From the NCBI GenBank assembly GCA_013336275.1, contig JAAXUA010000007.1, forward strand, positions 1-51,853: 51,853 nt of DNA, written 5' to 3'. The notes under the pieces are model-generated. The model was not told the DNA's origin. It did not search any database and worked only from the letters and a program-made list of their open reading frames with translations. The DNA comes from Candidatus Falkowbacteria bacterium. Its GTDB lineage: Bacteria > Patescibacteriota > Patescibacteriia > Patescibacteriales > GWE2-39-37. The translations under genes were made by a program, and so were the position numbers. Below are positions 1 to 51,853 of this stretch, piece by piece; positions within the stretch are counted from its first letter, which is position 1, and each line of letters begins with the position of its first letter.

Positions 1-540
<540 letters not shown>

Positions 541-607
541 CCCACATTCTTACTTTGAAAGTACATTTGATTGTCTTGATCAGTATGCAACATCGCTAGA
601 TAACAGA

Positions 608-725
<118 letters not shown>

Positions 726-746
726 CTTGCTATCTAGCAATTCTAT

Positions 747-770
747 AAAAGCCGCTTTATGCGGCTTTTA
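747..770 (+). terminator. Terminator after rRNA operon
   Basis: Hairpin AAAAGCCGC-TTTAT-GCGGCTTTT just downstream of 5S rRNA. The A/T flanks make it usable on either strand. Confidence 0.75.
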
Positions 771-803
771 TTTGTGAATACAAGAAAATTAATAGCGCCC
801 ATA

Positions 804-834
804 AGGGTCGGCATTTAGCCGACCCTGTTTTTTT
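804..834 (+). terminator. Second rho-independent terminator
   Basis: Perfect hairpin AGGGTCGGC-ATTTA-GCCGACCCT followed by a G and seven T residues. It is the stronger second half of a double terminator insulating the rRNA operon from yvcK. Confidence 0.85.
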
Positions 835-893
835 ATTGTAAATTCGGCTCACAGATGATATCTTTAAAGCAATAAAACATCATTTCCAAACGT

Positions 894-1862
894 GTGAAAA
901 AGCAGAAAATAGTTACAATCGGCGGAGGGACGGGCAGCTTTACGGTCTTGTCGGGGTTGAAATATTATCCCGTCGAACTATCGGCAATTGTCAGTATGGC
1001 CGACGACGGTGGCTCCACTGGCGTATTGCGCGATGAATTAGGGGTGCTGCCACCTGGCGACGTGCGGCAGTGCCTGGTGGCCCTGTCTGAATCGCGCAAG
1101 ACCCTGCTTGAGCTTTTTAACTATCGCTATTCCCATGGCGGTTTGTCCGGACACAGCTTCGGCAATATCTTCCTCTCCACTTTGGAAAAGATGACTGGCG
1201 ACTTCGGCAAGGCAGTCAAGGAAGCTGGCATGATTCTGCGTATCCAGGGCCAGGTTATTCCCGTCACGCTCGCCGATACCAAGCTGGTGGCTGAACTGAA
1301 AGGCGGCAAGGTTATCGCGGGACAGTACAAGATAGAACAGGCTCATCCAAACGATATAAAGAAATTGTGGCTTAGCCCTCGAGCCAAGGCCAATGCTGAA
1401 GCCATCAAGGCCATCCGCCGAGCCGATAAGATTGTCATCAACCCAGGTAACTTGTTTCTATCAATCATCCCCAACCTGCTGGTTTCCGGCGTAGCCAAAG
1501 CGATCCGCGAATCTCGCGGTCAGAAAATATATGTGGCTAACCTGATGAGTTCACTCGGTTTGACTGATAACTTCACGGTTATGGATCATGTCGAGGTTCT
1601 GGACCAATATCTCGGACGCAATACCATCGATGCGATCGTCTATAACACCCAGCGGCCAAGCGCCGAACAACTAAGGAAGTATAGCCGTGAAGGCGAACAC
1701 ATGGTTGAACTGGGCGAATTGCCGAAAAATAGCCGTTTGAAGCTAGTGGGTGATAATCTTATAGCTCGGAGAGTCTATCGGCGCCCTAACGGCGACAAGG
1801 TCCACCGTACGCTGATACGTCATGACAGCGATAAGATAGCCAAAATAATCTTCGCCTTATAA
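894..1862 (+). CDS. yvcK: Gluconeogenesis factor YvcK / CofD-like family protein
   Basis: This is a 322-residue protein of the YvcK/CofD-like family, known for binding nucleotide sugars and for roles in gluconeogenic growth, cell shape and wall synthesis. Family motifs are clear: GGGTGSF near residues 10-16, DDGGSTG near 37-43, PPGDVRQCL near 53-61, SFGNIFL near 87-93 and NPGNLFLSIIPNLL near 184-197. Length is typical. The start is GTG at 894; there is no SD site, and an in-register alternative is not better supported. The next gene starts 2 bases after the stop, so the two are probably co-transcribed. Substrate in this lineage cannot be told from sequence. Confidence 0.93.
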   Translation: MKKQKIVTIGGGTGSFTVLSGLKYYPVELSAIVSMADDGGSTGVLRDELGVLPPGDVRQCLVALSESRKTLLELFNYRYSHGGLSGHSFGNIFLSTLEKMTGDFGKAVKEAGMILRIQGQVIPVTLADTKLVAELKGGKVIAGQYKIEQAHPNDIKKLWLSPRAKANAEAIKAIRRADKIVINPGNLFLSIIPNLLVSGVAKAIRESRGQKIYVANLMSSLGLTDNFTVMDHVEVLDQYLGRNTIDAIVYNTQRPSAEQLRKYSREGEHMVELGELPKNSRLKLVGDNLIARRVYRRPNGDKVHRTLIRHDSDKIAKIIFAL

Positions 1863-1864
1863 CC

Positions 1865-3115
1865 ATGAGAATAGTCGCTGATCTGCATATCCACTCCAAG
1901 TACTCGCGCGCATGTTCGCGTGATTTGGAGCTGCCTAAGATTGCCGGAACCTGCGCGACCAAAGGCATCGACCTGGTTGCGACCGGAGATTTTACTCACC
2001 CGGCCTGGTTCGCTGCGATAGAAAAAGAACTGGAGGAAGATGGGTCCTCGGGGCTTTATCGGCTGTGCTCTGGCGGCATTCAAGATATCAGGTTCGTCTT
2101 GTCCACGGAATTGGCGTTGATTTATAAGGATGGCGACCGGACTCGGCGGCTGCATATCATGGTTCAAGCACCTGATTTGGCGAGCGCCAAAACATTGAAC
2201 GACCAGCTGGGCAGGCGTTTTAATCTTAAGTCTGACGGCCGCCCGATTCTAGGACTACCGGCGAATGACTTGGTAAAGCTCTGCCTTTCTATCCATCCGC
2301 ATTTTCTGGTGTACCCAGCCCATATATGGACGCCGTGGTTTTCCGTTTTCGGTTCAAAATCGGGCTATGATTCGTTAGCTGATTGTTTCAAAGATCAGGC
2401 TGAGCACATCTTCGCATACGAAACCGGCCTGTCATCTGACCCGGAGATGAATTGGCGCGTCAGCCAGCTGGACAGCCTGACTTTGCTATCAAATTCAGAT
2501 GCACATTCCTTGCCGAATCTGGGAAGAGAATGCAACATTTTTGATTTACCCGAGGTATCATACGAGGCCCTGTATCAGGCGATAAGGAACAAGACCGGTA
2601 TGGACTTTACCCTCGAGTTTTATCCCGAAGAAGGAATGTATCATTTCGATGGGCACAGGGATTGCGCTTTCAGCTCACATCCGATCGAAACTGCGAAGCA
2701 CGGAGGCATTTGCCCTGTCTGTAAAAAGCCTTTAGTTATCGGTGTTTTGTCCCGTGTCGGAGATTTGGCGGAGCGGCCTGAAGGCTTCGTGCTGCCAGGT
2801 GCTCCAGGGTTTAAGAAGCTGATCGAATTGGATAAGATTATCGCTGCAGCGAGCGGAGTGAAGAGCCGTTCTTCCAGGAAGGTTCAGGAGATGTATGCTC
2901 TGATGATCGGCAGTCTGGGTAGCGAGCTGGAGATTTTGTTGGAAAAGCCGATAGATCAGATTGCTGCCGTAGCTAATGATGTGATCGCCGAAGGCGTCCG
3001 TCGAGTACGCTCGGGAGAGTTGATCATCAAGCCCGGCTTCGACGGGCAATACGGAGAAGTGTCGATTTTTAATGAAGACGAAACACCCGGCAAAGGACAG
3101 AAGAGATTGTTTTAA
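1865..3115 (+). CDS. PHP-domain endonuclease Q-like protein
   Basis: A 416-residue protein with an N-terminal PHP phosphoesterase domain (metal motif DLHIHS near residues 6-11, TGDFTHP near 41-47, NSDAHS near 211-216). A zinc-finger-like segment follows, with HRDC, HP and CPVCKKP near residues 265-290. This combination and length match the endonuclease Q family, nucleases that nick DNA 5' of deaminated bases such as uracil and hypoxanthine; many database entries label it as a UvrD-like helicase, which is misleading. The ATG lies 2 bases after the yvcK stop, with no SD. A DNA-repair role is inferred from the family; the specificity is not shown here. Confidence 0.85.
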   Translation: MRIVADLHIHSKYSRACSRDLELPKIAGTCATKGIDLVATGDFTHPAWFAAIEKELEEDGSSGLYRLCSGGIQDIRFVLSTELALIYKDGDRTRRLHIMVQAPDLASAKTLNDQLGRRFNLKSDGRPILGLPANDLVKLCLSIHPHFLVYPAHIWTPWFSVFGSKSGYDSLADCFKDQAEHIFAYETGLSSDPEMNWRVSQLDSLTLLSNSDAHSLPNLGRECNIFDLPEVSYEALYQAIRNKTGMDFTLEFYPEEGMYHFDGHRDCAFSSHPIETAKHGGICPVCKKPLVIGVLSRVGDLAERPEGFVLPGAPGFKKLIELDKIIAAASGVKSRSSRKVQEMYALMIGSLGSELEILLEKPIDQIAAVANDVIAEGVRRVRSGELIIKPGFDGQYGEVSIFNEDETPGKGQKRLF

Positions 3116-3129
3116 GAACATTGCATAAC

Positions 3130-3160
3130 AAAAACCCCGATTTTATCGGGGTTTTTGTTT
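3130..3160 (+). terminator. Terminator after endoQ-like gene
   Basis: Hairpin AAAAACCCCGA-TTT-TCGGGGTTTTT followed by GTTT. It lies between the convergent endoQ-like and histone-like genes and may serve both strands. Confidence 0.85.
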
Positions 3161-3232
3161 CCTCCTCTCGCCAAGCAGCTGGCGATCGTAATTATTTCGC
3201 CCGCCAAATGATTGGCGAGGAGAAAAGAAATT

Positions 3233-3466
3233 TTATTTCTTTTTCTTTGCTACCTTTTTGGCCGGCTTTTTTACTGCCTTCTTGACTACTTTCTTGGCAG
3301 CTGGTTTTTTTGCGGCCGGCTTTTTGGCAGCGACTTTTTTGGTCGCGACTTTCTTTTTTGCCGGAGCCTTCTTAACAGCTTTTTTGACGACTGCCTTCTT
3401 GGCGGCCGGCTTTTTTACTGCCTTCTTGACTACTTTCTTGGCAGCTGGTTTTTTCTTGGTTGCCAT
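3233..3466 (-). CDS. Lysine/alanine-rich histone H1-like protein
   Basis: A 77-residue very basic protein made almost only of Lys, Ala, Pro and Val in KKPAAKK and KKAVKK-type units, resembling histone H1 tails and bacterial H1-like proteins. A DNA- or RNA-condensing role is inferred from composition; there is no folded domain. The start is the ATG at 3464-3466, preceded by AGGAGGTG at 3473-3480, which decides it against longer readings. A minus-strand promoter lies at 3530-3558. The coding sequence contains near-perfect internal DNA repeats (about 3261-3306 and 3403-3452). The gene converges on the endoQ-like gene. Confidence 0.8.
   Translation of the reverse strand: MATKKKPAAKKVVKKAVKKPAAKKAVVKKAVKKAPAKKKVATKKVAAKKPAAKKPAAKKVVKKAVKKPAKKVAKKKK
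3261..3452 (-). repeat. Internal duplications in the histone-like gene
   Basis: A block of about 45 bases that includes ACTGCCTTCTTGACTACTTT (plus strand) occurs near 3261-3306 and again near 3403-3452. A shorter GCGGCCGGCTTTTT unit occurs in between. The codon choice is preserved as well as the protein repeat, so this is DNA duplication rather than only compositional bias. Confidence 0.75.
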
Positions 3467-3529
3467 TTTTTTCACCTCCTTTCCTTGCGTGCGGCATGAT
3501 GCACGTCGCACGATTATCATCTTAATTAT

Positions 3530-3558
3530 ATTATAGAGAAAAATCGCCAAACTCTCAA
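3530..3558 (-). promoter_or_regulatory. Promoter of histone-like gene
   Basis: On the minus strand TTGAGA (3558-3553), 17-base spacer, TATAAT (3535-3530). The predicted leader is about 55-60 nt and carries the AGGAGGTG site. Confidence 0.7.
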
Positions 3559-3821
3559 TGGAAAAAGAGCGATCAAAAAGTTGTCGCGTGCGATCAGCCG
3601 CACGGCAAGTTTCTTAATTATTTTTTAATCTATAGATGCTAAATTTCAATAGCGTAAGAATAGATATGATTCCAGGATGTATTGGGCGGTGAGTTCATAG
3701 CAGATTTTTAGGAAACAAAAGTGAGTTAAAAGTGTAACATTAAATAGGGGGAAGGATGCGAGGCATTAAAATATATTTTGTTTAATATTAGCTAAATTGT
3801 AGTAAAATACACCCAAGACCC
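3559..3821. other. Intergenic stretch, nothing recognised
   Basis: AT-rich region between the histone-like promoter and the promoter of the 6S-like RNA. I see no convincing gene, tRNA or strong hairpin. Confidence 0.5.
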
Positions 3822-3850
3822 TTGACAAAGTTGCAGGCTTGTGCTAAGAT
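3822..3850 (+). promoter_or_regulatory. Strong promoter of 6S-like RNA
   Basis: TTGACA (3822-3827), 17-base spacer, TAAGAT (3845-3850). The predicted start is near 3857, about 20 bases before the long hairpin. No open reading frame follows, which supports an RNA gene. Confidence 0.75.
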
Positions 3851-3856
3851 AACAAA

Positions 3857-4004
3857 TCAGTTTGAAAACAGAATATTAAAGGTCGTTTTGAGCGGGCTAG
3901 GCACGACAAGCATGGGGATTTTCTTTTCAGGTTTCGCTTGGTTTTTTACTGGGTGTCTCCTGAAGGAAATTTTCTTGCCTACCCGCTTAAGATGATCTTT
4001 TTTT
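3857..4004 (+). ncRNA. ssrS: Rod-like structured RNA, 6S RNA candidate
   Basis: The transcript predicted from the promoter folds as one long rod. The closing stem pairs 3879-3896 with 3982-3999 over 18 positions, allowing G-U. After a single bulged C it continues as TAGGCA/TGCCTA (3898-3903 with 3976-3981). A large open internal region follows, then an upper stem 3924-3931 with 3959-3966 and an apical wobble-rich hairpin. A long closing stem, central bubble and apical arm in about 150 nt is the architecture of 6S RNA, which binds the RNA polymerase holoenzyme. No coding potential is seen. The 6S name is an inference from shape only; SRP, RNase P and tmRNA signatures are absent. Confidence 0.55.
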
Positions 4005-4045
4005 GTATAATAAAAACTCCGCCATGTGCGGAGTTTTTATTATAC
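4005..4045. terminator. Bidirectional terminator, 18-bp perfect hairpin
   Basis: Perfect inverted repeat 4005-4022 with 4028-4045 around a CATGT loop, with T-rich arms on both strands. It sits between the plus-strand RNA gene and the minus-strand VanW gene and can end both transcripts. Confidence 0.85.
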
Positions 4046-4062
4046 AAGTTATCAACAGTTCT

Positions 4063-5976
4063 CTAAATCGATGGCGCAGTCGATGATGATTTTATGCCGT
4101 CTGTTTTTATCGGAGTGCTGCTGGCGGCGGAGCTGGGCGTACTCGTAGCTTTGCTTAGAGATTTGACGCCGACCAAGCATACTTCTTGCCACGGCACATA
4201 ATGTGATGAGAATCTTTTTTTCTTTTCCTCGCCGTTGGGGTAGATTACTTTGTAATCAAAATAAGCATCGGCGCCGTTGTGGGCTTTTTCAGTGCACTTC
4301 TTCTTGCCTGGAGCCAAGTCGGTCGTCTCGATTATCTTGGTCGCTTTGGGTTTTACGATATTGTAAATCGTCGGATATGTCCGAGTGGCTACGCGGCCAT
4401 CCGATGTGCCCCACATATCGAAGTACAGACTGTTACCCTCGATGCGTGATTGGATTAACACGTAGTTGCCGGTGTCGTTGGTGAATTTAAGATCCGGAGC
4501 GGGGTCATATAGGGTAGCATCGGTGCCGGCGGGTTCGTAGTAGCTTACCCGGTATGAGTGGTTGCGCCTTTCATTGATCGGCAATCCCGAAGCGAGGGCG
4601 GCGCGGAACATTGTAGTCCCGACCTGGCAAAGGCCGCCCCCGAATTCGGGCGTTGTTTTGTTGCCCTTTATGACCAGCTCGGGCAGATACCCCGTTGAGG
4701 CGTCGATTTCTCCCAAATTCTTCATGACGGAAAAAGTATCACCGGGCTTGATCAAGAGACCGTTCAGAGCATTGGCGCCGGTGCGGATATTGTGTCGGCG
4801 ATTCTGAGGCGAACCGGAAAAATTAGAATAGCCGGTGCCGATGATTTCAGTAATACCCAAGTTGTCCGAACTCGAGGCGGTTGCTTCACTGACAAGCTTC
4901 TTTGTTATAAGCTCAATCTGTTGGGATCGTTTTTCAATAAATTCAGTTTCTATGGCGTTCAAGCTCGCCTCCTGATCAATCTGCCGGCCGTCTTTATTTG
5001 ATTGAAAGGCGGTGACGCGACCGTTAGTGATTTGGAACTTGGCAGAAGCGGCAGGTTGGTCGAAACTTGCGGCGACCTTGTCCATTAGGTATTTGCTGAC
5101 ATTTTCTTTGTTCAATCCGACAACAATCGGACCAGGTTGACCAGATATTCCAGCCGCTCTATTTAAGCCAAGCCAGGAGCCGAGTTGAGTCTTACTGACG
5201 GTCCAGGTCGAACTGGCCGCCTTAAGCTTCAATGGCGCAAGGTTCAGATATTCCGTGGCCAATAGGTTGGCGTTGGCAATGTCGTTTTTACGGATTGCGG
5301 GCTGCTGCTCGATGATGCCGAGCTCTATCGGGCTGAAATCCAGCCAGGCGACATGGAATCCTAGTTGCGTAATAGCCTGTTCATAATTGAAGGTCTGTCC
5401 GGATTTTTCAGGGGAAATAGTGAAGAAATTATCATCTTTGGCAAGCGGATCGAATACCAATTGAGCATCCTGTCCAGTCTTAACGAAGCCTGAAAAGTTT
5501 TTTTCTAGAAACTTTCTGACTTCGGTCTGGTTTATGGCATATTTGGGTTCGACTGACACGCCCGAAACTATTGCCGAGAATCGATCGTTGAGCTGCTTGA
5601 AAAAGCTGCCGCTGCGTCCGTAGCTTAATAGCTGGTCGGTGGTGGCCTCGCCATCAATGTCAATCAGGGCGTAAGCGATCTCAGCGTCGGTCGAAGCAGC
5701 GGTTGGCAGCAGGGTCGCAGATTGGCTGCCGTATTTAATCTGGATTCCCGATTCTTCGAGCGTATTTATCGTTTGCTTGAGCAACTGGTTGATTTCATCC
5801 GCAGTCTTGCCACTAACATCGGTCTTGCCTAGGCGCACGCCGTTGAATACCTGGTCGGAGTAGCGCCAATCATACCAGCCGTACGTCCCGGCGGTGCCTA
5901 CCAGCAAAGTAAAAAAAATGATTGCTGTCGTTAGCAACCATGGCGGGATGGATAGCTGGCCTTCTTTGTGAAACAT
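4063..5976 (-). CDS. VanW-family protein with peptidoglycan-binding-like N-terminal region
   Basis: A 637-residue protein with one N-terminal membrane segment near residues 13-33 (PWLLTTAIIFFTLLVGTAG) and a long extracellular part. The region of about residues 50-370 resembles the putative peptidoglycan-binding repeats found upstream of VanW domains. The VanW domain covers about 395-545, with NRRHNIRTGANALNG, PGDTFS, FGGGLCQVGTTMF and RRNHSYRVSYYEPAGTDAT. The tail is Ser/Thr-rich and low-complexity. The biochemical role of VanW is not established; a cell-wall role is inferred. The gene lies 2 bases after the small gene 5979-6200, so it is in an operon with it and hsp20. No SD site. Confidence 0.9.
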   Translation of the reverse strand: MFHKEGQLSIPPWLLTTAIIFFTLLVGTAGTYGWYDWRYSDQVFNGVRLGKTDVSGKTADEINQLLKQTINTLEESGIQIKYGSQSATLLPTAASTDAEIAYALIDIDGEATTDQLLSYGRSGSFFKQLNDRFSAIVSGVSVEPKYAINQTEVRKFLEKNFSGFVKTGQDAQLVFDPLAKDDNFFTISPEKSGQTFNYEQAITQLGFHVAWLDFSPIELGIIEQQPAIRKNDIANANLLATEYLNLAPLKLKAASSTWTVSKTQLGSWLGLNRAAGISGQPGPIVVGLNKENVSKYLMDKVAASFDQPAASAKFQITNGRVTAFQSNKDGRQIDQEASLNAIETEFIEKRSQQIELITKKLVSEATASSSDNLGITEIIGTGYSNFSGSPQNRRHNIRTGANALNGLLIKPGDTFSVMKNLGEIDASTGYLPELVIKGNKTTPEFGGGLCQVGTTMFRAALASGLPINERRNHSYRVSYYEPAGTDATLYDPAPDLKFTNDTGNYVLIQSRIEGNSLYFDMWGTSDGRVATRTYPTIYNIVKPKATKIIETTDLAPGKKKCTEKAHNGADAYFDYKVIYPNGEEKKKRFSSHYVPWQEVCLVGVKSLSKATSTPSSAASSTPIKTDGIKSSSTAPSI

Positions 5977-5978
5977 GG

Positions 5979-6200
5979 TTATTGTTCGTCGGTTTTTAAT
6001 AGCTCGTTCAGTACGGCTTTTGCCAAATGCTCGTCTGCCGGACCCTCAATCAAGCTAGTTTTGAGTTCGCAGTAAATTTGCTGACCCGTTGTAATATTGG
6101 TCGGCATAATTGATGCTGGCAGGGTAATCATCTGGTGGTCTTCCGTAAGGAGGATGACCCTATCATCTTCAATCCGCTCCAATATGAGTCGGTGTATCAT
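5979..6200 (-). CDS. Small protein, DUF3006-like
   Basis: A 73-residue protein with a beta-rich pattern (IHRLILERIEDDRVILLTED, then a LPASIMP segment and a GQQIYCELK strand). The pattern resembles DUF3006-type small proteins, which are of unknown function; the match is by eye and weak. It lies 2 bases from both hsp20 (6203) and the VanW gene (5976), so the three form a tight minus-strand operon. No SD site. Acidic C-terminus. Confidence 0.7.
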   Translation of the reverse strand: MIHRLILERIEDDRVILLTEDHQMITLPASIMPTNITTGQQIYCELKTSLIEGPADEHLAKAVLNELLKTDEQ

Positions 6201-6202
6201 AA

Positions 6203-6640
6203 TTAGCGTTCTTTTACTTTGACAGTTACCTGCTTGACCTTCTTTAATTTAGGCAAAGTCACGGTCAGGACACCGCTTTCCAGGTAGGCTTCAATCTTAT
6301 CAGCCTTTACTTCGACTGGCAAGATGATTGAGCGGGAAAAAGCGCCCCAATAGCATTCGCGAAAAAGATAATCTTCGTCCATGATGCTTTCATCCATGTC
6401 TCTTTTCCCACGGATGGTCAGGAGGTCGTTGTTTACCGAAATATCAATATCTTCAGGCTTAACGCCGGCGATTGTCGATTTGACGATAAGGCTGTCCGGA
6501 GTCTGGTAAACGTCAATCGACAGTTGGCCTTCCTCAAAGTCGCCATCCATCCATTGGTCCTCTTCGTCTTGTTTATTCAGCAGATTGATCTCCTCGGACC
6601 AGTCGGCTGGTTGAGTTGCCTTCTTATTGAAGATGGGCAT
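6203..6640 (-). CDS. hsp20: Small heat shock protein Hsp20
   Basis: A 145-residue alpha-crystallin-domain chaperone that holds unfolding proteins in an ATP-independent way. The domain runs from about residue 40 to 140: LSIDVYQTPDSLIVKSTIAG, GVKPEDIDISV, LLTIRGKR, then FSRSIILPVEV and the ESGVLTVTLPK signature. The acidic N-terminus (QDEEDQWMDGDFEEGQ) is typical for CPR homologues. It is the first gene of the minus-strand operon with 5979-6200 and the VanW gene. A possible promoter lies at 6669-6698. No SD site. Confidence 0.93.
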   Translation of the reverse strand: MPIFNKKATQPADWSEEINLLNKQDEEDQWMDGDFEEGQLSIDVYQTPDSLIVKSTIAGVKPEDIDISVNNDLLTIRGKRDMDESIMDEDYLFRECYWGAFSRSIILPVEVKADKIEAYLESGVLTVTLPKLKKVKQVTVKVKER

Positions 6641-6668
6641 AGGTTTAGTTTTGTTTTTTTATGTCTAT

Positions 6669-6698
6669 ATTATAGTATTTTTTACCTCATTCAAGCAA
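6669..6698 (-). promoter_or_regulatory. Possible promoter of hsp20 operon
   Basis: On the minus strand TTGCTT (6698-6693), 18-base spacer, TATAAT (6674-6669), about 30 bases before the hsp20 ATG. No CIRCE-like or HrcA-type inverted repeat was seen. Confidence 0.5.
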
Positions 6699-6736
6699 GG
6701 GCAATACTTTGCCTCCGGCGGCGCCTCCCCGGCGGG

Positions 6737-6761
6737 GGTCACTTTTTTAAAAAAAGTGACC
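6737..6761. repeat. 25-bp palindrome GGTCAC-T6/A6-GTGACC
   Basis: Perfect inverted repeat with 12-base arms (GGTCACTTTTTT and its complement) around one A. It abuts the larger palindrome at 6769-6900 and follows a GC-rich CCGGCGGCGCC / CCCCGGCGGGG run. Symmetric T and A runs allow bidirectional termination, but it may be part of a repeat element. Confidence 0.7.
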
Positions 6762-6768
6762 AAAAATC

Positions 6769-6900
6769 GCGAGCAGGAAAAAAATTCACCAGAATTCCGC
6801 ACTCCGGCCATAGGGAATGCGGCAAACTCGCTAGCGCTCAAACAGTGCCGCATTCTCCTTGGCCTCCGCTTGAATTCTGACTGAATTTTTTTATGCTCGC
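6769..6900. repeat. 132-bp imperfect palindrome
   Basis: The left arm from GCGAGCA at 6769 and the right arm ending TGCTCGC at 6900 are complementary over almost all of their length. Matching blocks are AAAAAATTCA, CAGAATTC, GGCCA.. and GAATGCGGCA, and the centre is the self-complementary ACTCGCTAGCGCT. No coding frame explains it. It lies between hsp20 and the tRNA-Ile gene and looks like a miniature palindromic repeat or decayed mobile element end pair. Confidence 0.65.
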
Positions 6901-6919
6901 AGAGAAGTAGAAATAATTG

Positions 6920-6992
6920 TGCTCCCAGATGGATTTGAACCATCGACCCCCGCTTTATAAGAGCGGTGCTCTAACCCCTGAGCTATGGGAGC
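6920..6992 (-). tRNA. tRNA-Ile (anticodon UAU)
   Basis: The minus-strand sequence folds as a complete 73-nt cloverleaf. Acceptor GCTCCCA/TGGGAGC, D stem GCTC/GAGC, anticodon stem CCGCT/AGCGG with loop CTTATAA, T stem GATGG/CCATC with loop TTCAAAT, discriminator A. The anticodon is TAT, which reads AUA. Most bacteria read AUA with a CAU anticodon modified to lysidine, so a UAU isoleucine tRNA is uncommon. CCA is not encoded. Confidence 0.92.
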
Positions 6993-7063
6993 GTATTCTT
7001 ATATATTGTAAGGTAACCGGCAAAAAAAACAAGCAAAAACCGCCAGTGGGGCGGTTTCATAAT

Positions 7064-7086
7064 AAATCTGTGGACGATAGAGGATT
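7064..7086. repeat. 23-bp direct repeat, copy A (tRNA-Val end fragment)
   Basis: Identical to 7191-7213. Copy B contains the last 16 nt of tRNA-Val plus 7 bases downstream; copy A lies 127 bases away with no tRNA attached. It could be a remnant of a second tRNA or an attachment-like duplication. Confidence 0.8.
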
Positions 7087-7190
7087 TACCCCTACGGGGC
7101 ATAAACTGCGGGGCGGAAGCCCCACGCCAAAAAGAGCTTCTCGTTACTCTATCTTCAACATATTTTAAAGCCGGCATGAAGCCGGCTATA

Positions 7191-7213
7191 AAATCTGTGG
7201 ACGATAGAGGATT
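7191..7213. repeat. 23-bp direct repeat, copy B (3' end of tRNA-Val)
   Basis: Starts AAATCTGTGGACGATAGAGG; identical to 7064-7086. The spacer between the copies holds two hairpins, AACCGCC..GGCGGTT near 7038-7056 and AGCCGGC..GCCGGCT near 7169-7187, the second acting as a likely tRNA-Val terminator region. Confidence 0.8.
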
Positions 7214-7271
7214 CGAACCTCTGACCTCTACAATGTCAATGTAGCGCTCTAACCAACTGAGCTAATCGTCC
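7198..7271 (-). tRNA. tRNA-Val (anticodon GAC)
   Basis: The minus strand folds as a 74-nt cloverleaf: acceptor GGACGAT/ATCGTCC, D stem GCTC/GAGC, anticodon stem CTACA/TGTAG with loop TTGACAT, T stem AGAGG/CCTCT with loop TTCGAAT, discriminator A. Anticodon GAC reads GUC and GUU. No encoded CCA. Its 3' end is partly duplicated at 7064-7086. Confidence 0.95.
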
Positions 7272-7348
7272 ATTTATGGCAAATTGTAAACAAAAAGCCG
7301 ACTGATTCGGCAAATATAATATAGCCGAAAAAAATATATATGTAAAGA

Positions 7349-8500
7349 CTAATCAAGGGGCAGGGCTTTCAGTTTTTCTGTCAGGTTGGCAATGGTTATT
7401 TCTTCAAGTTTTTGCAAACTTTGCTCCATTCGGCAGTGAGCTAGATATTTATTGCCGTTCGGGGAAAATTCCTTAAGCAGGGCCAAAGCGTTCAAGTTCT
7501 TTATCGCATAAAGCTGGATCGAGCTTGCCATTTTTTCAGCCCCAGGTTCCTCGTATAGCAGGGCGATGGCCTTAGCCTGGGGGATATTAACTATCAGTTC
7601 TTCAACCACTTCAGCCAAGTCGGTTGGGGTGGTGCCTGTTTTTTTGAAATCCTCAGCCGTTACCAGGGACCAGACCAAACTGTGTTCAAGCGTGCTTTTT
7701 AGCCGTGCCAAGGTCACTCCCCATAGTTTCAGCACTGAAAGGTTGCGCGAACGGTAGAGCTGATTGATGATCTCATCGCGCCTTCCGCCCAGGGAAATGA
7801 GCTGAGCCACAGTGGTTAGGGCGGCGGGCGTCACATTCGATGTTTTGAAACTGCGGGTTTTGGCGATGATACCGGTCAGCAAACAGGTTGCCAGGTCTTC
7901 ATCGATCATCTGGCGGTCGAGTTCGTTAAAAAGATTGAAAAGGATTTCTGTGGTCGATACGGCCGTCAGCTCGATCAAATTGATCTGGCCGAATTCTTCA
8001 TTGGCTGGGTGGTTGTCGATATTGATGATTGGAGCGTGGTAAAACAGCTCCGGATTGTCTTCATATACTTGGCCGAGAGATTCGAGGTCGCGGCTATCAA
8101 CGGAGATGATGAGGTCATAAGGGAACGCGCCGATTTTAGCCGATACGTCCTCGGGTTTTATGGAACCTCGAACCGGGGTAATGCGGAGCTCCAGCTTATC
8201 TGCCAAGAGTTGGTGTCTTACTTGGGCGATTTCCGAGTCTTCTAACTTGACTGAAACGACTAGGTCGCGTCCATCGGCTGGGCGGTTCTGTATTTGGTCG
8301 AATCCGGGGAGAAAGCGGTAAACTTGGCCGGCCTGGTTGGCTTCGGCCAGAATTTCCGCCTGTTTTCCGGTTTTTTTAAGGAAATGATAAAGAGCCAAAG
8401 CTGAGGCGACGGCGTCACCACTCCAGTTCTTATTGAAGACGATTAGTATTTTTTCAGATTTGCGTATCCTTTCAAGGAATTGCTGGGATTGGTTCAACAT
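7349..8500 (-). CDS. DHH-family phosphoesterase-like protein with degraded motif I
   Basis: A 383-residue protein of the DHH superfamily (NrnA/RecJ/GdpP-like phosphoesterases). The N-terminal DHH domain covers about residues 1-190: the usual HxxPDxD motif reads NKNWSGDAVAS, motif II is SVDSRD, and the DHH motif reads IDNHPAN. A DHHA1-like C-terminal half follows to about 380. Loss of the first His and Asp of motif I may reduce metal binding, so activity on nano-RNA or dinucleotides is uncertain. The ATG at 8500 is preferred because GGTGGG lies about 8 bases upstream; a GTG at 8512 would add four residues. The gene is divergent from valS. Confidence 0.82.
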   Translation of the reverse strand: MLNQSQQFLERIRKSEKILIVFNKNWSGDAVASALALYHFLKKTGKQAEILAEANQAGQVYRFLPGFDQIQNRPADGRDLVVSVKLEDSEIAQVRHQLLADKLELRITPVRGSIKPEDVSAKIGAFPYDLIISVDSRDLESLGQVYEDNPELFYHAPIINIDNHPANEEFGQINLIELTAVSTTEILFNLFNELDRQMIDEDLATCLLTGIIAKTRSFKTSNVTPAALTTVAQLISLGGRRDEIINQLYRSRNLSVLKLWGVTLARLKSTLEHSLVWSLVTAEDFKKTGTTPTDLAEVVEELIVNIPQAKAIALLYEEPGAEKMASSIQLYAIKNLNALALLKEFSPNGNKYLAHCRMEQSLQKLEEITIANLTEKLKALPLD

Positions 8501-8605
8501 AATAAAACCCACCGGATGGCGGATGTTTTTTGATTAGTAAATCAATATACCTGATGAATGAGGTGGTGTCAAGGAGTCAGAACCGGCTCAAAATACGGTT
8601 TTTTC

Positions 8606-8634
8606 TTGCAAAATTAGGCTTATTTTGTTATGGT
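8606..8634 (+). promoter_or_regulatory. Possible promoter of valS
   Basis: TTGCAA (8606-8611), 17-base spacer ending in TGT, TATGGT (8629-8634). It would give a leader of about 15 nt before the ATG at 8656. Confidence 0.4.
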
Positions 8635-8655
8635 TCATGTATAAATAAGGAAAAC

Positions 8656-11331
8656 ATGACCCAAGAAGAAACGCAAATCAACGGCGAAATCGCCAAATCA
8701 TTCGAACCATCTTTGTATGAAGATGGTGTTTATAAAAAATGGGAAGAATCGGGTTTCTTTAATCCTGATAATCTTGCTGGCGATCCTTATTCCATCATGA
8801 TGCCGCCACCCAACGTCACCGGCGTTCTGCACCTCGGCCATGCCTTGGAAAACTCTTTGATGGATGTTATGGCCCGTTATCAAAGGATGCGCGGCAAGAA
8901 GGTCCTGCTTTTGCCTGGTACCGACCATGCGGCTGTTGCGACGCAAGCCAAGGTCGAGAAGATACTGATGGACCAGGGAGTCGCGAATCCGCGTGAAGCG
9001 CTTGGCCGCGAAGGCTTGCTGGAAAAAATCAGGGAATATGCCGAAGGGTCAAAGACGACAATCCTTTCGCAGATCAGGAAGATGGGGACTAGTTGCGACT
9101 GGTCGAGGCTTTCATATACATTCGACGAAAAGCGTAACCGGTCGGTGAACGAGGTCTTTGTGCGCATGTACCACGACGGTTTGATTTACCGCGGATACCG
9201 GGTAGTCAATTGGTCGGTGAAGGGGCAGTCGACCTGCTCCGACGACGAGCTAGTTCATGTCGAAAGAACGGCCAAGTTCTATACTTTCAAATATAGCAAG
9301 GATTTTCCGATAACCATCGCCTCGACCAGACCGGAAACGAAATTGGGCGATACGGCAGTAGCAGTCCATCCGGAAGATGAGCGATACAAGCAATACATCG
9401 GCCAAGTCTTTGATGTCAAAGGCTTCGGCGGGGCGGTCGATTTGAAAATAATGATAATTGCCGACGAAAACGTCGACCCGAAATTCGGCACCGGGGCGCT
9501 GGGTGTAACGCCAGCCCACAGCGCGATCGATTTCGAGATGTATGAGAAGCAGAAAGCCAAGGGGCAGCCGATAGAGCTCGTGCAGGTTATTGGCCATGAC
9601 GGCTTGATGATGCGAAGCGCCGACGGCTATGCTGGCAAAACGGCGGAGCAGGCTAGGCAGGAAGTAGTCGCTTGGCTCAATGATAATGGGTTGATGGAGA
9701 AGGAAGAAGATATAACTCAGAATGTCGGTACATCGGACCGTTTCGGCGATATTGTCGAGGCCCTGCCCATGACCCAATGGTTCGTTGACGTCAATAAGCC
9801 TATCCCTGGGCGCGGCAAAAGCCTTAAGGATCTGATGCGCGAAGCGGTAACTGTCGGACATCAGGGCAAGGCCGAGCAGAAGATAACCATCAGGCCCGAG
9901 CGGTTCGAGAAGGTGTATATGAACTGGATCGATAACCTGCGAGATTGGTGCATCAGCCGTCAGATCTGGTGGGGGCACCGCATCCCGGTCTGGTATAATG
10001 GCCATGAGACATACTGCGGCTTGACCGCTCCGGCCGGTGAGGGCTGGGTTCAGGATGAAGACACTCTCGACACTTGGTTCTCTTCCGGGTTGTGGACCTT
10101 TTCCACGCTCGGCTGGCCTGATAAGACTGATTCGCTCAAGACCTTTCACCCCACCAGTTGGATGCAGATGGGTTATGAAATCCTGTTCTTCTGGATGGCT
10201 CGAATGATTTTGATGACGACCTATACTCTCGACGAGATACCGTTCAAAGATGTTTATATCCACGGGATATTGCGCGACGACAAAGGCAGGAAATTTTCCA
10301 AGTCTTCCGGTAACAATGTCGATCCGCTCGAAGTCATCGGCAAATTCGGAACCGACGCCTTGCGCCTGAGCCTGCTTTCCGGCGTCACCCCCGGAAATGA
10401 CGCGCGCTATTATGAAGAGAAGGTTGAGGGAGCTAGGAATCTTGTGAACAAGTTATGGAATATTTCGCGGTATATCAAGCAGACGCAGTCTTCATCTGCT
10501 GTGTTGGACACGGATAGCCTGACACTTGCTGACAAGTGGATACTGGAAAAGATGCGCAGCCTGATTGTCGAGGTGACTGAGGATTTTGAAAACTTTCAGT
10601 TTGCCCAAGCCAGTGAAAAACTGCGTACTTTCACCTGGGACGACCTGGCTGATTGGTATCTTGAAGTCAGCAAGTTTGAGAAACATGATAACAAGCAATA
10701 TATATTAGACTTAGTATTGAAAGATCTGGTAAAGTTGTGGCACCCATTCATCCCGTTCGTGACAGAGGTTGTCTGGCGTGACATCTTCGGCTTAGAGGCG
10801 CTAATAGTGAAAGAGTGGCCATCTGCGGCAGCATATGAGGCTGCAGTAGGCACGAACGACGCTGAGGCACACCTGTTTGAAAAATATGCGAAGAACACGG
10901 TCATTGCCATCCGTAATGCGAGGAGCGAAAACAGGATAGAACCGGCTAAAAAGATAAAGGCGGTTATTTACGCGGGCGCGGCCAAAGAAATGATCGAAGG
11001 CCAGTCGGCCTTGATCAAGAACTTGCGTACCGGAATTGATGAATTGGAAATAAAGGCGAGCGGAGAAAAAATCGACAAAGCAATTTTTGCGGCCGTGGGT
11101 GATATCGGAATTTATCTGATCGGCGCCCTCGATGAGGCTAAAGAGAAGGAGCGTATCGGCAAGGAGATTGCCAACCTTGATAAGATAATCGGCGCGACTA
11201 AAGGCAAATTAAGCAATAAGGAGTTTGTTGAACGGGCGCCGGCAGCGGTTGTCGAAAAGGAAAAGGAAAAACTTGCGGTCTGGGAGGCTGAAGCGGCAAA
11301 GCTCAAGGAGCAGTTAGCAAATCTTAGTTAA
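8656..11331 (+). CDS. valS: Valyl-tRNA synthetase
   Basis: A class I synthetase of 891 residues that charges tRNA-Val. The HIGH motif is HLGH near residues 59-62 in PNVTGVLHLGHAL, the KMSKS motif is KFSKS near 546-550. The CP1 editing domain lies between them (STRPETKLGDTAVAVHP near 222-238), and ISRQIWWGHRIPVWY near 435-449 is a signature segment. The C-terminal coiled-coil arm is about residues 826-891, rich in Lys, Glu and Ala. The start at 8656 (MTQEETQING) is chosen because AAGG lies 6 bases upstream and a possible promoter sits inside the longer reading from 8530. A gene for tRNA-Val is 1.4 kb upstream. Confidence 0.96.
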   Translation: MTQEETQINGEIAKSFEPSLYEDGVYKKWEESGFFNPDNLAGDPYSIMMPPPNVTGVLHLGHALENSLMDVMARYQRMRGKKVLLLPGTDHAAVATQAKVEKILMDQGVANPREALGREGLLEKIREYAEGSKTTILSQIRKMGTSCDWSRLSYTFDEKRNRSVNEVFVRMYHDGLIYRGYRVVNWSVKGQSTCSDDELVHVERTAKFYTFKYSKDFPITIASTRPETKLGDTAVAVHPEDERYKQYIGQVFDVKGFGGAVDLKIMIIADENVDPKFGTGALGVTPAHSAIDFEMYEKQKAKGQPIELVQVIGHDGLMMRSADGYAGKTAEQARQEVVAWLNDNGLMEKEEDITQNVGTSDRFGDIVEALPMTQWFVDVNKPIPGRGKSLKDLMREAVTVGHQGKAEQKITIRPERFEKVYMNWIDNLRDWCISRQIWWGHRIPVWYNGHETYCGLTAPAGEGWVQDEDTLDTWFSSGLWTFSTLGWPDKTDSLKTFHPTSWMQMGYEILFFWMARMILMTTYTLDEIPFKDVYIHGILRDDKGRKFSKSSGNNVDPLEVIGKFGTDALRLSLLSGVTPGNDARYYEEKVEGARNLVNKLWNISRYIKQTQSSSAVLDTDSLTLADKWILEKMRSLIVEVTEDFENFQFAQASEKLRTFTWDDLADWYLEVSKFEKHDNKQYILDLVLKDLVKLWHPFIPFVTEVVWRDIFGLEALIVKEWPSAAAYEAAVGTNDAEAHLFEKYAKNTVIAIRNARSENRIEPAKKIKAVIYAGAAKEMIEGQSALIKNLRTGIDELEIKASGEKIDKAIFAAVGDIGIYLIGALDEAKEKERIGKEIANLDKIIGATKGKLSNKEFVERAPAAVVEKEKEKLAVWEAEAAKLKEQLANLS

Positions 11332-11350
11332 TTAGAAATTAAGCATAATT

Positions 11351-13618
11351 ATGTCCGAAAAGATCTACTTGAACGTCTTGCGTGGCGGCGTTTATCTGAC
11401 TTTTTTAACCACGTTTTTCGTTTTTGACAACCTGCTTTTCCCGTACATCACCTCGAAGCAGATCCCTTTCAACCTGCTGATCGAGGCGTTGTTCATGGTT
11501 TGGATAGCTTTCATTGTCAAATTCCCGGCTTGGCGTCCTTTCGGCGCCGGCAAACGCAAGCTGACTCGTGATTGGCTAACCCTGAGCGTTTTAGCCTTTT
11601 TTGCCATTTTGACTGCGTCTTGCTTCAGCGGAGTAGATTTCAATTTGAGCTTTTGGGGCGATATCGAGCGTATGCTGGGCGTCTTCCACCTCCTGCACTT
11701 TCTCGCGCTTTACCTGATAATCATTACGGTTTTCAAGGGCTGGCCTGAGTGGCGCAATCTGCTGATGGTCTCTGTTGCCGCTGCCACCATCCAGTCCTTT
11801 TATACGATTTCCCAAGCGGCCAACGCCAAAGCGGCCTTTGGGACGCTTGGCAATACTTCATATGTCAGCGGACAGATGATTTTCAACATCTTTTTCGCAT
11901 TGATTCTCTTTTTCCGGCAGAAGAGCTGGGCTCTGCGGATCGGTTATTCGATCTCGATGATATTAATGCTGATCTCGATGAAAAATGCCGGCACCCGTGG
12001 CGCTTTTGTCGGACTCGGAATCAGCATCCTCTTGATGCTTTTCCTGTTAGCGATGTATAACCAGAGCAAGAAAATCAAGTTCGGCAGCATCGGTTTGGCG
12101 ATTTTCTTCGTCATGGGCATCGGCTTGATTTTTGCCAATAGCCAGAGCGACTGGGTCAAGAGCAATCAGCTGTTCAATCGAATAGCTTATATCGACTTGA
12201 AGTCGAATACTTTCCAGACGCGCCTGATTTCCTGGCGTTCCGGCTTCAAGGATCTGCCGAATCATTGGCTGCTCGGTACGGGGTACGGAAACTACGCCAT
12301 CAGTTTTGATAAGTACTTCGACCCTTCTTTCTATAACTGGTCCCGCGGCGAGACTTACTTCGATCACGCCCATAATAACGTGGTCGATATCCTGTCCACG
12401 ACCGGCATCCTTGGCGTAACAGCCTATCTCTCCATCTTCGCCGCCATCGTATATTATCTGATACGCTTCTTCCGTAGAAAGGAAATCGGCTTGATGGAGT
12501 TTACGCTTCTTCTGGGTCTTTTGGCGGCCTATTTCATCCAGAATATCGTGCTTTTCGATTCGTTCATCACCTACTTGTGCCTGATGATACTTTTCGGATA
12601 TATCTATAAGCTATCCCGGCCGGACGGTTATAAAGAGCAAGAGTCTGCCATCGTGGCAACCGGAGCGGGCAAAACCGCCTCGGGAGATATCACTAACAAA
12701 CAGTTTTTTGCCTTGACCGCAATCTTTATCGTGGTCGTTTCGATCGCTTACCAGTATAATATCAAGGTCTACAAGATGCTTGACCTGACCATCGCTGGCC
12801 AGGCCGCAGCCGCCTCGGGAAACCTGCCAGCCGCGGTCGACGCCTATAAGAAGGCCTATGAATATGATACAGTGCTTGATCGCGATAGCCGCAATACTTT
12901 CGTCCAGCTGATGTTGCAACGCACAGACCTGCTTTCAAAGATGCCTAAAGAGCAAGCGCTCGGGTATCTGCAATATGCCATCGAATTGTCAGAGAAGAAT
13001 GTCGCGCACAACCGCCAAGACAGTTTCAATCTGATGATCCTAGCTCAGATACTCAACCTGACCTCCGGCTTTTATAGCGATAATCCCCAGCAGTTCTCAT
13101 ATTATTCGCAGCGAGCTGAGGAGGCGATCGACCAATGTATTGCCGCCACGCCACGCCGTCCGACCGTTTATTTCATCAAGGCCCAAATTTATCTTTCTAG
13201 AGGAAATAAGGACAAGGCGATCGAAATCCTGAAATATGCCGTTGAGATGAATGACAAGTTTCCTGACAGTGTCTGCCAGCTAGCCAAGGTTTATGGTTAT
13301 GCCGGACAGGCCAAACTGGCCGATGAATGGCTGGATAAGTGCGTCGATTCCGGCGGGGCGGATACGTTGTATTCGGGCCAGCAGCTGAGCGATCTGCTTA
13401 ATCGCTATTTCAAGGCCAAGCAGTATGATCGGGCAGTCAAGGTTCTGACCCAGCTGACAGCTCTTGATCCTGACAACATCAAAGTTTGGACCGGCTTGGC
13501 TGAAGCGCAAAGGCAGCTAGGCAATAAAGAGGCCGCCGCTGCTGCCGCCAACAAAGCAGCTCAGATCGACCCCAGCCTCAAATCAAGCGCAGAACAATTC
13601 ATACAATCTCTGAAGTAG
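11351..13618 (+). CDS. O-antigen ligase-like membrane protein with TPR tail
   Basis: A 755-residue protein. The first 440 residues contain about ten hydrophobic segments and a Wzy/O-antigen-ligase-type region with the external loop WLLGTGYGNYAISFDKYF and DHAHNNVVDILSTTGILG near residues 305-355, where the conserved HNxxxxxxxxxG signature is visible. Residues 480-755 are soluble and contain TPR-like repeats (ANLPAAVDAYKKAYEYD-type, then repeated NKDKAIEILKYAVEMN and DRAVKVLTQLTALDPDN). The family joins glycans to a carrier or polymerises surface polysaccharide. It starts 20 bases after valS and heads the carbohydrate block. No SD site. Confidence 0.85.
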   Translation: MSEKIYLNVLRGGVYLTFLTTFFVFDNLLFPYITSKQIPFNLLIEALFMVWIAFIVKFPAWRPFGAGKRKLTRDWLTLSVLAFFAILTASCFSGVDFNLSFWGDIERMLGVFHLLHFLALYLIIITVFKGWPEWRNLLMVSVAAATIQSFYTISQAANAKAAFGTLGNTSYVSGQMIFNIFFALILFFRQKSWALRIGYSISMILMLISMKNAGTRGAFVGLGISILLMLFLLAMYNQSKKIKFGSIGLAIFFVMGIGLIFANSQSDWVKSNQLFNRIAYIDLKSNTFQTRLISWRSGFKDLPNHWLLGTGYGNYAISFDKYFDPSFYNWSRGETYFDHAHNNVVDILSTTGILGVTAYLSIFAAIVYYLIRFFRRKEIGLMEFTLLLGLLAAYFIQNIVLFDSFITYLCLMILFGYIYKLSRPDGYKEQESAIVATGAGKTASGDITNKQFFALTAIFIVVVSIAYQYNIKVYKMLDLTIAGQAAAASGNLPAAVDAYKKAYEYDTVLDRDSRNTFVQLMLQRTDLLSKMPKEQALGYLQYAIELSEKNVAHNRQDSFNLMILAQILNLTSGFYSDNPQQFSYYSQRAEEAIDQCIAATPRRPTVYFIKAQIYLSRGNKDKAIEILKYAVEMNDKFPDSVCQLAKVYGYAGQAKLADEWLDKCVDSGGADTLYSGQQLSDLLNRYFKAKQYDRAVKVLTQLTALDPDNIKVWTGLAEAQRQLGNKEAAAAAANKAAQIDPSLKSSAEQFIQSLK

Positions 13619-13622
13619 CATA

Positions 13623-13652
13623 AAAAACAGGCCGAAAGGCCTGTTTTTTTTT
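13623..13652 (+). terminator. Terminator after ligase-like gene
   Basis: Hairpin ACAGGCC-GAAA-GGCCTGT followed by nine T residues. It separates the gene from the promoter of the GH130 gene. Confidence 0.9.
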
Positions 13653-13679
13653 GCCCGTCAGCGTAAAATTTGTTATAAT
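13651..13679 (+). promoter_or_regulatory. Promoter of GH130 gene, probably leaderless
   Basis: TTGCCC (13651-13656), 17-base spacer ending TGT, TATAAT (13674-13679). The ATG at 13686 is only 7 bases past the -10 box, so transcription should start at or next to the start codon. Confidence 0.7.
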
Positions 13680-13685
13680 TTAGCT

Positions 13686-14717
13686 ATGTTGAAATTACGA
13701 CGCGAGGGGGTAATCCTCGAAAAAACCAGGAATTCGTTCGAAAATAAATCGGTCCTCAATCCGGGAGTGGTTCAGGACGGCAAGAACGTGCATATAGTCT
13801 ATAGAGCCATAGATAAGGAATATATGTCTTGTCTCGGTTATGCCAGGCTTGAAGGTCCGACCAAGGTCGTCGAGCGCTGGAACAAGCCTTTCCTTTATCC
13901 GCAGTACAAATGCGAAAGCCGCGGCATCGAAGACCCTCGCATAACCAAGATCGATGATACTTATTATTTGATTTACATTGTCCACGACGGCAAGAACGCG
14001 CTTTTGGCTTATTCTTATGGCAAGGACATCCTGAAACTTAAGCGAGGGGGCATTATCAGCCCCAAGGTCCCCTATAATAAGGCCGGAAAACTTTTCCGCT
14101 ATTCCAAGCTCAAGGATGATTACTATTTTTATCAGGCCTATTACCAGCAATATGGCGGCAAGAATATAAAGATTTGGGACAAGGACGGCTATCTGTATCC
14201 GGAAAAGATCAATAACAAATTCGTGCTGGTTCATCGTATTTTGCCAGACATGCAGGTGGCGTATTTCAATGATTTTTCCGATCTTAAGGATGAGTATTAT
14301 TGGATAGAGTATCTGATGAATATGTCGAAATACGTGGTTTTGGAGAATGCCCACGGTTTCGAGGAGCGCCATGTCGGCGGCGGAGCGCCGCCGATCAGGA
14401 CCAAGCATGGCTGGCTGATGATTTATCACGGAACCGAAGAATCCAATAAGCGCCGCGTCTATCATGGTGGTGCAGCGTTGTTCGACTTGGAAAATCCGAG
14501 CCGGATGATCGCCCGCTTGCCCTATCCGATCCTGTCGCCGGAAAAGGACTATGAGCTGCGGGGCCATGTCAGCCAGGTCGTCTTTCCTACTGGCACCAGC
14601 GTTTTTCGTGATAAGCTTTATGTCTATTACGGCGCGGCTGATTCGCGCATCGCTGTCGCCAGCGTCAAGATCGATGCGCTGGTCGGCGAGCTTTTGAAAA
14701 ATCGCATCCGCGAATAG
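13686..14717 (+). CDS. GH130-family glycosidase/phosphorylase
   Basis: A 343-residue five-bladed propeller enzyme of glycoside hydrolase family 130, whose members are mostly phosphorylases acting on beta-mannosides. Visible family segments: NPGVVQDGKNVHIVYRA near residues 24-40, ESRGIEDPRITKI near 78-90 (with the catalytic-type Asp), GGGAPPIRTKHGWLMIYHG near 230-248, and YYGAADSRIAVASV near 316-329. Length is typical of GH130. The transcript seems leaderless. Its neighbours, a GT4 fusion and a GH100-like hydrolase, suggest turnover or remodelling of a mannose-containing glycan; the exact substrate is not readable from sequence. Confidence 0.87.
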   Translation: MLKLRREGVILEKTRNSFENKSVLNPGVVQDGKNVHIVYRAIDKEYMSCLGYARLEGPTKVVERWNKPFLYPQYKCESRGIEDPRITKIDDTYYLIYIVHDGKNALLAYSYGKDILKLKRGGIISPKVPYNKAGKLFRYSKLKDDYYFYQAYYQQYGGKNIKIWDKDGYLYPEKINNKFVLVHRILPDMQVAYFNDFSDLKDEYYWIEYLMNMSKYVVLENAHGFEERHVGGGAPPIRTKHGWLMIYHGTEESNKRRVYHGGAALFDLENPSRMIARLPYPILSPEKDYELRGHVSQVVFPTGTSVFRDKLYVYYGAADSRIAVASVKIDALVGELLKNRIRE

Positions 14718-14781
14718 ATCCATAAGGGCAGTCAAGGAGGGTTCTCTTGGCTGTTTTATTGTTATTTACGCGGAAAAAAGG

Positions 14782-14809
14782 TTGACATCGCTAGCATAGA
14801 GCATACAAT
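14782..14809 (+). promoter_or_regulatory. Strong promoter of GT4 fusion gene
   Basis: TTGACA (14782-14787), 16-base spacer, TACAAT (14804-14809). The leader is about 140 nt, unusually long here, and contains a 15-codon reading frame at 14888-14935 and a small GCGAG..CTCGC hairpin near 14850-14864. Confidence 0.7.
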
Positions 14810-14887
14810 GTTTAGAGAGCGGATATCATTTTCACATTTCAAATATATCGCGAGCTAGACTCGCTGAAACTAAGGTTTTAAAACACT

Positions 14888-14935
14888 ATGGCGCCAGTGA
14901 CACAGTCTCAAGCCAGTAACAGTTTGTTGGCTTAA
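14888..14935 (+). other. Possible upstream mini-ORF (15 codons)
   Basis: ATG at 14888 and TAA at 14933-14935, within the leader of the GT4 fusion gene and ending 20 bases before its ATG. No SD site. It may be chance, or a leader peptide. Confidence 0.25.
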
Positions 14936-14955
14936 TTACTTCGCCGCCATCCTAT

Positions 14956-17214
14956 ATGACTAAAGCTAAAGCACCTTGCATCCTGTATGTCAGCACCTTC
15001 CCTCCACGGGAGTGCGGCATCGCCACCTTCACTCAAGATCTCACCAATGCCATCGACAAGGAGTTTGCTCCGGCGCTGAAGAGCAAGGTGGTGGCCATGA
15101 ACAAGAATGGCACTTCTCTGTACAACTACCCGCCGAAGACCGCAGTCCAGATCAATGATGACGATCTGGAGGATTATATCGTGGCTGCCAATGAGATCAA
15201 CAATTCTTCGGATATCAAGCTGGTCAACATCCAACACGAATACGGCATTTATGGCGGTGAGTGGGGCGAATTCATCCTGCCGTTCATGGAATTGATCAAG
15301 AAGCCGATCGTCCTGACCATGCACACGGTCCTGCCAAATCCAGATGACTGGGACGAGCGCGAGAAGCTGATCAAGGTGACTCAGAAAATAGCGGAAAAGG
15401 CTGACAAGATCGTGGTTATGACCGTGAGCGCGTCGAAGTTATTGCAGACGCTTTATGATATTCCAGCCGACAAGATCGTGGTCATCCCCCATGGCGTCCA
15501 CCATATCGCTTTCCCATCGAAAACGAAGGCTAAGAAGAAGCTTAATCTCGAAGGCAGGACAGTTCTTTCGACCTTCGGCATGCTCAATCGTGACAAAGGC
15601 ATCGAATATGCCATTGAGGCCCTGCCTAAAATCGTGGCTAAGTACCCCAGTGTGGTCTATCTGGTTCTTGGCGCTACCCATCCGGTCGTGCGCAAAGAGG
15701 AAGGAGAAGTCTATCGCAACAAGCTCATTAATCTGGTCAAGAAACTGCAGCTTGAAGATCATGTGAAATTTTATGACAAATATCTGACCCTCGAGGAGTT
15801 GATTGAATTCCTCAAGGCGACTGATATCTATGTCTCACCGACCCTGAACCCGCTGCAGGCCGTTTCCGGAACCATCTCTTATGCGTTGTCGTGCGCTTGC
15901 CCTATCGTCGCGACGGCCAATCAATACGCTAAAGATGTCATCAATAGCGAGCGGGGCATCTTGGTCAAGTTCAAGAGCGCCAAAAGCATCGAAAAGGCCT
16001 TGTTCGAGATGCTGGAAGACAAGAAGATGCGCAAAGAGATGAAGAAGAATGCATATTTCTATTCCCGCCACATGACCTGGCAGAATGTAGCCTTATCATA
16101 TTTCAAGGTTTTCAACGAGCAGGCCAAAATCGTGCCGCGTGAGCAAGGCAAATTGCCGGCCATCAACCTCGGACAGATCAAGACTTTGACCGACAAGTTC
16201 GGCATGATACAATTCGCCACCCATACCAAACCGGACACGACTTCGGGCTATTGCCTGGATGACAATACGCGAGCCATGCTATCATTCCTCATGCTTTATC
16301 GCCAGAAACCGACTCGCGAATGCCAGGACTATATTACCCGCTATCTGGATTTCATCGACTTCGTGCAGCAGCCGAGCGGCAAGTTCTATAATTTCGTCGC
16401 CTACAACAAGACGATAATCGATAAATCAGAAAGCGAGGATTCTATCGGACGCGCCGTCTGGTCTCTCGGCTATCTGGTCAGCACGAAAAATCTTCCGGAT
16501 GACGTCAAGAAGAAGGCCTGCAAGATATTGCTCAAGTCGCTGAAATTCCTGCCTGACCTGAAATCGCTAAGGGCGATCTCATTCGCCATTATCGGCCTGT
16601 ATTACGCCCAGCAGAATTATTATTGCGCTGGCGCCAAGGGAGAAGCCCAGATTATCTCTATCATCAAGAAGCTGGCCGACGTCCTCAAGGACAAATATCG
16701 GGCGCAGATGAGCGAGCCGATCAATCAGGAAAAGCAGTGGCTTTGGTTCGAGGATTTTCTGACTTATTCTAATTTCAAGCTCCCGGAAGCCCTGCTACGC
16801 ACGTATCAGGTAACTGGAAACAAGGACTACCTGAAAATCGCTGAAGAGACCCTAGGCTTTCTGGGCAAGGTGAGTTTCGAGTTCAACTATTTCTCGGCCA
16901 TCGGCCAAGATGGCTGGTATCATCGTGACGGCAACCGCGCATATTTCGACCAGCAGCCCGAGGACGCATCTTCGGCCGTCGAAGCGCTGGCAGCCGCCTA
17001 CGAAGTCACCAAGAGGCAGGAATACGCCGATCAGGCCAGTCTCGCCTTCGATTGGTTCTTGGGCAAGAATCATCTTAATCAGATGATTTATGACGAAGCC
17101 ACGGGCGGCTGTTATGACGGCATGGGCAAGGAATCGATCAATTTCAATCAAGGAGCCGAGTCGACAATCTCATATCTTTTGGCCCGGCTTACTGTCGAGA
17201 AAATAATAAAATAG
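14956..17214 (+). CDS. GT4-family glycosyltransferase fused to an alpha/alpha-toroid domain
   Basis: A 752-residue cytosolic protein. Residues 1-395 form a GT-B glycosyltransferase of family 4: STFPPRECGIATFTQDL near 12-28, IQHEYGIYGGEWGE near 95-108, IPHGVH near 176-181, FGMLNRDKGIEYAIEALP near 206-223, and the donor-binding C-lobe with SPTLNPLQAVSGTISYAL near 293-310. The usual EX7E motif is not obvious there. Residues 400-752 are helix-rich with repeated aromatic segments (SESEDSIGRAVWSLGYL, QDGWYHRDGNRAYFDQQPED), resembling the toroid of glycoside hydrolases or lyases. The fusion suggests coupled synthesis and trimming or chain-length sensing. No SD site; long leader. Confidence 0.85.
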   Translation: MTKAKAPCILYVSTFPPRECGIATFTQDLTNAIDKEFAPALKSKVVAMNKNGTSLYNYPPKTAVQINDDDLEDYIVAANEINNSSDIKLVNIQHEYGIYGGEWGEFILPFMELIKKPIVLTMHTVLPNPDDWDEREKLIKVTQKIAEKADKIVVMTVSASKLLQTLYDIPADKIVVIPHGVHHIAFPSKTKAKKKLNLEGRTVLSTFGMLNRDKGIEYAIEALPKIVAKYPSVVYLVLGATHPVVRKEEGEVYRNKLINLVKKLQLEDHVKFYDKYLTLEELIEFLKATDIYVSPTLNPLQAVSGTISYALSCACPIVATANQYAKDVINSERGILVKFKSAKSIEKALFEMLEDKKMRKEMKKNAYFYSRHMTWQNVALSYFKVFNEQAKIVPREQGKLPAINLGQIKTLTDKFGMIQFATHTKPDTTSGYCLDDNTRAMLSFLMLYRQKPTRECQDYITRYLDFIDFVQQPSGKFYNFVAYNKTIIDKSESEDSIGRAVWSLGYLVSTKNLPDDVKKKACKILLKSLKFLPDLKSLRAISFAIIGLYYAQQNYYCAGAKGEAQIISIIKKLADVLKDKYRAQMSEPINQEKQWLWFEDFLTYSNFKLPEALLRTYQVTGNKDYLKIAEETLGFLGKVSFEFNYFSAIGQDGWYHRDGNRAYFDQQPEDASSAVEALAAAYEVTKRQEYADQASLAFDWFLGKNHLNQMIYDEATGGCYDGMGKESINFNQGAESTISYLLARLTVEKIIK

Positions 17215-17231
17215 GCATAGATCTTCGACCT

Positions 17232-17663
17232 GTGAACAAGAATGTAATCATCGCCATCTCGGTATCGGTGCTAGTGGCATTGCCGCTATTCTTGTGGCTG
17301 GGCCTCCGTTCGCCTGCGGCTGATGAGGCCTCTCCTGAAGGCGCCGCTAATTCCAGAACCGCAGGGTCAAGCTCGGTCTCGTCCGGCCTGAGCGTACTTA
17401 GCCAGAGCAATAGCCAAGTAAAAGTTGACAATGAGGAGATATACATCGATTTCAACGATGGTAACCCTAAACTGTTCCAGGGCGACCCCACTAAGCATCA
17501 ATTCTTGAAAGTCAGCCAGACGGCAATTATCGACGGATACAGCAGCAGATATCTGATCACCCTGCTGCGATGCAAAAAAGGGACGAAGGTTCAAGACGAC
17601 ATTGCCGTGCCTTATGTCTCAGAGTGCGCATTAGGAATCAAAAAAGAGATCCCCGCCAATTAA
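17232..17663 (+). CDS. Small membrane-anchored or secreted protein
   Basis: A 143-residue protein with one N-terminal hydrophobic segment (VIIAISVSVLVALPLFLWLG, residues 5-24), a Ser/Ala-rich linker, and an outer domain of about 90 residues with two Cys (LLRCKKG and SECALG). I do not recognise the domain. Start GTG at 17232; no SD. It sits 17 bases after the GT4 fusion and 16 bases before the methyltransferase, so it is probably co-transcribed with the glycan genes. Confidence 0.7.
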   Translation: MNKNVIIAISVSVLVALPLFLWLGLRSPAADEASPEGAANSRTAGSSSVSSGLSVLSQSNSQVKVDNEEIYIDFNDGNPKLFQGDPTKHQFLKVSQTAIIDGYSSRYLITLLRCKKGTKVQDDIAVPYVSECALGIKKEIPAN

Positions 17664-17679
17664 TCCAGTAATCAATCCA

Positions 17680-18258
17680 ATGAAAAATAACAAATTAGCC
17701 GAATATCAGCAGCTGGCTGATGAGATAATAGCTGAAAATGCCGATTATAAAAGAGATGAATTCGAGGATCGTAACGTTCTCGAAAGGATAATTTTTCCGA
17801 ACATCCTAGCTGAATTTGAACCGCAAGCCATCCTGGATATCGGACGCGAAGATTATCAGTCTTTCTATAATCTTTTTTTCGAAGGCCGCGAACTTTGGAC
17901 GCTTGATCGTCGTGAAGACGGCCATGAATTCGGCGCCGAACAGCACATTTCGGCTGACGTCGTTACGCTTAAGGAACATTTCAAAAACAATACCTTCGAC
18001 TTGATTATCATGAACGGAGTTTTCGGCTGGGGACTTGATGACCCGAAAAATATCGAAACCACTTTCGCCGCAATTTATGACATCCTGAAGCCGGGCGGGG
18101 TATTCGTGTTCGGCTATAATGACTGGCCGAACAAGCCGATGGAGGTCGAAGCGATCGAGAATCTGAAGAAACTGAAACCCCTGTACTTCGAACCGCTCAA
18201 GGGCGAAAGCTTCAAGTGTATCAACGGAGAGCACACCTACCGCTTTTATCAAAAATAA
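17680..18258 (+). CDS. Class I SAM-dependent methyltransferase-like protein
   Basis: A 192-residue Rossmann-type methyltransferase-like protein. Motif I is degenerate (AILDIGREDYQSF near residues 49-61, lacking the GxGxG loop), an acidic LWTLDRREDG strand follows near 72-81, motif IV is FDLIIMNGVFGW near 107-118, and the post-motif is ILKPGGVFVFGYND near 134-147. The degenerate glycine loop leaves SAM binding likely but not certain. The position between the GT4 fusion and the GH100-like gene suggests glycan or lipid methylation. The next gene starts 9 bases after the stop. Confidence 0.75.
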   Translation: MKNNKLAEYQQLADEIIAENADYKRDEFEDRNVLERIIFPNILAEFEPQAILDIGREDYQSFYNLFFEGRELWTLDRREDGHEFGAEQHISADVVTLKEHFKNNTFDLIIMNGVFGWGLDDPKNIETTFAAIYDILKPGGVFVFGYNDWPNKPMEVEAIENLKKLKPLYFEPLKGESFKCINGEHTYRFYQK

Positions 18259-18267
18259 AATACTCAT

Positions 18268-19422
18268 ATGCCTATTGTCGATCAAGCTTACGCCAAGGCC
18301 GTAGATGTGCTTCGAGCATGCATCCGGCCGCAAGGGTTCTATGCCTCCGGGCTTAAGGGCGGCTATGAGGCAACCTGGGCGCGCGATTCGATGACCTGTT
18401 CGCTGGGAGCCTCACTGGTCGGCACCGAATTCAAGGAGGTTTTCAGGAATAGCATAGTGACTCTATCAGATAACCAGACGGAGCTGGGTCTGATTCCTAA
18501 CTGTGTCGGCTCATACAATGAAGAGCGCCAGTCTGACGTGACCTTCAACTCTGTCGATGCGCCCCAGTGGTATATTATCGGCCATTATGTCTATGCCGAG
18601 GCGTATAATGACAAATCATTGTTGCGCAAATATGAGCGCAATATCAAAGCGGCGCTGGCTTGGCTTAAATATCAGGATCCGAACAATGACAAAATAATTG
18701 TCCAGCAGCCGACAGCCGACTGGATGGATGCTTTTCCTCATAAGTACGGCCGCGTGATGCACACGCAGGCATTGCAGTATGCGCTATTGCATCTCTCGGG
18801 CGAGGGCACGTTAGCTGAGTATATCCGGCACATCATAAACGGCGAGACGCAGAAGTACTTGTCGCTTTATGATAGTAAGCTCGGCTTTTATCGTCCTTGG
18901 GCCTGGAAAGACCATGGCGGCGATCGCGAGACTGAGGATTGGTTCGATACGGGCGCTAATCTGCTGGCGATAATCACCGGCTTGGCAACCCCCGCCATCG
19001 CTAAGAGCATCCTGAAACATATCGAAAAAGAAGGTATTGATCAGCCTTATGCCTGCAAGAATATCTGGCCGCCGCTCGAGCCGGGAACTCCGGCCTGGAA
19101 GCCGTATTTCGACCGTTGCGATGCCCGCACGCCGTTGAATTATATCAATGCCGGCGTTTGGCCCTGGACCGGCGGTCTTTATGTGGCGGCCCTAGTCAAG
19201 GTCGGGCAGATCAAGCGTGCGGAAAAGGAGTTGGAGAGATTGGCCGAAAGCAACATGCAGAAGCTGCAGATCCGTGACATGAAGGAGGGTTACGAATTCA
19301 ATGAATGGCTGGACGGCAAGACGGGCGAACCCAAGGGCGAACCGTACCAGGCTTGGTCGGCTGGGCTGTACCTCTACGCCTACGAATGCGTAAAACAGAA
19401 GAAAATCTTGTATTTCAAATAA
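18268..19422 (+). CDS. GH100/GH63-like alpha/alpha-toroid glycoside hydrolase
   Basis: A 384-residue hydrolase of the (alpha/alpha)6-toroid group that includes GH100 invertases, GH63 and amylo-1,6-glucosidases. Clear segments are YEATWARDSMTCSLGASL near residues 33-50, LGLIPNCVG near 73-81, NSVDAPQWYI near 94-103, PTADWMDAFPHKYGRVMHTQ near 149-168 with the likely acid DWMD, and EFNEWLDGKTGEP near 343-355 with the likely second acid. There is no signal peptide, so it acts in the cytosol. It ends the carbohydrate block. Substrate is unknown; invertase is one possibility, a mannoside or glucoside hydrolase another. Confidence 0.8.
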   Translation: MPIVDQAYAKAVDVLRACIRPQGFYASGLKGGYEATWARDSMTCSLGASLVGTEFKEVFRNSIVTLSDNQTELGLIPNCVGSYNEERQSDVTFNSVDAPQWYIIGHYVYAEAYNDKSLLRKYERNIKAALAWLKYQDPNNDKIIVQQPTADWMDAFPHKYGRVMHTQALQYALLHLSGEGTLAEYIRHIINGETQKYLSLYDSKLGFYRPWAWKDHGGDRETEDWFDTGANLLAIITGLATPAIAKSILKHIEKEGIDQPYACKNIWPPLEPGTPAWKPYFDRCDARTPLNYINAGVWPWTGGLYVAALVKVGQIKRAEKELERLAESNMQKLQIRDMKEGYEFNEWLDGKTGEPKGEPYQAWSAGLYLYAYECVKQKKILYFK

Positions 19423-19475
19423 TCGAGACGGCTCTTTCCAAGACCATCTTTCCCAAACGTTACAGGAGGTGATTT

Positions 19476-19925
19476 ATGCTGCTCATAATCATGGAGCTGT
19501 GCAAGGTTTGTTCGCAAGAGAAGTCACCCAAGAAGAGGCTGGAGCTGAAAGAGCGGATTGCTCTGGCTAAGCACCAGTTGATGATGGAAGCGGCTGGCGA
19601 GTATCGCTGCGAGCTCGAGATGGAACCGGAGGGCGCCTCTGATGACTTTTTCGAGCTTAAGGGGTTTATGAATGATTGCGAGCTGTATTGCTATGAGTGC
19701 ACGCGCGGCATCGGAGAACGGGCCAAGGTTTATCTGGTCATCGACGAATACTTGCGGGGTGACAGCGATGACTGCAAAAAGATCAATTCTGAAGCGCCGG
19801 CGGTTATTAAAAACCCTGCACCCAAAGGTGAGGAAGATTCTTCTAAGGAGTGCCAGGCTGTCACGCCATCATCCGTACGGCCCAAGGTGTGCGACATGTC
19901 GTCGTTCCGTTCCCGGAAAAAGTAA
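19476..19925 (+). CDS. Hypothetical Cys-containing soluble protein
   Basis: A 149-residue soluble protein that I do not recognise. It has CKVCSQEKSPKKR near the start, a Lys/Glu-rich helix, then a CELYCYECTRG segment near residues 68-78 that could bind metal with the first CxxC pair, and a low-complexity Ser/Pro tail. The start is supported by a strong SD (AGGAGGTGA, 5 bases before the ATG); the alternative is the second Met at residue 6. A terminator follows at 19947-19972. Confidence 0.7.
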   Translation: MLLIIMELCKVCSQEKSPKKRLELKERIALAKHQLMMEAAGEYRCELEMEPEGASDDFFELKGFMNDCELYCYECTRGIGERAKVYLVIDEYLRGDSDDCKKINSEAPAVIKNPAPKGEEDSSKECQAVTPSSVRPKVCDMSSFRSRKK

Positions 19926-19946
19926 GACCTTTGATTGTTATTCGAT

Positions 19947-19972
19947 GGACCCGCTGGGGTTCATCTTTTTTT
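19947..19972 (+). terminator. Terminator after 19476-19925
   Basis: Stem GGACCC/GGGTTC around GCTG, then TCATC and seven T residues. Confidence 0.6.
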
Positions 19973-19975
19973 GCG

Positions 19976-20005
19976 AATAAAAAAACGCGGTCCTAGCGGG
20001 CCGCG
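19976..20005 (-). terminator. Terminator overlapping the end of the small membrane gene
   Basis: On the minus strand the stem CGCGG/CCGCG (20005-20001 with 19990-19986) spans the stop codon at 19993-19995 and is followed by ten T residues. Confidence 0.65.
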
Positions 20006-20211
20006 GTGTTGCGTTCGATTTCACGAGCTTTGGCTTCGAGCCGATGGTAGCCTTTGGGTTCAGGCTTGTCTTGGGTGCTGAACTTGGTCAGCAGCTTGTT
20101 CAAAGCACGATTGATCCAGGGGTGGATATATGCTTCGGAAAGGAATAGCAATAACAGGATAAGTGAGACAACGAATACGATCGGTAGAGGGCCTAGGTTC
20201 GCAAAGGGCAT
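19993..20211 (-). CDS. Small single-pass membrane protein
   Basis: A 72-residue protein with one membrane segment (IVFVVSLILLLLFLSEAYI, residues 11-29) followed by a basic, soluble tail with INRALNKLLTKF. Function unknown. The ATG at 20211 has GGAGAAAGG just upstream. It lies next to a second small membrane protein of similar build (20348-20545) on the same strand, each with its own terminator. Confidence 0.7.
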   Translation of the reverse strand: MPFANLGPLPIVFVVSLILLLLFLSEAYIHPWINRALNKLLTKFSTQDKPEPKGYHRLEAKAREIERNTAAR

Positions 20212-20304
20212 GTCCTTTCTCCTTCAATGGGATGATGACGACAAAATTAAGTATGGTACTTTTTATTTGGCCTGTCAATAATCAGGGAAGGCAGATAAAA
20301 AATC

Positions 20305-20326
20305 AGGGCCTTCTTGAGAAGGCCCT
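20305..20326 (-). terminator. Terminator of small membrane gene 20348-20545
   Basis: Perfect hairpin AGGGCCTTC-TTGA-GAAGGCCCT; on the minus strand it is followed by GATTTTTTAT. Confidence 0.8.
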
Positions 20327-20347
20327 TGCGATTCGAGTGTGCTTCCT

Positions 20348-20545
20348 TTAGGGGAGGCGAGCGGGGTTAAGGCGGGCTGTGGGGCCCATTTGCTTGTTGA
20401 TCCAGTGGCAGAATCGTTCGAAACGGGGCCCAAGCTTGCGATCAAGGTAGGGCCAGAGGAAGACTTCGGGGACCTGGATCAGGCAAATGGGGGCTGCAAT
20501 CAAGGCGATGCAGCAAAGCAGGATTTTGTCGGCAACTTTGTTCAT
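20348..20545 (-). CDS. Small membrane protein
   Basis: A 65-residue protein with one N-terminal hydrophobic segment (ILLCCIALIAAPICLIQVP, residues 8-26) and a basic tail containing WPYLDRKLGPRFERF. Function unknown. The start at 20545 is set by AAAGGAG seven bases upstream and by a consensus promoter at 20592-20620; a longer reading frame to 20641 would overlap the promoter. The layout resembles its neighbour 19993-20211 (short membrane segment, then an amphipathic basic tail). Confidence 0.72.
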   Translation of the reverse strand: MNKVADKILLCCIALIAAPICLIQVPEVFLWPYLDRKLGPRFERFCHWINKQMGPTARLNPARLP

Positions 20546-20591
20546 GGTTCGCTCCTTTAAGGAAGATAGAAAGATCAGGTTATGTATTATT

Positions 20592-20620
20592 AATATAGCA
20601 TATTTTGATAAATTTGTCAA
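20592..20620 (-). promoter_or_regulatory. Consensus promoter of small membrane gene
   Basis: On the minus strand TTGACA (20620-20615), 17-base spacer, TATATT (20597-20592). The leader is about 40 nt and contains the SD site. Confidence 0.8.
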
Positions 20621-20627
20621 TAATAAC

Positions 20628-20656
20628 AAAAACCCCTCCATTTGGAGGGGTTTTTT
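20628..20656 (-). terminator. Terminator of GT4 gene 20670-21815
   Basis: Hairpin AAACCCCTCCA-TT-TGGAGGGGTTT with A and T runs outside. It lies directly after the stop of the minus-strand glycosyltransferase gene. Confidence 0.85.
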
Positions 20657-20669
20657 GCTTAAAATTGTC

Positions 20670-21815
20670 TTAAGAGAGGTTCAGCTTGCCTTTGATGGAG
20701 TTGTAAGCTTTTTCGGCAACTTTGACGTAGTGGTAGTTTTTTAAGGCGTGGTCAGCGGCGTTGCGTCCCATTTCTTCGCGTAGCTTGTCGTTGGATAATA
20801 AATCTAAAGTATATTTAGCTAAGTCCGGTACGCTGGCCCGATAAGCAAAGACTTTCGGCTCCTCGAAATGGATCCGGTGATCGGCATCGAAGCCCATATG
20901 TTCCCAGGCCCATTCAGATTCCAATTTGACTGTCTCGCCGATGCTGGCCAAGTAGCCCGTCTTGCCATGGATGACTGTGTCAGCTGGCCCGCCGACGTTG
21001 ATTGAAACAACCGGACGGCCGCAGGCTTCGGCTTCCATCTGGATCATGCCAAAGCCCTCTAGCCGTGAAGGGGCGGCGTAGATGTCGGCTGCACCGATAA
21101 GGTAAGGCATGAAGTCGTGGGAGAAGGCGCCGGAGAGATAGCTGATCTTGCCGCGGTCGATTCCCAGGGTCTCGATCAGCTCATCTTCTTCGCGGCGGTG
21201 GATTTCGGCCGATTCGCTTTCCCAGGTCTTCATGACGTAGCGCCATTTCGGGAATTCCTCATCGACCATAGCTAGAGCTTTGAGCATTTCCTGCGCCCCC
21301 TTGCTAGTCACATCGCCGCCGATAGTCAGGATCATCTTTTCATCCGGGGCGATGCCGAGCATCTTGCGCAAAGTCTGGATCTTGTGATCATTCTTGTCGA
21401 TCGGAAAAATCTCTTTCGGGTCGAAACCGATCGGCATAGTCTCGAAATTCTTAGTATCGACGCCGTCACGCTTGTAGGTATCAGTCACCCAGTTCGAAGT
21501 GGTGAAGACGAGCGGCAGATTCGACAGCTGTTTGTGGTAATTGGCGACCCAACCGTTGGCGACGAACCATGGTACAGGTATTACGCCATTGTTCATCGGG
21601 GAAAAGACGATGTTGGGGGCGTAGGTCCAACAGCCGACACCGAGAGCGACATCGGGTTTGAAGGCGTCATAGACCCACTGTTTCTGGAAGCTCGGGTTGT
21701 AGTGGCAAGCGATCGTCTCGACGCCAAGCTCTTTCAAGCCGCGGTACATCAGGTTGCCTTGGATACTTAAGCCGTCAGATTCGACGGGGTGGGAGTACAG
21801 AACTGCAATTTTCAT
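20670..21815 (-). CDS. GT4-family glycosyltransferase
   Basis: A 381-residue GT-B glycosyltransferase. The N-lobe starts MKIAVLYSHPVESDGLSIQG, where the PVESDGLS loop is the usual glycine-rich acceptor site. The C-lobe has MILTIGGDVTSKGAQEMLKA near residues 160-179, and the donor site SRLEGFGMIQMEAEACGRPV near 251-270 contains the EX7E motif. The tail has a typical LREEMGRNAADHALKNY helix. The product is unknown; it may work with the block at 11351-19422. An AAGGAG stretch lies 20 bases upstream of the ATG, too far for a normal SD. Confidence 0.92.
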   Translation of the reverse strand: MKIAVLYSHPVESDGLSIQGNLMYRGLKELGVETIACHYNPSFQKQWVYDAFKPDVALGVGCWTYAPNIVFSPMNNGVIPVPWFVANGWVANYHKQLSNLPLVFTTSNWVTDTYKRDGVDTKNFETMPIGFDPKEIFPIDKNDHKIQTLRKMLGIAPDEKMILTIGGDVTSKGAQEMLKALAMVDEEFPKWRYVMKTWESESAEIHRREEDELIETLGIDRGKISYLSGAFSHDFMPYLIGAADIYAAPSRLEGFGMIQMEAEACGRPVVSINVGGPADTVIHGKTGYLASIGETVKLESEWAWEHMGFDADHRIHFEEPKVFAYRASVPDLAKYTLDLLSNDKLREEMGRNAADHALKNYHYVKVAEKAYNSIKGKLNLS

Positions 21816-21910
21816 AATTTTTAGTTACCAATCTCCTTTTTTGGTAATGCCTAAATTATCTCTAAATTATTTTGGTTCTTCGTAAAATTATGCAGGCTAA
21901 CAATTTTGGT

Positions 21911-21988
21911 GAATCCGGCTTTCGGAAAAGTTTTTCCTGCTTAGACGATTACGTATGCGCGATAAAAACTTTTCCGAAAACCGGATTA
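21911..21988. repeat. Long inverted repeat between GT4 and PIG-L genes
   Basis: Arms 21911-21935 and 21964-21988 match at 23 of 25 positions. Each carries CGGAAAAGTTTTT or its complement, and the loop is 28 bases. Convergence of strands does not explain it: both flanking genes run on the minus strand, so it lies downstream of PIG-L and may be its terminator, although it is longer than the other terminators here. Confidence 0.7.
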
Positions 21989-22015
21989 TAACCTGCAAAA
22001 GTTCCTAAAGAGCCG

Positions 22016-22630
22016 TTATTTTAATTCCTTGAACGCTTCCGGATTGGTGCAGTAATTGGTATCGATGCCGTCGGGGTGAAAGCCGTAGATGCTGGTCATG
22101 ATGGATTTCTTGTCTTCGAATTCTCGCTTGCTGAGTGCCAGTGTCAGGTCGGCTGCAGCAGCCGGACGAAGCTCTGCGTATAGTTTCTGGCTTTTTTTGA
22201 CATAGCTGAAACAGAAGGCGCGCTTAGCTTTGATTTGTCCGCCCGAAAGCAGATGCTTAACCGCTTCATTCGTGGCGATGTGCGACTCGTGGCCGTACTC
22301 TCCGTTGGCACCGTGGGTAAACAGGTAGTCGATCGGCAGGTTGAAAAAATACTTGGTGACGATACGTTCGGCCTCGGCCACGGTTTGCTCGTAATCTAGG
22401 TTGCCTTCGTCGTCCATGTCTTCGATGATCGCGGTCGCGCCGAGGCGCTCGCAGACGCGCTTGAACTTGGGCGCGCGGTCGGCGTCCGAAGCGCGGCAAA
22501 GCGCCATGATCGTCCAGTCGAGTTCTGGGTGTTTCAAAATAAAACCGCCCATCCAGATCGTCTCGTCGTCCGGATGAGCCACGATCACCACGGCTCGCTC
22601 TTTGGCTTTGAATTTCAATCTCGTATTCAT
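22016..22630 (-). CDS. PIG-L family deacetylase
   Basis: A 204-residue metal-dependent N-acetyl-sugar deacetylase family member. The zinc site is visible as AHPDDE near residues 18-23 and HGANGEYGHESH near 110-121. Family members remove acetyl groups from GlcNAc-containing substrates. It is divergent from nagB (glucosamine-6-phosphate deaminase), which supports amino-sugar metabolism. A promoter at 22640-22668 lies so close that the mRNA should be leaderless. No signal peptide. Confidence 0.9.
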   Translation of the reverse strand: MNTRLKFKAKERAVVIVAHPDDETIWMGGFILKHPELDWTIMALCRASDADRAPKFKRVCERLGATAIIEDMDDEGNLDYEQTVAEAERIVTKYFFNLPIDYLFTHGANGEYGHESHIATNEAVKHLLSGGQIKAKRAFCFSYVKKSQKLYAELRPAAAADLTLALSKREFEDKKSIMTSIYGFHPDGIDTNYCTNPEAFKELK

Positions 22631-22639
22631 GCTGTATCC

Positions 22640-22668
22640 ATTATATCAGGCGCTGTGATTTTTTTCAA
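22640..22668 (-). promoter_or_regulatory. Promoter of PIG-L gene, probably leaderless
   Basis: On the minus strand TTGAAA (22668-22663), 17-base spacer ending TGA, TATAAT (22645-22640). The ATG begins 10 bases after the -10 box, leaving a leader of 0-3 nt. Confidence 0.75.
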
Positions 22669-22757
22669 TGATTTAGCCAATAAAAATCGGGTGATTCGTG
22701 GCGACTATTTGCCGATTTTGTGATAGACTGTAAGTATTAATTATTCTTTCGGAAAAT

Positions 22758-23486
22758 ATGGAAATCATCGTGGCGAAAAATTACCGCGAAATGTCGATTA
22801 TTGCTGCCGATTTGGCGATCAAGCAACTGAAGCGCAAGAAGACGAGCGTGCTCGGCTTGGCTACCGGCAACACGCCGATCGGATTCTATCATGAAATATT
22901 GAAGGTATATCATCGCGGCGACATAAGCTTCAAGAGCGTGAAGACGTTCAATCTCGATGAATTCGCCGGATTGGACGACACCGACCGCGGCAGCTTGTTC
23001 TACTACATGCGCAAGCATCTGTTCGACAAGGCGGCCGACCTGCAGCCGAAGAACATTAACATGCTGGACGGACGCGCCAAGAATCTCAGGGCCGAGTGCC
23101 ACCGCTTCGAGCAGGCGATCAAGAGCGCTGGGGGCATTGATTGGCAGCTTTTGGGCATCGGCGCCAACGGTCATATCGGCTGGAACGAACCGGGAACGAG
23201 TTTCAAGTCGCGCACCCATCTGCTTAATCTGACGATCAAGTCGCGCCGGGCACAGGCGGAAAACTTCAAGAGTATCAAGGATGTGCCGAAGCAGGGCCTG
23301 ACTATGGGTATCGGAACGATCATGGAAGCAAAGCAGCTCGTGCTCTTGGCCGATGGCAAAGAAAAGGCGAGTATCGTGCGCGAGGCGTTGCGCGGACGCG
23401 TCAGGCAACGAGTGCCAGCCACCGTTTTGCAGCGCCACCCCAACCTGGTAGTCGTACTGGACGAAGCCGCTGCTTCATCTTTGTAG
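22758..23486 (+). CDS. nagB: Glucosamine-6-phosphate deaminase
   Basis: A 242-residue enzyme that converts glucosamine-6-phosphate to fructose-6-phosphate and ammonia. Motifs: LATGNTPIGFYH near residues 34-45, FNLDEFAGL near 64-72 with the catalytic Asp, LLGIGANGHIGWNEPG near 128-143, and GLTMGIGTIMEAKQLVLLA near 176-194. Length fits the short bacterial NagB form. Divergent from PIG-L. No SD site. A terminator follows at 23508-23540. Confidence 0.93.
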   Translation: MEIIVAKNYREMSIIAADLAIKQLKRKKTSVLGLATGNTPIGFYHEILKVYHRGDISFKSVKTFNLDEFAGLDDTDRGSLFYYMRKHLFDKAADLQPKNINMLDGRAKNLRAECHRFEQAIKSAGGIDWQLLGIGANGHIGWNEPGTSFKSRTHLLNLTIKSRRAQAENFKSIKDVPKQGLTMGIGTIMEAKQLVLLADGKEKASIVREALRGRVRQRVPATVLQRHPNLVVVLDEAAASSL

Positions 23487-23507
23487 CCCCCAAAACTGGA
23501 TTTTTTG

Positions 23508-23540
23508 AACCGCCGACTGCAAGCCGGCGGTTTTTCTTTC
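23508..23540 (+). terminator. Terminator after nagB
   Basis: Stem AACCGCCG/CGGCGGTT around about ten bases, then TTTCTTTC. Confidence 0.8.
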
Positions 23541-23634
23541 AAGGTTAGCCAATAATTTGCAAAAATGTGATTATTCAGGTATATTATATTTATTCAAGAA
23601 GGCGAAGAACGATAATTATCCATTTTCCAATAAT

Positions 23635-24849
23635 ATGAACGTAGTCACTGATCAAGCGAAAATCAATGAAGTCATGTCTCGCGGCGTCGAGAACATTTAT
23701 CCCAACCGTGAATTCTTGGCCAAAGAATTGACCTCGGGCAAGCGCCTGCGAATCTATTGCGGCTTCGACCCGACCGCCCCGGCCCTGCACATCGGCAATG
23801 CCATCCAGATTAATAAGCTGGGGCAGCTTCAGGCCTTGGGTCATGAGATTATTTTTTTGATTGGTGATTTTACGGCGACGATCGGCGATCCGACAGACAA
23901 GAAGGCGACCCGCAAGAAGCTGACTCGCGAAGAAGTGGTGGCCAATAGCAAGAACTTCAAGAAGCAGGCCAGCGCATATATTAAATTCACCGGCGACAAT
24001 CCGGCCAAGGTGCTGCGCAACAGCAAATGGCTAGATAAGATCAGTTTCGCTGACCTGATCGAGCTGGCCGCCCATTTCACTGTCGGCCAGTTGATCGTGC
24101 GCGACATGTTCCAGCAGCGCATCAAGGAGGAAAAGCCGATCCATCTGCATGAATTCCTTTATCCCCTGGCCCAAGGATATGATAGCGTGGCCATGGACGT
24201 CGATATGGAGATCGGCGGCAACGACCAGACCTTCAATATGCTGTGCGGCCGCGACTTGATGAAATCGCTCGGCATGAAAGAGAAGTTCGTCTTGACCACC
24301 AAGCTGCTGGTCGATGACACCGGCAAAAAGATGGGCAAGAGCGAGGGCAATATCGTGGCCTTGGACGAGTCGCCGGAAAACATGTACGGCAAGATCATGT
24401 CCTGGCCTGACGGCGCCATCATGAACGGTTTCGAATTGTGCACTAATATCCCTCTAGCCGAAGTCGAGGCCATGCGGGCAGAACTCAAGACCGGCAAGAA
24501 TCCGCGCGACGCCAAGATGCGCCTGGCTTTGGAAGTGACGCGCATCAATCATGGAGAGAAGAAGGCTAAACAAGCGGAGGCCCATTTCGTGAAGATGGTC
24601 CAGAAAAAGGAAGTTCCCGACGAAGTCGAGACGGTGCGGATGCCGATCAAGAACATCAAGCTGATTGATCTGCTGGTTGAATTGAAGCTGGCCGCAAGCA
24701 AAGGCGAGGCTAGGCGCTTGATTGAGCAGGGCGGCGTCAAGATCAATGAGCAAGCTATAACTGATGTGAATAAGGATGTGAATATCGAGCATGCGCCGAT
24801 GCTGGTCCAGCGCGGCAAGCGCCAGTTCGTCAGGGTAATCGGCGAGTAG
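23635..24849 (+). CDS. tyrS: Tyrosyl-tRNA synthetase
   Basis: A class I synthetase of 404 residues that charges tRNA-Tyr. The HIGH motif is LHIGN near residues 51-55 in FDPTAPALHIGNAIQINK, the tyrosine-binding segment QGYDSVAMDVDMEIGGNDQ lies near 181-199, and the KMSKS motif is KKMGKS near 230-235. The C-terminal S4 RNA-binding domain is about 341-404 (ASKGEARRLIEQGGVKIN). The ATG at 23635 (MNVVTDQAK) is preferred over a longer reading from 23557 because the family starts near here. The next gene, murI, starts 1 base after the stop. Confidence 0.95.
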   Translation: MNVVTDQAKINEVMSRGVENIYPNREFLAKELTSGKRLRIYCGFDPTAPALHIGNAIQINKLGQLQALGHEIIFLIGDFTATIGDPTDKKATRKKLTREEVVANSKNFKKQASAYIKFTGDNPAKVLRNSKWLDKISFADLIELAAHFTVGQLIVRDMFQQRIKEEKPIHLHEFLYPLAQGYDSVAMDVDMEIGGNDQTFNMLCGRDLMKSLGMKEKFVLTTKLLVDDTGKKMGKSEGNIVALDESPENMYGKIMSWPDGAIMNGFELCTNIPLAEVEAMRAELKTGKNPRDAKMRLALEVTRINHGEKKAKQAEAHFVKMVQKKEVPDEVETVRMPIKNIKLIDLLVELKLAASKGEARRLIEQGGVKINEQAITDVNKDVNIEHAPMLVQRGKRQFVRVIGE

Positions 24850-24850
24850 T

Positions 24851-25657
24851 ATGCGCATCGGCATATTCGATTCCGGCTTCGGCGGGTTGACGGTTATGGG
24901 TGAATTGTTGAAAGTCCTGCAAAGCCACGACTTCGTTTACCTGGGCGATAGCGCCCGAGCGCCTTATGGCAATCGTCCCCATGAAGAGATAGAAAAGTTC
25001 ACCGCTCAAGCGGTCGAGTTCTTGGCAGCGCAACGCTGCGGCGTGATTATCATCGCCTGCAATACGGCTTCAAGCGAAGCTTTGCGGGCGATCCAGCAAA
25101 AGATCGTTCCGGAGCGTTTTCCCGGGTTGAAAGTATTGGGAGTTTTGATACCGTCAGCCGAAGCGGTTCGCGATAAGGGGCATAAGAAGGTCGGGGTCAT
25201 CGGAACTGTCGGCACGGCGACTTCAGGCGCTTATGAGCGGGAAATCGTCAAGGTTGCCCCGGAGACGGAAGTGATCGCCTCTGCTTGCCCCGGGTTAGCC
25301 GGGTTGATAGAAGCGGGAAAAGTTGATGGCGCAGAAATCGATGCTGAATTGAGACGCTGTCTGGAGCCGGTCATATCCGGAGGAGCAGAGAGCCTGATTC
25401 TCGGGTGTACCCATTATCCATTGGTGGCGGCTGAAATCAGGAATATTCTGCCTGCAAACATCGAAATCATCAATCCGCCGAAATTGATCGCCGAAAGCTT
25501 CTTGAAATATCTGGGGCGGCATCCGGAGATACGAGATAGCCTGACCCGTCTTGGCATGGTCCAATATTTCACTACCGGATCGGCCAAGGAGTTCGGCGAG
25601 CGGGGAGTCAAGTTTTTGGGCAGCAAGATCGGCGTCGTCAAGCAAATCAAGTTATAA
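24851..25657 (+). CDS. murI: Glutamate racemase
   Basis: A 268-residue enzyme that makes D-glutamate for peptidoglycan. Visible motifs: GIFDSGFGGLTV near residues 4-15, the first catalytic Cys in IIACNTASSEALR near 67-79, and the second Cys in LILGCTHYPLV near 181-191. D4-like acidic DS pairs are present. The ATG lies 1 base after the tyrS stop and the downstream gene starts 1 base after its stop, so translation is probably coupled. Its presence implies that the cell makes its own wall precursor. Confidence 0.94.
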   Translation: MRIGIFDSGFGGLTVMGELLKVLQSHDFVYLGDSARAPYGNRPHEEIEKFTAQAVEFLAAQRCGVIIIACNTASSEALRAIQQKIVPERFPGLKVLGVLIPSAEAVRDKGHKKVGVIGTVGTATSGAYEREIVKVAPETEVIASACPGLAGLIEAGKVDGAEIDAELRRCLEPVISGGAESLILGCTHYPLVAAEIRNILPANIEIINPPKLIAESFLKYLGRHPEIRDSLTRLGMVQYFTTGSAKEFGERGVKFLGSKIGVVKQIKL

Positions 25658-25658
25658 C

Positions 25659-26276
25659 ATGGAAAAGAACTCTAAATATCATATTTTCTTATTATCCGCC
25701 ACCATGGCGGTCATGTTTTGGTCGGGTATCAGGCCGCATGATTATTTTACTTGGATTTTGGAAGTCTTTCCGGGGATTATCGGCATTGCAATCCTGTTGG
25801 GGCTTTACCGCAAATTGAGGCTTAGTAACCTGCTTTACTCTTTGATAGCCTTGCATATTATGGTTTTGGCAATCGGCGGCCATTATACTTATGCCGAAAT
25901 GCCGCTGTTCAACTGGCTGCGCGATACGCTCGGCTTGGCAAGAAACTACTACGACCGCTTGGGCCACCTGATGCAGGGCCTAGTGCCGGCCTTGATCGCC
26001 CGCGAGATTTTCTTGCGTCGCCAGGTGGTCAAGCCTGGGGCTTGGCTGGGTTTTTTCATGGTCGCATCGGCTCTGACGGTCAGCGTTTTTTACGAGTTCA
26101 TAGAGTGGTGGGTGGCCGTCGGTACCGGCACTGCAGCTGAAGCTTTTCTTGGAACGCAGGGCGACGTTTGGGACACACAATGGGACATGTTCATGGCCCT
26201 TTTAGGTTCGCTGGCAGCGATAGCCATCTTTACTAAGCTGCATGATAAATCTTTGAATAAATTAGAGAAGTTATGA
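25659..26276 (+). CDS. DUF2238 family membrane protein
   Basis: A 205-residue protein with about six membrane segments. The conserved middle part reads YYDRLGHLMQGLVPALIARE near residues 88-107, followed by VFYEFIEWWVAVGTG near 142-156 and TQGDVWDTQWDMFMALLGS near 164-182. The two Asp-rich segments are typical of DUF2238 (YjdF-like), whose function is not known. The ATG at 25659 is 1 base after the murI stop, and the argS start overlaps its stop in ATGA. Confidence 0.87.
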   Translation: MEKNSKYHIFLLSATMAVMFWSGIRPHDYFTWILEVFPGIIGIAILLGLYRKLRLSNLLYSLIALHIMVLAIGGHYTYAEMPLFNWLRDTLGLARNYYDRLGHLMQGLVPALIAREIFLRRQVVKPGAWLGFFMVASALTVSVFYEFIEWWVAVGTGTAAEAFLGTQGDVWDTQWDMFMALLGSLAAIAIFTKLHDKSLNKLEKL

Positions 26277-27997
26277 GCCTTTTGATCAAGATAAAAAACG
26301 GGTTAGCCAGCGAGATCAACGCCGGCCTTAAAAAACAGGGCACTGTCAGCGCGGCTGACTTCGTCTTTCCGCCGAATACCGAGATGGGCGACTTGAGTCT
26401 GCCGTGTTTCGGACTATCCAAGAATCTGAAGCAGTCGCCGAACGAAGTGGCTAGTTCCCTGGTAAGCAAAATCAAAGTTGGCGGCTTCATCCAGGGAGTG
26501 CGCACCGCTGGGCCATACCTGAACATAACTTTGAACAAGGAAGAGGTCACCAAAGAGATCTTCAAAGAAATTTCCAAAGAGAAGGGCGCTTTCGGTACCA
26601 ATAAATCCGGAAAGAAGCAAGGAGTGATGATCGAATATTCGAACGCCAATACGCACAAGGAATATCACATCGGGCATCTGCGGAACATCGCTTATGGTGA
26701 TGCCGTCAATCGCCTGATCGCAGCCAATGGCTTTGAGGCGATACCGGTTTCCTATATCAACGACTTCGGCATCCACGTGGCCAAGACCTTGTGGTGGTTG
26801 GTCAATCCGGAAAATCATGAAAATCTAAAGAATACCGATGTCGAGCAACTGGCGAGCAAGGGCGGCTATCTGGCCAAGGCCTATGCTGGTTCGACGACGG
26901 CCATGGCTGACAATCCTGACGCCAAGGACGATGTAAGCCGGGTGATGCAGCAGATCGAGAGCCGCAAAGGCGACATGTATGAATTGTGGCTCGAGACGCG
27001 TCAATGGAGCATCGATCAGTTCGCCAAGATATATGAGGAGCTAGGTGTCGGATTCAAGGATACTTTTTACGAAAACGAATTCATCGCTGCTGGCATGAAA
27101 AAAGTGTCGGAGCTTTATGAAAAGCATTTCCTGACCAGAAGCGAGGGCGCAATCATCGCCGACTTGGACAAGTTCGGCTTGAACGTGCTGATGTTCCTGC
27201 GTTCGGATGGCACCGCGCTTTATCCGGTTGCGGATTTGCCCTTGGCCATGGCTAAATTTGAAAAATACAAGCTCAAGAAATCGATATATGTCGTCGATAT
27301 CCGCCAAGGTCTTTATTTCAAGCAGCTGTTCAAAGTGCTCGAACTGATGGGCTACAAGCAGGAGATGATCCATCTGGGATACGACTTCGTCAAGCTGCCT
27401 GAAGGAATGATGGCTTCGCGTACCGGCAACGTCGTCACCTATGACGACCTGAAGCAGAAGATGGTCGAGAATGCCCGTAAATCGACCGAAGAGAAGCACT
27501 CTGATTGGACTGCCGAGCAGATCGAGACGGTGGCCAAGAAGATCGCTCTTGGGGCGATGAAATTCGAGATGATCAAAGTCGGCCGTGACAAGACGATTAC
27601 CTTCGAGCTGGAAAAGGCGATGCGTTTTGACGGCTATACGGCGGCATACTTACAATATACATACGCCAGGGTCCAGAGCATTCTGCGCAAAGCGGCCACT
27701 GCGAAGGCGAAGAAAGCTTTGTCATTGGGACATCGCAAGGAACAGGAACTGGTGACCAAGCTCATGAAATATACCGAAATAGTTATCTTAGCCGGCGAGC
27801 AGTATGAGCCGTCAGAAATCGCCAAATATCTTTTTGAGTTGGCCCAGCAGTTGAATGATTATTATCACGAAGTGCCGGTACTGAAAGAAGAGGACGAGTC
27901 GATCAGGGAGTCGCGTTTGTCTCTGCTACGCTCAGTCAATCAGGTTTTAGCTAATGGACTTGGTCTTCTTGGTATCGAAACCATAGAAGAAATGTAG
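26273..27997 (+). CDS. argS: Arginyl-tRNA synthetase
   Basis: A class I synthetase of 574 residues. The N-terminal Add1 domain covers about 1-110, the HIGH motif is HIGH in SNANTHKEYHIGHLRN near residues 122-137, and the usual KMSKS is replaced by GMMASRTGNVV near 377-387, as is normal for this family. The DALR anticodon-binding domain follows near 455-574, with YLQYTYARVQSILRKA near its start. Start ATGA overlaps the DUF2238 stop. Together with tyrS and murI it forms a tight plus-strand operon. Confidence 0.95.
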   Translation: MSLLIKIKNGLASEINAGLKKQGTVSAADFVFPPNTEMGDLSLPCFGLSKNLKQSPNEVASSLVSKIKVGGFIQGVRTAGPYLNITLNKEEVTKEIFKEISKEKGAFGTNKSGKKQGVMIEYSNANTHKEYHIGHLRNIAYGDAVNRLIAANGFEAIPVSYINDFGIHVAKTLWWLVNPENHENLKNTDVEQLASKGGYLAKAYAGSTTAMADNPDAKDDVSRVMQQIESRKGDMYELWLETRQWSIDQFAKIYEELGVGFKDTFYENEFIAAGMKKVSELYEKHFLTRSEGAIIADLDKFGLNVLMFLRSDGTALYPVADLPLAMAKFEKYKLKKSIYVVDIRQGLYFKQLFKVLELMGYKQEMIHLGYDFVKLPEGMMASRTGNVVTYDDLKQKMVENARKSTEEKHSDWTAEQIETVAKKIALGAMKFEMIKVGRDKTITFELEKAMRFDGYTAAYLQYTYARVQSILRKAATAKAKKALSLGHRKEQELVTKLMKYTEIVILAGEQYEPSEIAKYLFELAQQLNDYYHEVPVLKEEDESIRESRLSLLRSVNQVLANGLGLLGIETIEEM

Positions 27998-28024
27998 CTC
28001 ATTCTAATAAGGAGGAGGTCCGTC

Positions 28025-28255
28025 ATGCACCCGTCATCGAAGGTTAATTGCCAGCGTTTGCTTGAAGTGAAGCTGATCAGCTTGTTGTTGGTAGCGGCAT
28101 TGCTGCTGTTTACGCTAGTCGTGACCAAGAACATGTTGAACGTGTTTTTCGAAATCGGCTTTTCGGTCGCTGTCGGTCTGTTGGTCGGCACCTGGGTTTA
28201 TTTTCTCGGCACCGGCAAGGTGTGGGAAGAATGGTTTTGGAAAAAGAGGCTTTAG
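28025..28255 (+). CDS. Small two-segment membrane protein
   Basis: A 76-residue protein with two hydrophobic segments (LISLLLVAALLLFTLVV, residues 18-34, and EIGFSVAVGLLVGTWVYFLG, residues 44-63) and an aromatic, basic end (WEEWFWKKRL). Function unknown. A strong SD, AAGGAGGAGG, lies 7 bases before the ATG. The stop codon is inside the terminator hairpin. Confidence 0.72.
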   Translation: MHPSSKVNCQRLLEVKLISLLLVAALLLFTLVVTKNMLNVFFEIGFSVAVGLLVGTWVYFLGTGKVWEEWFWKKRL

Positions 28256-28269
28256 AGCCTCTCTTTTTT
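28246..28269 (+). terminator. Terminator of 28025-28255
   Basis: Stem GAGGCT/AGCCTC with loop TTAG that includes the stop codon, then TCTTTTTT. Confidence 0.8.
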
Positions 28270-28272
28270 ATG

Positions 28273-28303
28273 AAAAAAGCCCCGTTGCTGGATGCAACGG
28301 GGC
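28273..28303 (-). terminator. Terminator of Fn3/cohesin gene
   Basis: Perfect stem GCCCCGTTGC/GCAACGGGGC (28279-28288 with 28294-28303); on the minus strand it is followed by six T residues. Confidence 0.88.
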
Positions 28304-28320
28304 CGGTAACGAGCGTGAGC

Positions 28321-29253
28321 TCATTGGACTGTAATCTGGGAAATGAAAGGTGCGGGGTAGGGCGAAAGGTCCGCCGGAAAGGTTTGAGCGCTCCAGTTGA
28401 GCCAAGAGGCGTTTTCTGGAATGAACATGAGGCTGGTCGTGCCGGGCGAGATGCCAGCCAGGGTGATGTCGAATAACGGAATTTTGCCGGTGCTGTTTTC
28501 AGTGGTAGCGGCCACGACGATGGCGACCCTTTTTCCGGCTGCTTCGTAGGCTGAAACCAGCTTGGCCAGATGTTCCTGCATGTTCGGACCAGTGAAGTCG
28601 AGGTTCGAATCGAACAATCCAGGCAAAGCGTTCGGCTTGGAGGTCGACTGGATGTTGGCGATTGCCAACTTGGCCGGGTCGTAGACCACGAGCATCGAGT
28701 AGCCGGCCAGATTACTGGCGTTGTTGAGGTAAACTGTCGAGGTGACGGTGGTTAGAGCGGCCAGGTTGACCGGGTCCATGGTTATGACGTTGGTTGCTGG
28801 CACAGTGAACGGGTTGTTTAGCTGCGGGACGTTGGATAAGTTGCTGGCTTTTCCGCAGGAATCAGTCGCTCTGATGCCGAAGTAAATAGAAGTGCCAGCC
28901 GGGATATTGATGACCATGTTTTCAGCATAACCTGTAATCGTCTTCGCAACAGGCGAATCTGGTAGTTGGACTTTGCGAGGCGTTGGTGTGCCGGTCATCT
29001 TGGTGGCGGTTGCCCAGTTGAGGGAGTTCAGGGGAACGTTGGTGCGGTAGCGCACTTCGTAGCTGGCGATGTCGGATTGATCTTCCGGAACCGACCAGGT
29101 GAGTTCGGCCTTGTTAAGGCCGAGCGGGCGGACCTTGAAATCCACAATGGGTTTTGGGGCAATTGTGTCACCGGGTTGGCAGCCGTCAGCCAGCGCCAGG
29201 TTAGCCAGAATAAGTGTGGCCAGAATAAGTGTGGCGGTGATTATCTTTTTCAT
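28321..29253 (-). CDS. Secreted protein with Fn3 and cohesin-like domains
   Basis: A 310-residue protein with a signal peptide (ITATLILATLILANLALA, residues 4-21). An Fn3-type domain covers about 30-145 (PIVDFKVRPLGLNKAELTWS and SYEVRYRTNVPLNSLNW). The region of about 155-305 resembles a cohesin or dockerin-binding beta-sandwich (YLNNASNLAGYSMLVVYDPA, then IPLFDITLAGISPG). It is expected at the cell surface. SD AGGAGATG is 5 bases before the ATG. The Fn3 part is paralogous to the next two genes on the same strand. The function is probably binding or scaffolding; no catalytic motif. Confidence 0.8.
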   Translation of the reverse strand: MKKIITATLILATLILANLALADGCQPGDTIAPKPIVDFKVRPLGLNKAELTWSVPEDQSDIASYEVRYRTNVPLNSLNWATATKMTGTPTPRKVQLPDSPVAKTITGYAENMVINIPAGTSIYFGIRATDSCGKASNLSNVPQLNNPFTVPATNVITMDPVNLAALTTVTSTVYLNNASNLAGYSMLVVYDPAKLAIANIQSTSKPNALPGLFDSNLDFTGPNMQEHLAKLVSAYEAAGKRVAIVVAATTENSTGKIPLFDITLAGISPGTTSLMFIPENASWLNWSAQTFPADLSPYPAPFISQITVQ

Positions 29254-29275
29254 CGGTCATCTCCTGTCGGGCTGG

Positions 29276-29959
29276 TTAGTCCAGTAGCTGGATTTCATTA
29301 CTGTAAGGGCTATTGACGCCGTTCTTGTGAGCGGTCAGGCTCATGTAGAATTGAGGGCCCTTTTCGAAGACCATCGGCACGACCCGCTCATTCTTGTTGA
29401 CCTCGGTTTTCGAGGGGTATTCGGTGAAGTCCGGACTGAGTCGGGAGATATTGCCGTAGTAGACTCTGAAGCCATCGATAGTCGCTTCGTCGGCCTCGGA
29501 ATAGCCCCAGGATAGAACCAATATGGCCTTGTCGGGTGAGAAGGCGAGGGTTGATATCTGGGGGATATTCGATAGGGGGCTCATTTTGCCGCATTCGTCA
29601 GTAACTCGGACACCAACGTAGTGGTTCGTTGATGACCAGAGGTTGCGCAGAACTGCAACATCCGTCTCGCCAGGAATTCGTCGTTGTGTTGAATCCTCGG
29701 TTACTTTCGTGGCCGAGCTCCAGTTAAGGCTGTTCAGCGGCACGTCGGTGCGGTAGCGGATGTCGTAGCTGACAATGGTGTTGGCTGCTGCCGGTACGGT
29801 AAAAGAGATAATAATCGACTTCTCGGTCTGGACCACGACTTTTACGTCATTGATTTTGCTGGGCGCTGCCCCGGCGACGCAAACGGCTTGGGCTTGGTTG
29901 GCAAACAGGGCGGCTGTCAGGGCGAATAATACGGTCAGTATTGCGGTCATCTTTTTCAT
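29276..29959 (-). CDS. Secreted Fn3-domain protein, paralogue 2
   Basis: A 227-residue protein with a signal peptide (MTAILTVLFALTAALFANQA, residues 4-23). The first Fn3-type domain has VSYDIRYRTDVPLNSLNWSS near residues 65-84 and DECGK. A second beta domain has IDGFRVYYGNISRLSPDF near 162-179. The ATG at 29959 is preferred over an ATG six bases upstream because AAGGAG then has normal spacing. It shares long identical DNA stretches with 29978-30658, so the duplication is recent. Confidence 0.8.
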   Translation of the reverse strand: MKKMTAILTVLFALTAALFANQAQAVCVAGAAPSKINDVKVVVQTEKSIIISFTVPAAANTIVSYDIRYRTDVPLNSLNWSSATKVTEDSTQRRIPGETDVAVLRNLWSSTNHYVGVRVTDECGKMSPLSNIPQISTLAFSPDKAILVLSWGYSEADEATIDGFRVYYGNISRLSPDFTEYPSKTEVNKNERVVPMVFEKGPQFYMSLTAHKNGVNSPYSNEIQLLD

Positions 29960-29977
29960 GGTCATCTCCTTCTGGAT

Positions 29978-30658
29978 TTATTGGGGTATGGTCATTTCAT
30001 TGCTGTAGGGGCCGTCGATATCGTTCTTGTAAGAGGAGAAGCTGACGTAGTAAGTCTGGCCGATTTCAAAGACCAAAGTAACGACGCGGTCGCTTTTTGC
30101 CATCTCAGTGACGGAAGGATACCCTGAAAAGCCAGGGGCGTGGCGTGATACGTTGCCGTAGCGAATCTTGAAACCGTCGATGTTGGCTTCTTTGTCTTTG
30201 GGGTAAATCATGGCAAAGATGACGATCTGCTTGTCCGGCGGAGTGGATAAGGTTTTTATCTGAGGGACGTTAGACAACGCGTTGCTTTTGCCGCATTCGT
30301 TGGTGGCACGAACCCCGATATAATGGGTGGTCGCTGGTTTAAGATTCGTGATGATGTGCACTTGGCTTTCTCCTGTCGGCAAGGGAATCGGTTCTCCGGA
30401 CACTTGCGTGGCCGATGACCAATTGAGGCTGTTCAGCGGCACATCGGTGCGGTAACGGATGTCGTAGCCGGTCAGAGTGCTGGCATCGGCCGGGACAGTG
30501 AAGGCCAGGCCGATGGCTGAATCGCTGTAGGTTACGACCCTTAGGTTATTAATCCTGGTCGGTGTTGAGTTGGCGACGCAGGCGGCTTCAACCAGCGGTG
30601 CGGATAAAGCGGTGGCTAAAACAAGTGCTACGGTGAATATGGCGGTCATCTTTTTCAT
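29978..30658 (-). CDS. Secreted Fn3-domain protein, paralogue 3
   Basis: A 226-residue protein with a signal peptide (AIFTVALVLATALSAPLVEA, residues 6-25) and the same two-domain layout as its neighbour: TGYDIRYRTDVPLNSLNWSS near residues 63-82, NECGK near 118-122, and IDGFKIRYGNVSRHAPGF near 159-176. A conserved Cys pair (ACVANS near 26 and NECGK) may form a disulfide. SD AAAAGGAG is 6 bases before the ATG. It lies 18 bases upstream of paralogue 2, so the three genes form an array. Confidence 0.8.
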   Translation of the reverse strand: MKKMTAIFTVALVLATALSAPLVEAACVANSTPTRINNLRVVTYSDSAIGLAFTVPADASTLTGYDIRYRTDVPLNSLNWSSATQVSGEPIPLPTGESQVHIITNLKPATTHYIGVRATNECGKSNALSNVPQIKTLSTPPDKQIVIFAMIYPKDKEANIDGFKIRYGNVSRHAPGFSGYPSVTEMAKSDRVVTLVFEIGQTYYVSFSSYKNDIDGPYSNEMTIPQ

Positions 30659-30756
30659 GACAAGCTCCTTTTCAGTCAGGCTATGAAGAATGGTTTTGGT
30701 TTCCCAGATTAAGTTATCAAGGTTCTAAGGTGCGTGATATGTGAAACTATATCAGA

Positions 30757-33700
30757 CTATCTTTTGGCGCCGCTGTAGGCGATGGCTCGGACGATATCCC
30801 AATCTGCGGCCAGGGTCGGCGCTTTCTTGAAAATGGCCTTGAAGCTCTTGATGGCCGATTTCTCGCTATTCTGATTGCGGGTGCTCGGGCGCAAGCCGTA
30901 GGCCATGACTTTGACGGCCGCGTCGTCGCGGGCGTTCTTCAGGTCGGGGGTGCGGCCATAAATCTTTTTGAATATCTGGGTAGCATCCTTTTCGGCCTTG
31001 GCGCTAATCTCTTTGGTCCAGCGGCCGTTGCCGATCTTGATCGCATCCATCCAGTCTTCTGTGGTTCTTGGCAAATGGCCGAAGGCCTTGCGGTAAGATG
31101 AGACCGCTCCAGCCCGTTCGCCTGCACCAAGTTTAATAGTGCTGGCTGTGCCTTTGTTGATGAAGTAAGCGATCGAATAGCGTGCATTGGCCGTCAGGCT
31201 CTCGCCCTTAGTAATGCGGTTGTAGATGCTGATTTCGATATCGCTTAATTTCGAAGGACTGGTTTGGCCATAGACTATTGCAGCCTCTGATTGTACGCTG
31301 GCTTCGTATGAAGCGGGAGTGACGGCCGGAGCGGAGGTGCTGGATGCGCTGGCTGGAGCGGTTGTACCGGAAGCCGAAGTGTTTTGGGGCACGACGACCA
31401 TGGTCAGGGCAGCGGAGATGTTGCCGGTCTTGTCTTTGGCGTAGATGTAGTAGAACAATTTTTTTGTCGGGTCGTTGTCTGTTTCTGAGTAGGCGGTTGA
31501 AGTGGCGACGATGGTTATTTTGCCGCCAGTTAATGCAATGCTGTAGGCAGAGGATGTGGCTTCAGTCTCTCTTTTGATTACGACGATTTCTCCCAAGTCG
31601 GCATCGGCGGGGTTCGACCAAGACAGCTTGATATTGCCGTCCTTTCTTTCTGTAGAGACGTATCGAGGCGCGGCTGGAGCGATCGTGTCGGTCACAGCTC
31701 CCCCGCCGCCACCGCCGCCTCCGACTGAAGGGGCAGCCTGGGTGGTGGCTGCTGTCGAGGTTGACTTTGCGGACTCGTTGCCGGCTGCATCATAGGCTGA
31801 TACCTGATAGGTATAAAGCGAGCTGGCGGCCAAACCGGTACTTGAGTAAGTCGAGCCGGTGGTCGAGGCGATCAGAGTGCTATTGCGGTAGACATTGTAA
31901 CCGGTGACGGCGACGTTATCGGTCGAAGTCGCCCAGCTCAGGTTGATCTGGCTCGATGAGATAACTGTTGCTGCCAGGCTGCTTGGAACTGAAGGCGCTT
32001 GCACGTCGGCAGCTGTAGTAGTGGCCGTAGAAGTTGCAGATTTGGCAGAGGTGTTGCCGGCCGCATCGAAAGCCGAAATCTGGTAATTATAGGTAGTACT
32101 GGCGGCCAGGCCGGTGCTGTTGTAGGTTGTGGCCGTAGTAGTAGCGATCTGGGAGTTGTTGCGGAAGACCTTGTAACCGGTGACAGCAACGTTATCGGTC
32201 GAAGTCGCCCAGCTCAGGTTGATCTGGCTAGATGATATCGGGCTGGCAACCAGGCTGGCTGGCACGGTCGGTGCCTGAGTATCAGTGGTTGCAGCCGAGG
32301 AAGTAGCCGATTTGGCCGACTCGTTACCGGAAGTGTCATAAGCCAATACTTGGTAATTATAAGTCGTGCCGTTGGTCAGTCCGGTGTTGCTGAAAGTAGT
32401 CGAAGAAGTGGTGGCGATCAGGACGCTATCGCGATAGATCTTGTAGCCCTCGACCGAGACGTTGTCGGTGGAAGTGGCCCAGCTCAGATCGATCTGCGAG
32501 GCAGAAATAGGGGCGGTTGCCAAACTCTGGGGAACGGACGGGGCGGTTCCGTCAGTCGTGACGAAACTGACCGTCGAAAGCGCTGAAATATTGCCAGCGT
32601 TGTCGGTCGTCTTTATGGCGAAATAATAGGTAGTGTTCGGCAGCAAACCTCCCTGTATCATGGCCTCGTCAGTGGCTGCCGGAGCAGGCGTCGGTTCGCC
32701 AGTCGAGTGAAAGACGTCAGCGTTGTTCCAGTTAGCGTCATCGATCGTAGTGGTGGCGTAGCGCAGGTCGTAGGATGAGGCTGTTCCAAAAGCGCCGTCA
32801 TCGCCTGGGGCCAGCCAGTTCAGTATAACGCTGGTCGGGGTGTCGGGGAAGGATGACAAGGAAACGATCTGTTCCGGTGCTATTGTATCAGGGCCGACCA
32901 AGGCGGCAGTGCCGGAAAGGTTTAAGCGGAAAAGAGTGGCGTTGCCCATGGCGTAGAGTAAAGTCGAGCTTGCCGGGTTGGTGTTGACCATCTTTATCGG
33001 TGTGGCAGCCAGACCGTTGTTGGCGGCTTGCCAATCTTCACCGCCGACGCCGCCGTTGGTGCTGCGGTAGACGCCGGAGCTGCTGGCAGCTACGAAGACG
33101 ATGTTTGTGTCGATGAAGTCATTTTGAATTGATTTCGTATTAAGGGTTGGCAGGTTAAGGTTGGAGGCATCCCAGTTAATGCCGCCATCCATAGTTTTTA
33201 ATACCCCATTGTCGGTTGCCATGAACCCGGACCCGTCCAAGCCATTTATTGGTGCCAGGTCATTTATTGGAGTTGAGGTTGCGTATTTAAAAGTCCAGGT
33301 TTCGGGGTTATTATTAACAGAGAAGACCTCGCTTGAGAAAATTTCGTTGTTTTGAGTTATGGCAAAAATGTTGCCACCAGGAGTCAGCCCCGTAAAATCT
33401 GTCATAATCCTTTTTGTGGAACTAGCCGAAACTTGGATATTGGTATCGCCCAAGTCGTCGCTGCGGTAGACGCCAGTCGGACCGGCGGCATAGATCGAGG
33501 TAGCGGCGGCGTTGAATATGGTTTGGTACAAGTCGAATTTTACATCAGAAGTATTGTCCGAGATCGAGGTGGCGGTCCAGCTGTTTGACCCTAGGGTCGT
33601 GCGATAAACGCCGTTGTTGGTCGCAACGAAAATCGGAGTCGAACCGTCGGCGGTGTAGGCAATACCGTCATAATTCCAGCCGATGGCGATGGCGTTGATG

Positions 33701-33975
33701 GTCGAGCCGCCTAAAGCGGCTGCGCTCCAGCTGGTGCCTTGGTTCGAGCTCAGGTACACGCCTTGGGAAGTTCCAAGATATATATAGTTATCCATCGAGG
33801 CGACCGTGGTGAAGGTTCCGCCGGCACCGGCCGGAGTAACTGCTTCCCAGATATCCTGGGCAGCTAAGGCTGGCCGGATTGATAAAGTTGAAGCGAAAAT
33901 GGCTAATATCAGGCATTTCGCTAGAAGCTTAGTTTTTGCCATACCTTTTTTATTTAGAAAATTAGTGTTGAACAT
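30757..33975 (-). CDS. Large secreted protein: propeller-like N-terminal part, five Fn3 domains, C-terminal triple repeat
   Basis: A 1072-residue surface protein. The signal peptide ends near residue 38. Residues 40-355 contain repeats like VFVATNNGVYRTT, YAAGPTGVYRSDD and VFVAASSSGVYRSTNGG, the pattern of BNR/YCF48-like propellers. Five Fn3-type domains follow, starting near residues 362, 472, 567, 655 and 762. A poly-Gly stretch (about 752-759) precedes the last. Residues 905-1072 hold three copies of a helical repeat (YRKAFGHLPRTTEDW, FKKIYGRTPDLKN, FKAIFKKAPTLAADW). A consensus promoter lies at 34002-34030. The ATG at 33975 has no SD; the ATG at 33942 (MAKTKLLAK) is a good alternative. 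Confidence 0.82.
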   Translation of the reverse strand: MFNTNFLNKKGMAKTKLLAKCLILAIFASTLSIRPALAAQDIWEAVTPAGAGGTFTTVASMDNYIYLGTSQGVYLSSNQGTSWSAAALGGSTINAIAIGWNYDGIAYTADGSTPIFVATNNGVYRTTLGSNSWTATSISDNTSDVKFDLYQTIFNAAATSIYAAGPTGVYRSDDLGDTNIQVSASSTKRIMTDFTGLTPGGNIFAITQNNEIFSSEVFSVNNNPETWTFKYATSTPINDLAPINGLDGSGFMATDNGVLKTMDGGINWDASNLNLPTLNTKSIQNDFIDTNIVFVAASSSGVYRSTNGGVGGEDWQAANNGLAATPIKMVNTNPASSTLLYAMGNATLFRLNLSGTAALVGPDTIAPEQIVSLSSFPDTPTSVILNWLAPGDDGAFGTASSYDLRYATTTIDDANWNNADVFHSTGEPTPAPAATDEAMIQGGLLPNTTYYFAIKTTDNAGNISALSTVSFVTTDGTAPSVPQSLATAPISASQIDLSWATSTDNVSVEGYKIYRDSVLIATTSSTTFSNTGLTNGTTYNYQVLAYDTSGNESAKSATSSAATTDTQAPTVPASLVASPISSSQINLSWATSTDNVAVTGYKVFRNNSQIATTTATTYNSTGLAASTTYNYQISAFDAAGNTSAKSATSTATTTAADVQAPSVPSSLAATVISSSQINLSWATSTDNVAVTGYNVYRNSTLIASTTGSTYSSTGLAASSLYTYQVSAYDAAGNESAKSTSTAATTQAAPSVGGGGGGGGAVTDTIAPAAPRYVSTERKDGNIKLSWSNPADADLGEIVVIKRETEATSSAYSIALTGGKITIVATSTAYSETDNDPTKKLFYYIYAKDKTGNISAALTMVVVPQNTSASGTTAPASASSTSAPAVTPASYEASVQSEAAIVYGQTSPSKLSDIEISIYNRITKGESLTANARYSIAYFINKGTASTIKLGAGERAGAVSSYRKAFGHLPRTTEDWMDAIKIGNGRWTKEISAKAEKDATQIFKKIYGRTPDLKNARDDAAVKVMAYGLRPSTRNQNSEKSAIKSFKAIFKKAPTLAADWDIVRAIAYSGAKR
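31730..32530. repeat. Fn3-coding tandem repeats of about 285 bp
   Basis: Three Fn3 units show high DNA identity. For example the plus-strand stretch starting CGTTATCGGTCGAAGTCGCC near 31915 recurs near 32200 with about 40 identical bases, and a diverged copy lies near 32455. This indicates recent unit duplication within the gene. Confidence 0.75.
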
Positions 33976-34001
33976 GTGATAGTAAAATTATTTAACCTTA
34001 T

Positions 34002-34030
34002 ATTATATAACAAATATTTTAAAATGTCAA
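34002..34030 (-). promoter_or_regulatory. Perfect consensus promoter of the 1072-residue protein gene
   Basis: On the minus strand TTGACA (34030-34025), 17-base spacer, TATAAT (34007-34002), about 20 nt before the ATG at 33975. It is divergent from the glyS promoter 58 bases away. Confidence 0.85.
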
Positions 34031-34087
34031 TAGGTATAATGTATTTTATGCTTATATTAAACAAAAAATACCCAGAATTAACGGGTG

Positions 34088-34116
34088 TTGACAGAAGGTG
34101 GATAATTAAGTATTAT
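34088..34116 (+). promoter_or_regulatory. Promoter of T-box/glyS transcript
   Basis: TTGACA (34088-34093), 17-base spacer, TATTAT (34111-34116). The predicted start is near 34123, only about 11 nt before the specifier hairpin. Confidence 0.8.
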
Positions 34117-34133
34117 GAACTTACTCAAAAAAC

Positions 34134-34277
34134 CAAAGGGAGATTGGCACCCTTTGTTACAATAGCATATACATCAAAAGAGCTCTAAAGTTACTTTGGA
34201 GAAAGCGGGTGGAACCGCGGGCCCGAGGCTCGTCCCGAACATTCAATCGATTGGATGTTCGGGACGAGCCTTTTTTT
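34134..34277 (+). promoter_or_regulatory. Compact T-box riboswitch controlling glyS
   Basis: A T-box leader senses uncharged tRNA and lets transcription continue into an aminoacyl-tRNA synthetase gene. Visible parts in order: a short hairpin CAAAGGG/CCCTTTG (34134-34140 with 34150-34156) whose 9-nt loop holds GGC (34146-34148), a glycine codon; a stem III-like hairpin of 8 bp (34183-34190 with 34194-34201); the T-box core GGGTGGAACCGCGG (34207-34220) with bulge TGGA, which would pair with the UCCA end of tRNA-Gly (U73); and a 17-bp terminator (34226-34242 with 34255-34271) with seven T. GTCCC in the terminator's 5' arm can pair with the GGG for the antiterminator. glyS starts 148 bases later. 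Stem I is far shorter than usual. Confidence 0.85.
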
Positions 34278-34372
34278 CAACGGCGGGCGAGCCGTTGAGC
34301 TCTCGCCGACTCCGTAAGGACGACGGCGGGCGAGCCGTCGGTTCATCATCAGCTCCGTCAGGAGTGATGATG
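34278..34372 (+). repeat. Tandem hairpins downstream of the T-box terminator
   Basis: Hairpin CAACGGC-GGGCGA-GCCGTTG (34278-34297) recurs as CGACGGC-GGGCGA-GCCGTCG (34321-34340), with the stem change compensated on both sides. Each is followed by a CTCCGT.AGGA hairpin (34311-34320, 34353-34364), the second inside CATCATC/GATGATG (34344-34372). The region lies in the glyS leader between the terminator and the ATG. Confidence 0.7.
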
Positions 34373-34424
34373 GACAGCTTTAAACAGCCATAAACAGCAA
34401 TAATAATCAATTAATTATAAATCT

Positions 34425-35819
34425 ATGGAACAGAAATCAATGGAAAAAGTCGTTTCTTTGTGCAAACGACGCGGTTTCGTCTTTCCCGGTTCGGAAATTT
34501 ACGGCGGCATGGCCAATTCTTGGGATTACGGCCCTTACGGCACCGAATTGAAGAATAATATCGCCAAGGCTTGGTGGAAGACCTTCGTGCAGCTGCGCGA
34601 TGACGTGGTCGGTTTGGATTCGGCCATCATTACCAACCCCAAAGTCTGGGAGGCCTCCGGCCATGTGGCCAACTTCAATGACCCATTGGTCGATTGCAAG
34701 GCTTGCAAGACCCGCCATCGTGGCGACAAGCTGCTCGAGGCGGTGATCGGCGTCGATGAGACGGCTGCCATTCCGTTCGAACAGGTCGGCCAGAAACTGA
34801 ACGAGCTAAAGATCAAGTGTCCTGATTGCGGCAAGTCCGACTGGACCGACGCACGCCGCTTTAACCTGTTGTTCGAGACCAATGTCGGCGTGCTGCAAGA
34901 CGCTAAGAACAAGGCCTATCTGCGCGGTGAGACCGCCCAGGGCATCTTCATCAACTTCAAGAACGTGGTGAACACCATGCGCAAGAAGCTGCCGTTCGGC
35001 ATCGCCCAGGTCGGCAAAGCCTTCCGCAACGAGATCACGCCAGGCAATTTCATCTTCCGCACCCGCGAGTTTGAACAGATGGAGATCGAATATTTCATCA
35101 AGCCGCCGCAGACTGAAGACGAGTGGCGCAAGCCGTTCGAAGAGTGGCAGAACCAGATCAAGAAGTTCTTCGCCGAAGATTTGGGCCTGTCTGACGAGAA
35201 CATGCGCTGGCGCCGCCACGACGAGAACGAGCGCTCGTTCTATTCCAAGGATACTTACGACGTCGAATACAATTATCCGACCTTGGGTTGGGGCGAGCTG
35301 CATGGCTTCGCTTACCGTACCGATTATGATCTGCAGCAGCATATCAAGTATTCCGGCATTGACCTGTCATACACCGACGATGAAGGCAACAAATTCGTGC
35401 CGCACTGCATCGAGCCGTCTTTCGGTTTGACCCGCACGTTGCTGGCCGTTTTGCTCGAAGCCTATAATGAAGAAGAGGTGAAAGAGGGCGATGTGCGCAC
35501 GGTCCTGAAGTTCAAGCCGGCGATCGCGCCGATCAAGGTGGCGGTGTTCCCGTTGCTCAAGAACAAACCGGAGCTGGTAGCCAAGGCGCGCGAAGTCTTT
35601 TCCGGATTGCGCCAAGTCTGGATGTGCGAATTCGATGATAACGGCAACGTGGGCAAGCGGTATCGCCGCCAGGATGAGATCGGCACCCCGTATTGCGTTA
35701 CTATCGACTTCGATACTTTGGAGAAGGGCGTAGTGACGGTACGTGATCGCGACACCATGCAACAGGAGACCGTCAAGGTTGAGGATTTGAAGAGTTATTT
35801 GGCAGCAAAATTGATATAA
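34425..35819 (+). CDS. glyS: Glycyl-tRNA synthetase, single-subunit type
   Basis: A class II synthetase of 464 residues, the alpha2 (eukaryote/archaea-like) form. Signatures: RRGFVFPGSEIYGG near residues 13-26, WDYGPYG near 33-39, zinc-type CKACKTRHRG and CPDCGK near 89-137, motif 2 FRNEITPGNFIFRTREFEQME near 197, split here as FRNEITPGNF and REFEQMEIEYF, and motif 3 PSFGLTRTLLAVL near 333-345. The anticodon-binding domain follows near 370-460. No SD site; the ATG at 34440 is an alternative start. It is expressed from the promoter at 34088 through the T-box. Confidence 0.95.
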   Translation: MEQKSMEKVVSLCKRRGFVFPGSEIYGGMANSWDYGPYGTELKNNIAKAWWKTFVQLRDDVVGLDSAIITNPKVWEASGHVANFNDPLVDCKACKTRHRGDKLLEAVIGVDETAAIPFEQVGQKLNELKIKCPDCGKSDWTDARRFNLLFETNVGVLQDAKNKAYLRGETAQGIFINFKNVVNTMRKKLPFGIAQVGKAFRNEITPGNFIFRTREFEQMEIEYFIKPPQTEDEWRKPFEEWQNQIKKFFAEDLGLSDENMRWRRHDENERSFYSKDTYDVEYNYPTLGWGELHGFAYRTDYDLQQHIKYSGIDLSYTDDEGNKFVPHCIEPSFGLTRTLLAVLLEAYNEEEVKEGDVRTVLKFKPAIAPIKVAVFPLLKNKPELVAKAREVFSGLRQVWMCEFDDNGNVGKRYRRQDEIGTPYCVTIDFDTLEKGVVTVRDRDTMQQETVKVEDLKSYLAAKLI

Positions 35820-35832
35820 GAGGAAGATTTGA

Positions 35833-35860
35833 AAAGGCGGTAGCAATACCGCCTTTTTTT
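35833..35860 (+). terminator. Terminator after glyS
   Basis: Stem AGGCGGTA/TACCGCCT with loop GCAA, then seven T residues. Confidence 0.9.
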
Positions 35861-35861
35861 A

Positions 35862-35892
35862 CAAAAAAAGCCAAGCACTGGAGGGCTTGGCT
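35862..35892 (-). terminator. Terminator of 35909-36241
   Basis: Stem AGCCAAGC/GCTTGGCT (35869-35876 with 35885-35892); on the minus strand it is followed by seven T residues. Confidence 0.85.
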
Positions 35893-35908
35893 GGGGGAGA
35901 AAAGAACA

Positions 35909-36241
35909 TCAGGCCGAATGGGCGATCGGCTTTGCGAAAACTCCGCGCATCTGTCCGAGCATGACGCAGCATTCCAGCTGCTTGGCGAAGACCAGGACTT
36001 CTTGAGGAGCTTTGCGTGCGACCGCATCCCGGCCGAAGTTGCAATAACCCAGAGTGGTGATCACCCAGTCAGGGTCAAGCGTTTCGCCGAAAGTGTCATG
36101 TCCTTGCTTGAGCAAAAGACGCCAAAAGTCGAAATAGTCTCTGGCCTGGCTGTAGAACACCTGCTCGTCGCCGATGGCGGCGAGTTTGGCAGTTTGGGTC
36201 GAATTCAATTCCACTGAAAGAGAAAGGGCGGGAGCAGTCAT
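35909..36241 (-). CDS. Hypothetical soluble protein
   Basis: A 110-residue soluble protein that I do not recognise. It has a helical appearance with aromatic residues (FYSQARDYFDFWRLLLKQG near residues 29-47) and a CC pair near 91-92. SD AAAGGAGG lies 6 bases before the ATG at 36241, and a dedicated terminator follows the stop, both favouring a real gene on this strand over a 99-residue reading frame on the other strand. Confidence 0.68.
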   Translation of the reverse strand: MTAPALSLSVELNSTQTAKLAAIGDEQVFYSQARDYFDFWRLLLKQGHDTFGETLDPDWVITTLGYCNFGRDAVARKAPQEVLVFAKQLECCVMLGQMRGVFAKPIAHSA

Positions 36242-36308
36242 GAGGGGCCTCCTTTAACCGTTTATTTGTTCGCTCCGAAGCTATGTACAGTATATCACCC
36301 GGTTACGA

Positions 36309-36337
36309 TTGTATGAAGATGTGTTTTGTGATATAAA
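36309..36337 (+). promoter_or_regulatory. Promoter of ferredoxin gene
   Basis: TTGTAT (36309-36314), 17-base spacer, TATAAA (36332-36337). The leader is about 26 nt. Confidence 0.5.
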
Positions 36338-36369
36338 TTAATTGACTTAATTCATTATTGCTCAAGACT

Positions 36370-36543
36370 ATGATCAAAGTAGACCAAGTTACTTGTATCG
36401 GTTGCGGCACCTGCGTCGCCTTGTGTCCGAAGGTTTTCACGATTAACGCCGAAGGCAAATCGCAAGTAATCAGCCAGGATGATGCCGAGTGTGCCAAGAA
36501 TGCTGCAGCCAGCTGCCCGGTCCAGGCGATTTCCGTAGAATAA
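36370..36543 (+). CDS. Single-cluster [4Fe-4S] ferredoxin
   Basis: A 57-residue electron carrier. The cluster ligands are in CIGCGTCVALCP near residues 9-20 and CPVQAI near 49-54; two further Cys (one in the CP of the first motif and one at DDAECAKN) can form the disulfide known in monocluster ferredoxins. Start ATG at 36370; an upstream TTG reading is not needed. It has its own promoter and a terminator at 36563. Partners are unknown; the flavocytochrome operon at 44753 is 8 kb away. Confidence 0.93.
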   Translation: MIKVDQVTCIGCGTCVALCPKVFTINAEGKSQVISQDDAECAKNAAASCPVQAISVE

Positions 36544-36562
36544 TCCTTTTGAGAAACTTCAA

Positions 36563-36592
36563 ATCAACACCCTTAGGGGTGTTGATTTTTTT
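36563..36592 (+). terminator. Terminator after ferredoxin gene
   Basis: Stem ATCAACACCC/GGGTGTTGAT around TTAG, then seven T residues. Confidence 0.9.
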
Positions 36593-36697
36593 ACTTTTTT
36601 GTGCTAAAAATAAGACAATTTGCTCATTGATTAATTGATTGGATTCCACCTTCGGCGTCAAGCCGCAAAAAAAACAGCGTACAGAAAGGAGCTGAAT

Positions 36698-37840
36698 ATG
36701 AAAACGTATGAGAGGGTTATGGTGGTTATGGCGGCAATGGTCATTATCATCGGCTTTACCGCCAATTCGTTCGCCGGCCTGCTTGGCAGCCAGAAGCTCT
36801 ACGAACCGCCAGTACCGATCGGCGGCTCTGGTCAAAAGCTATTGGCAGTGCAGGGCAACAAGGTCCATCAGGCTGCTAAGTCGTCCAATGGAACATACGA
36901 CCTGTATTCCATCAACCTGATGGATCCTGCAAGACCGTATGTCATGGGCAAGGTGTGCCTGCAGATGACCGCAGTTTACGAAGTCCTGCAGGGACGCAAC
37001 TGGGTTTATGTCCTCGGCGACTTCAATCGCGGACGGTATGTGCATGTCATCGATGTCAGCGACCCCCAGCCGAGGATTGACAGCGCCTTCCCGGTGCCGT
37101 CCGATGCCTTTGCCATGTCATTGAGCCGCAAGTGTTTGGCTGTAATCGGCAAGGATACGCTGAAAGTTTTCGACATCGATAAGCCGAGGAAAGTCTCGGT
37201 CGTCGACGAATATGTCGAGCGGGCAGGCGGCTTCGCCGCTATCAAGATCAACGGCCGCAACGCCTATGTCTTGTGCCATCCGCCAGGGCAGCCGTCGCGG
37301 ATCATCAACTACTCCGTGACCGACTCGAGCCGTGTGGAGAAGATCAATTCCGTGCCGGTCAGTCCGTTCGCCGCCGAGCTTTATTTGCTCGATGAGTTCA
37401 ATGATGGATATGTCATGGCCATGGGGACGGAAGAACCAAAAATCAGCGAGACCTACCCGTTTTCCCGTCCGAAGCTCGAGGTCAGGGCGTACTTTGATGC
37501 CTTCGCCATCACCAGGGACCATGGCAAACTGAAGCCTATCCAGGCGCCGATAACTTCCAGCAAAGAAATGGTCGTCGCTGTGACTAGCTGCGACAATGTC
37601 GGGCAGATGTTCCACATCGCGGAACAGGAGTGGTTCTGGAACGAGCGCCAAGGCCAATTCGTGTCCCGGCCGGTCATCAAGCAGTTCGGCATGACTCGCA
37701 ACGGCTTCAGCCTGCTCCAAGCGACTGCTACGGGGATAACTTACCCGACCTTCATGGAGCAATTCGGTGACAGTCTTTGTGTCTACGGCTTCGATTTTGA
37801 CGGCAAGCCGCAGTTGGAAATCTTTCAGGTTACCAAATAG
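36698..37840 (+). CDS. Secreted beta-propeller-like protein
   Basis: A 380-residue protein with a signal peptide (VVMAAMVIIIGFTANSFAG, residues 9-27). The mature part has strand-rich repeats of the kind YDLYSINLMDPARPYVMG, YVHVIDVSDPQPRIDSAF and LKVFDIDKPRKVSVVDEYV, which is the LVIVD-type propeller pattern. No catalytic motif is seen. The ATG at 36698 is supported by AAAGGAG 6 bases upstream. It probably acts on the cell surface, as a binding or scaffold protein. Confidence 0.75.
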   Translation: MKTYERVMVVMAAMVIIIGFTANSFAGLLGSQKLYEPPVPIGGSGQKLLAVQGNKVHQAAKSSNGTYDLYSINLMDPARPYVMGKVCLQMTAVYEVLQGRNWVYVLGDFNRGRYVHVIDVSDPQPRIDSAFPVPSDAFAMSLSRKCLAVIGKDTLKVFDIDKPRKVSVVDEYVERAGGFAAIKINGRNAYVLCHPPGQPSRIINYSVTDSSRVEKINSVPVSPFAAELYLLDEFNDGYVMAMGTEEPKISETYPFSRPKLEVRAYFDAFAITRDHGKLKPIQAPITSSKEMVVAVTSCDNVGQMFHIAEQEWFWNERQGQFVSRPVIKQFGMTRNGFSLLQATATGITYPTFMEQFGDSLCVYGFDFDGKPQLEIFQVTK

Positions 37841-37856
37841 CTCTTCGAGTTTCTCG

Positions 37857-37891
37857 GCCGCCATTCCTTGCGAATGGCGGCTATCTTTTTT
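37857..37891 (+). terminator. Terminator after propeller-like gene
   Basis: Perfect stem GCCGCCATTC/GAATGGCGGC around CTTGC, then TATCTTTTTT. Confidence 0.88.
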
Positions 37892-37892
37892 A

Positions 37893-37920
37893 TGGACATT
37901 AATCATGATAGTGATAAGAT
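37893..37920 (+). promoter_or_regulatory. Promoter of uvrC, near-leaderless
   Basis: TGGACA (37893-37898), 16-base spacer ending TGA, TAAGAT (37915-37920). The ATG at 37930 is 10 bases beyond the -10 box, so the leader is about 0-4 nt. Confidence 0.55.
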
Positions 37921-37929
37921 ACAGATATT

Positions 37930-39234
37930 ATGACTTTAGAGCAGGCTAAACAATTCGATATTCCCAAATTGCCAGGCAGCTATCAATTTTATGATGCGGC
38001 TGGCAGTTTGCTGTATGTCGGCAAAGCCGCCAACCTGAAATCGCGAGCCTTGTCGTATTGGCAGAAGAGCACCGACCACTCGCCGGCCAAAGCCGCCATG
38101 GTCAAGGAGGTGGCTGATATCAGATGGATCGTGACTGACTCGGAAATCGAAGCGCTGCTGCTTGAATCGAACCTGATCAAGAAGCATCAGCCGCCCTTCA
38201 ACGTGATGCTGCGCGACGACAAGCGTTTCGCTTATGTCAAAGTCTCGCTCGACGACGAGATTCCCGGAGTATTCGTGACGCGGACGATTGATAAGGCGGG
38301 CAAGTATTATGGCCCCTTCGTCAGCTTGACCGCGGTTAAAGAGACCTTGAAGACCATCCGCAAGATTTGGCCTTATTGCACCACGCGCAAGCCGCAGAAA
38401 AAACCCTGCTTCTATTACCAGGTCGGACGATGTGTCGGGATTTGCGGCGGCATAGTCACGAAAAAGGAATATATGGATAAAGTAATACGTCCGATCATGC
38501 TTTTTTTTGAAGGCAAGAAGAACAAGATGATCAGCGAGCAGCAAGCGGCCATCGATAAGATCGAGAAAAAAATGGCAAAGAAGGGCGTGGCTCCAGAAAC
38601 GGTCGCGGAACTCGAGACCGAGCTGAGACTCCTGAAATTCCAACAGTCCAACATGAGGAACGTGCTCGAGCATGCCCACATCCTGGGGCTCGAAGACAAA
38701 TACGCGACCGATGTGGTCGAGTTGGCCAAGGTTCTTGGACTGCCGCGGACGCCGCAGCGCATCGAAGGTTATGACATCTCCAATATTTTCGGCCAGGAAG
38801 CCGTCGGTTCGATGGTGGTTTTCGCCGAAGGCGAGCCGGACAAGGCCGAGTATCGCAAATTCAAGATCAAAGTCGGCCAGGGGCAGGCCAGCGATATCAG
38901 AATGTTGAAAGAGGTATTGGAGCGCCGGTTCAATAATGATTGGGCCTTGCCGGACCTGATAGTCGTCGATGGCGGCAAGGGCCAGCTGAATGTCATCTCG
39001 GCCGTGTTGAAAAAGTTCAAGCTCGATATCCCGGTCATCGCCATCTCAAAAGGGGAGGGGCTGCGATCGGGCATCGCCCCGGACAAGCTGTTTTTTCCGG
39101 GAGAGAAACAGGCCCTTGAATTGCCGTTGGCTTCGCCGGCCTTGCACTTGATCAAGCGGGTGCGCGACGAAGCGCATCGCTTCGCCATCACTTATCATCG
39201 TGATTTGCGCAGCAAATCGTGGTTGCACAAGTAA
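37930..39234 (+). CDS. uvrC: Excinuclease UvrC, short form without HhH region
   Basis: A 434-residue subunit of nucleotide excision repair, which makes both incisions with UvrA and UvrB. The GIY-YIG domain covers about residues 14-95 (PGSYQFYDAAGSLLYVGKAA, where GIY reads GSY). A Cys cluster (PYCTTRKPQKKPCFYYQVGRC, here split as CTTRKPQKKPC and C) lies near 140-165. A UVR-like helix pair is near 190-250, and the RNase H-like domain near 275-430 has EGYDISNIFGQEAVGSMVVF, IVVDGGKGQLN and AISKGEGL. Typical UvrC is about 600 residues and ends in tandem HhH motifs; these are missing here. Confidence 0.92.
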   Translation: MTLEQAKQFDIPKLPGSYQFYDAAGSLLYVGKAANLKSRALSYWQKSTDHSPAKAAMVKEVADIRWIVTDSEIEALLLESNLIKKHQPPFNVMLRDDKRFAYVKVSLDDEIPGVFVTRTIDKAGKYYGPFVSLTAVKETLKTIRKIWPYCTTRKPQKKPCFYYQVGRCVGICGGIVTKKEYMDKVIRPIMLFFEGKKNKMISEQQAAIDKIEKKMAKKGVAPETVAELETELRLLKFQQSNMRNVLEHAHILGLEDKYATDVVELAKVLGLPRTPQRIEGYDISNIFGQEAVGSMVVFAEGEPDKAEYRKFKIKVGQGQASDIRMLKEVLERRFNNDWALPDLIVVDGGKGQLNVISAVLKKFKLDIPVIAISKGEGLRSGIAPDKLFFPGEKQALELPLASPALHLIKRVRDEAHRFAITYHRDLRSKSWLHK

Positions 39235-39252
39235 AAAGACGTTTGCTATAAT
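39223..39252 (+). promoter_or_regulatory. Promoter of lamin-tail protein gene
   Basis: TTGCAC (39223-39228), 18-base spacer ending TGC, TATAAT (39247-39252). The predicted start falls inside the dyad at 39254-39281. Confidence 0.6.
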
Positions 39253-39253
39253 C

Positions 39254-39281
39254 AAAGTAAATAAGTATTGTTATTTACTTT
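39254..39281. promoter_or_regulatory. Operator-like dyad between -10 box and start codon
   Basis: Perfect inverted repeat AAAGTAAATAA-GTATTG-TTATTTACTTT, ending one base before the ATG at 39282. It covers the predicted transcription start, so binding of a dimeric regulator is more likely than an RNA hairpin. Confidence 0.5.
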
Positions 39282-41789
39282 ATGGCTAAAGGAGGAGGTA
39301 AGATTCTGATCGGCATTTTTGCTTTGTCAGGATTTTTTTATTGCGCGGTTTCGATTCGCTTGGCTTTTAGCGCCAACATGATTTCAGCTACGTCGACGCC
39401 GCTGGTCGTGTTGAATGAAATCGCCTGGATGGGCAACGCGTCAAACGAGAATCAGGAATGGATCGAGCTGAGGAGTAATTCTTTTGAGATGATCGATCTC
39501 TCTGGCTGGCGGCTTAAGGCCGCTGATGGCACGCCAGATATCGCGCTCAAAGGTGTAATTGAACCAGACGGGTTCTTTCTGCTCGAGCGCACCAACGAGC
39601 AGGCGGTAGCGAGCGTCACATCGAGCCAGATTTATACCGGGGCCCTGGGCAACGGAGGCGAATTGTTAGAACTTTATGACGCTTCGAGCACGCTGATAGA
39701 CCGCTCGTCAGATGCGTCGATCTGGCCAGCTGGCGATAACGCCACGAAGCAGACGATGGAACGTGACGTCGACGGATATTGGCATTCGAGCGTCCTGCCA
39801 GGCGGCACACCCAAGGCGATGAACAGCATTCCGGCATCTTCGACTCCAGACGCCTTGCCGCCGGATATTGCGGCAAGTTCCACTGACGCGACATCTACCC
39901 AACAAGTCGCGGGCGAGACGGTTTCACAGCCACCCAGCGCTATTGCCCCGCCTCCGATCATCGAACCGGAAATAGAGATTACCGAAATTTTGCCCAGTCC
40001 AAAAGGCAGCGACTCTGCGGGAGAGTTTATCGAGCTGTATAATGCCGGAAGTTTTCCGGCTGACTTGACGGGTTGGAAACTCGTTAGCGGTGAGCGCCAG
40101 TATGTAATAATTTCAAGCTCATCACGATCGAATGTCGTAGGAGCTAGAGCCTATTTGACGATCTGGCGTTCCGAGAGCCGGCTGGTGTTGCCCAACGATC
40201 AGGGACAGGTCTTGTTATATTCTCCAGAAAAATCGGTGCCGCGACAAGTTGTCAGCTACGAACGCGCCCCTGAGGGCAAGAGCTATGCCAAGAATGAAAT
40301 GAGTGAGTGGCGCTGGAGCGAACAGCCGACGCCTGGAGAAAATAATATCATCAAGGCGGAGAACCAGGCTCCGGAAGTCGACTGGTCGGTAAAGCCTCTG
40401 ATTGAAGCGGGCGAGGCAGTGTTATTCGATAGTTCCGACACGACCGATCCTGAAGATGACAAGCTTTATTTCTGGTGGGAGTTCGGTGACGGCGCCAGCT
40501 CGACTGAGCCGAGTCCGATGCATTCATTCGCGAAGCCGGGGCGCTTTAAAGTTGAGTTGTCGGTGACTGACGGTAAGGCCAAGTCGACCAAGAGCCGCAC
40601 CATAGCGGTGGAAGCGCCTAAAGCGACGTCGACAGGAAAAATAATCGCCGTCGCCGTTACCAAGCAAGTTCCGGTAATCGTCAGTGAATTATTACCCAAC
40701 CCGATCGGCGAAGACGCGGACGGGGAGTGGATAGAGCTGCGCAATGCCGGGCAGCAAGAGGTTGATCTTTTCGGCTGGCAGATCGATGACGCGGCCGGCG
40801 GCAGCAAGCCCTACCGGTTCGACGATAACGTCATCATCAAGCCGTTGTCGTTTTACCTGGTCAATCGCGAAGATAGCAACTTGGCTTTGAATAATGGGTC
40901 TGACGAAGTCAGGATATTCGATATCTTCGGAAAGATAGTTGACTCCGTCAGCTACAGCGGAGCCAAGGAGGGTCAAAGTTATTCTCGGGACGAGAAAGGC
41001 CACTGGCAATGGTCTGCCCCGACAGCGGGCAAAACCAATCGAACTACACGGGTAGTAATCAGCCCTAAGGCGGCTATTCAAAAAAAGAAAGCAGTCACGG
41101 CCGCAAAGAAGGTGTCGGCTACAGCTAAAGCAGCCCGCCTGACGGTCAGCGGCATAGTTACGGCTTTGCCGGGGCATATCGCGAAACAGACATTCTATAT
41201 AACTGGGGATGACTGTTGGCAAGTGTATAATTATCGCCGAGATTTTCCGAAGCTCAATCTCGGTGATCGGGTGCAGGTTAGCGGTTTGCCCGATGAAGTG
41301 AAGGGTGAAAAGCGGCTGAAGACCAGTAAGCTTTCTGACATGAAAGTGTTGGCGTCCGGAGCGGCGGTTGAACCGGAGCAGCTTAGTTGCATGCAGGTCG
41401 GCGCCACCAAGCTGAGCCAGTTGGTCGCGGTAAGGGGCGAGTTGACCAAGAAGACGGCCACGCTTTGGCACATCGATGACGGCAGCGGCGAGGTGGCGGT
41501 TTACTTACCTAAAGCGATCGCTGACAGCTTTTCTAAAATTGAAGAGGGTGAGCGTTTGGCTGTGACCGGCGTGATAACACCGGCCGCAACCGGGGTCAGG
41601 ATCACCCCCAGAAGCATGGCTGATATTGTCTTGACGCAGGCGGCTGCGGCAAAAGAATATCCGGAGGCGCCGTCGGCGATACCGTCACGCGACTCGACTC
41701 TAGAGCTGAAACAGTATCTGGAATTGATCGGGTTAGGTGTCATTCTGGCAATTTCCGGCTGGTGGCTGCGCAAACGATATGCCTTTTAG
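39282..41789 (+). CDS. Surface protein with three lamin-tail domains, PKD and OB-like domains
   Basis: An 835-residue protein with an N-terminal signal or anchor segment (residues 10-30) and a C-terminal membrane anchor (IGLGVILAISGWWLRKRYAF, about 815-834). Three lamin-tail domains are visible: LNEIAWMGNASNENQEWIEL near 44, ITEILPSPKGSDSAGEFIEL near 230, and VSELLPNPIGEDADGEWIEL near 463. A PKD domain near 363-450 has YFWWEFGDGASSTEPSPMHS. An OB-fold-like region near 620-785 has VSGIVTALPGHIAKQTFYIT and IDDGSGEVAVYLPKA. LTD-OB combinations occur in secreted nucleic-acid-related proteins. No SD before the ATG; an AGGAGGAGG stretch lies inside the coding part. Confidence 0.85.
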   Translation: MAKGGGKILIGIFALSGFFYCAVSIRLAFSANMISATSTPLVVLNEIAWMGNASNENQEWIELRSNSFEMIDLSGWRLKAADGTPDIALKGVIEPDGFFLLERTNEQAVASVTSSQIYTGALGNGGELLELYDASSTLIDRSSDASIWPAGDNATKQTMERDVDGYWHSSVLPGGTPKAMNSIPASSTPDALPPDIAASSTDATSTQQVAGETVSQPPSAIAPPPIIEPEIEITEILPSPKGSDSAGEFIELYNAGSFPADLTGWKLVSGERQYVIISSSSRSNVVGARAYLTIWRSESRLVLPNDQGQVLLYSPEKSVPRQVVSYERAPEGKSYAKNEMSEWRWSEQPTPGENNIIKAENQAPEVDWSVKPLIEAGEAVLFDSSDTTDPEDDKLYFWWEFGDGASSTEPSPMHSFAKPGRFKVELSVTDGKAKSTKSRTIAVEAPKATSTGKIIAVAVTKQVPVIVSELLPNPIGEDADGEWIELRNAGQQEVDLFGWQIDDAAGGSKPYRFDDNVIIKPLSFYLVNREDSNLALNNGSDEVRIFDIFGKIVDSVSYSGAKEGQSYSRDEKGHWQWSAPTAGKTNRTTRVVISPKAAIQKKKAVTAAKKVSATAKAARLTVSGIVTALPGHIAKQTFYITGDDCWQVYNYRRDFPKLNLGDRVQVSGLPDEVKGEKRLKTSKLSDMKVLASGAAVEPEQLSCMQVGATKLSQLVAVRGELTKKTATLWHIDDGSGEVAVYLPKAIADSFSKIEEGERLAVTGVITPAATGVRITPRSMADIVLTQAAAAKEYPEAPSAIPSRDSTLELKQYLELIGLGVILAISGWWLRKRYAF

Positions 41790-41794
41790 CTGGC

Positions 41795-41823
41795 TTGAAA
41801 AATGAGGATGATTATTGTATAAT
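41795..41823 (+). promoter_or_regulatory. Promoter of ftsH
   Basis: TTGAAA (41795-41800), 17-base spacer, TATAAT (41818-41823). The leader is about 40 nt and includes a four-codon ATG..TAA frame near 41836. Confidence 0.7.
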
Positions 41824-41868
41824 CAGGAAACAAACATGAGCAGTTAAATAAATAATCATCATATAATC

Positions 41869-43686
41869 ATGAAAAATTTATTACGTAATTTCCTTATATT
41901 TTTCGGCATCTTCTTGCTTATATCCTTGGCCTTGAGCAGCTTCGGCTCAAATACCAAGCCTGAAAATGTCAGTATAGATAAGCTTATAACCCAGCTGAAC
42001 GAACAGCAGGTAAAGAGCTTGCAAGTGCAGGGTAGCGATGTCGTAGTCACGCTCAAAGATGACAAGAAAGAAACGGTCAAAAAAGAGTCCGGTCAGAGCC
42101 TGGCGGAGATGCTTAAGGACTTCGGCGTTACCCCGGATAAATTAGCAGGAGTCGCCGTCGACATCAAAGACGACTCAGGCACGACCTTCTGGACCGGCTT
42201 CATCTTGCCGATAATTTTGCCATTCTTACTGATCGCCGCATTCATTTATTTCATGCTTCGCCAAGTGCAAGGTGCCAACAATAAGGCCATGATGTTCGGG
42301 CAGTCGCAAGCTCGTGAATTTTCGAAAGAGAACAAGCAGAAAACGACTTTCAAGGATGTGGCTGGCGTTAAGGAAGCGAAAGAGGAGTTGAAGGAAGTGG
42401 TAGAATTCTTGAAGCACCCTAAGAAATTTTTGGATTTAGGAGCGCGTATCCCGCGCGGCGTCCTGCTCCTTGGCAGTCCGGGAACCGGCAAGACCTTGCT
42501 GGCTCGCGCTACGGCTGGCGAGGCTGGCGTGCCTTTCTTGTCGATTTCCGGTTCGGAGTTCGTCGAGATGTTCGTCGGCGTCGGCGCTTCGCGCGTCCGG
42601 GACCTGTTCAAGCGCGCCAAAAAGATGTCGCCTTGCATCATCTTTATCGACGAAATCGATGCTGTCGGACGTCGCCGCGGTTCCGGATTGGGCGGCTCTC
42701 ATGATGAGCGCGAACAGACCCTAAACCAGATATTGGTCGAGATGGATGGCTTCGACCAGAATACCAATATCATCATCATGGCGGCGACTAATCGCCCGGA
42801 TGTTTTGGATGCGGCCTTGCTCCGCCCTGGACGCTTTGATCGGCAGGTCGTTTTGGATGAGCCGGACATGGCTGACCGTGAAGCCATACTTAAGGTGCAC
42901 GCACGTAAGAAGCCTTTGTCTAAAGAGGTGAGCTTGCGCCGTGTCGCTGAGCGTACGCCAGGATTTTCTGGCGCTGACTTGGCCAATCTATTGAATGAAG
43001 CGGCTATCTTGACGGCGCGGCGCAACCGCAAGACGATCGAAATGTCTGAATTGCTCGAGAGTATCGAAAAGGTTCTGCTCGGACCGGAACGCCGCAGCCG
43101 CATCCTGAGCGACCATGAGAAAAAGGTTACAGCCTACCATGAGGCAGGACATGCTTTGGTAGCCCATTTCCTGCCGCACACCGACCCGGTCCACAAGATC
43201 TCAATCATCGCTCGCGGACGTGCCGGCGGCTATACTTTGAAATTGCCAGTAGCTGACAAGCATCTTCGCTCCAAGACGGAATTCATCGAAGAGATTGCCG
43301 TTTTGCTGGCCGGACAGATCGCCGAGCGCGAGACTTTCGGCGAAGTTACGACTGGAGCGAGCTCTGATCTGCGTCGTGCCACCCAGATCGCCCGCCAGCT
43401 GATTACCGATTATGGCATGAGTAATACGCTAGGTCTCCGCACTTATGGAGAAAAAGAGGATATGATTTTCTTGGGCAAGGAAATACATGAGAATAGGGAC
43501 TACAGCGAACGGACAGCCGAACAGATTGATCGTGAAATTTCCGATTTCATCGACCAGGCGGCTCACCAAGCCCAGGGAGTGATCCATGAACAGCACAAAC
43601 TTTTGGAAAAGGTCGTAGCCCATCTTTTGGAAAAGGAGACTATGGAAAAAGAGGAATTCGAGGCGGTGGTTGGCCCGAAAAAGTAA
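41869..43686 (+). CDS. ftsH: ATP-dependent zinc metalloprotease FtsH
   Basis: A 605-residue membrane protease that degrades misfolded and regulatory membrane proteins as a hexamer. Two N-terminal membrane segments (about residues 5-22 and 104-124) flank an outer domain. The AAA+ domain has Walker A GSPGTGKT near 202-209, Walker B IIFIDEID near 258-265, the pore loop [14 protein letters not shown] near 226-239, and the second region of homology [18 protein letters not shown] near 308-325. The zinc site is HEAGH near 424-428, with the third ligand in [12 protein letters not shown] near 494-505. Full length and all key residues present. No SD site. A terminator follows. Confidence 0.97.
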
Positions 43687-43710
43687 TAAGACGAAAAGCA
43701 AATATAAAAC

Positions 43711-43737
43711 AAAACGGCCGCTCGGCCGTTTTGTTTT
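43711..43737 (+). terminator. Terminator after ftsH
   Basis: Perfect hairpin AAAACGGCCG-CT-CGGCCGTTTT followed by GTTTTT. Confidence 0.88.
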
Positions 43738-43749
43738 TGGGCCAGCGGG

Positions 43750-43778
43750 TTGACTTTCTTGGTTATTTGTTTCATAAT
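43750..43778 (+). promoter_or_regulatory. Promoter of 43823-44299
   Basis: TTGACT (43750-43755), 17-base spacer, CATAAT (43773-43778). The leader is about 38 nt and carries GGGAGG. Confidence 0.6.
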
Positions 43779-43822
43779 TAGCCATTATTTGGTTCATTTT
43801 AACTGAGGGAGGTAGTCAAAGC

Positions 43823-44299
43823 ATGAAAATAAGGAAGCTAGCCATCTTTAATCCTATCAGGCACGAGCTTGGCCAGTCGTTTGAACGTGACGCTGAGGCA
43901 TATCCGAACATGATCCGATCGGCAATCAAGCTGGCGGAAATGGCCAGGAATATGAAGACCCCGCTTAAAAAGCGTATCGTCTTATATCCTCCGACGCAGT
44001 GCGGCATCGCCACGGGTACGCTCTTGGCTCAGTTGTTTCACGCTAAATTAGCTGAAACATCTGAACTTCTGCCGAACAAGCCCCACGACATGTATTGCAG
44101 TGACGAAACGGCGCTCGCAGAAGTCATCAAGAGTTATAGCAGGGAATATGAATTCATCATTCTTGTTACCAACATCAACCATGCGACCACGGAGCTATTT
44201 CTGAGCAGCAATCTCAGCCAGCTTCTGTCGATGACCATCCCTGGGTGGCAAACCTGTTATCATACGGTAATCTGGGATTGCGAACCCGTAGAGCCTTAA
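43823..44299 (+). CDS. Degenerate histidine-phosphatase-like protein
   Basis: A 158-residue soluble protein. Its layout follows the histidine phosphatase (SixA-like) fold: an N-terminal strand IFNPIRHELGQ in place of xxVRHGxx, then RIVLYPPTQCGIATGTLLAQ near residues 51-70 in place of the SPxxRxxxTA motif, and FIILVTNINHATTEL near 112-126 in place of the GHNP strand. The second Arg is replaced and the glycine after RH is lost, so activity is doubtful. I infer a non-catalytic or altered relative; the match is by pattern only. SD GGGAGG lies 11 bases before the ATG. It has its own promoter and terminator. Confidence 0.6.
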   Translation: MKIRKLAIFNPIRHELGQSFERDAEAYPNMIRSAIKLAEMARNMKTPLKKRIVLYPPTQCGIATGTLLAQLFHAKLAETSELLPNKPHDMYCSDETALAEVIKSYSREYEFIILVTNINHATTELFLSSNLSQLLSMTIPGWQTCYHTVIWDCEPVEP

Positions 44300-44311
44300 C
44301 GGCTCAAGCCA

Positions 44312-44342
44312 AGCCTTCGAGAAATCGAGGGCTGCTTTTTTA
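44312..44342 (+). terminator. Terminator after 43823-44299
   Basis: Nine-pair stem AGCCTTCGA/TCGAGGGCT with a GAAA tetraloop, then GCTTTTTTATT. Confidence 0.85.
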
Positions 44343-44387
44343 TTGACTAATCCCCGTACAGTGCTACTCTTTAAATAAGATAATTAA

Positions 44388-44744
44388 GTGAAATTTATGC
44401 CAACAATTTACGGTGTTGATACCGAAAAATCGATTTCTCCCGAAGATGTCCGCGATGCGATCGTGGAGTGTTTCGTCGCCGCCCATCAGGAGCAGCTCGA
44501 CGAGTTGAAAGATTATGTGGACGATGAATCCAAGGATAATTTTGAAGAGATGAAGCGGATAAATGTCCGCCAGCTGATGCGCAGCATGTTCAGCCAGGCT
44601 GGAGGTGATTTCGATAATCCGAGCAAGGAGGCGATTCTCGCTGCCTTGGAGGAAATCAAGAAATTCGCGGTTAATTTCAGGAATCAGAAAATCGTCGCCA
44701 AGCATTATGGTGAGATTGCCAAGTTGGTTGCATTGCTGAAATAG
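44388..44744 (+). CDS. Hypothetical helical protein
   Basis: A 118-residue, mostly helical, acidic soluble protein (VRDAIVECFVAAHQEQLDEL near residues 20-39, then LAALEEIKKFAVNF near 85-98). I do not recognise a family; the type is common in CPR genomes as a hypothetical protein. The start may be GTG at 44388, which lies 7 bases past a TAAGAT box (leaderless), or ATG at 44397. It is 8 bases upstream of the flavocytochrome gene, so it may be part of that operon. Confidence 0.7.
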   Translation: MKFMPTIYGVDTEKSISPEDVRDAIVECFVAAHQEQLDELKDYVDDESKDNFEEMKRINVRQLMRSMFSQAGGDFDNPSKEAILAALEEIKKFAVNFRNQKIVAKHYGEIAKLVALLK

Positions 44745-44752
44745 CTGAGCCT

Positions 44753-46048
44753 ATGCAAAAATCAAAGGCAAAAAATGGCTGGCTGGTGATTCTGGCGCTT
44801 TCGCTTTTTCCTTTTCTGCCGTGGCTGACGTTAAGACCGCTATCCGAACGCTTCGCCGACGGCTGGACGACAGCCACGAGTCTGGGCCAACTGGCCGGGC
44901 TGGTCGGTATGGCCATGTTCGGCCTAGCCATCATTTTGAGTGCCCGCACCAAGTGGCTTGATAAGCATTTCGCTGGCCTAAATATCGTTTATATCAAGCA
45001 TCATCAGGTCGGCGCGATCAGTTTTGTCCTGCTTTTGCTCCATCCCCTCCTGTTGGCGGTCAAATATGGGCAGACTTCATGGCATTTGGCGGCCCAGTTT
45101 TTTTTGCCGAGCGCTAATTTACCATTGAACTACGGTAAGGCATCGCTTGTCTTGATGATCTTGCTTCTGCTCCTGACCTTCTATGTCAGATTGCCTTATC
45201 AAATTTGGAAATTATCGCACAAGTTTTTAGGGCTGGCATATTTTTTAGCCATACTGCACCTGCTTTTCATCTCCAGTGACACTAGCCAGAGCCTAGTGCT
45301 CAAGGGCTATTTGCTTCTGATCTCTTTGCTGGCGCTGGCTGCTGTTTTTTACAGAGTGGTTGACAGCAAAGCATTGGTCAAGTCCTGCCAGTACAGGGTT
45401 GAAGCGGTAAATCGAATTAGCGGGGCGGTTGTTGAAATTATCATGAAGCCCGCGGGGGGCGAGATGTCTTATAATCCTGGGCAATTCGTTTTTATCGCTT
45501 TCGACCAGGATGGATTCAGGGAGCGACACCCTTTTACCATCAGTTCGGCCGGCAACGGCCTGTCAGTCGCGGTTAAGGGTCTGGGCGATTACACCTCAAA
45601 ATTACCGGATTTAAAAATAGGAACGTCCGCCTCGATCGAAGGCCCTTACGGCCAGTTTTCTTATCACCACTCGGTCAACAAAAAGCAGGTCTGGCTGGCT
45701 GGCGGCATCGGCATTACTCCTTTTTTGAGCATGGCACGCAGTCTGGGCGATTCGTCGGATTATGACATCGATCTGATTTACTGCTCTAACAACGCGGGAG
45801 AGGCGGTATTCATCGATGAACTCAAGTCGCTGGCTGAGACCAGGAGTTGGTTCCGGGTCCATGGCTTCTTTTCCGATGAGCAGGGAAAAATTTCAGCCGA
45901 TATCATTAGTAAGATTACCGGCGGCTTGAAAGAACGCGATTTTTTCCTATGCGGCCCGCCAGGCATGATGGGTGCGATCAAGACACAATTAAAAAATTAT
46001 GATATTCCTAGCGAGCTCTTGCATTCAGAGGAATTTGCAATGATATGA
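44753..46048 (+). CDS. Ferric-reductase-like flavocytochrome (heme b / FAD / NAD)
   Basis: A 431-residue membrane oxidoreductase. About six membrane segments in residues 10-205 form a ferric-reductase-type domain; likely heme ligands are His in KHHQVGAISFVLLLLHPLLL near 82-100 and SHKFLGLAYFLAILHLLF near 161-178. An FAD-binding domain follows with RHPFTISSAG near 262-271. The NAD-binding domain has GGIGITPFLSMARSLG near 320-335 and FFLCGPPGMMGAIKTQL near 400-416. It would move electrons from NAD(P)H through FAD and two hemes across the membrane. The stop overlaps the start of a double cytochrome b5 gene in ATGA, a strong sign of a joint function. Confidence 0.9.
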   Translation: MQKSKAKNGWLVILALSLFPFLPWLTLRPLSERFADGWTTATSLGQLAGLVGMAMFGLAIILSARTKWLDKHFAGLNIVYIKHHQVGAISFVLLLLHPLLLAVKYGQTSWHLAAQFFLPSANLPLNYGKASLVLMILLLLLTFYVRLPYQIWKLSHKFLGLAYFLAILHLLFISSDTSQSLVLKGYLLLISLLALAAVFYRVVDSKALVKSCQYRVEAVNRISGAVVEIIMKPAGGEMSYNPGQFVFIAFDQDGFRERHPFTISSAGNGLSVAVKGLGDYTSKLPDLKIGTSASIEGPYGQFSYHHSVNKKQVWLAGGIGITPFLSMARSLGDSSDYDIDLIYCSNNAGEAVFIDELKSLAETRSWFRVHGFFSDEQGKISADIISKITGGLKERDFFLCGPPGMMGAIKTQLKNYDIPSELLHSEEFAMI

Positions 46049-46953
46049 TCAAAAAAATTGTTACCTTCAGCCTGTTTGTTTTCGTGTCAGCAGTAACTGG
46101 CATCTTGATTGCCGGATTTCTGGTGTCCCGACAGAAGTGCGATACTCCGAGTTTCGCTAGCGTAGGAAATGACGGGCTGATGTCAGCCACGGGCACTGCA
46201 TCGGCAGGGCAGATTGCGCCGACTGAGACCACACTCTCGGTTTCGGAGGTGGCCAAGCATAACAATCCTAAAGATTGTTGGCAGATAGTCGACGGCAAGG
46301 TTTACAATTTCACCTCGTATATGAACCAACATCCGGGCGGCGTCGGAACGATTATTCCATATTGCGGCAAAGAAGCAACGTCCGCTTTTTCGAGCAAGGG
46401 AAATCAGGGTAGCAACCATTCCGATTTTGCCTGGAATCTTTTGAATAAGTATCTGGTGGGCAGTCTTGACCAAAAAATCGCCTCCTCGGTCGTAGCAACT
46501 CAGAGCAAGGAACAGGTCTCGGGCCAAGGAGCAGCGCCTTTGGCCGCAGCAAAGGTTGAGACCGCGCCATTAGTCAGTAAAGCGTCCGCCCCCACCAGCA
46601 ATGGCGTTGCTCTCACTTCGGCGGAAATTTCAAAGCACAACAGCATCAGCAGTTGTTGGCTGGTAGTTTCCGGAAAGATTTACGACGTTTCCAGCTATTT
46701 GAATAAGCATCCGGCCGGCGCTAGAGCTATAACTCCTTATTGTGGCAAAGAGGCCACGGCCGCCTTTAGTGGGACTAACGGCGGGCATGTCCACTCAAGT
46801 TATGCCTGGACATTGCTTGGCAAGTTTTATGTCGGAACCGTCGGACAGCAGTCTACGGCCTCAGCTGTGGAACAGGCCGCGCAGCAAGCGCAAACTGCCG
46901 CACAACAGGCGCCAGCGGGAGGCGACGATGAAGAAGAATTCGAAGATGATTAG
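46045..46953 (+). CDS. Membrane-anchored protein with two cytochrome b5-like domains
   Basis: A 302-residue protein with one N-terminal membrane segment (FSLFVFVSAVTGILIAGFLV, about residues 6-25). Two cytochrome b5-like heme domains follow. The first covers about 65-145 (VAKHNNPKDCWQIVDGKVYN, YMNQHPGGVGTIIPYCGKEA, NHSDFAWNLL); the second about 190-272 (ISKHNSISSCWLVVSGKIYD, YLNKHPAGARAITPYCGKEA, HVHSSYAWTLL). Both keep the axial His of HPxG and a second His. A Cys pair per domain (CWxxV and YCGK) may form disulfides. The tail is acidic. The domains face outside, so they likely accept electrons from the reductase upstream. Confidence 0.9.
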   Translation: MIKKIVTFSLFVFVSAVTGILIAGFLVSRQKCDTPSFASVGNDGLMSATGTASAGQIAPTETTLSVSEVAKHNNPKDCWQIVDGKVYNFTSYMNQHPGGVGTIIPYCGKEATSAFSSKGNQGSNHSDFAWNLLNKYLVGSLDQKIASSVVATQSKEQVSGQGAAPLAAAKVETAPLVSKASAPTSNGVALTSAEISKHNSISSCWLVVSGKIYDVSSYLNKHPAGARAITPYCGKEATAAFSGTNGGHVHSSYAWTLLGKFYVGTVGQQSTASAVEQAAQQAQTAAQQAPAGGDDEEEFEDD

Positions 46954-46983
46954 GTTTCCCCATTCAGTTTAGATCACCAAACA

Positions 46984-47027
46984 ACAAATAAACAACGCCC
47001 TTCGAAGAGGGCGTTGTTTATTTGTTA
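46984..47027. terminator. 18-bp perfect hairpin after redox operon
   Basis: Arms 46984-47001 and 47010-47027 are perfectly complementary around TTCGAAGA (core ACAACGCCC/GGGCGTTGT). There is no long T run at the end, so it may be a stabilising or bidirectional terminator. Confidence 0.75.
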
Positions 47028-47051
47028 CAAAAAGATTATTTGTGTTATAAT
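47023..47051 (+). promoter_or_regulatory. Promoter of the giant surface protein gene
   Basis: TTGTTA (47023-47028), 17-base spacer ending TGT, TATAAT (47046-47051). The leader is about 25 nt. Confidence 0.65.
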
Positions 47052-47082
47052 ATTAATTACAGATTAGAAAATATTTTCTTTC

Positions 47083-50000
47083 ATGCTACGAATTTTTTAT
47101 CTTCTTCAAGGGGAGGTTAATCGCACTGAACTCAAATTAGCGAACAGGCTCGAACAGCGGCTCGAACAGCCGTATAGTTCGAGCATTTTTTATTTCAGCA
47201 TCATCGGCCTTAACCTGTATCTGGTTTTTTGGCAGATGGTTATGGACTTGTATAAGTTCCTTATCATCAACTTTGTCGATCCGGGCGAGTCTTTCAATCT
47301 GTTTTTCCGACAGCGGGAGCTTAGGAGCTGTCCTTTTTCTTATGCTGGCTACAAGCGGGTACAAACCAAAATCAGGATGTTCAGTCTTCTGGGTATAACT
47401 GCCATGGTTGTCGTGGCAGTTGTCTCCTCCTTGATAACCAATTTGTTATTCGGAGGCAAGCAGCCGACCTTTGCCGCTACTTACGGTTGGCTCCAGGAAA
47501 GTTGGGTGGGGGGAGCGGCCACTACTACGAGTTTGGAGCATAGCGGCTCAAGCGGTCAGCAGAACGCCGGCTGGGATAAGTATTATTCTGTTGATAATAG
47601 TGTTTCCATAAGCGGGGCCGGCTTGAGCTTGGCGTTTGCCACTTCCTCTATCAGCGAGACCTTCACCTCAACTGTTTATAAGGATTCGGTTAATACCGTT
47701 TCGAATTGGAGCACGACGACTGGCAGAATCGAGGCGCCGGGCGAGACTGTCACGATTGAAAATTTGGCTCCGAAATTCGCCGAGCTGTTCCCGGGACAAG
47801 ACGATGGAGTGACTGCCGGGGTGGCCTCTGGTGATGATCTGTTTTTCGGAACCGCTAACGGCAAGTTCGCCAAGTATAATCGAATAACTAATACGGTCAC
47901 CAACCTTTCCTTGTCTTCTGGATTTTCATCTTTTTGGCCGGAAAATGCGAGCGGAAATAATAGTATCCAAGCCATGAAATTCGATGGTGACGGCGTTCTT
48001 TATATCGCTGGCAAAGGTGGCCGATTTGCCAAATATCAGGGCGGCACAGCAGTCAATCTGGCTGGTACGGTGCCCAATTTCACGAACTTAACCACAGGTT
48101 GGGGTTCTTACGATATCTATAGCATCGCTTTCGTCGGGTTGGATGTTTATTTGACTGGAGCGAATCCTGGGCGGTTCGCTAAATATACTGCCGGGAACCC
48201 GGGAACTATCTCAAACCTATCTTCTTACATAAATACGATAATCACTACTGGGAATAATTCTCTTGAAATCGAATATAATCCTACCGACGCTTATTTATAT
48301 ATAGGCGGTTCTTCCGGAAAATTTTTAAAATATAAGCCGGCAGACAACAGCGTGGTTGATTTGACAGCAACTTTGGCCAGCGGTGCCTCTTGGAGTAACA
48401 ATGAAGTCAAGGAGATTGAAATCAATCCGGCAGGAGATGTTTACGTTGCTGGCGGCAATGCCAGATTTGCAAAGATTGCGAGCGGCACGGTGCAAAATTT
48501 AGCGACCTCTACAGGTTTTGCCGCCGCATTCGGCACTGGCTACTTCGGCGCAATGGTTTACGACGGCGGTGCAGTGTTTTTGGCCACGCCTAGCGGATTC
48601 GGCAGCTATCAGAATGGGGTTGTGACAAATCTTTTTGTCAGTTCGGGGATGAGTTCTTTTTGGAATAATAATTCCACATATTTTTTAGCTAACAATCCTT
48701 CGGGTGAGTTATATATCGGCGGCGGCGCTGGCAAATTTTTTAAATATGCTGCCGGCACCGGGACCAACTTGGCGAGCAAACTTGGCGCTGCGGGAATTGT
48801 CGGTTTCAGCCAGACTGTGAAACGGACTCTTTTTAATCAGCCACGCAATGAAATTTATCTAGCCACGCTTGAAAATAAATTCATCAAGTACAATTTTACC
48901 ACTGATACGGTGACCGACTTGACCAGCGTACTCTCCGGTCAGATTAGTATTAGTTTTTACTATGTGATCATGTCTTTAAGTGAAAATCCGGATGTTATTT
49001 ATATGGCAGATGAATCCGGTAAATTTATTAAATTCAACGTAAGTAATAACACAGTCACAAATTTGACCTCTTTTACTAGCGGCATTTTTTCATCGGTTTG
49101 GGGTGAATATTGCACCGATGACGAAGGCTGGCCCCAGGAGTGTTATGGGCAAGAGCCCATTAGAGCCATTTTTTTCGCTCCGGCGCAGGGGGCAGTTTAT
49201 TTAGGTGGCGCCTCGGGCCGTTTAGTTAAATATAGCTACGGCGGCGCCGGCACTACGACCGATCTGTCGGCGGCGATAAGTGCGGTGATGTCAGGGAGCG
49301 AAATCAGGGCTTTGGCAGTGGATAATAGCGGCGTTGTTTATTTCGCTGGCACGAGCGGCAAAATAGGCAGCTATGACAATGGTATAGCCACTGACTTGGT
49401 AGCGAAATTCGGTGTTACGGGTGATGAATTTTCCGACTTGCTGGTTGATTCCAGTAATTTCCTCTACTCTGCTTATGGCAACCGGTATAACGGGATAAAG
49501 AAATACGACATAGTCAGCGGAGCGACTGCGACCAGTGTGCCCACGACTGGCAACTTTTCTTATTCGAGGATTGTCGGTGATATCAATAACTTGTATTTCG
49601 GCGGCGGAGGTTCTTTACATGCCATAGTCGATTATCAGGCAGGCGTTATCAAATACCGCACCTCCTATCTGGATGCGATGCCATCCTGGTCCGCCAAGGG
49701 GTTTTATGACTTGTCTTACGATACGGTCAGTCGCAAACTGTATATCGCCGGTGACAAAAATCTAACTAGTTTTTTCAAAGATACCCCGGCGACCACGACC
49801 GCTCAGTCGCTCAAATTAAATTCGTCAGTAACTAGTATCGGTTGGGCGACTTTGACCAAGAACGACACGCCAGGAACCGGCAATGTAGCGTATTACTTGT
49901 CTAATAACGGGGGTACGGATTGGCATCAGGTAACTCCAGACGTCATATTTTATTTTCCTGGACCCGGTGTTGATTTGCGATGGAAGGTCCAGATTGCTGG

Positions 50001-51853
50001 CACGGCTACTGTTGAGGATATTAATATCGCCTATGGCGGCTATGCTTCAGCGGGCACGCTGACTTCGAATAAATATGATACGACTAGCGCTGGCAATGTC
50101 ATGGGGTCACTGTCTTGGCGAGAGAGCACATTAGCTACGGGGACGAGCATTGTCCTGTCCATTCGCACTGCTTCGACATCCAATTCGCTTGATTCCGCCC
50201 AGTGGTATAATTTTTCCTATCCGGCTAATCAGGCCGAGGGATGTGAGAAATCGGGACTGATCGTAAGTTGCCCCTCAGCTGCTCTTGAAACAGTTTCAGG
50301 AAATTCGTTGTCGGACGGGCTCAGTGATCGCTGGTTCCAGTATAAGGTGACTTTAAACTCGGATGGCGCCTATGCTCCGGTCATGGATCAAGTCCAAGTC
50401 CAATACGTCGTTAATGCTCCGCCAGAACTGGACCCGGTCTATGGCGTCCAGGCGATACAGAACAATGACGGGACAGTCGCGATCAGCTATAAGCCGCGCG
50501 ACCCAGACACAACCTCCGGCTCAGCAGAGAACCAGGGAAAGGTCTGGCCCTCTTTCGAATATTCTCTCGATAATGGGGCCAGCTGGCAGCTCATTTCAAG
50601 CGGCTTGCCGGAAGATGCCACAACCTCCAAGGCGGTGGATATCGATCCAGGGCGTATCGCTTCGGGTACCGCCATCTTTGGCAATCCGATCGATCAACAA
50701 CCATACGTTGCGGTTTGGAGTCCCGGCTATCTGTCCACCTCGTCCGCCCAGGCCAGGATCAGGCTGACTATTTCTGACCATGAAGCAGCTAATGCCACGG
50801 CTGCCACCAGCTCTAATGCCTTTGCTCTTGATGCGGCTGCCCCTACCTTTGGCGTCAACCCGGTCATTGTTAATGCCGCCACTACGACTAACCAGGTTGC
50901 GTTGGACGTCACCGACGATAATGACATCATGATGCGTCTGGGACTTCAGTCTGATGTTGCCGATGGCGCCTGGGCTACGTACACTCCTGAGACAACCTTC
51001 AATCTGGCTGGCAAACCATCAAGCATTTATACCCAGTTCAAAGATAGTTTTCAAAATGTTACGGGTATCATCAACGTTGTTTTGCCACCGACCCCGATAG
51101 CCTTCATGGTTCAGGACACTTCGAATATGCTGGCCGAACCGGATGAGTACCGTCTCTTTTTGGCCTGGCAGAAACCAGCCGCTCCGGCTGTCGGTTTCGG
51201 AAGTTATGGCATCTGGCGTTCGACTGATAACGTCAATTTCAATTTGTTGGATACTATCGACGATATTGATACTAACTATTACGGTGACAACACGATGTCC
51301 TTTGACACGGTCACCTACTACCGTGTCACGGTTGAAGACGCCAAGGGCAATGTTTCTTATGTCTCAGAGACCGTTAACGGCAAAGCTAACGGCATCCAGG
51401 ATGCCGGCGAGGGCGGAGGCGGGATGGTGGCCGCGCTGACCCCGGCTACCATTTCCGGTGTCGGTACCAGTTCCATCTATACTACCCAGGCAAGCATCGT
51501 TTGGGATACTGATATGCTTGCAGACTCCCTGGTTTATTACCAGGAAATAACCGGTGGTGATTTTTCCTCAGCCACCTCAACTGGAGTGGCCACCTTGCGC
51601 GCCACCACAACTCCATATGGACGGCACCAAGTTGTCATTTCCGGCTTGACCCCGGCTACCACATATTATTTCATAGTCCAATCGATCAACGTCCAAGGCG
51701 CCGTCTCTACCTCGACCAGCGGCAGCGACGGCTACTCATTCACCACCCAAGCCGGCCCAGCCATCATCCCGGGTTCGGTCTCGACCGCCAACGTGGGCAA
51801 CACCACCATCGACATCGCCTGGGACACCGACCAGGCGGCCGACTCCTACGTCG
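47083..51853 (+). CDS. Giant surface protein with GKFxKY repeats and Fn3 domains, 3' end outside window
   Basis: An open frame from the ATG at 47083 runs to the window end without a stop, giving at least 1590 residues. Two N-terminal membrane segments are near residues 34-58 and 99-123. Residues 245-770 hold about eleven degenerate repeats of 45-65 residues centred on G-[KR]-F-x-K-Y: GKFAKY, GRFAKY (twice), GKFLKY, ARFAKI, GKFFKY, NKFIKY, GKFIKF, GRLVKY and GKIGSY, each after an xYIGG or xYLAG strand and followed by TVTNLT. This suggests a beta-propeller-type array. From about residue 900 Fn3-like and other Ig-like domains follow (for example ARIRLTISDHEAANATAA and FGSYGIWRSTDNV). No SD. A surface adhesin or structural protein is inferred. 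Confidence 0.85.
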   Translation, partial: MLRIFYLLQGEVNRTELKLANRLEQRLEQPYSSSIFYFSIIGLNLYLVFWQMVMDLYKFLIINFVDPGESFNLFFRQRELRSCPFSYAGYKRVQTKIRMFSLLGITAMVVVAVVSSLITNLLFGGKQPTFAATYGWLQESWVGGAATTTSLEHSGSSGQQNAGWDKYYSVDNSVSISGAGLSLAFATSSISETFTSTVYKDSVNTVSNWSTTTGRIEAPGETVTIENLAPKFAELFPGQDDGVTAGVASGDDLFFGTANGKFAKYNRITNTVTNLSLSSGFSSFWPENASGNNSIQAMKFDGDGVLYIAGKGGRFAKYQGGTAVNLAGTVPNFTNLTTGWGSYDIYSIAFVGLDVYLTGANPGRFAKYTAGNPGTISNLSSYINTIITTGNNSLEIEYNPTDAYLYIGGSSGKFLKYKPADNSVVDLTATLASGASWSNNEVKEIEINPAGDVYVAGGNARFAKIASGTVQNLATSTGFAAAFGTGYFGAMVYDGGAVFLATPSGFGSYQNGVVTNLFVSSGMSSFWNNNSTYFLANNPSGELYIGGGAGKFFKYAAGTGTNLASKLGAAGIVGFSQTVKRTLFNQPRNEIYLATLENKFIKYNFTTDTVTDLTSVLSGQISISFYYVIMSLSENPDVIYMADESGKFIKFNVSNNTVTNLTSFTSGIFSSVWGEYCTDDEGWPQECYGQEPIRAIFFAPAQGAVYLGGASGRLVKYSYGGAGTTTDLSAAISAVMSGSEIRALAVDNSGVVYFAGTSGKIGSYDNGIATDLVAKFGVTGDEFSDLLVDSSNFLYSAYGNRYNGIKKYDIVSGATATSVPTTGNFSYSRIVGDINNLYFGGGGSLHAIVDYQAGVIKYRTSYLDAMPSWSAKGFYDLSYDTVSRKLYIAGDKNLTSFFKDTPATTTAQSLKLNSSVTSIGWATLTKNDTPGTGNVAYYLSNNGGTDWHQVTPDVIFYFPGPGVDLRWKVQIAGTATVEDINIAYGGYASAGTLTSNKYDTTSAGNVMGSLSWRESTLATGTSIVLSIRTASTSNSLDSAQWYNFSYPANQAEGCEKSGLIVSCPSAALETVSGNSLSDGLSDRWFQYKVTLNSDGAYAPVMDQVQVQYVVNAPPELDPVYGVQAIQNNDGTVAISYKPRDPDTTSGSAENQGKVWPSFEYSLDNGASWQLISSGLPEDATTSKAVDIDPGRIASGTAIFGNPIDQQPYVAVWSPGYLSTSSAQARIRLTISDHEAANATAATSSNAFALDAAAPTFGVNPVIVNAATTTNQVALDVTDDNDIMMRLGLQSDVADGAWATYTPETTFNLAGKPSSIYTQFKDSFQNVTGIINVVLPPTPIAFMVQDTSNMLAEPDEYRLFLAWQKPAAPAVGFGSYGIWRSTDNVNFNLLDTIDDIDTNYYGDNTMSFDTVTYYRVTVEDAKGNVSYVSETVNGKANGIQDAGEGGGGMVAALTPATISGVGTSSIYTTQASIVWDTDMLADSLVYYQEITGGDFSSATSTGVATLRATTTPYGRHQVVISGLTPATTYYFIVQSINVQGAVSTSTSGSDGYSFTTQAGPAIIPGSVSTANVGNTTIDIAWDTDQAADSYV

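Follow-up and report, generated by a model that had tools for sequence, protein, structure and literature searches.

A T-box-like glyS leader in a Candidatus Falkowbacteria genome with a single apical-loop codon hairpin in the place of Stem I

The 51,853-nt stretch of DNA analysed here, referred to in the following as the window, comes from a Candidatus Falkowbacteria genome (contig JAAXUA010000007.1). Upstream of glyS it carries an element that we interpret as a T-box riboswitch in which just two modules are left, a codon hairpin and a switch. We put the probability of this reading at roughly 0.86; no experiment has been done, and tRNA binding and the dependence on charging are inferred. In the proposed mechanism, RNA polymerase would start ≈10 nt ahead of a small hairpin whose loop displays GGC as part of UUGGC. 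tRNA-Gly(GCC) would then kiss this loop with its anticodon loop, forming 4 bp in the case of the organism's own tRNA and 5 bp in most relatives, and a flexible linker would allow the 3′ end of the tRNA to contact the bulge of the antiterminator. There, UGGA would pair with U73-CCA of uncharged tRNA, holding the antiterminator and giving readthrough into glyS. Charged glycyl-tRNA would be unable to dock, and the stronger terminator would form, switching glyS off.

Promoter and start of the leader

The leader is preceded by a sigma-70-type promoter, TTGACA-17-TATTAT, at 34088–34116 (+ strand), which matches at 11 of 12 positions and lies where the original prediction had a consensus promoter. 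The predicted transcription start at ≈34122–34124 is about 10–11 nt ahead of the hairpin. Equivalent promoters, with at least 10 of 12 matches inside the 80 nt upstream, were found in 22 of 29 related leaders, where dinucleotide shuffles gave 1.37 on average and 4 at most, and twelve of the 29 leaders have a perfect 12/12 promoter. All of these promoters and start sites are predictions. In the seven leaders in which the hairpin is bare, the −10 element ends 6 nt (L044 and L054), 9 nt (L045 and L053), 15 nt (L057), 17 nt (the window) or 20 nt (L051) ahead of it, which leaves no room for a long Stem I. The promoters of L044 and L045 match at 11 of 12 positions; those of L051 and L054 are weaker (9/12). 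In L044, the intrinsic terminator of the preceding gene directly adjoins the −35 element and the predicted transcript begins at the hairpin. These spacings agree with the original claim that Stem I is nothing more than a codon-bearing hairpin ≈11 nt after the start, and together with the L044 terminator they run counter to a 5′ end far upstream, which would have refuted that claim.

The same positions decide against an ordinary class II glycine T-box with its full Stem I further upstream, which would make the promoter at 34088 a coincidence and the GGC hairpin merely a part of the stem. Infernal does align the entire 219-position Rfam T-box model (RF00230) to 34020–34240, with 42.6 bits and an E-value of 4e-8, but the gathering score of 93 is not reached. 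Only the 3′ discriminator half of this alignment is good, whereas the Stem I half lies over the promoter and contains many non-pairs. A divergent 12/12 promoter at 34030–34002, pointing in the opposite direction, is a further argument against an upstream stem. In view of the promoter positions in L044 and L045, the terminator abutting the −35 element in L044 and the poor pairing, a longer upstream Stem I was dismissed as very unlikely. The divergent promoter (34002–34030, −) faces a gene at 30757–33975 (−) whose 1072-aa product contains fibronectin type III and Ig-like repeats and is probably a surface protein.

We also considered attenuation by a leader peptide, since an in-frame ATG at the −10 element reads MNLLKKPKGDWHPLLQ-stop across the hairpin. 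This frame is indeed open here, but because the ATG sits in the −10 element, ahead of the predicted start, this explanation was rejected and is given practically no weight. The frame contains only one Gly codon, there is no room for it in L044, where the predicted transcript begins at the hairpin, and it would leave the T-box core and stem III unexplained.

The specifier hairpin

In our interpretation, the whole of Stem I is a 23-nt hairpin at 34134–34156 (+), identified from sequence, fold and covariation, with 7-bp arms CAAAGGG (34134–34140) and CCCTTTG (34150–34156) and a 9-nt loop, AGATTGGCA (34141–34149). The specifier GGC (Gly) is found at 34146–34148 (+) within the apical loop AGAUUGGCA and is the complement of the anticodon GCC in the tRNA-Gly genes; stem and triplet are both where the original prediction had placed them. 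The 5′ part of the leader alone did not have a folding energy above that of shuffles (z = −0.5), and because this part is not unusually stable, the significance of the hairpin rests on comparison and not on energy. In a gapless alignment of 16 sequences, the covariation score of the hairpin stem was 0.617, compared with 0.244 ± 0.044 for shuffles. Both sides had changed in 26 cells (11.3 in shuffles), 83% of the cells were paired (63%), and every covariation measure dropped when the stem partners were slid by 1–3 columns. A lack of covariation in the specifier hairpin, named beforehand as an outcome that would refute the proposal, was therefore not what we observed.

The loop sequence GAUUGGC is near-invariant, with a single leader (L055) having GGA instead of GGC. 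That genome encodes tRNA-Gly(UCC), in line with GGA, which is still a glycine codon. The L055 leader runs to the end of its contig, so that the downstream glyS is out of view there; a C-terminal GlyS fragment was found where another contig of this genome ends. Loop conservation in the glyS set is biased upward, because the patterns and the model used for part of the gathering contain the motif. The thrS leaders had not been selected on their loops, and the model was never trained on them. They carry ACC in the hairpin loop in 19 of 19 cases and GGC in 3 of 19, from which we conclude that the triplet tracks the downstream gene: as far as sequences can tell, it is GGC or GGA for glyS and ACC for thrS.

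This correspondence bears on the possibility that the element is a T-box-derived attenuator blind to the codon, in which the hairpin stabilises the 5′ end or serves as a protein site and the acceptor end alone, or something else, brings about switching. Such an attenuator would be compatible with the absence of a known affinity module around the hairpin and with a 5′ part that folds no better than shuffles, but not readily with a triplet that matches the downstream synthetase (GGC/GGA for glyS, ACC for thrS) while the stem around it drifts with compensation. We consider it unlikely.

Match to tRNA-Gly

The ligand of the reduced T-box is inferred to be tRNA-Gly from the codon, the discriminator and the gene. 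The tRNA-Gly genes, which start with GCGGGTATCG, were missed by a stringent pattern and recovered by looser ones. They end in U73, to which the UGGA of the bulge is complementary, as had been anticipated for TGGA in the original prediction. The loop sequence UUGGC (34144–34148) extends the match on the other side, since it also complements tRNA positions 37–38 in most relatives, giving 5 bp with GCCAA. The organism's own tRNA-Gly(GCC) has U38, with the anticodon loop UUGCCAU, and forms only 4 bp. In L051, the loop is UCGGC, facing a CCAA tRNA, and the U-A37 pair is broken. The 5-bp UUGGC/GCCAA extension is thus not universal, and no covariation was found in it; the tRNA loop is too uniform to reveal any. 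A 5-bp loop–loop contact could stand in for the lost contacts, but this is offered as an idea only. In one genome (L036:1560–1656), the second of two tRNA-Gly(GCC) copies, which lies ≈40 nt past the other, is interrupted near the D-arm by a 20-nt palindrome, CCTGCCTGCCGGCAGGCAGG, and is either broken or carries an insert that is processed.

Linker, stem III and the switch

The specifier hairpin is followed by a 26-nt linker at 34157–34182 (+), in which no helix was predicted and which takes the place of Stem II and Stem IIA/B. It ends in the purine string AAAAGAG. Stem III, at 34183–34201 (+), was assigned from sequence and fold as an 8-bp hairpin with the loop UUA and arms CTCTAAAG and CTTTGGAG; this is the stem III-like hairpin of the original prediction, and a hairpin occupies the same place in relatives.

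The T-box antiterminator spans 34206–34237 (+) in the RF00230 alignment and consists of helix A1 (CGGG/CCCG), helix A2 (GCG/CGU) and the bulge UGGAACC. In the DNA, CGGG is at 34206–34209, the bulge at 34210–34216, followed by GCG, and CGT CCCG at 34231–34237, so that the T-box core with a TGGA bulge noted from the sequence proved to be a complete antiterminator with the bulge TGGAACC. Helix A1 covaries, with CGGG/CCCG, CUAGA/UCUAG and UGGG/CCCA among its variants, and A1 strands pair with their own partners over 5.66 bp, compared with 4.09 bp for the partners of others. An intrinsic terminator at 34225–34277 (+), predicted by folding, is composed of a 22-bp stem (34225–34272) and a T7 tract (34271–34277); the T7 had been correctly identified, but the stem had been given as 17 bp. 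Leader and terminator together fold far better than shuffles (z = −6.4), an excess for which the terminator accounts. The antiterminator and terminator folds are mutually exclusive, because the 5′ arm of the terminator contains the 3′ strand of the antiterminator. With the A1 covariation and this strand overlap, the predicted antiterminator/terminator switch is well supported.

The regulated gene begins 148 nt past the terminator. The ORF at 34425–35819 (+) encodes a 464-aa glycine–tRNA ligase (NCBIfam NF003211, 650 bits; TIGR00389, 531 bits), which bears out the original assignment as glyS. Between terminator and gene, positions 34278–34375 are occupied by GC-rich palindromic repeats of the GGCGGGCGAGCC type, and other GC-rich palindromes are present inside two further T-box leaders of the same genome (L001 and L003).

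An element similar to the class III T-boxes, with its Stem II hidden or provided in trans, would also have its specifier in an apical loop, and there are CPR ileS leaders (L315 and L324) in which an AUC hexaloop is followed by Stem II-like sequence. In the window and its two nearest relatives, however, the linkers are only 17–26 nt long (17 nt in L044 and L045), which leaves no space for Stem II, and a strong terminator stands in place of a translational sequester. We therefore regard a class III-like element as a slim chance at best, and retain the reading of a reduced, transcriptional T-box without Stem II.

Related leaders in Patescibacteria

Starting from GlyS homologues, we found the leader again within the genus (L006/L044), the family (L008/L045) and the order (L024/L048 and L034/L047). 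The same-genus relative is a Candidatus Falkowbacteria, consistent with the CPR origin that had been presumed. A covariance model (R1) was built from five leaders in the majority stem III register and used solely to find relatives. At the level of the order, this model detected T-boxes in 69 of 111 genomes; the figures were 84 of 381 for the class and 33 of 380 for a sample of the phylum. These numbers include other T-boxes, notably those of thrS. At least 28 further leaders have the same apical-loop specifier, making 29 with the window. In three of them (L052, L057 and L058), one open reading frame separates the leader from glyS. The distribution was obtained from a genome-wide pattern scan and is a lower bound. 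Among the matches listed, all hairpin-supported leaders with a named phylum belong to the Patescibacteria/CPR (Falkowbacteria, Nealsonbacteria and Parcubacteria), and the combination of this hairpin with a glyS reading frame was confined to Patescibacteria and to contigs labelled simply as bacterial. Pattern matches in Firmicutes, proteobacteria and others mostly lacked a stem around GATTGGC and were discarded as chance.

The leaders were assigned to three grades of form by constrained folding and inspection, and the grades are thus judgements made on predicted folds. The bare hairpin occurs in the window and in L044, L045, L051, L053, L054 and L057; no K-turn, elbow-binding motif or Stem II was found in any of these seven. 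In most leaders, the hairpin either sits atop an additional helix bearing a 3′ bulge or forms one arm of a three-way junction. Four leaders (L168, L280, L284 and L285) have a base like the K-turn of a canonical Stem I, GAUGA...GGAGCU, and a K-turn-like base is also found in the farther relatives L301, L303, L307 and L314. In an unrooted GlyS tree, the bare form makes up a fully supported group of four (the window, L044, L045 and L057), with L051 and L054 as isolated bare rows; three changes are required. The simplest reading is that K-turn and outer helix were lost repeatedly, subject to the tree being unrooted and the grades predicted. The order does include canonical long T-boxes that exceed the Rfam cut-off (L290 and L291, 109 bits). 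Of the three T-boxes that lie within ≈8 kb in the L291 region (G034:C17:10158–18186, −), two are canonical, full-length and above the cut-off.

Comparison with known T-boxes

Four T-box classes have been named (PMC10482949). The window element meets three of the general criteria for a T-box, with a UGGNACC bulge antiterminator opposed to a terminator, a gene-matched specifier in Stem I and a discriminator match. Stem III, the purine string and the antiterminator align to RF00230, whereas the Stem I and Stem II positions of that model are absent. With class II glycine T-boxes of the Bacillus subtilis glyQS type it shares GGC for tRNA-Gly(GCC), a linker in place of Stem II, stem III and the antiterminator/terminator switch, but the class II Stem I is long, with a K-turn, an internal-loop specifier and an elbow-binding double T-loop, and that of the window element is one apical-loop hairpin. 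With class III (ileS of Nocardia farcinica and Mycobacterium) it shares a short Stem I without the elbow-binding motif and an apical-loop specifier. Class III elements, however, are ileS leaders, mostly translational, with loops of 5–6 nt and a requirement for K-turn and Stem II, whereas the window element has a 9-nt loop, is specific for glycine, acts on transcription and has neither K-turn nor Stem II. Class IV has an intermediate Stem I with a side-bulge specifier, and a Stem II, unlike the single hairpin and apical loop of the window element. No published class fits, because features are shared with classes II and III while other defining ones fail, and the window element is thus a transcription-attenuating T-box outside all four, with tRNA binding and switching inferred.

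A transcriptional glycine version in a CPR genome had been expected to be new. This holds for the combination, but not for the apical-loop specifier itself, which has already been published for class III ileS leaders (PMC10482949); nor is the form confined to one CPR genome, as members of the same family are spread more widely among CPR bacteria and include thrS leaders. What is new is that an apical-loop specifier for glycine goes together with transcription attenuation in the absence of both Stem II and K-turn. A literature search joining T-box with Patescibacteria or CPR returned nothing relevant, but subscription papers were outside its scope and priority is unproven. We think it probable that the leaders represent a fifth, CPR-wide architecture of transcriptional T-boxes, in which one apical-loop hairpin with 4–5 bp of kissing makes up the entire tRNA-selecting domain, without K-turn, elbow motif or Stem II, and which arose from K-turn-bearing forms by stepwise loss, probably more than once.

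According to a review, transcriptional T-boxes generally require a long Stem I with an elbow-binding motif (PMC7583486), and for this reason weak binding is a concern: a bare hairpin may be too weak a binder if neither tRNA levels nor helper proteins make up for it. The same review raises the question of whether a T-box works without a K-turn. That K-turn, elbow contact and Stem II are dispensable here is inferred, and the window element provides a testable case of how little RNA a T-box needs. Measuring only ≈115 nt up to the antiterminator, the element could be synthesised directly and tested in vitro as a minimal tRNA sensor. Since the T-boxes of nearly every genome in the order miss the Rfam cut-off (any RF00230 match exceeded the gathering score in just 2 of 109), our results suggest that they are common yet under-annotated in CPR bacteria. 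TBDB was built on two models, the Rfam model and one for Actinobacteria, and these are expected to miss the bare-hairpin form.

Other T-boxes in CPR genomes

The CPR thrS T-boxes come from the same taxa as the window element and have the same discriminator domain and an apical-loop specifier (ACC), usually in a 7-nt loop, CYACCAA. They differ in that extra helices surround their specifier hairpin; only glycine specifiers were seen in the bare form. The window's own genome has a second reduced T-box, on contig C4 (L003:1501–1675, −), before thrS (TIGR00418), with ACC in the loop CTACCAA. Two longer, divergent T-boxes with TGGTACC bulges lie ≈140 bases apart on contig C5 (L001:1501–1673, +, and L004:1501–1736, −), preceding proteins of 137 and 267 aa, neither of which had a Pfam or NCBIfam match. 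The two leaders before IleS-like frames (L315 and L324, ≈1430–1560, oriented), whose hexanucleotide apical loop contains AUC, have a K-turn-like base, Stem II-like sequence and an apparent transcription terminator; apparently, this is the class III architecture used transcriptionally. Eight thrS leaders (L275, L277, L279, L281, L282, L286, L287 and L289) have GATTG just 5′ of the specifier hairpin, often together with CTAAGC on its 3′ side, forming a conserved junction.
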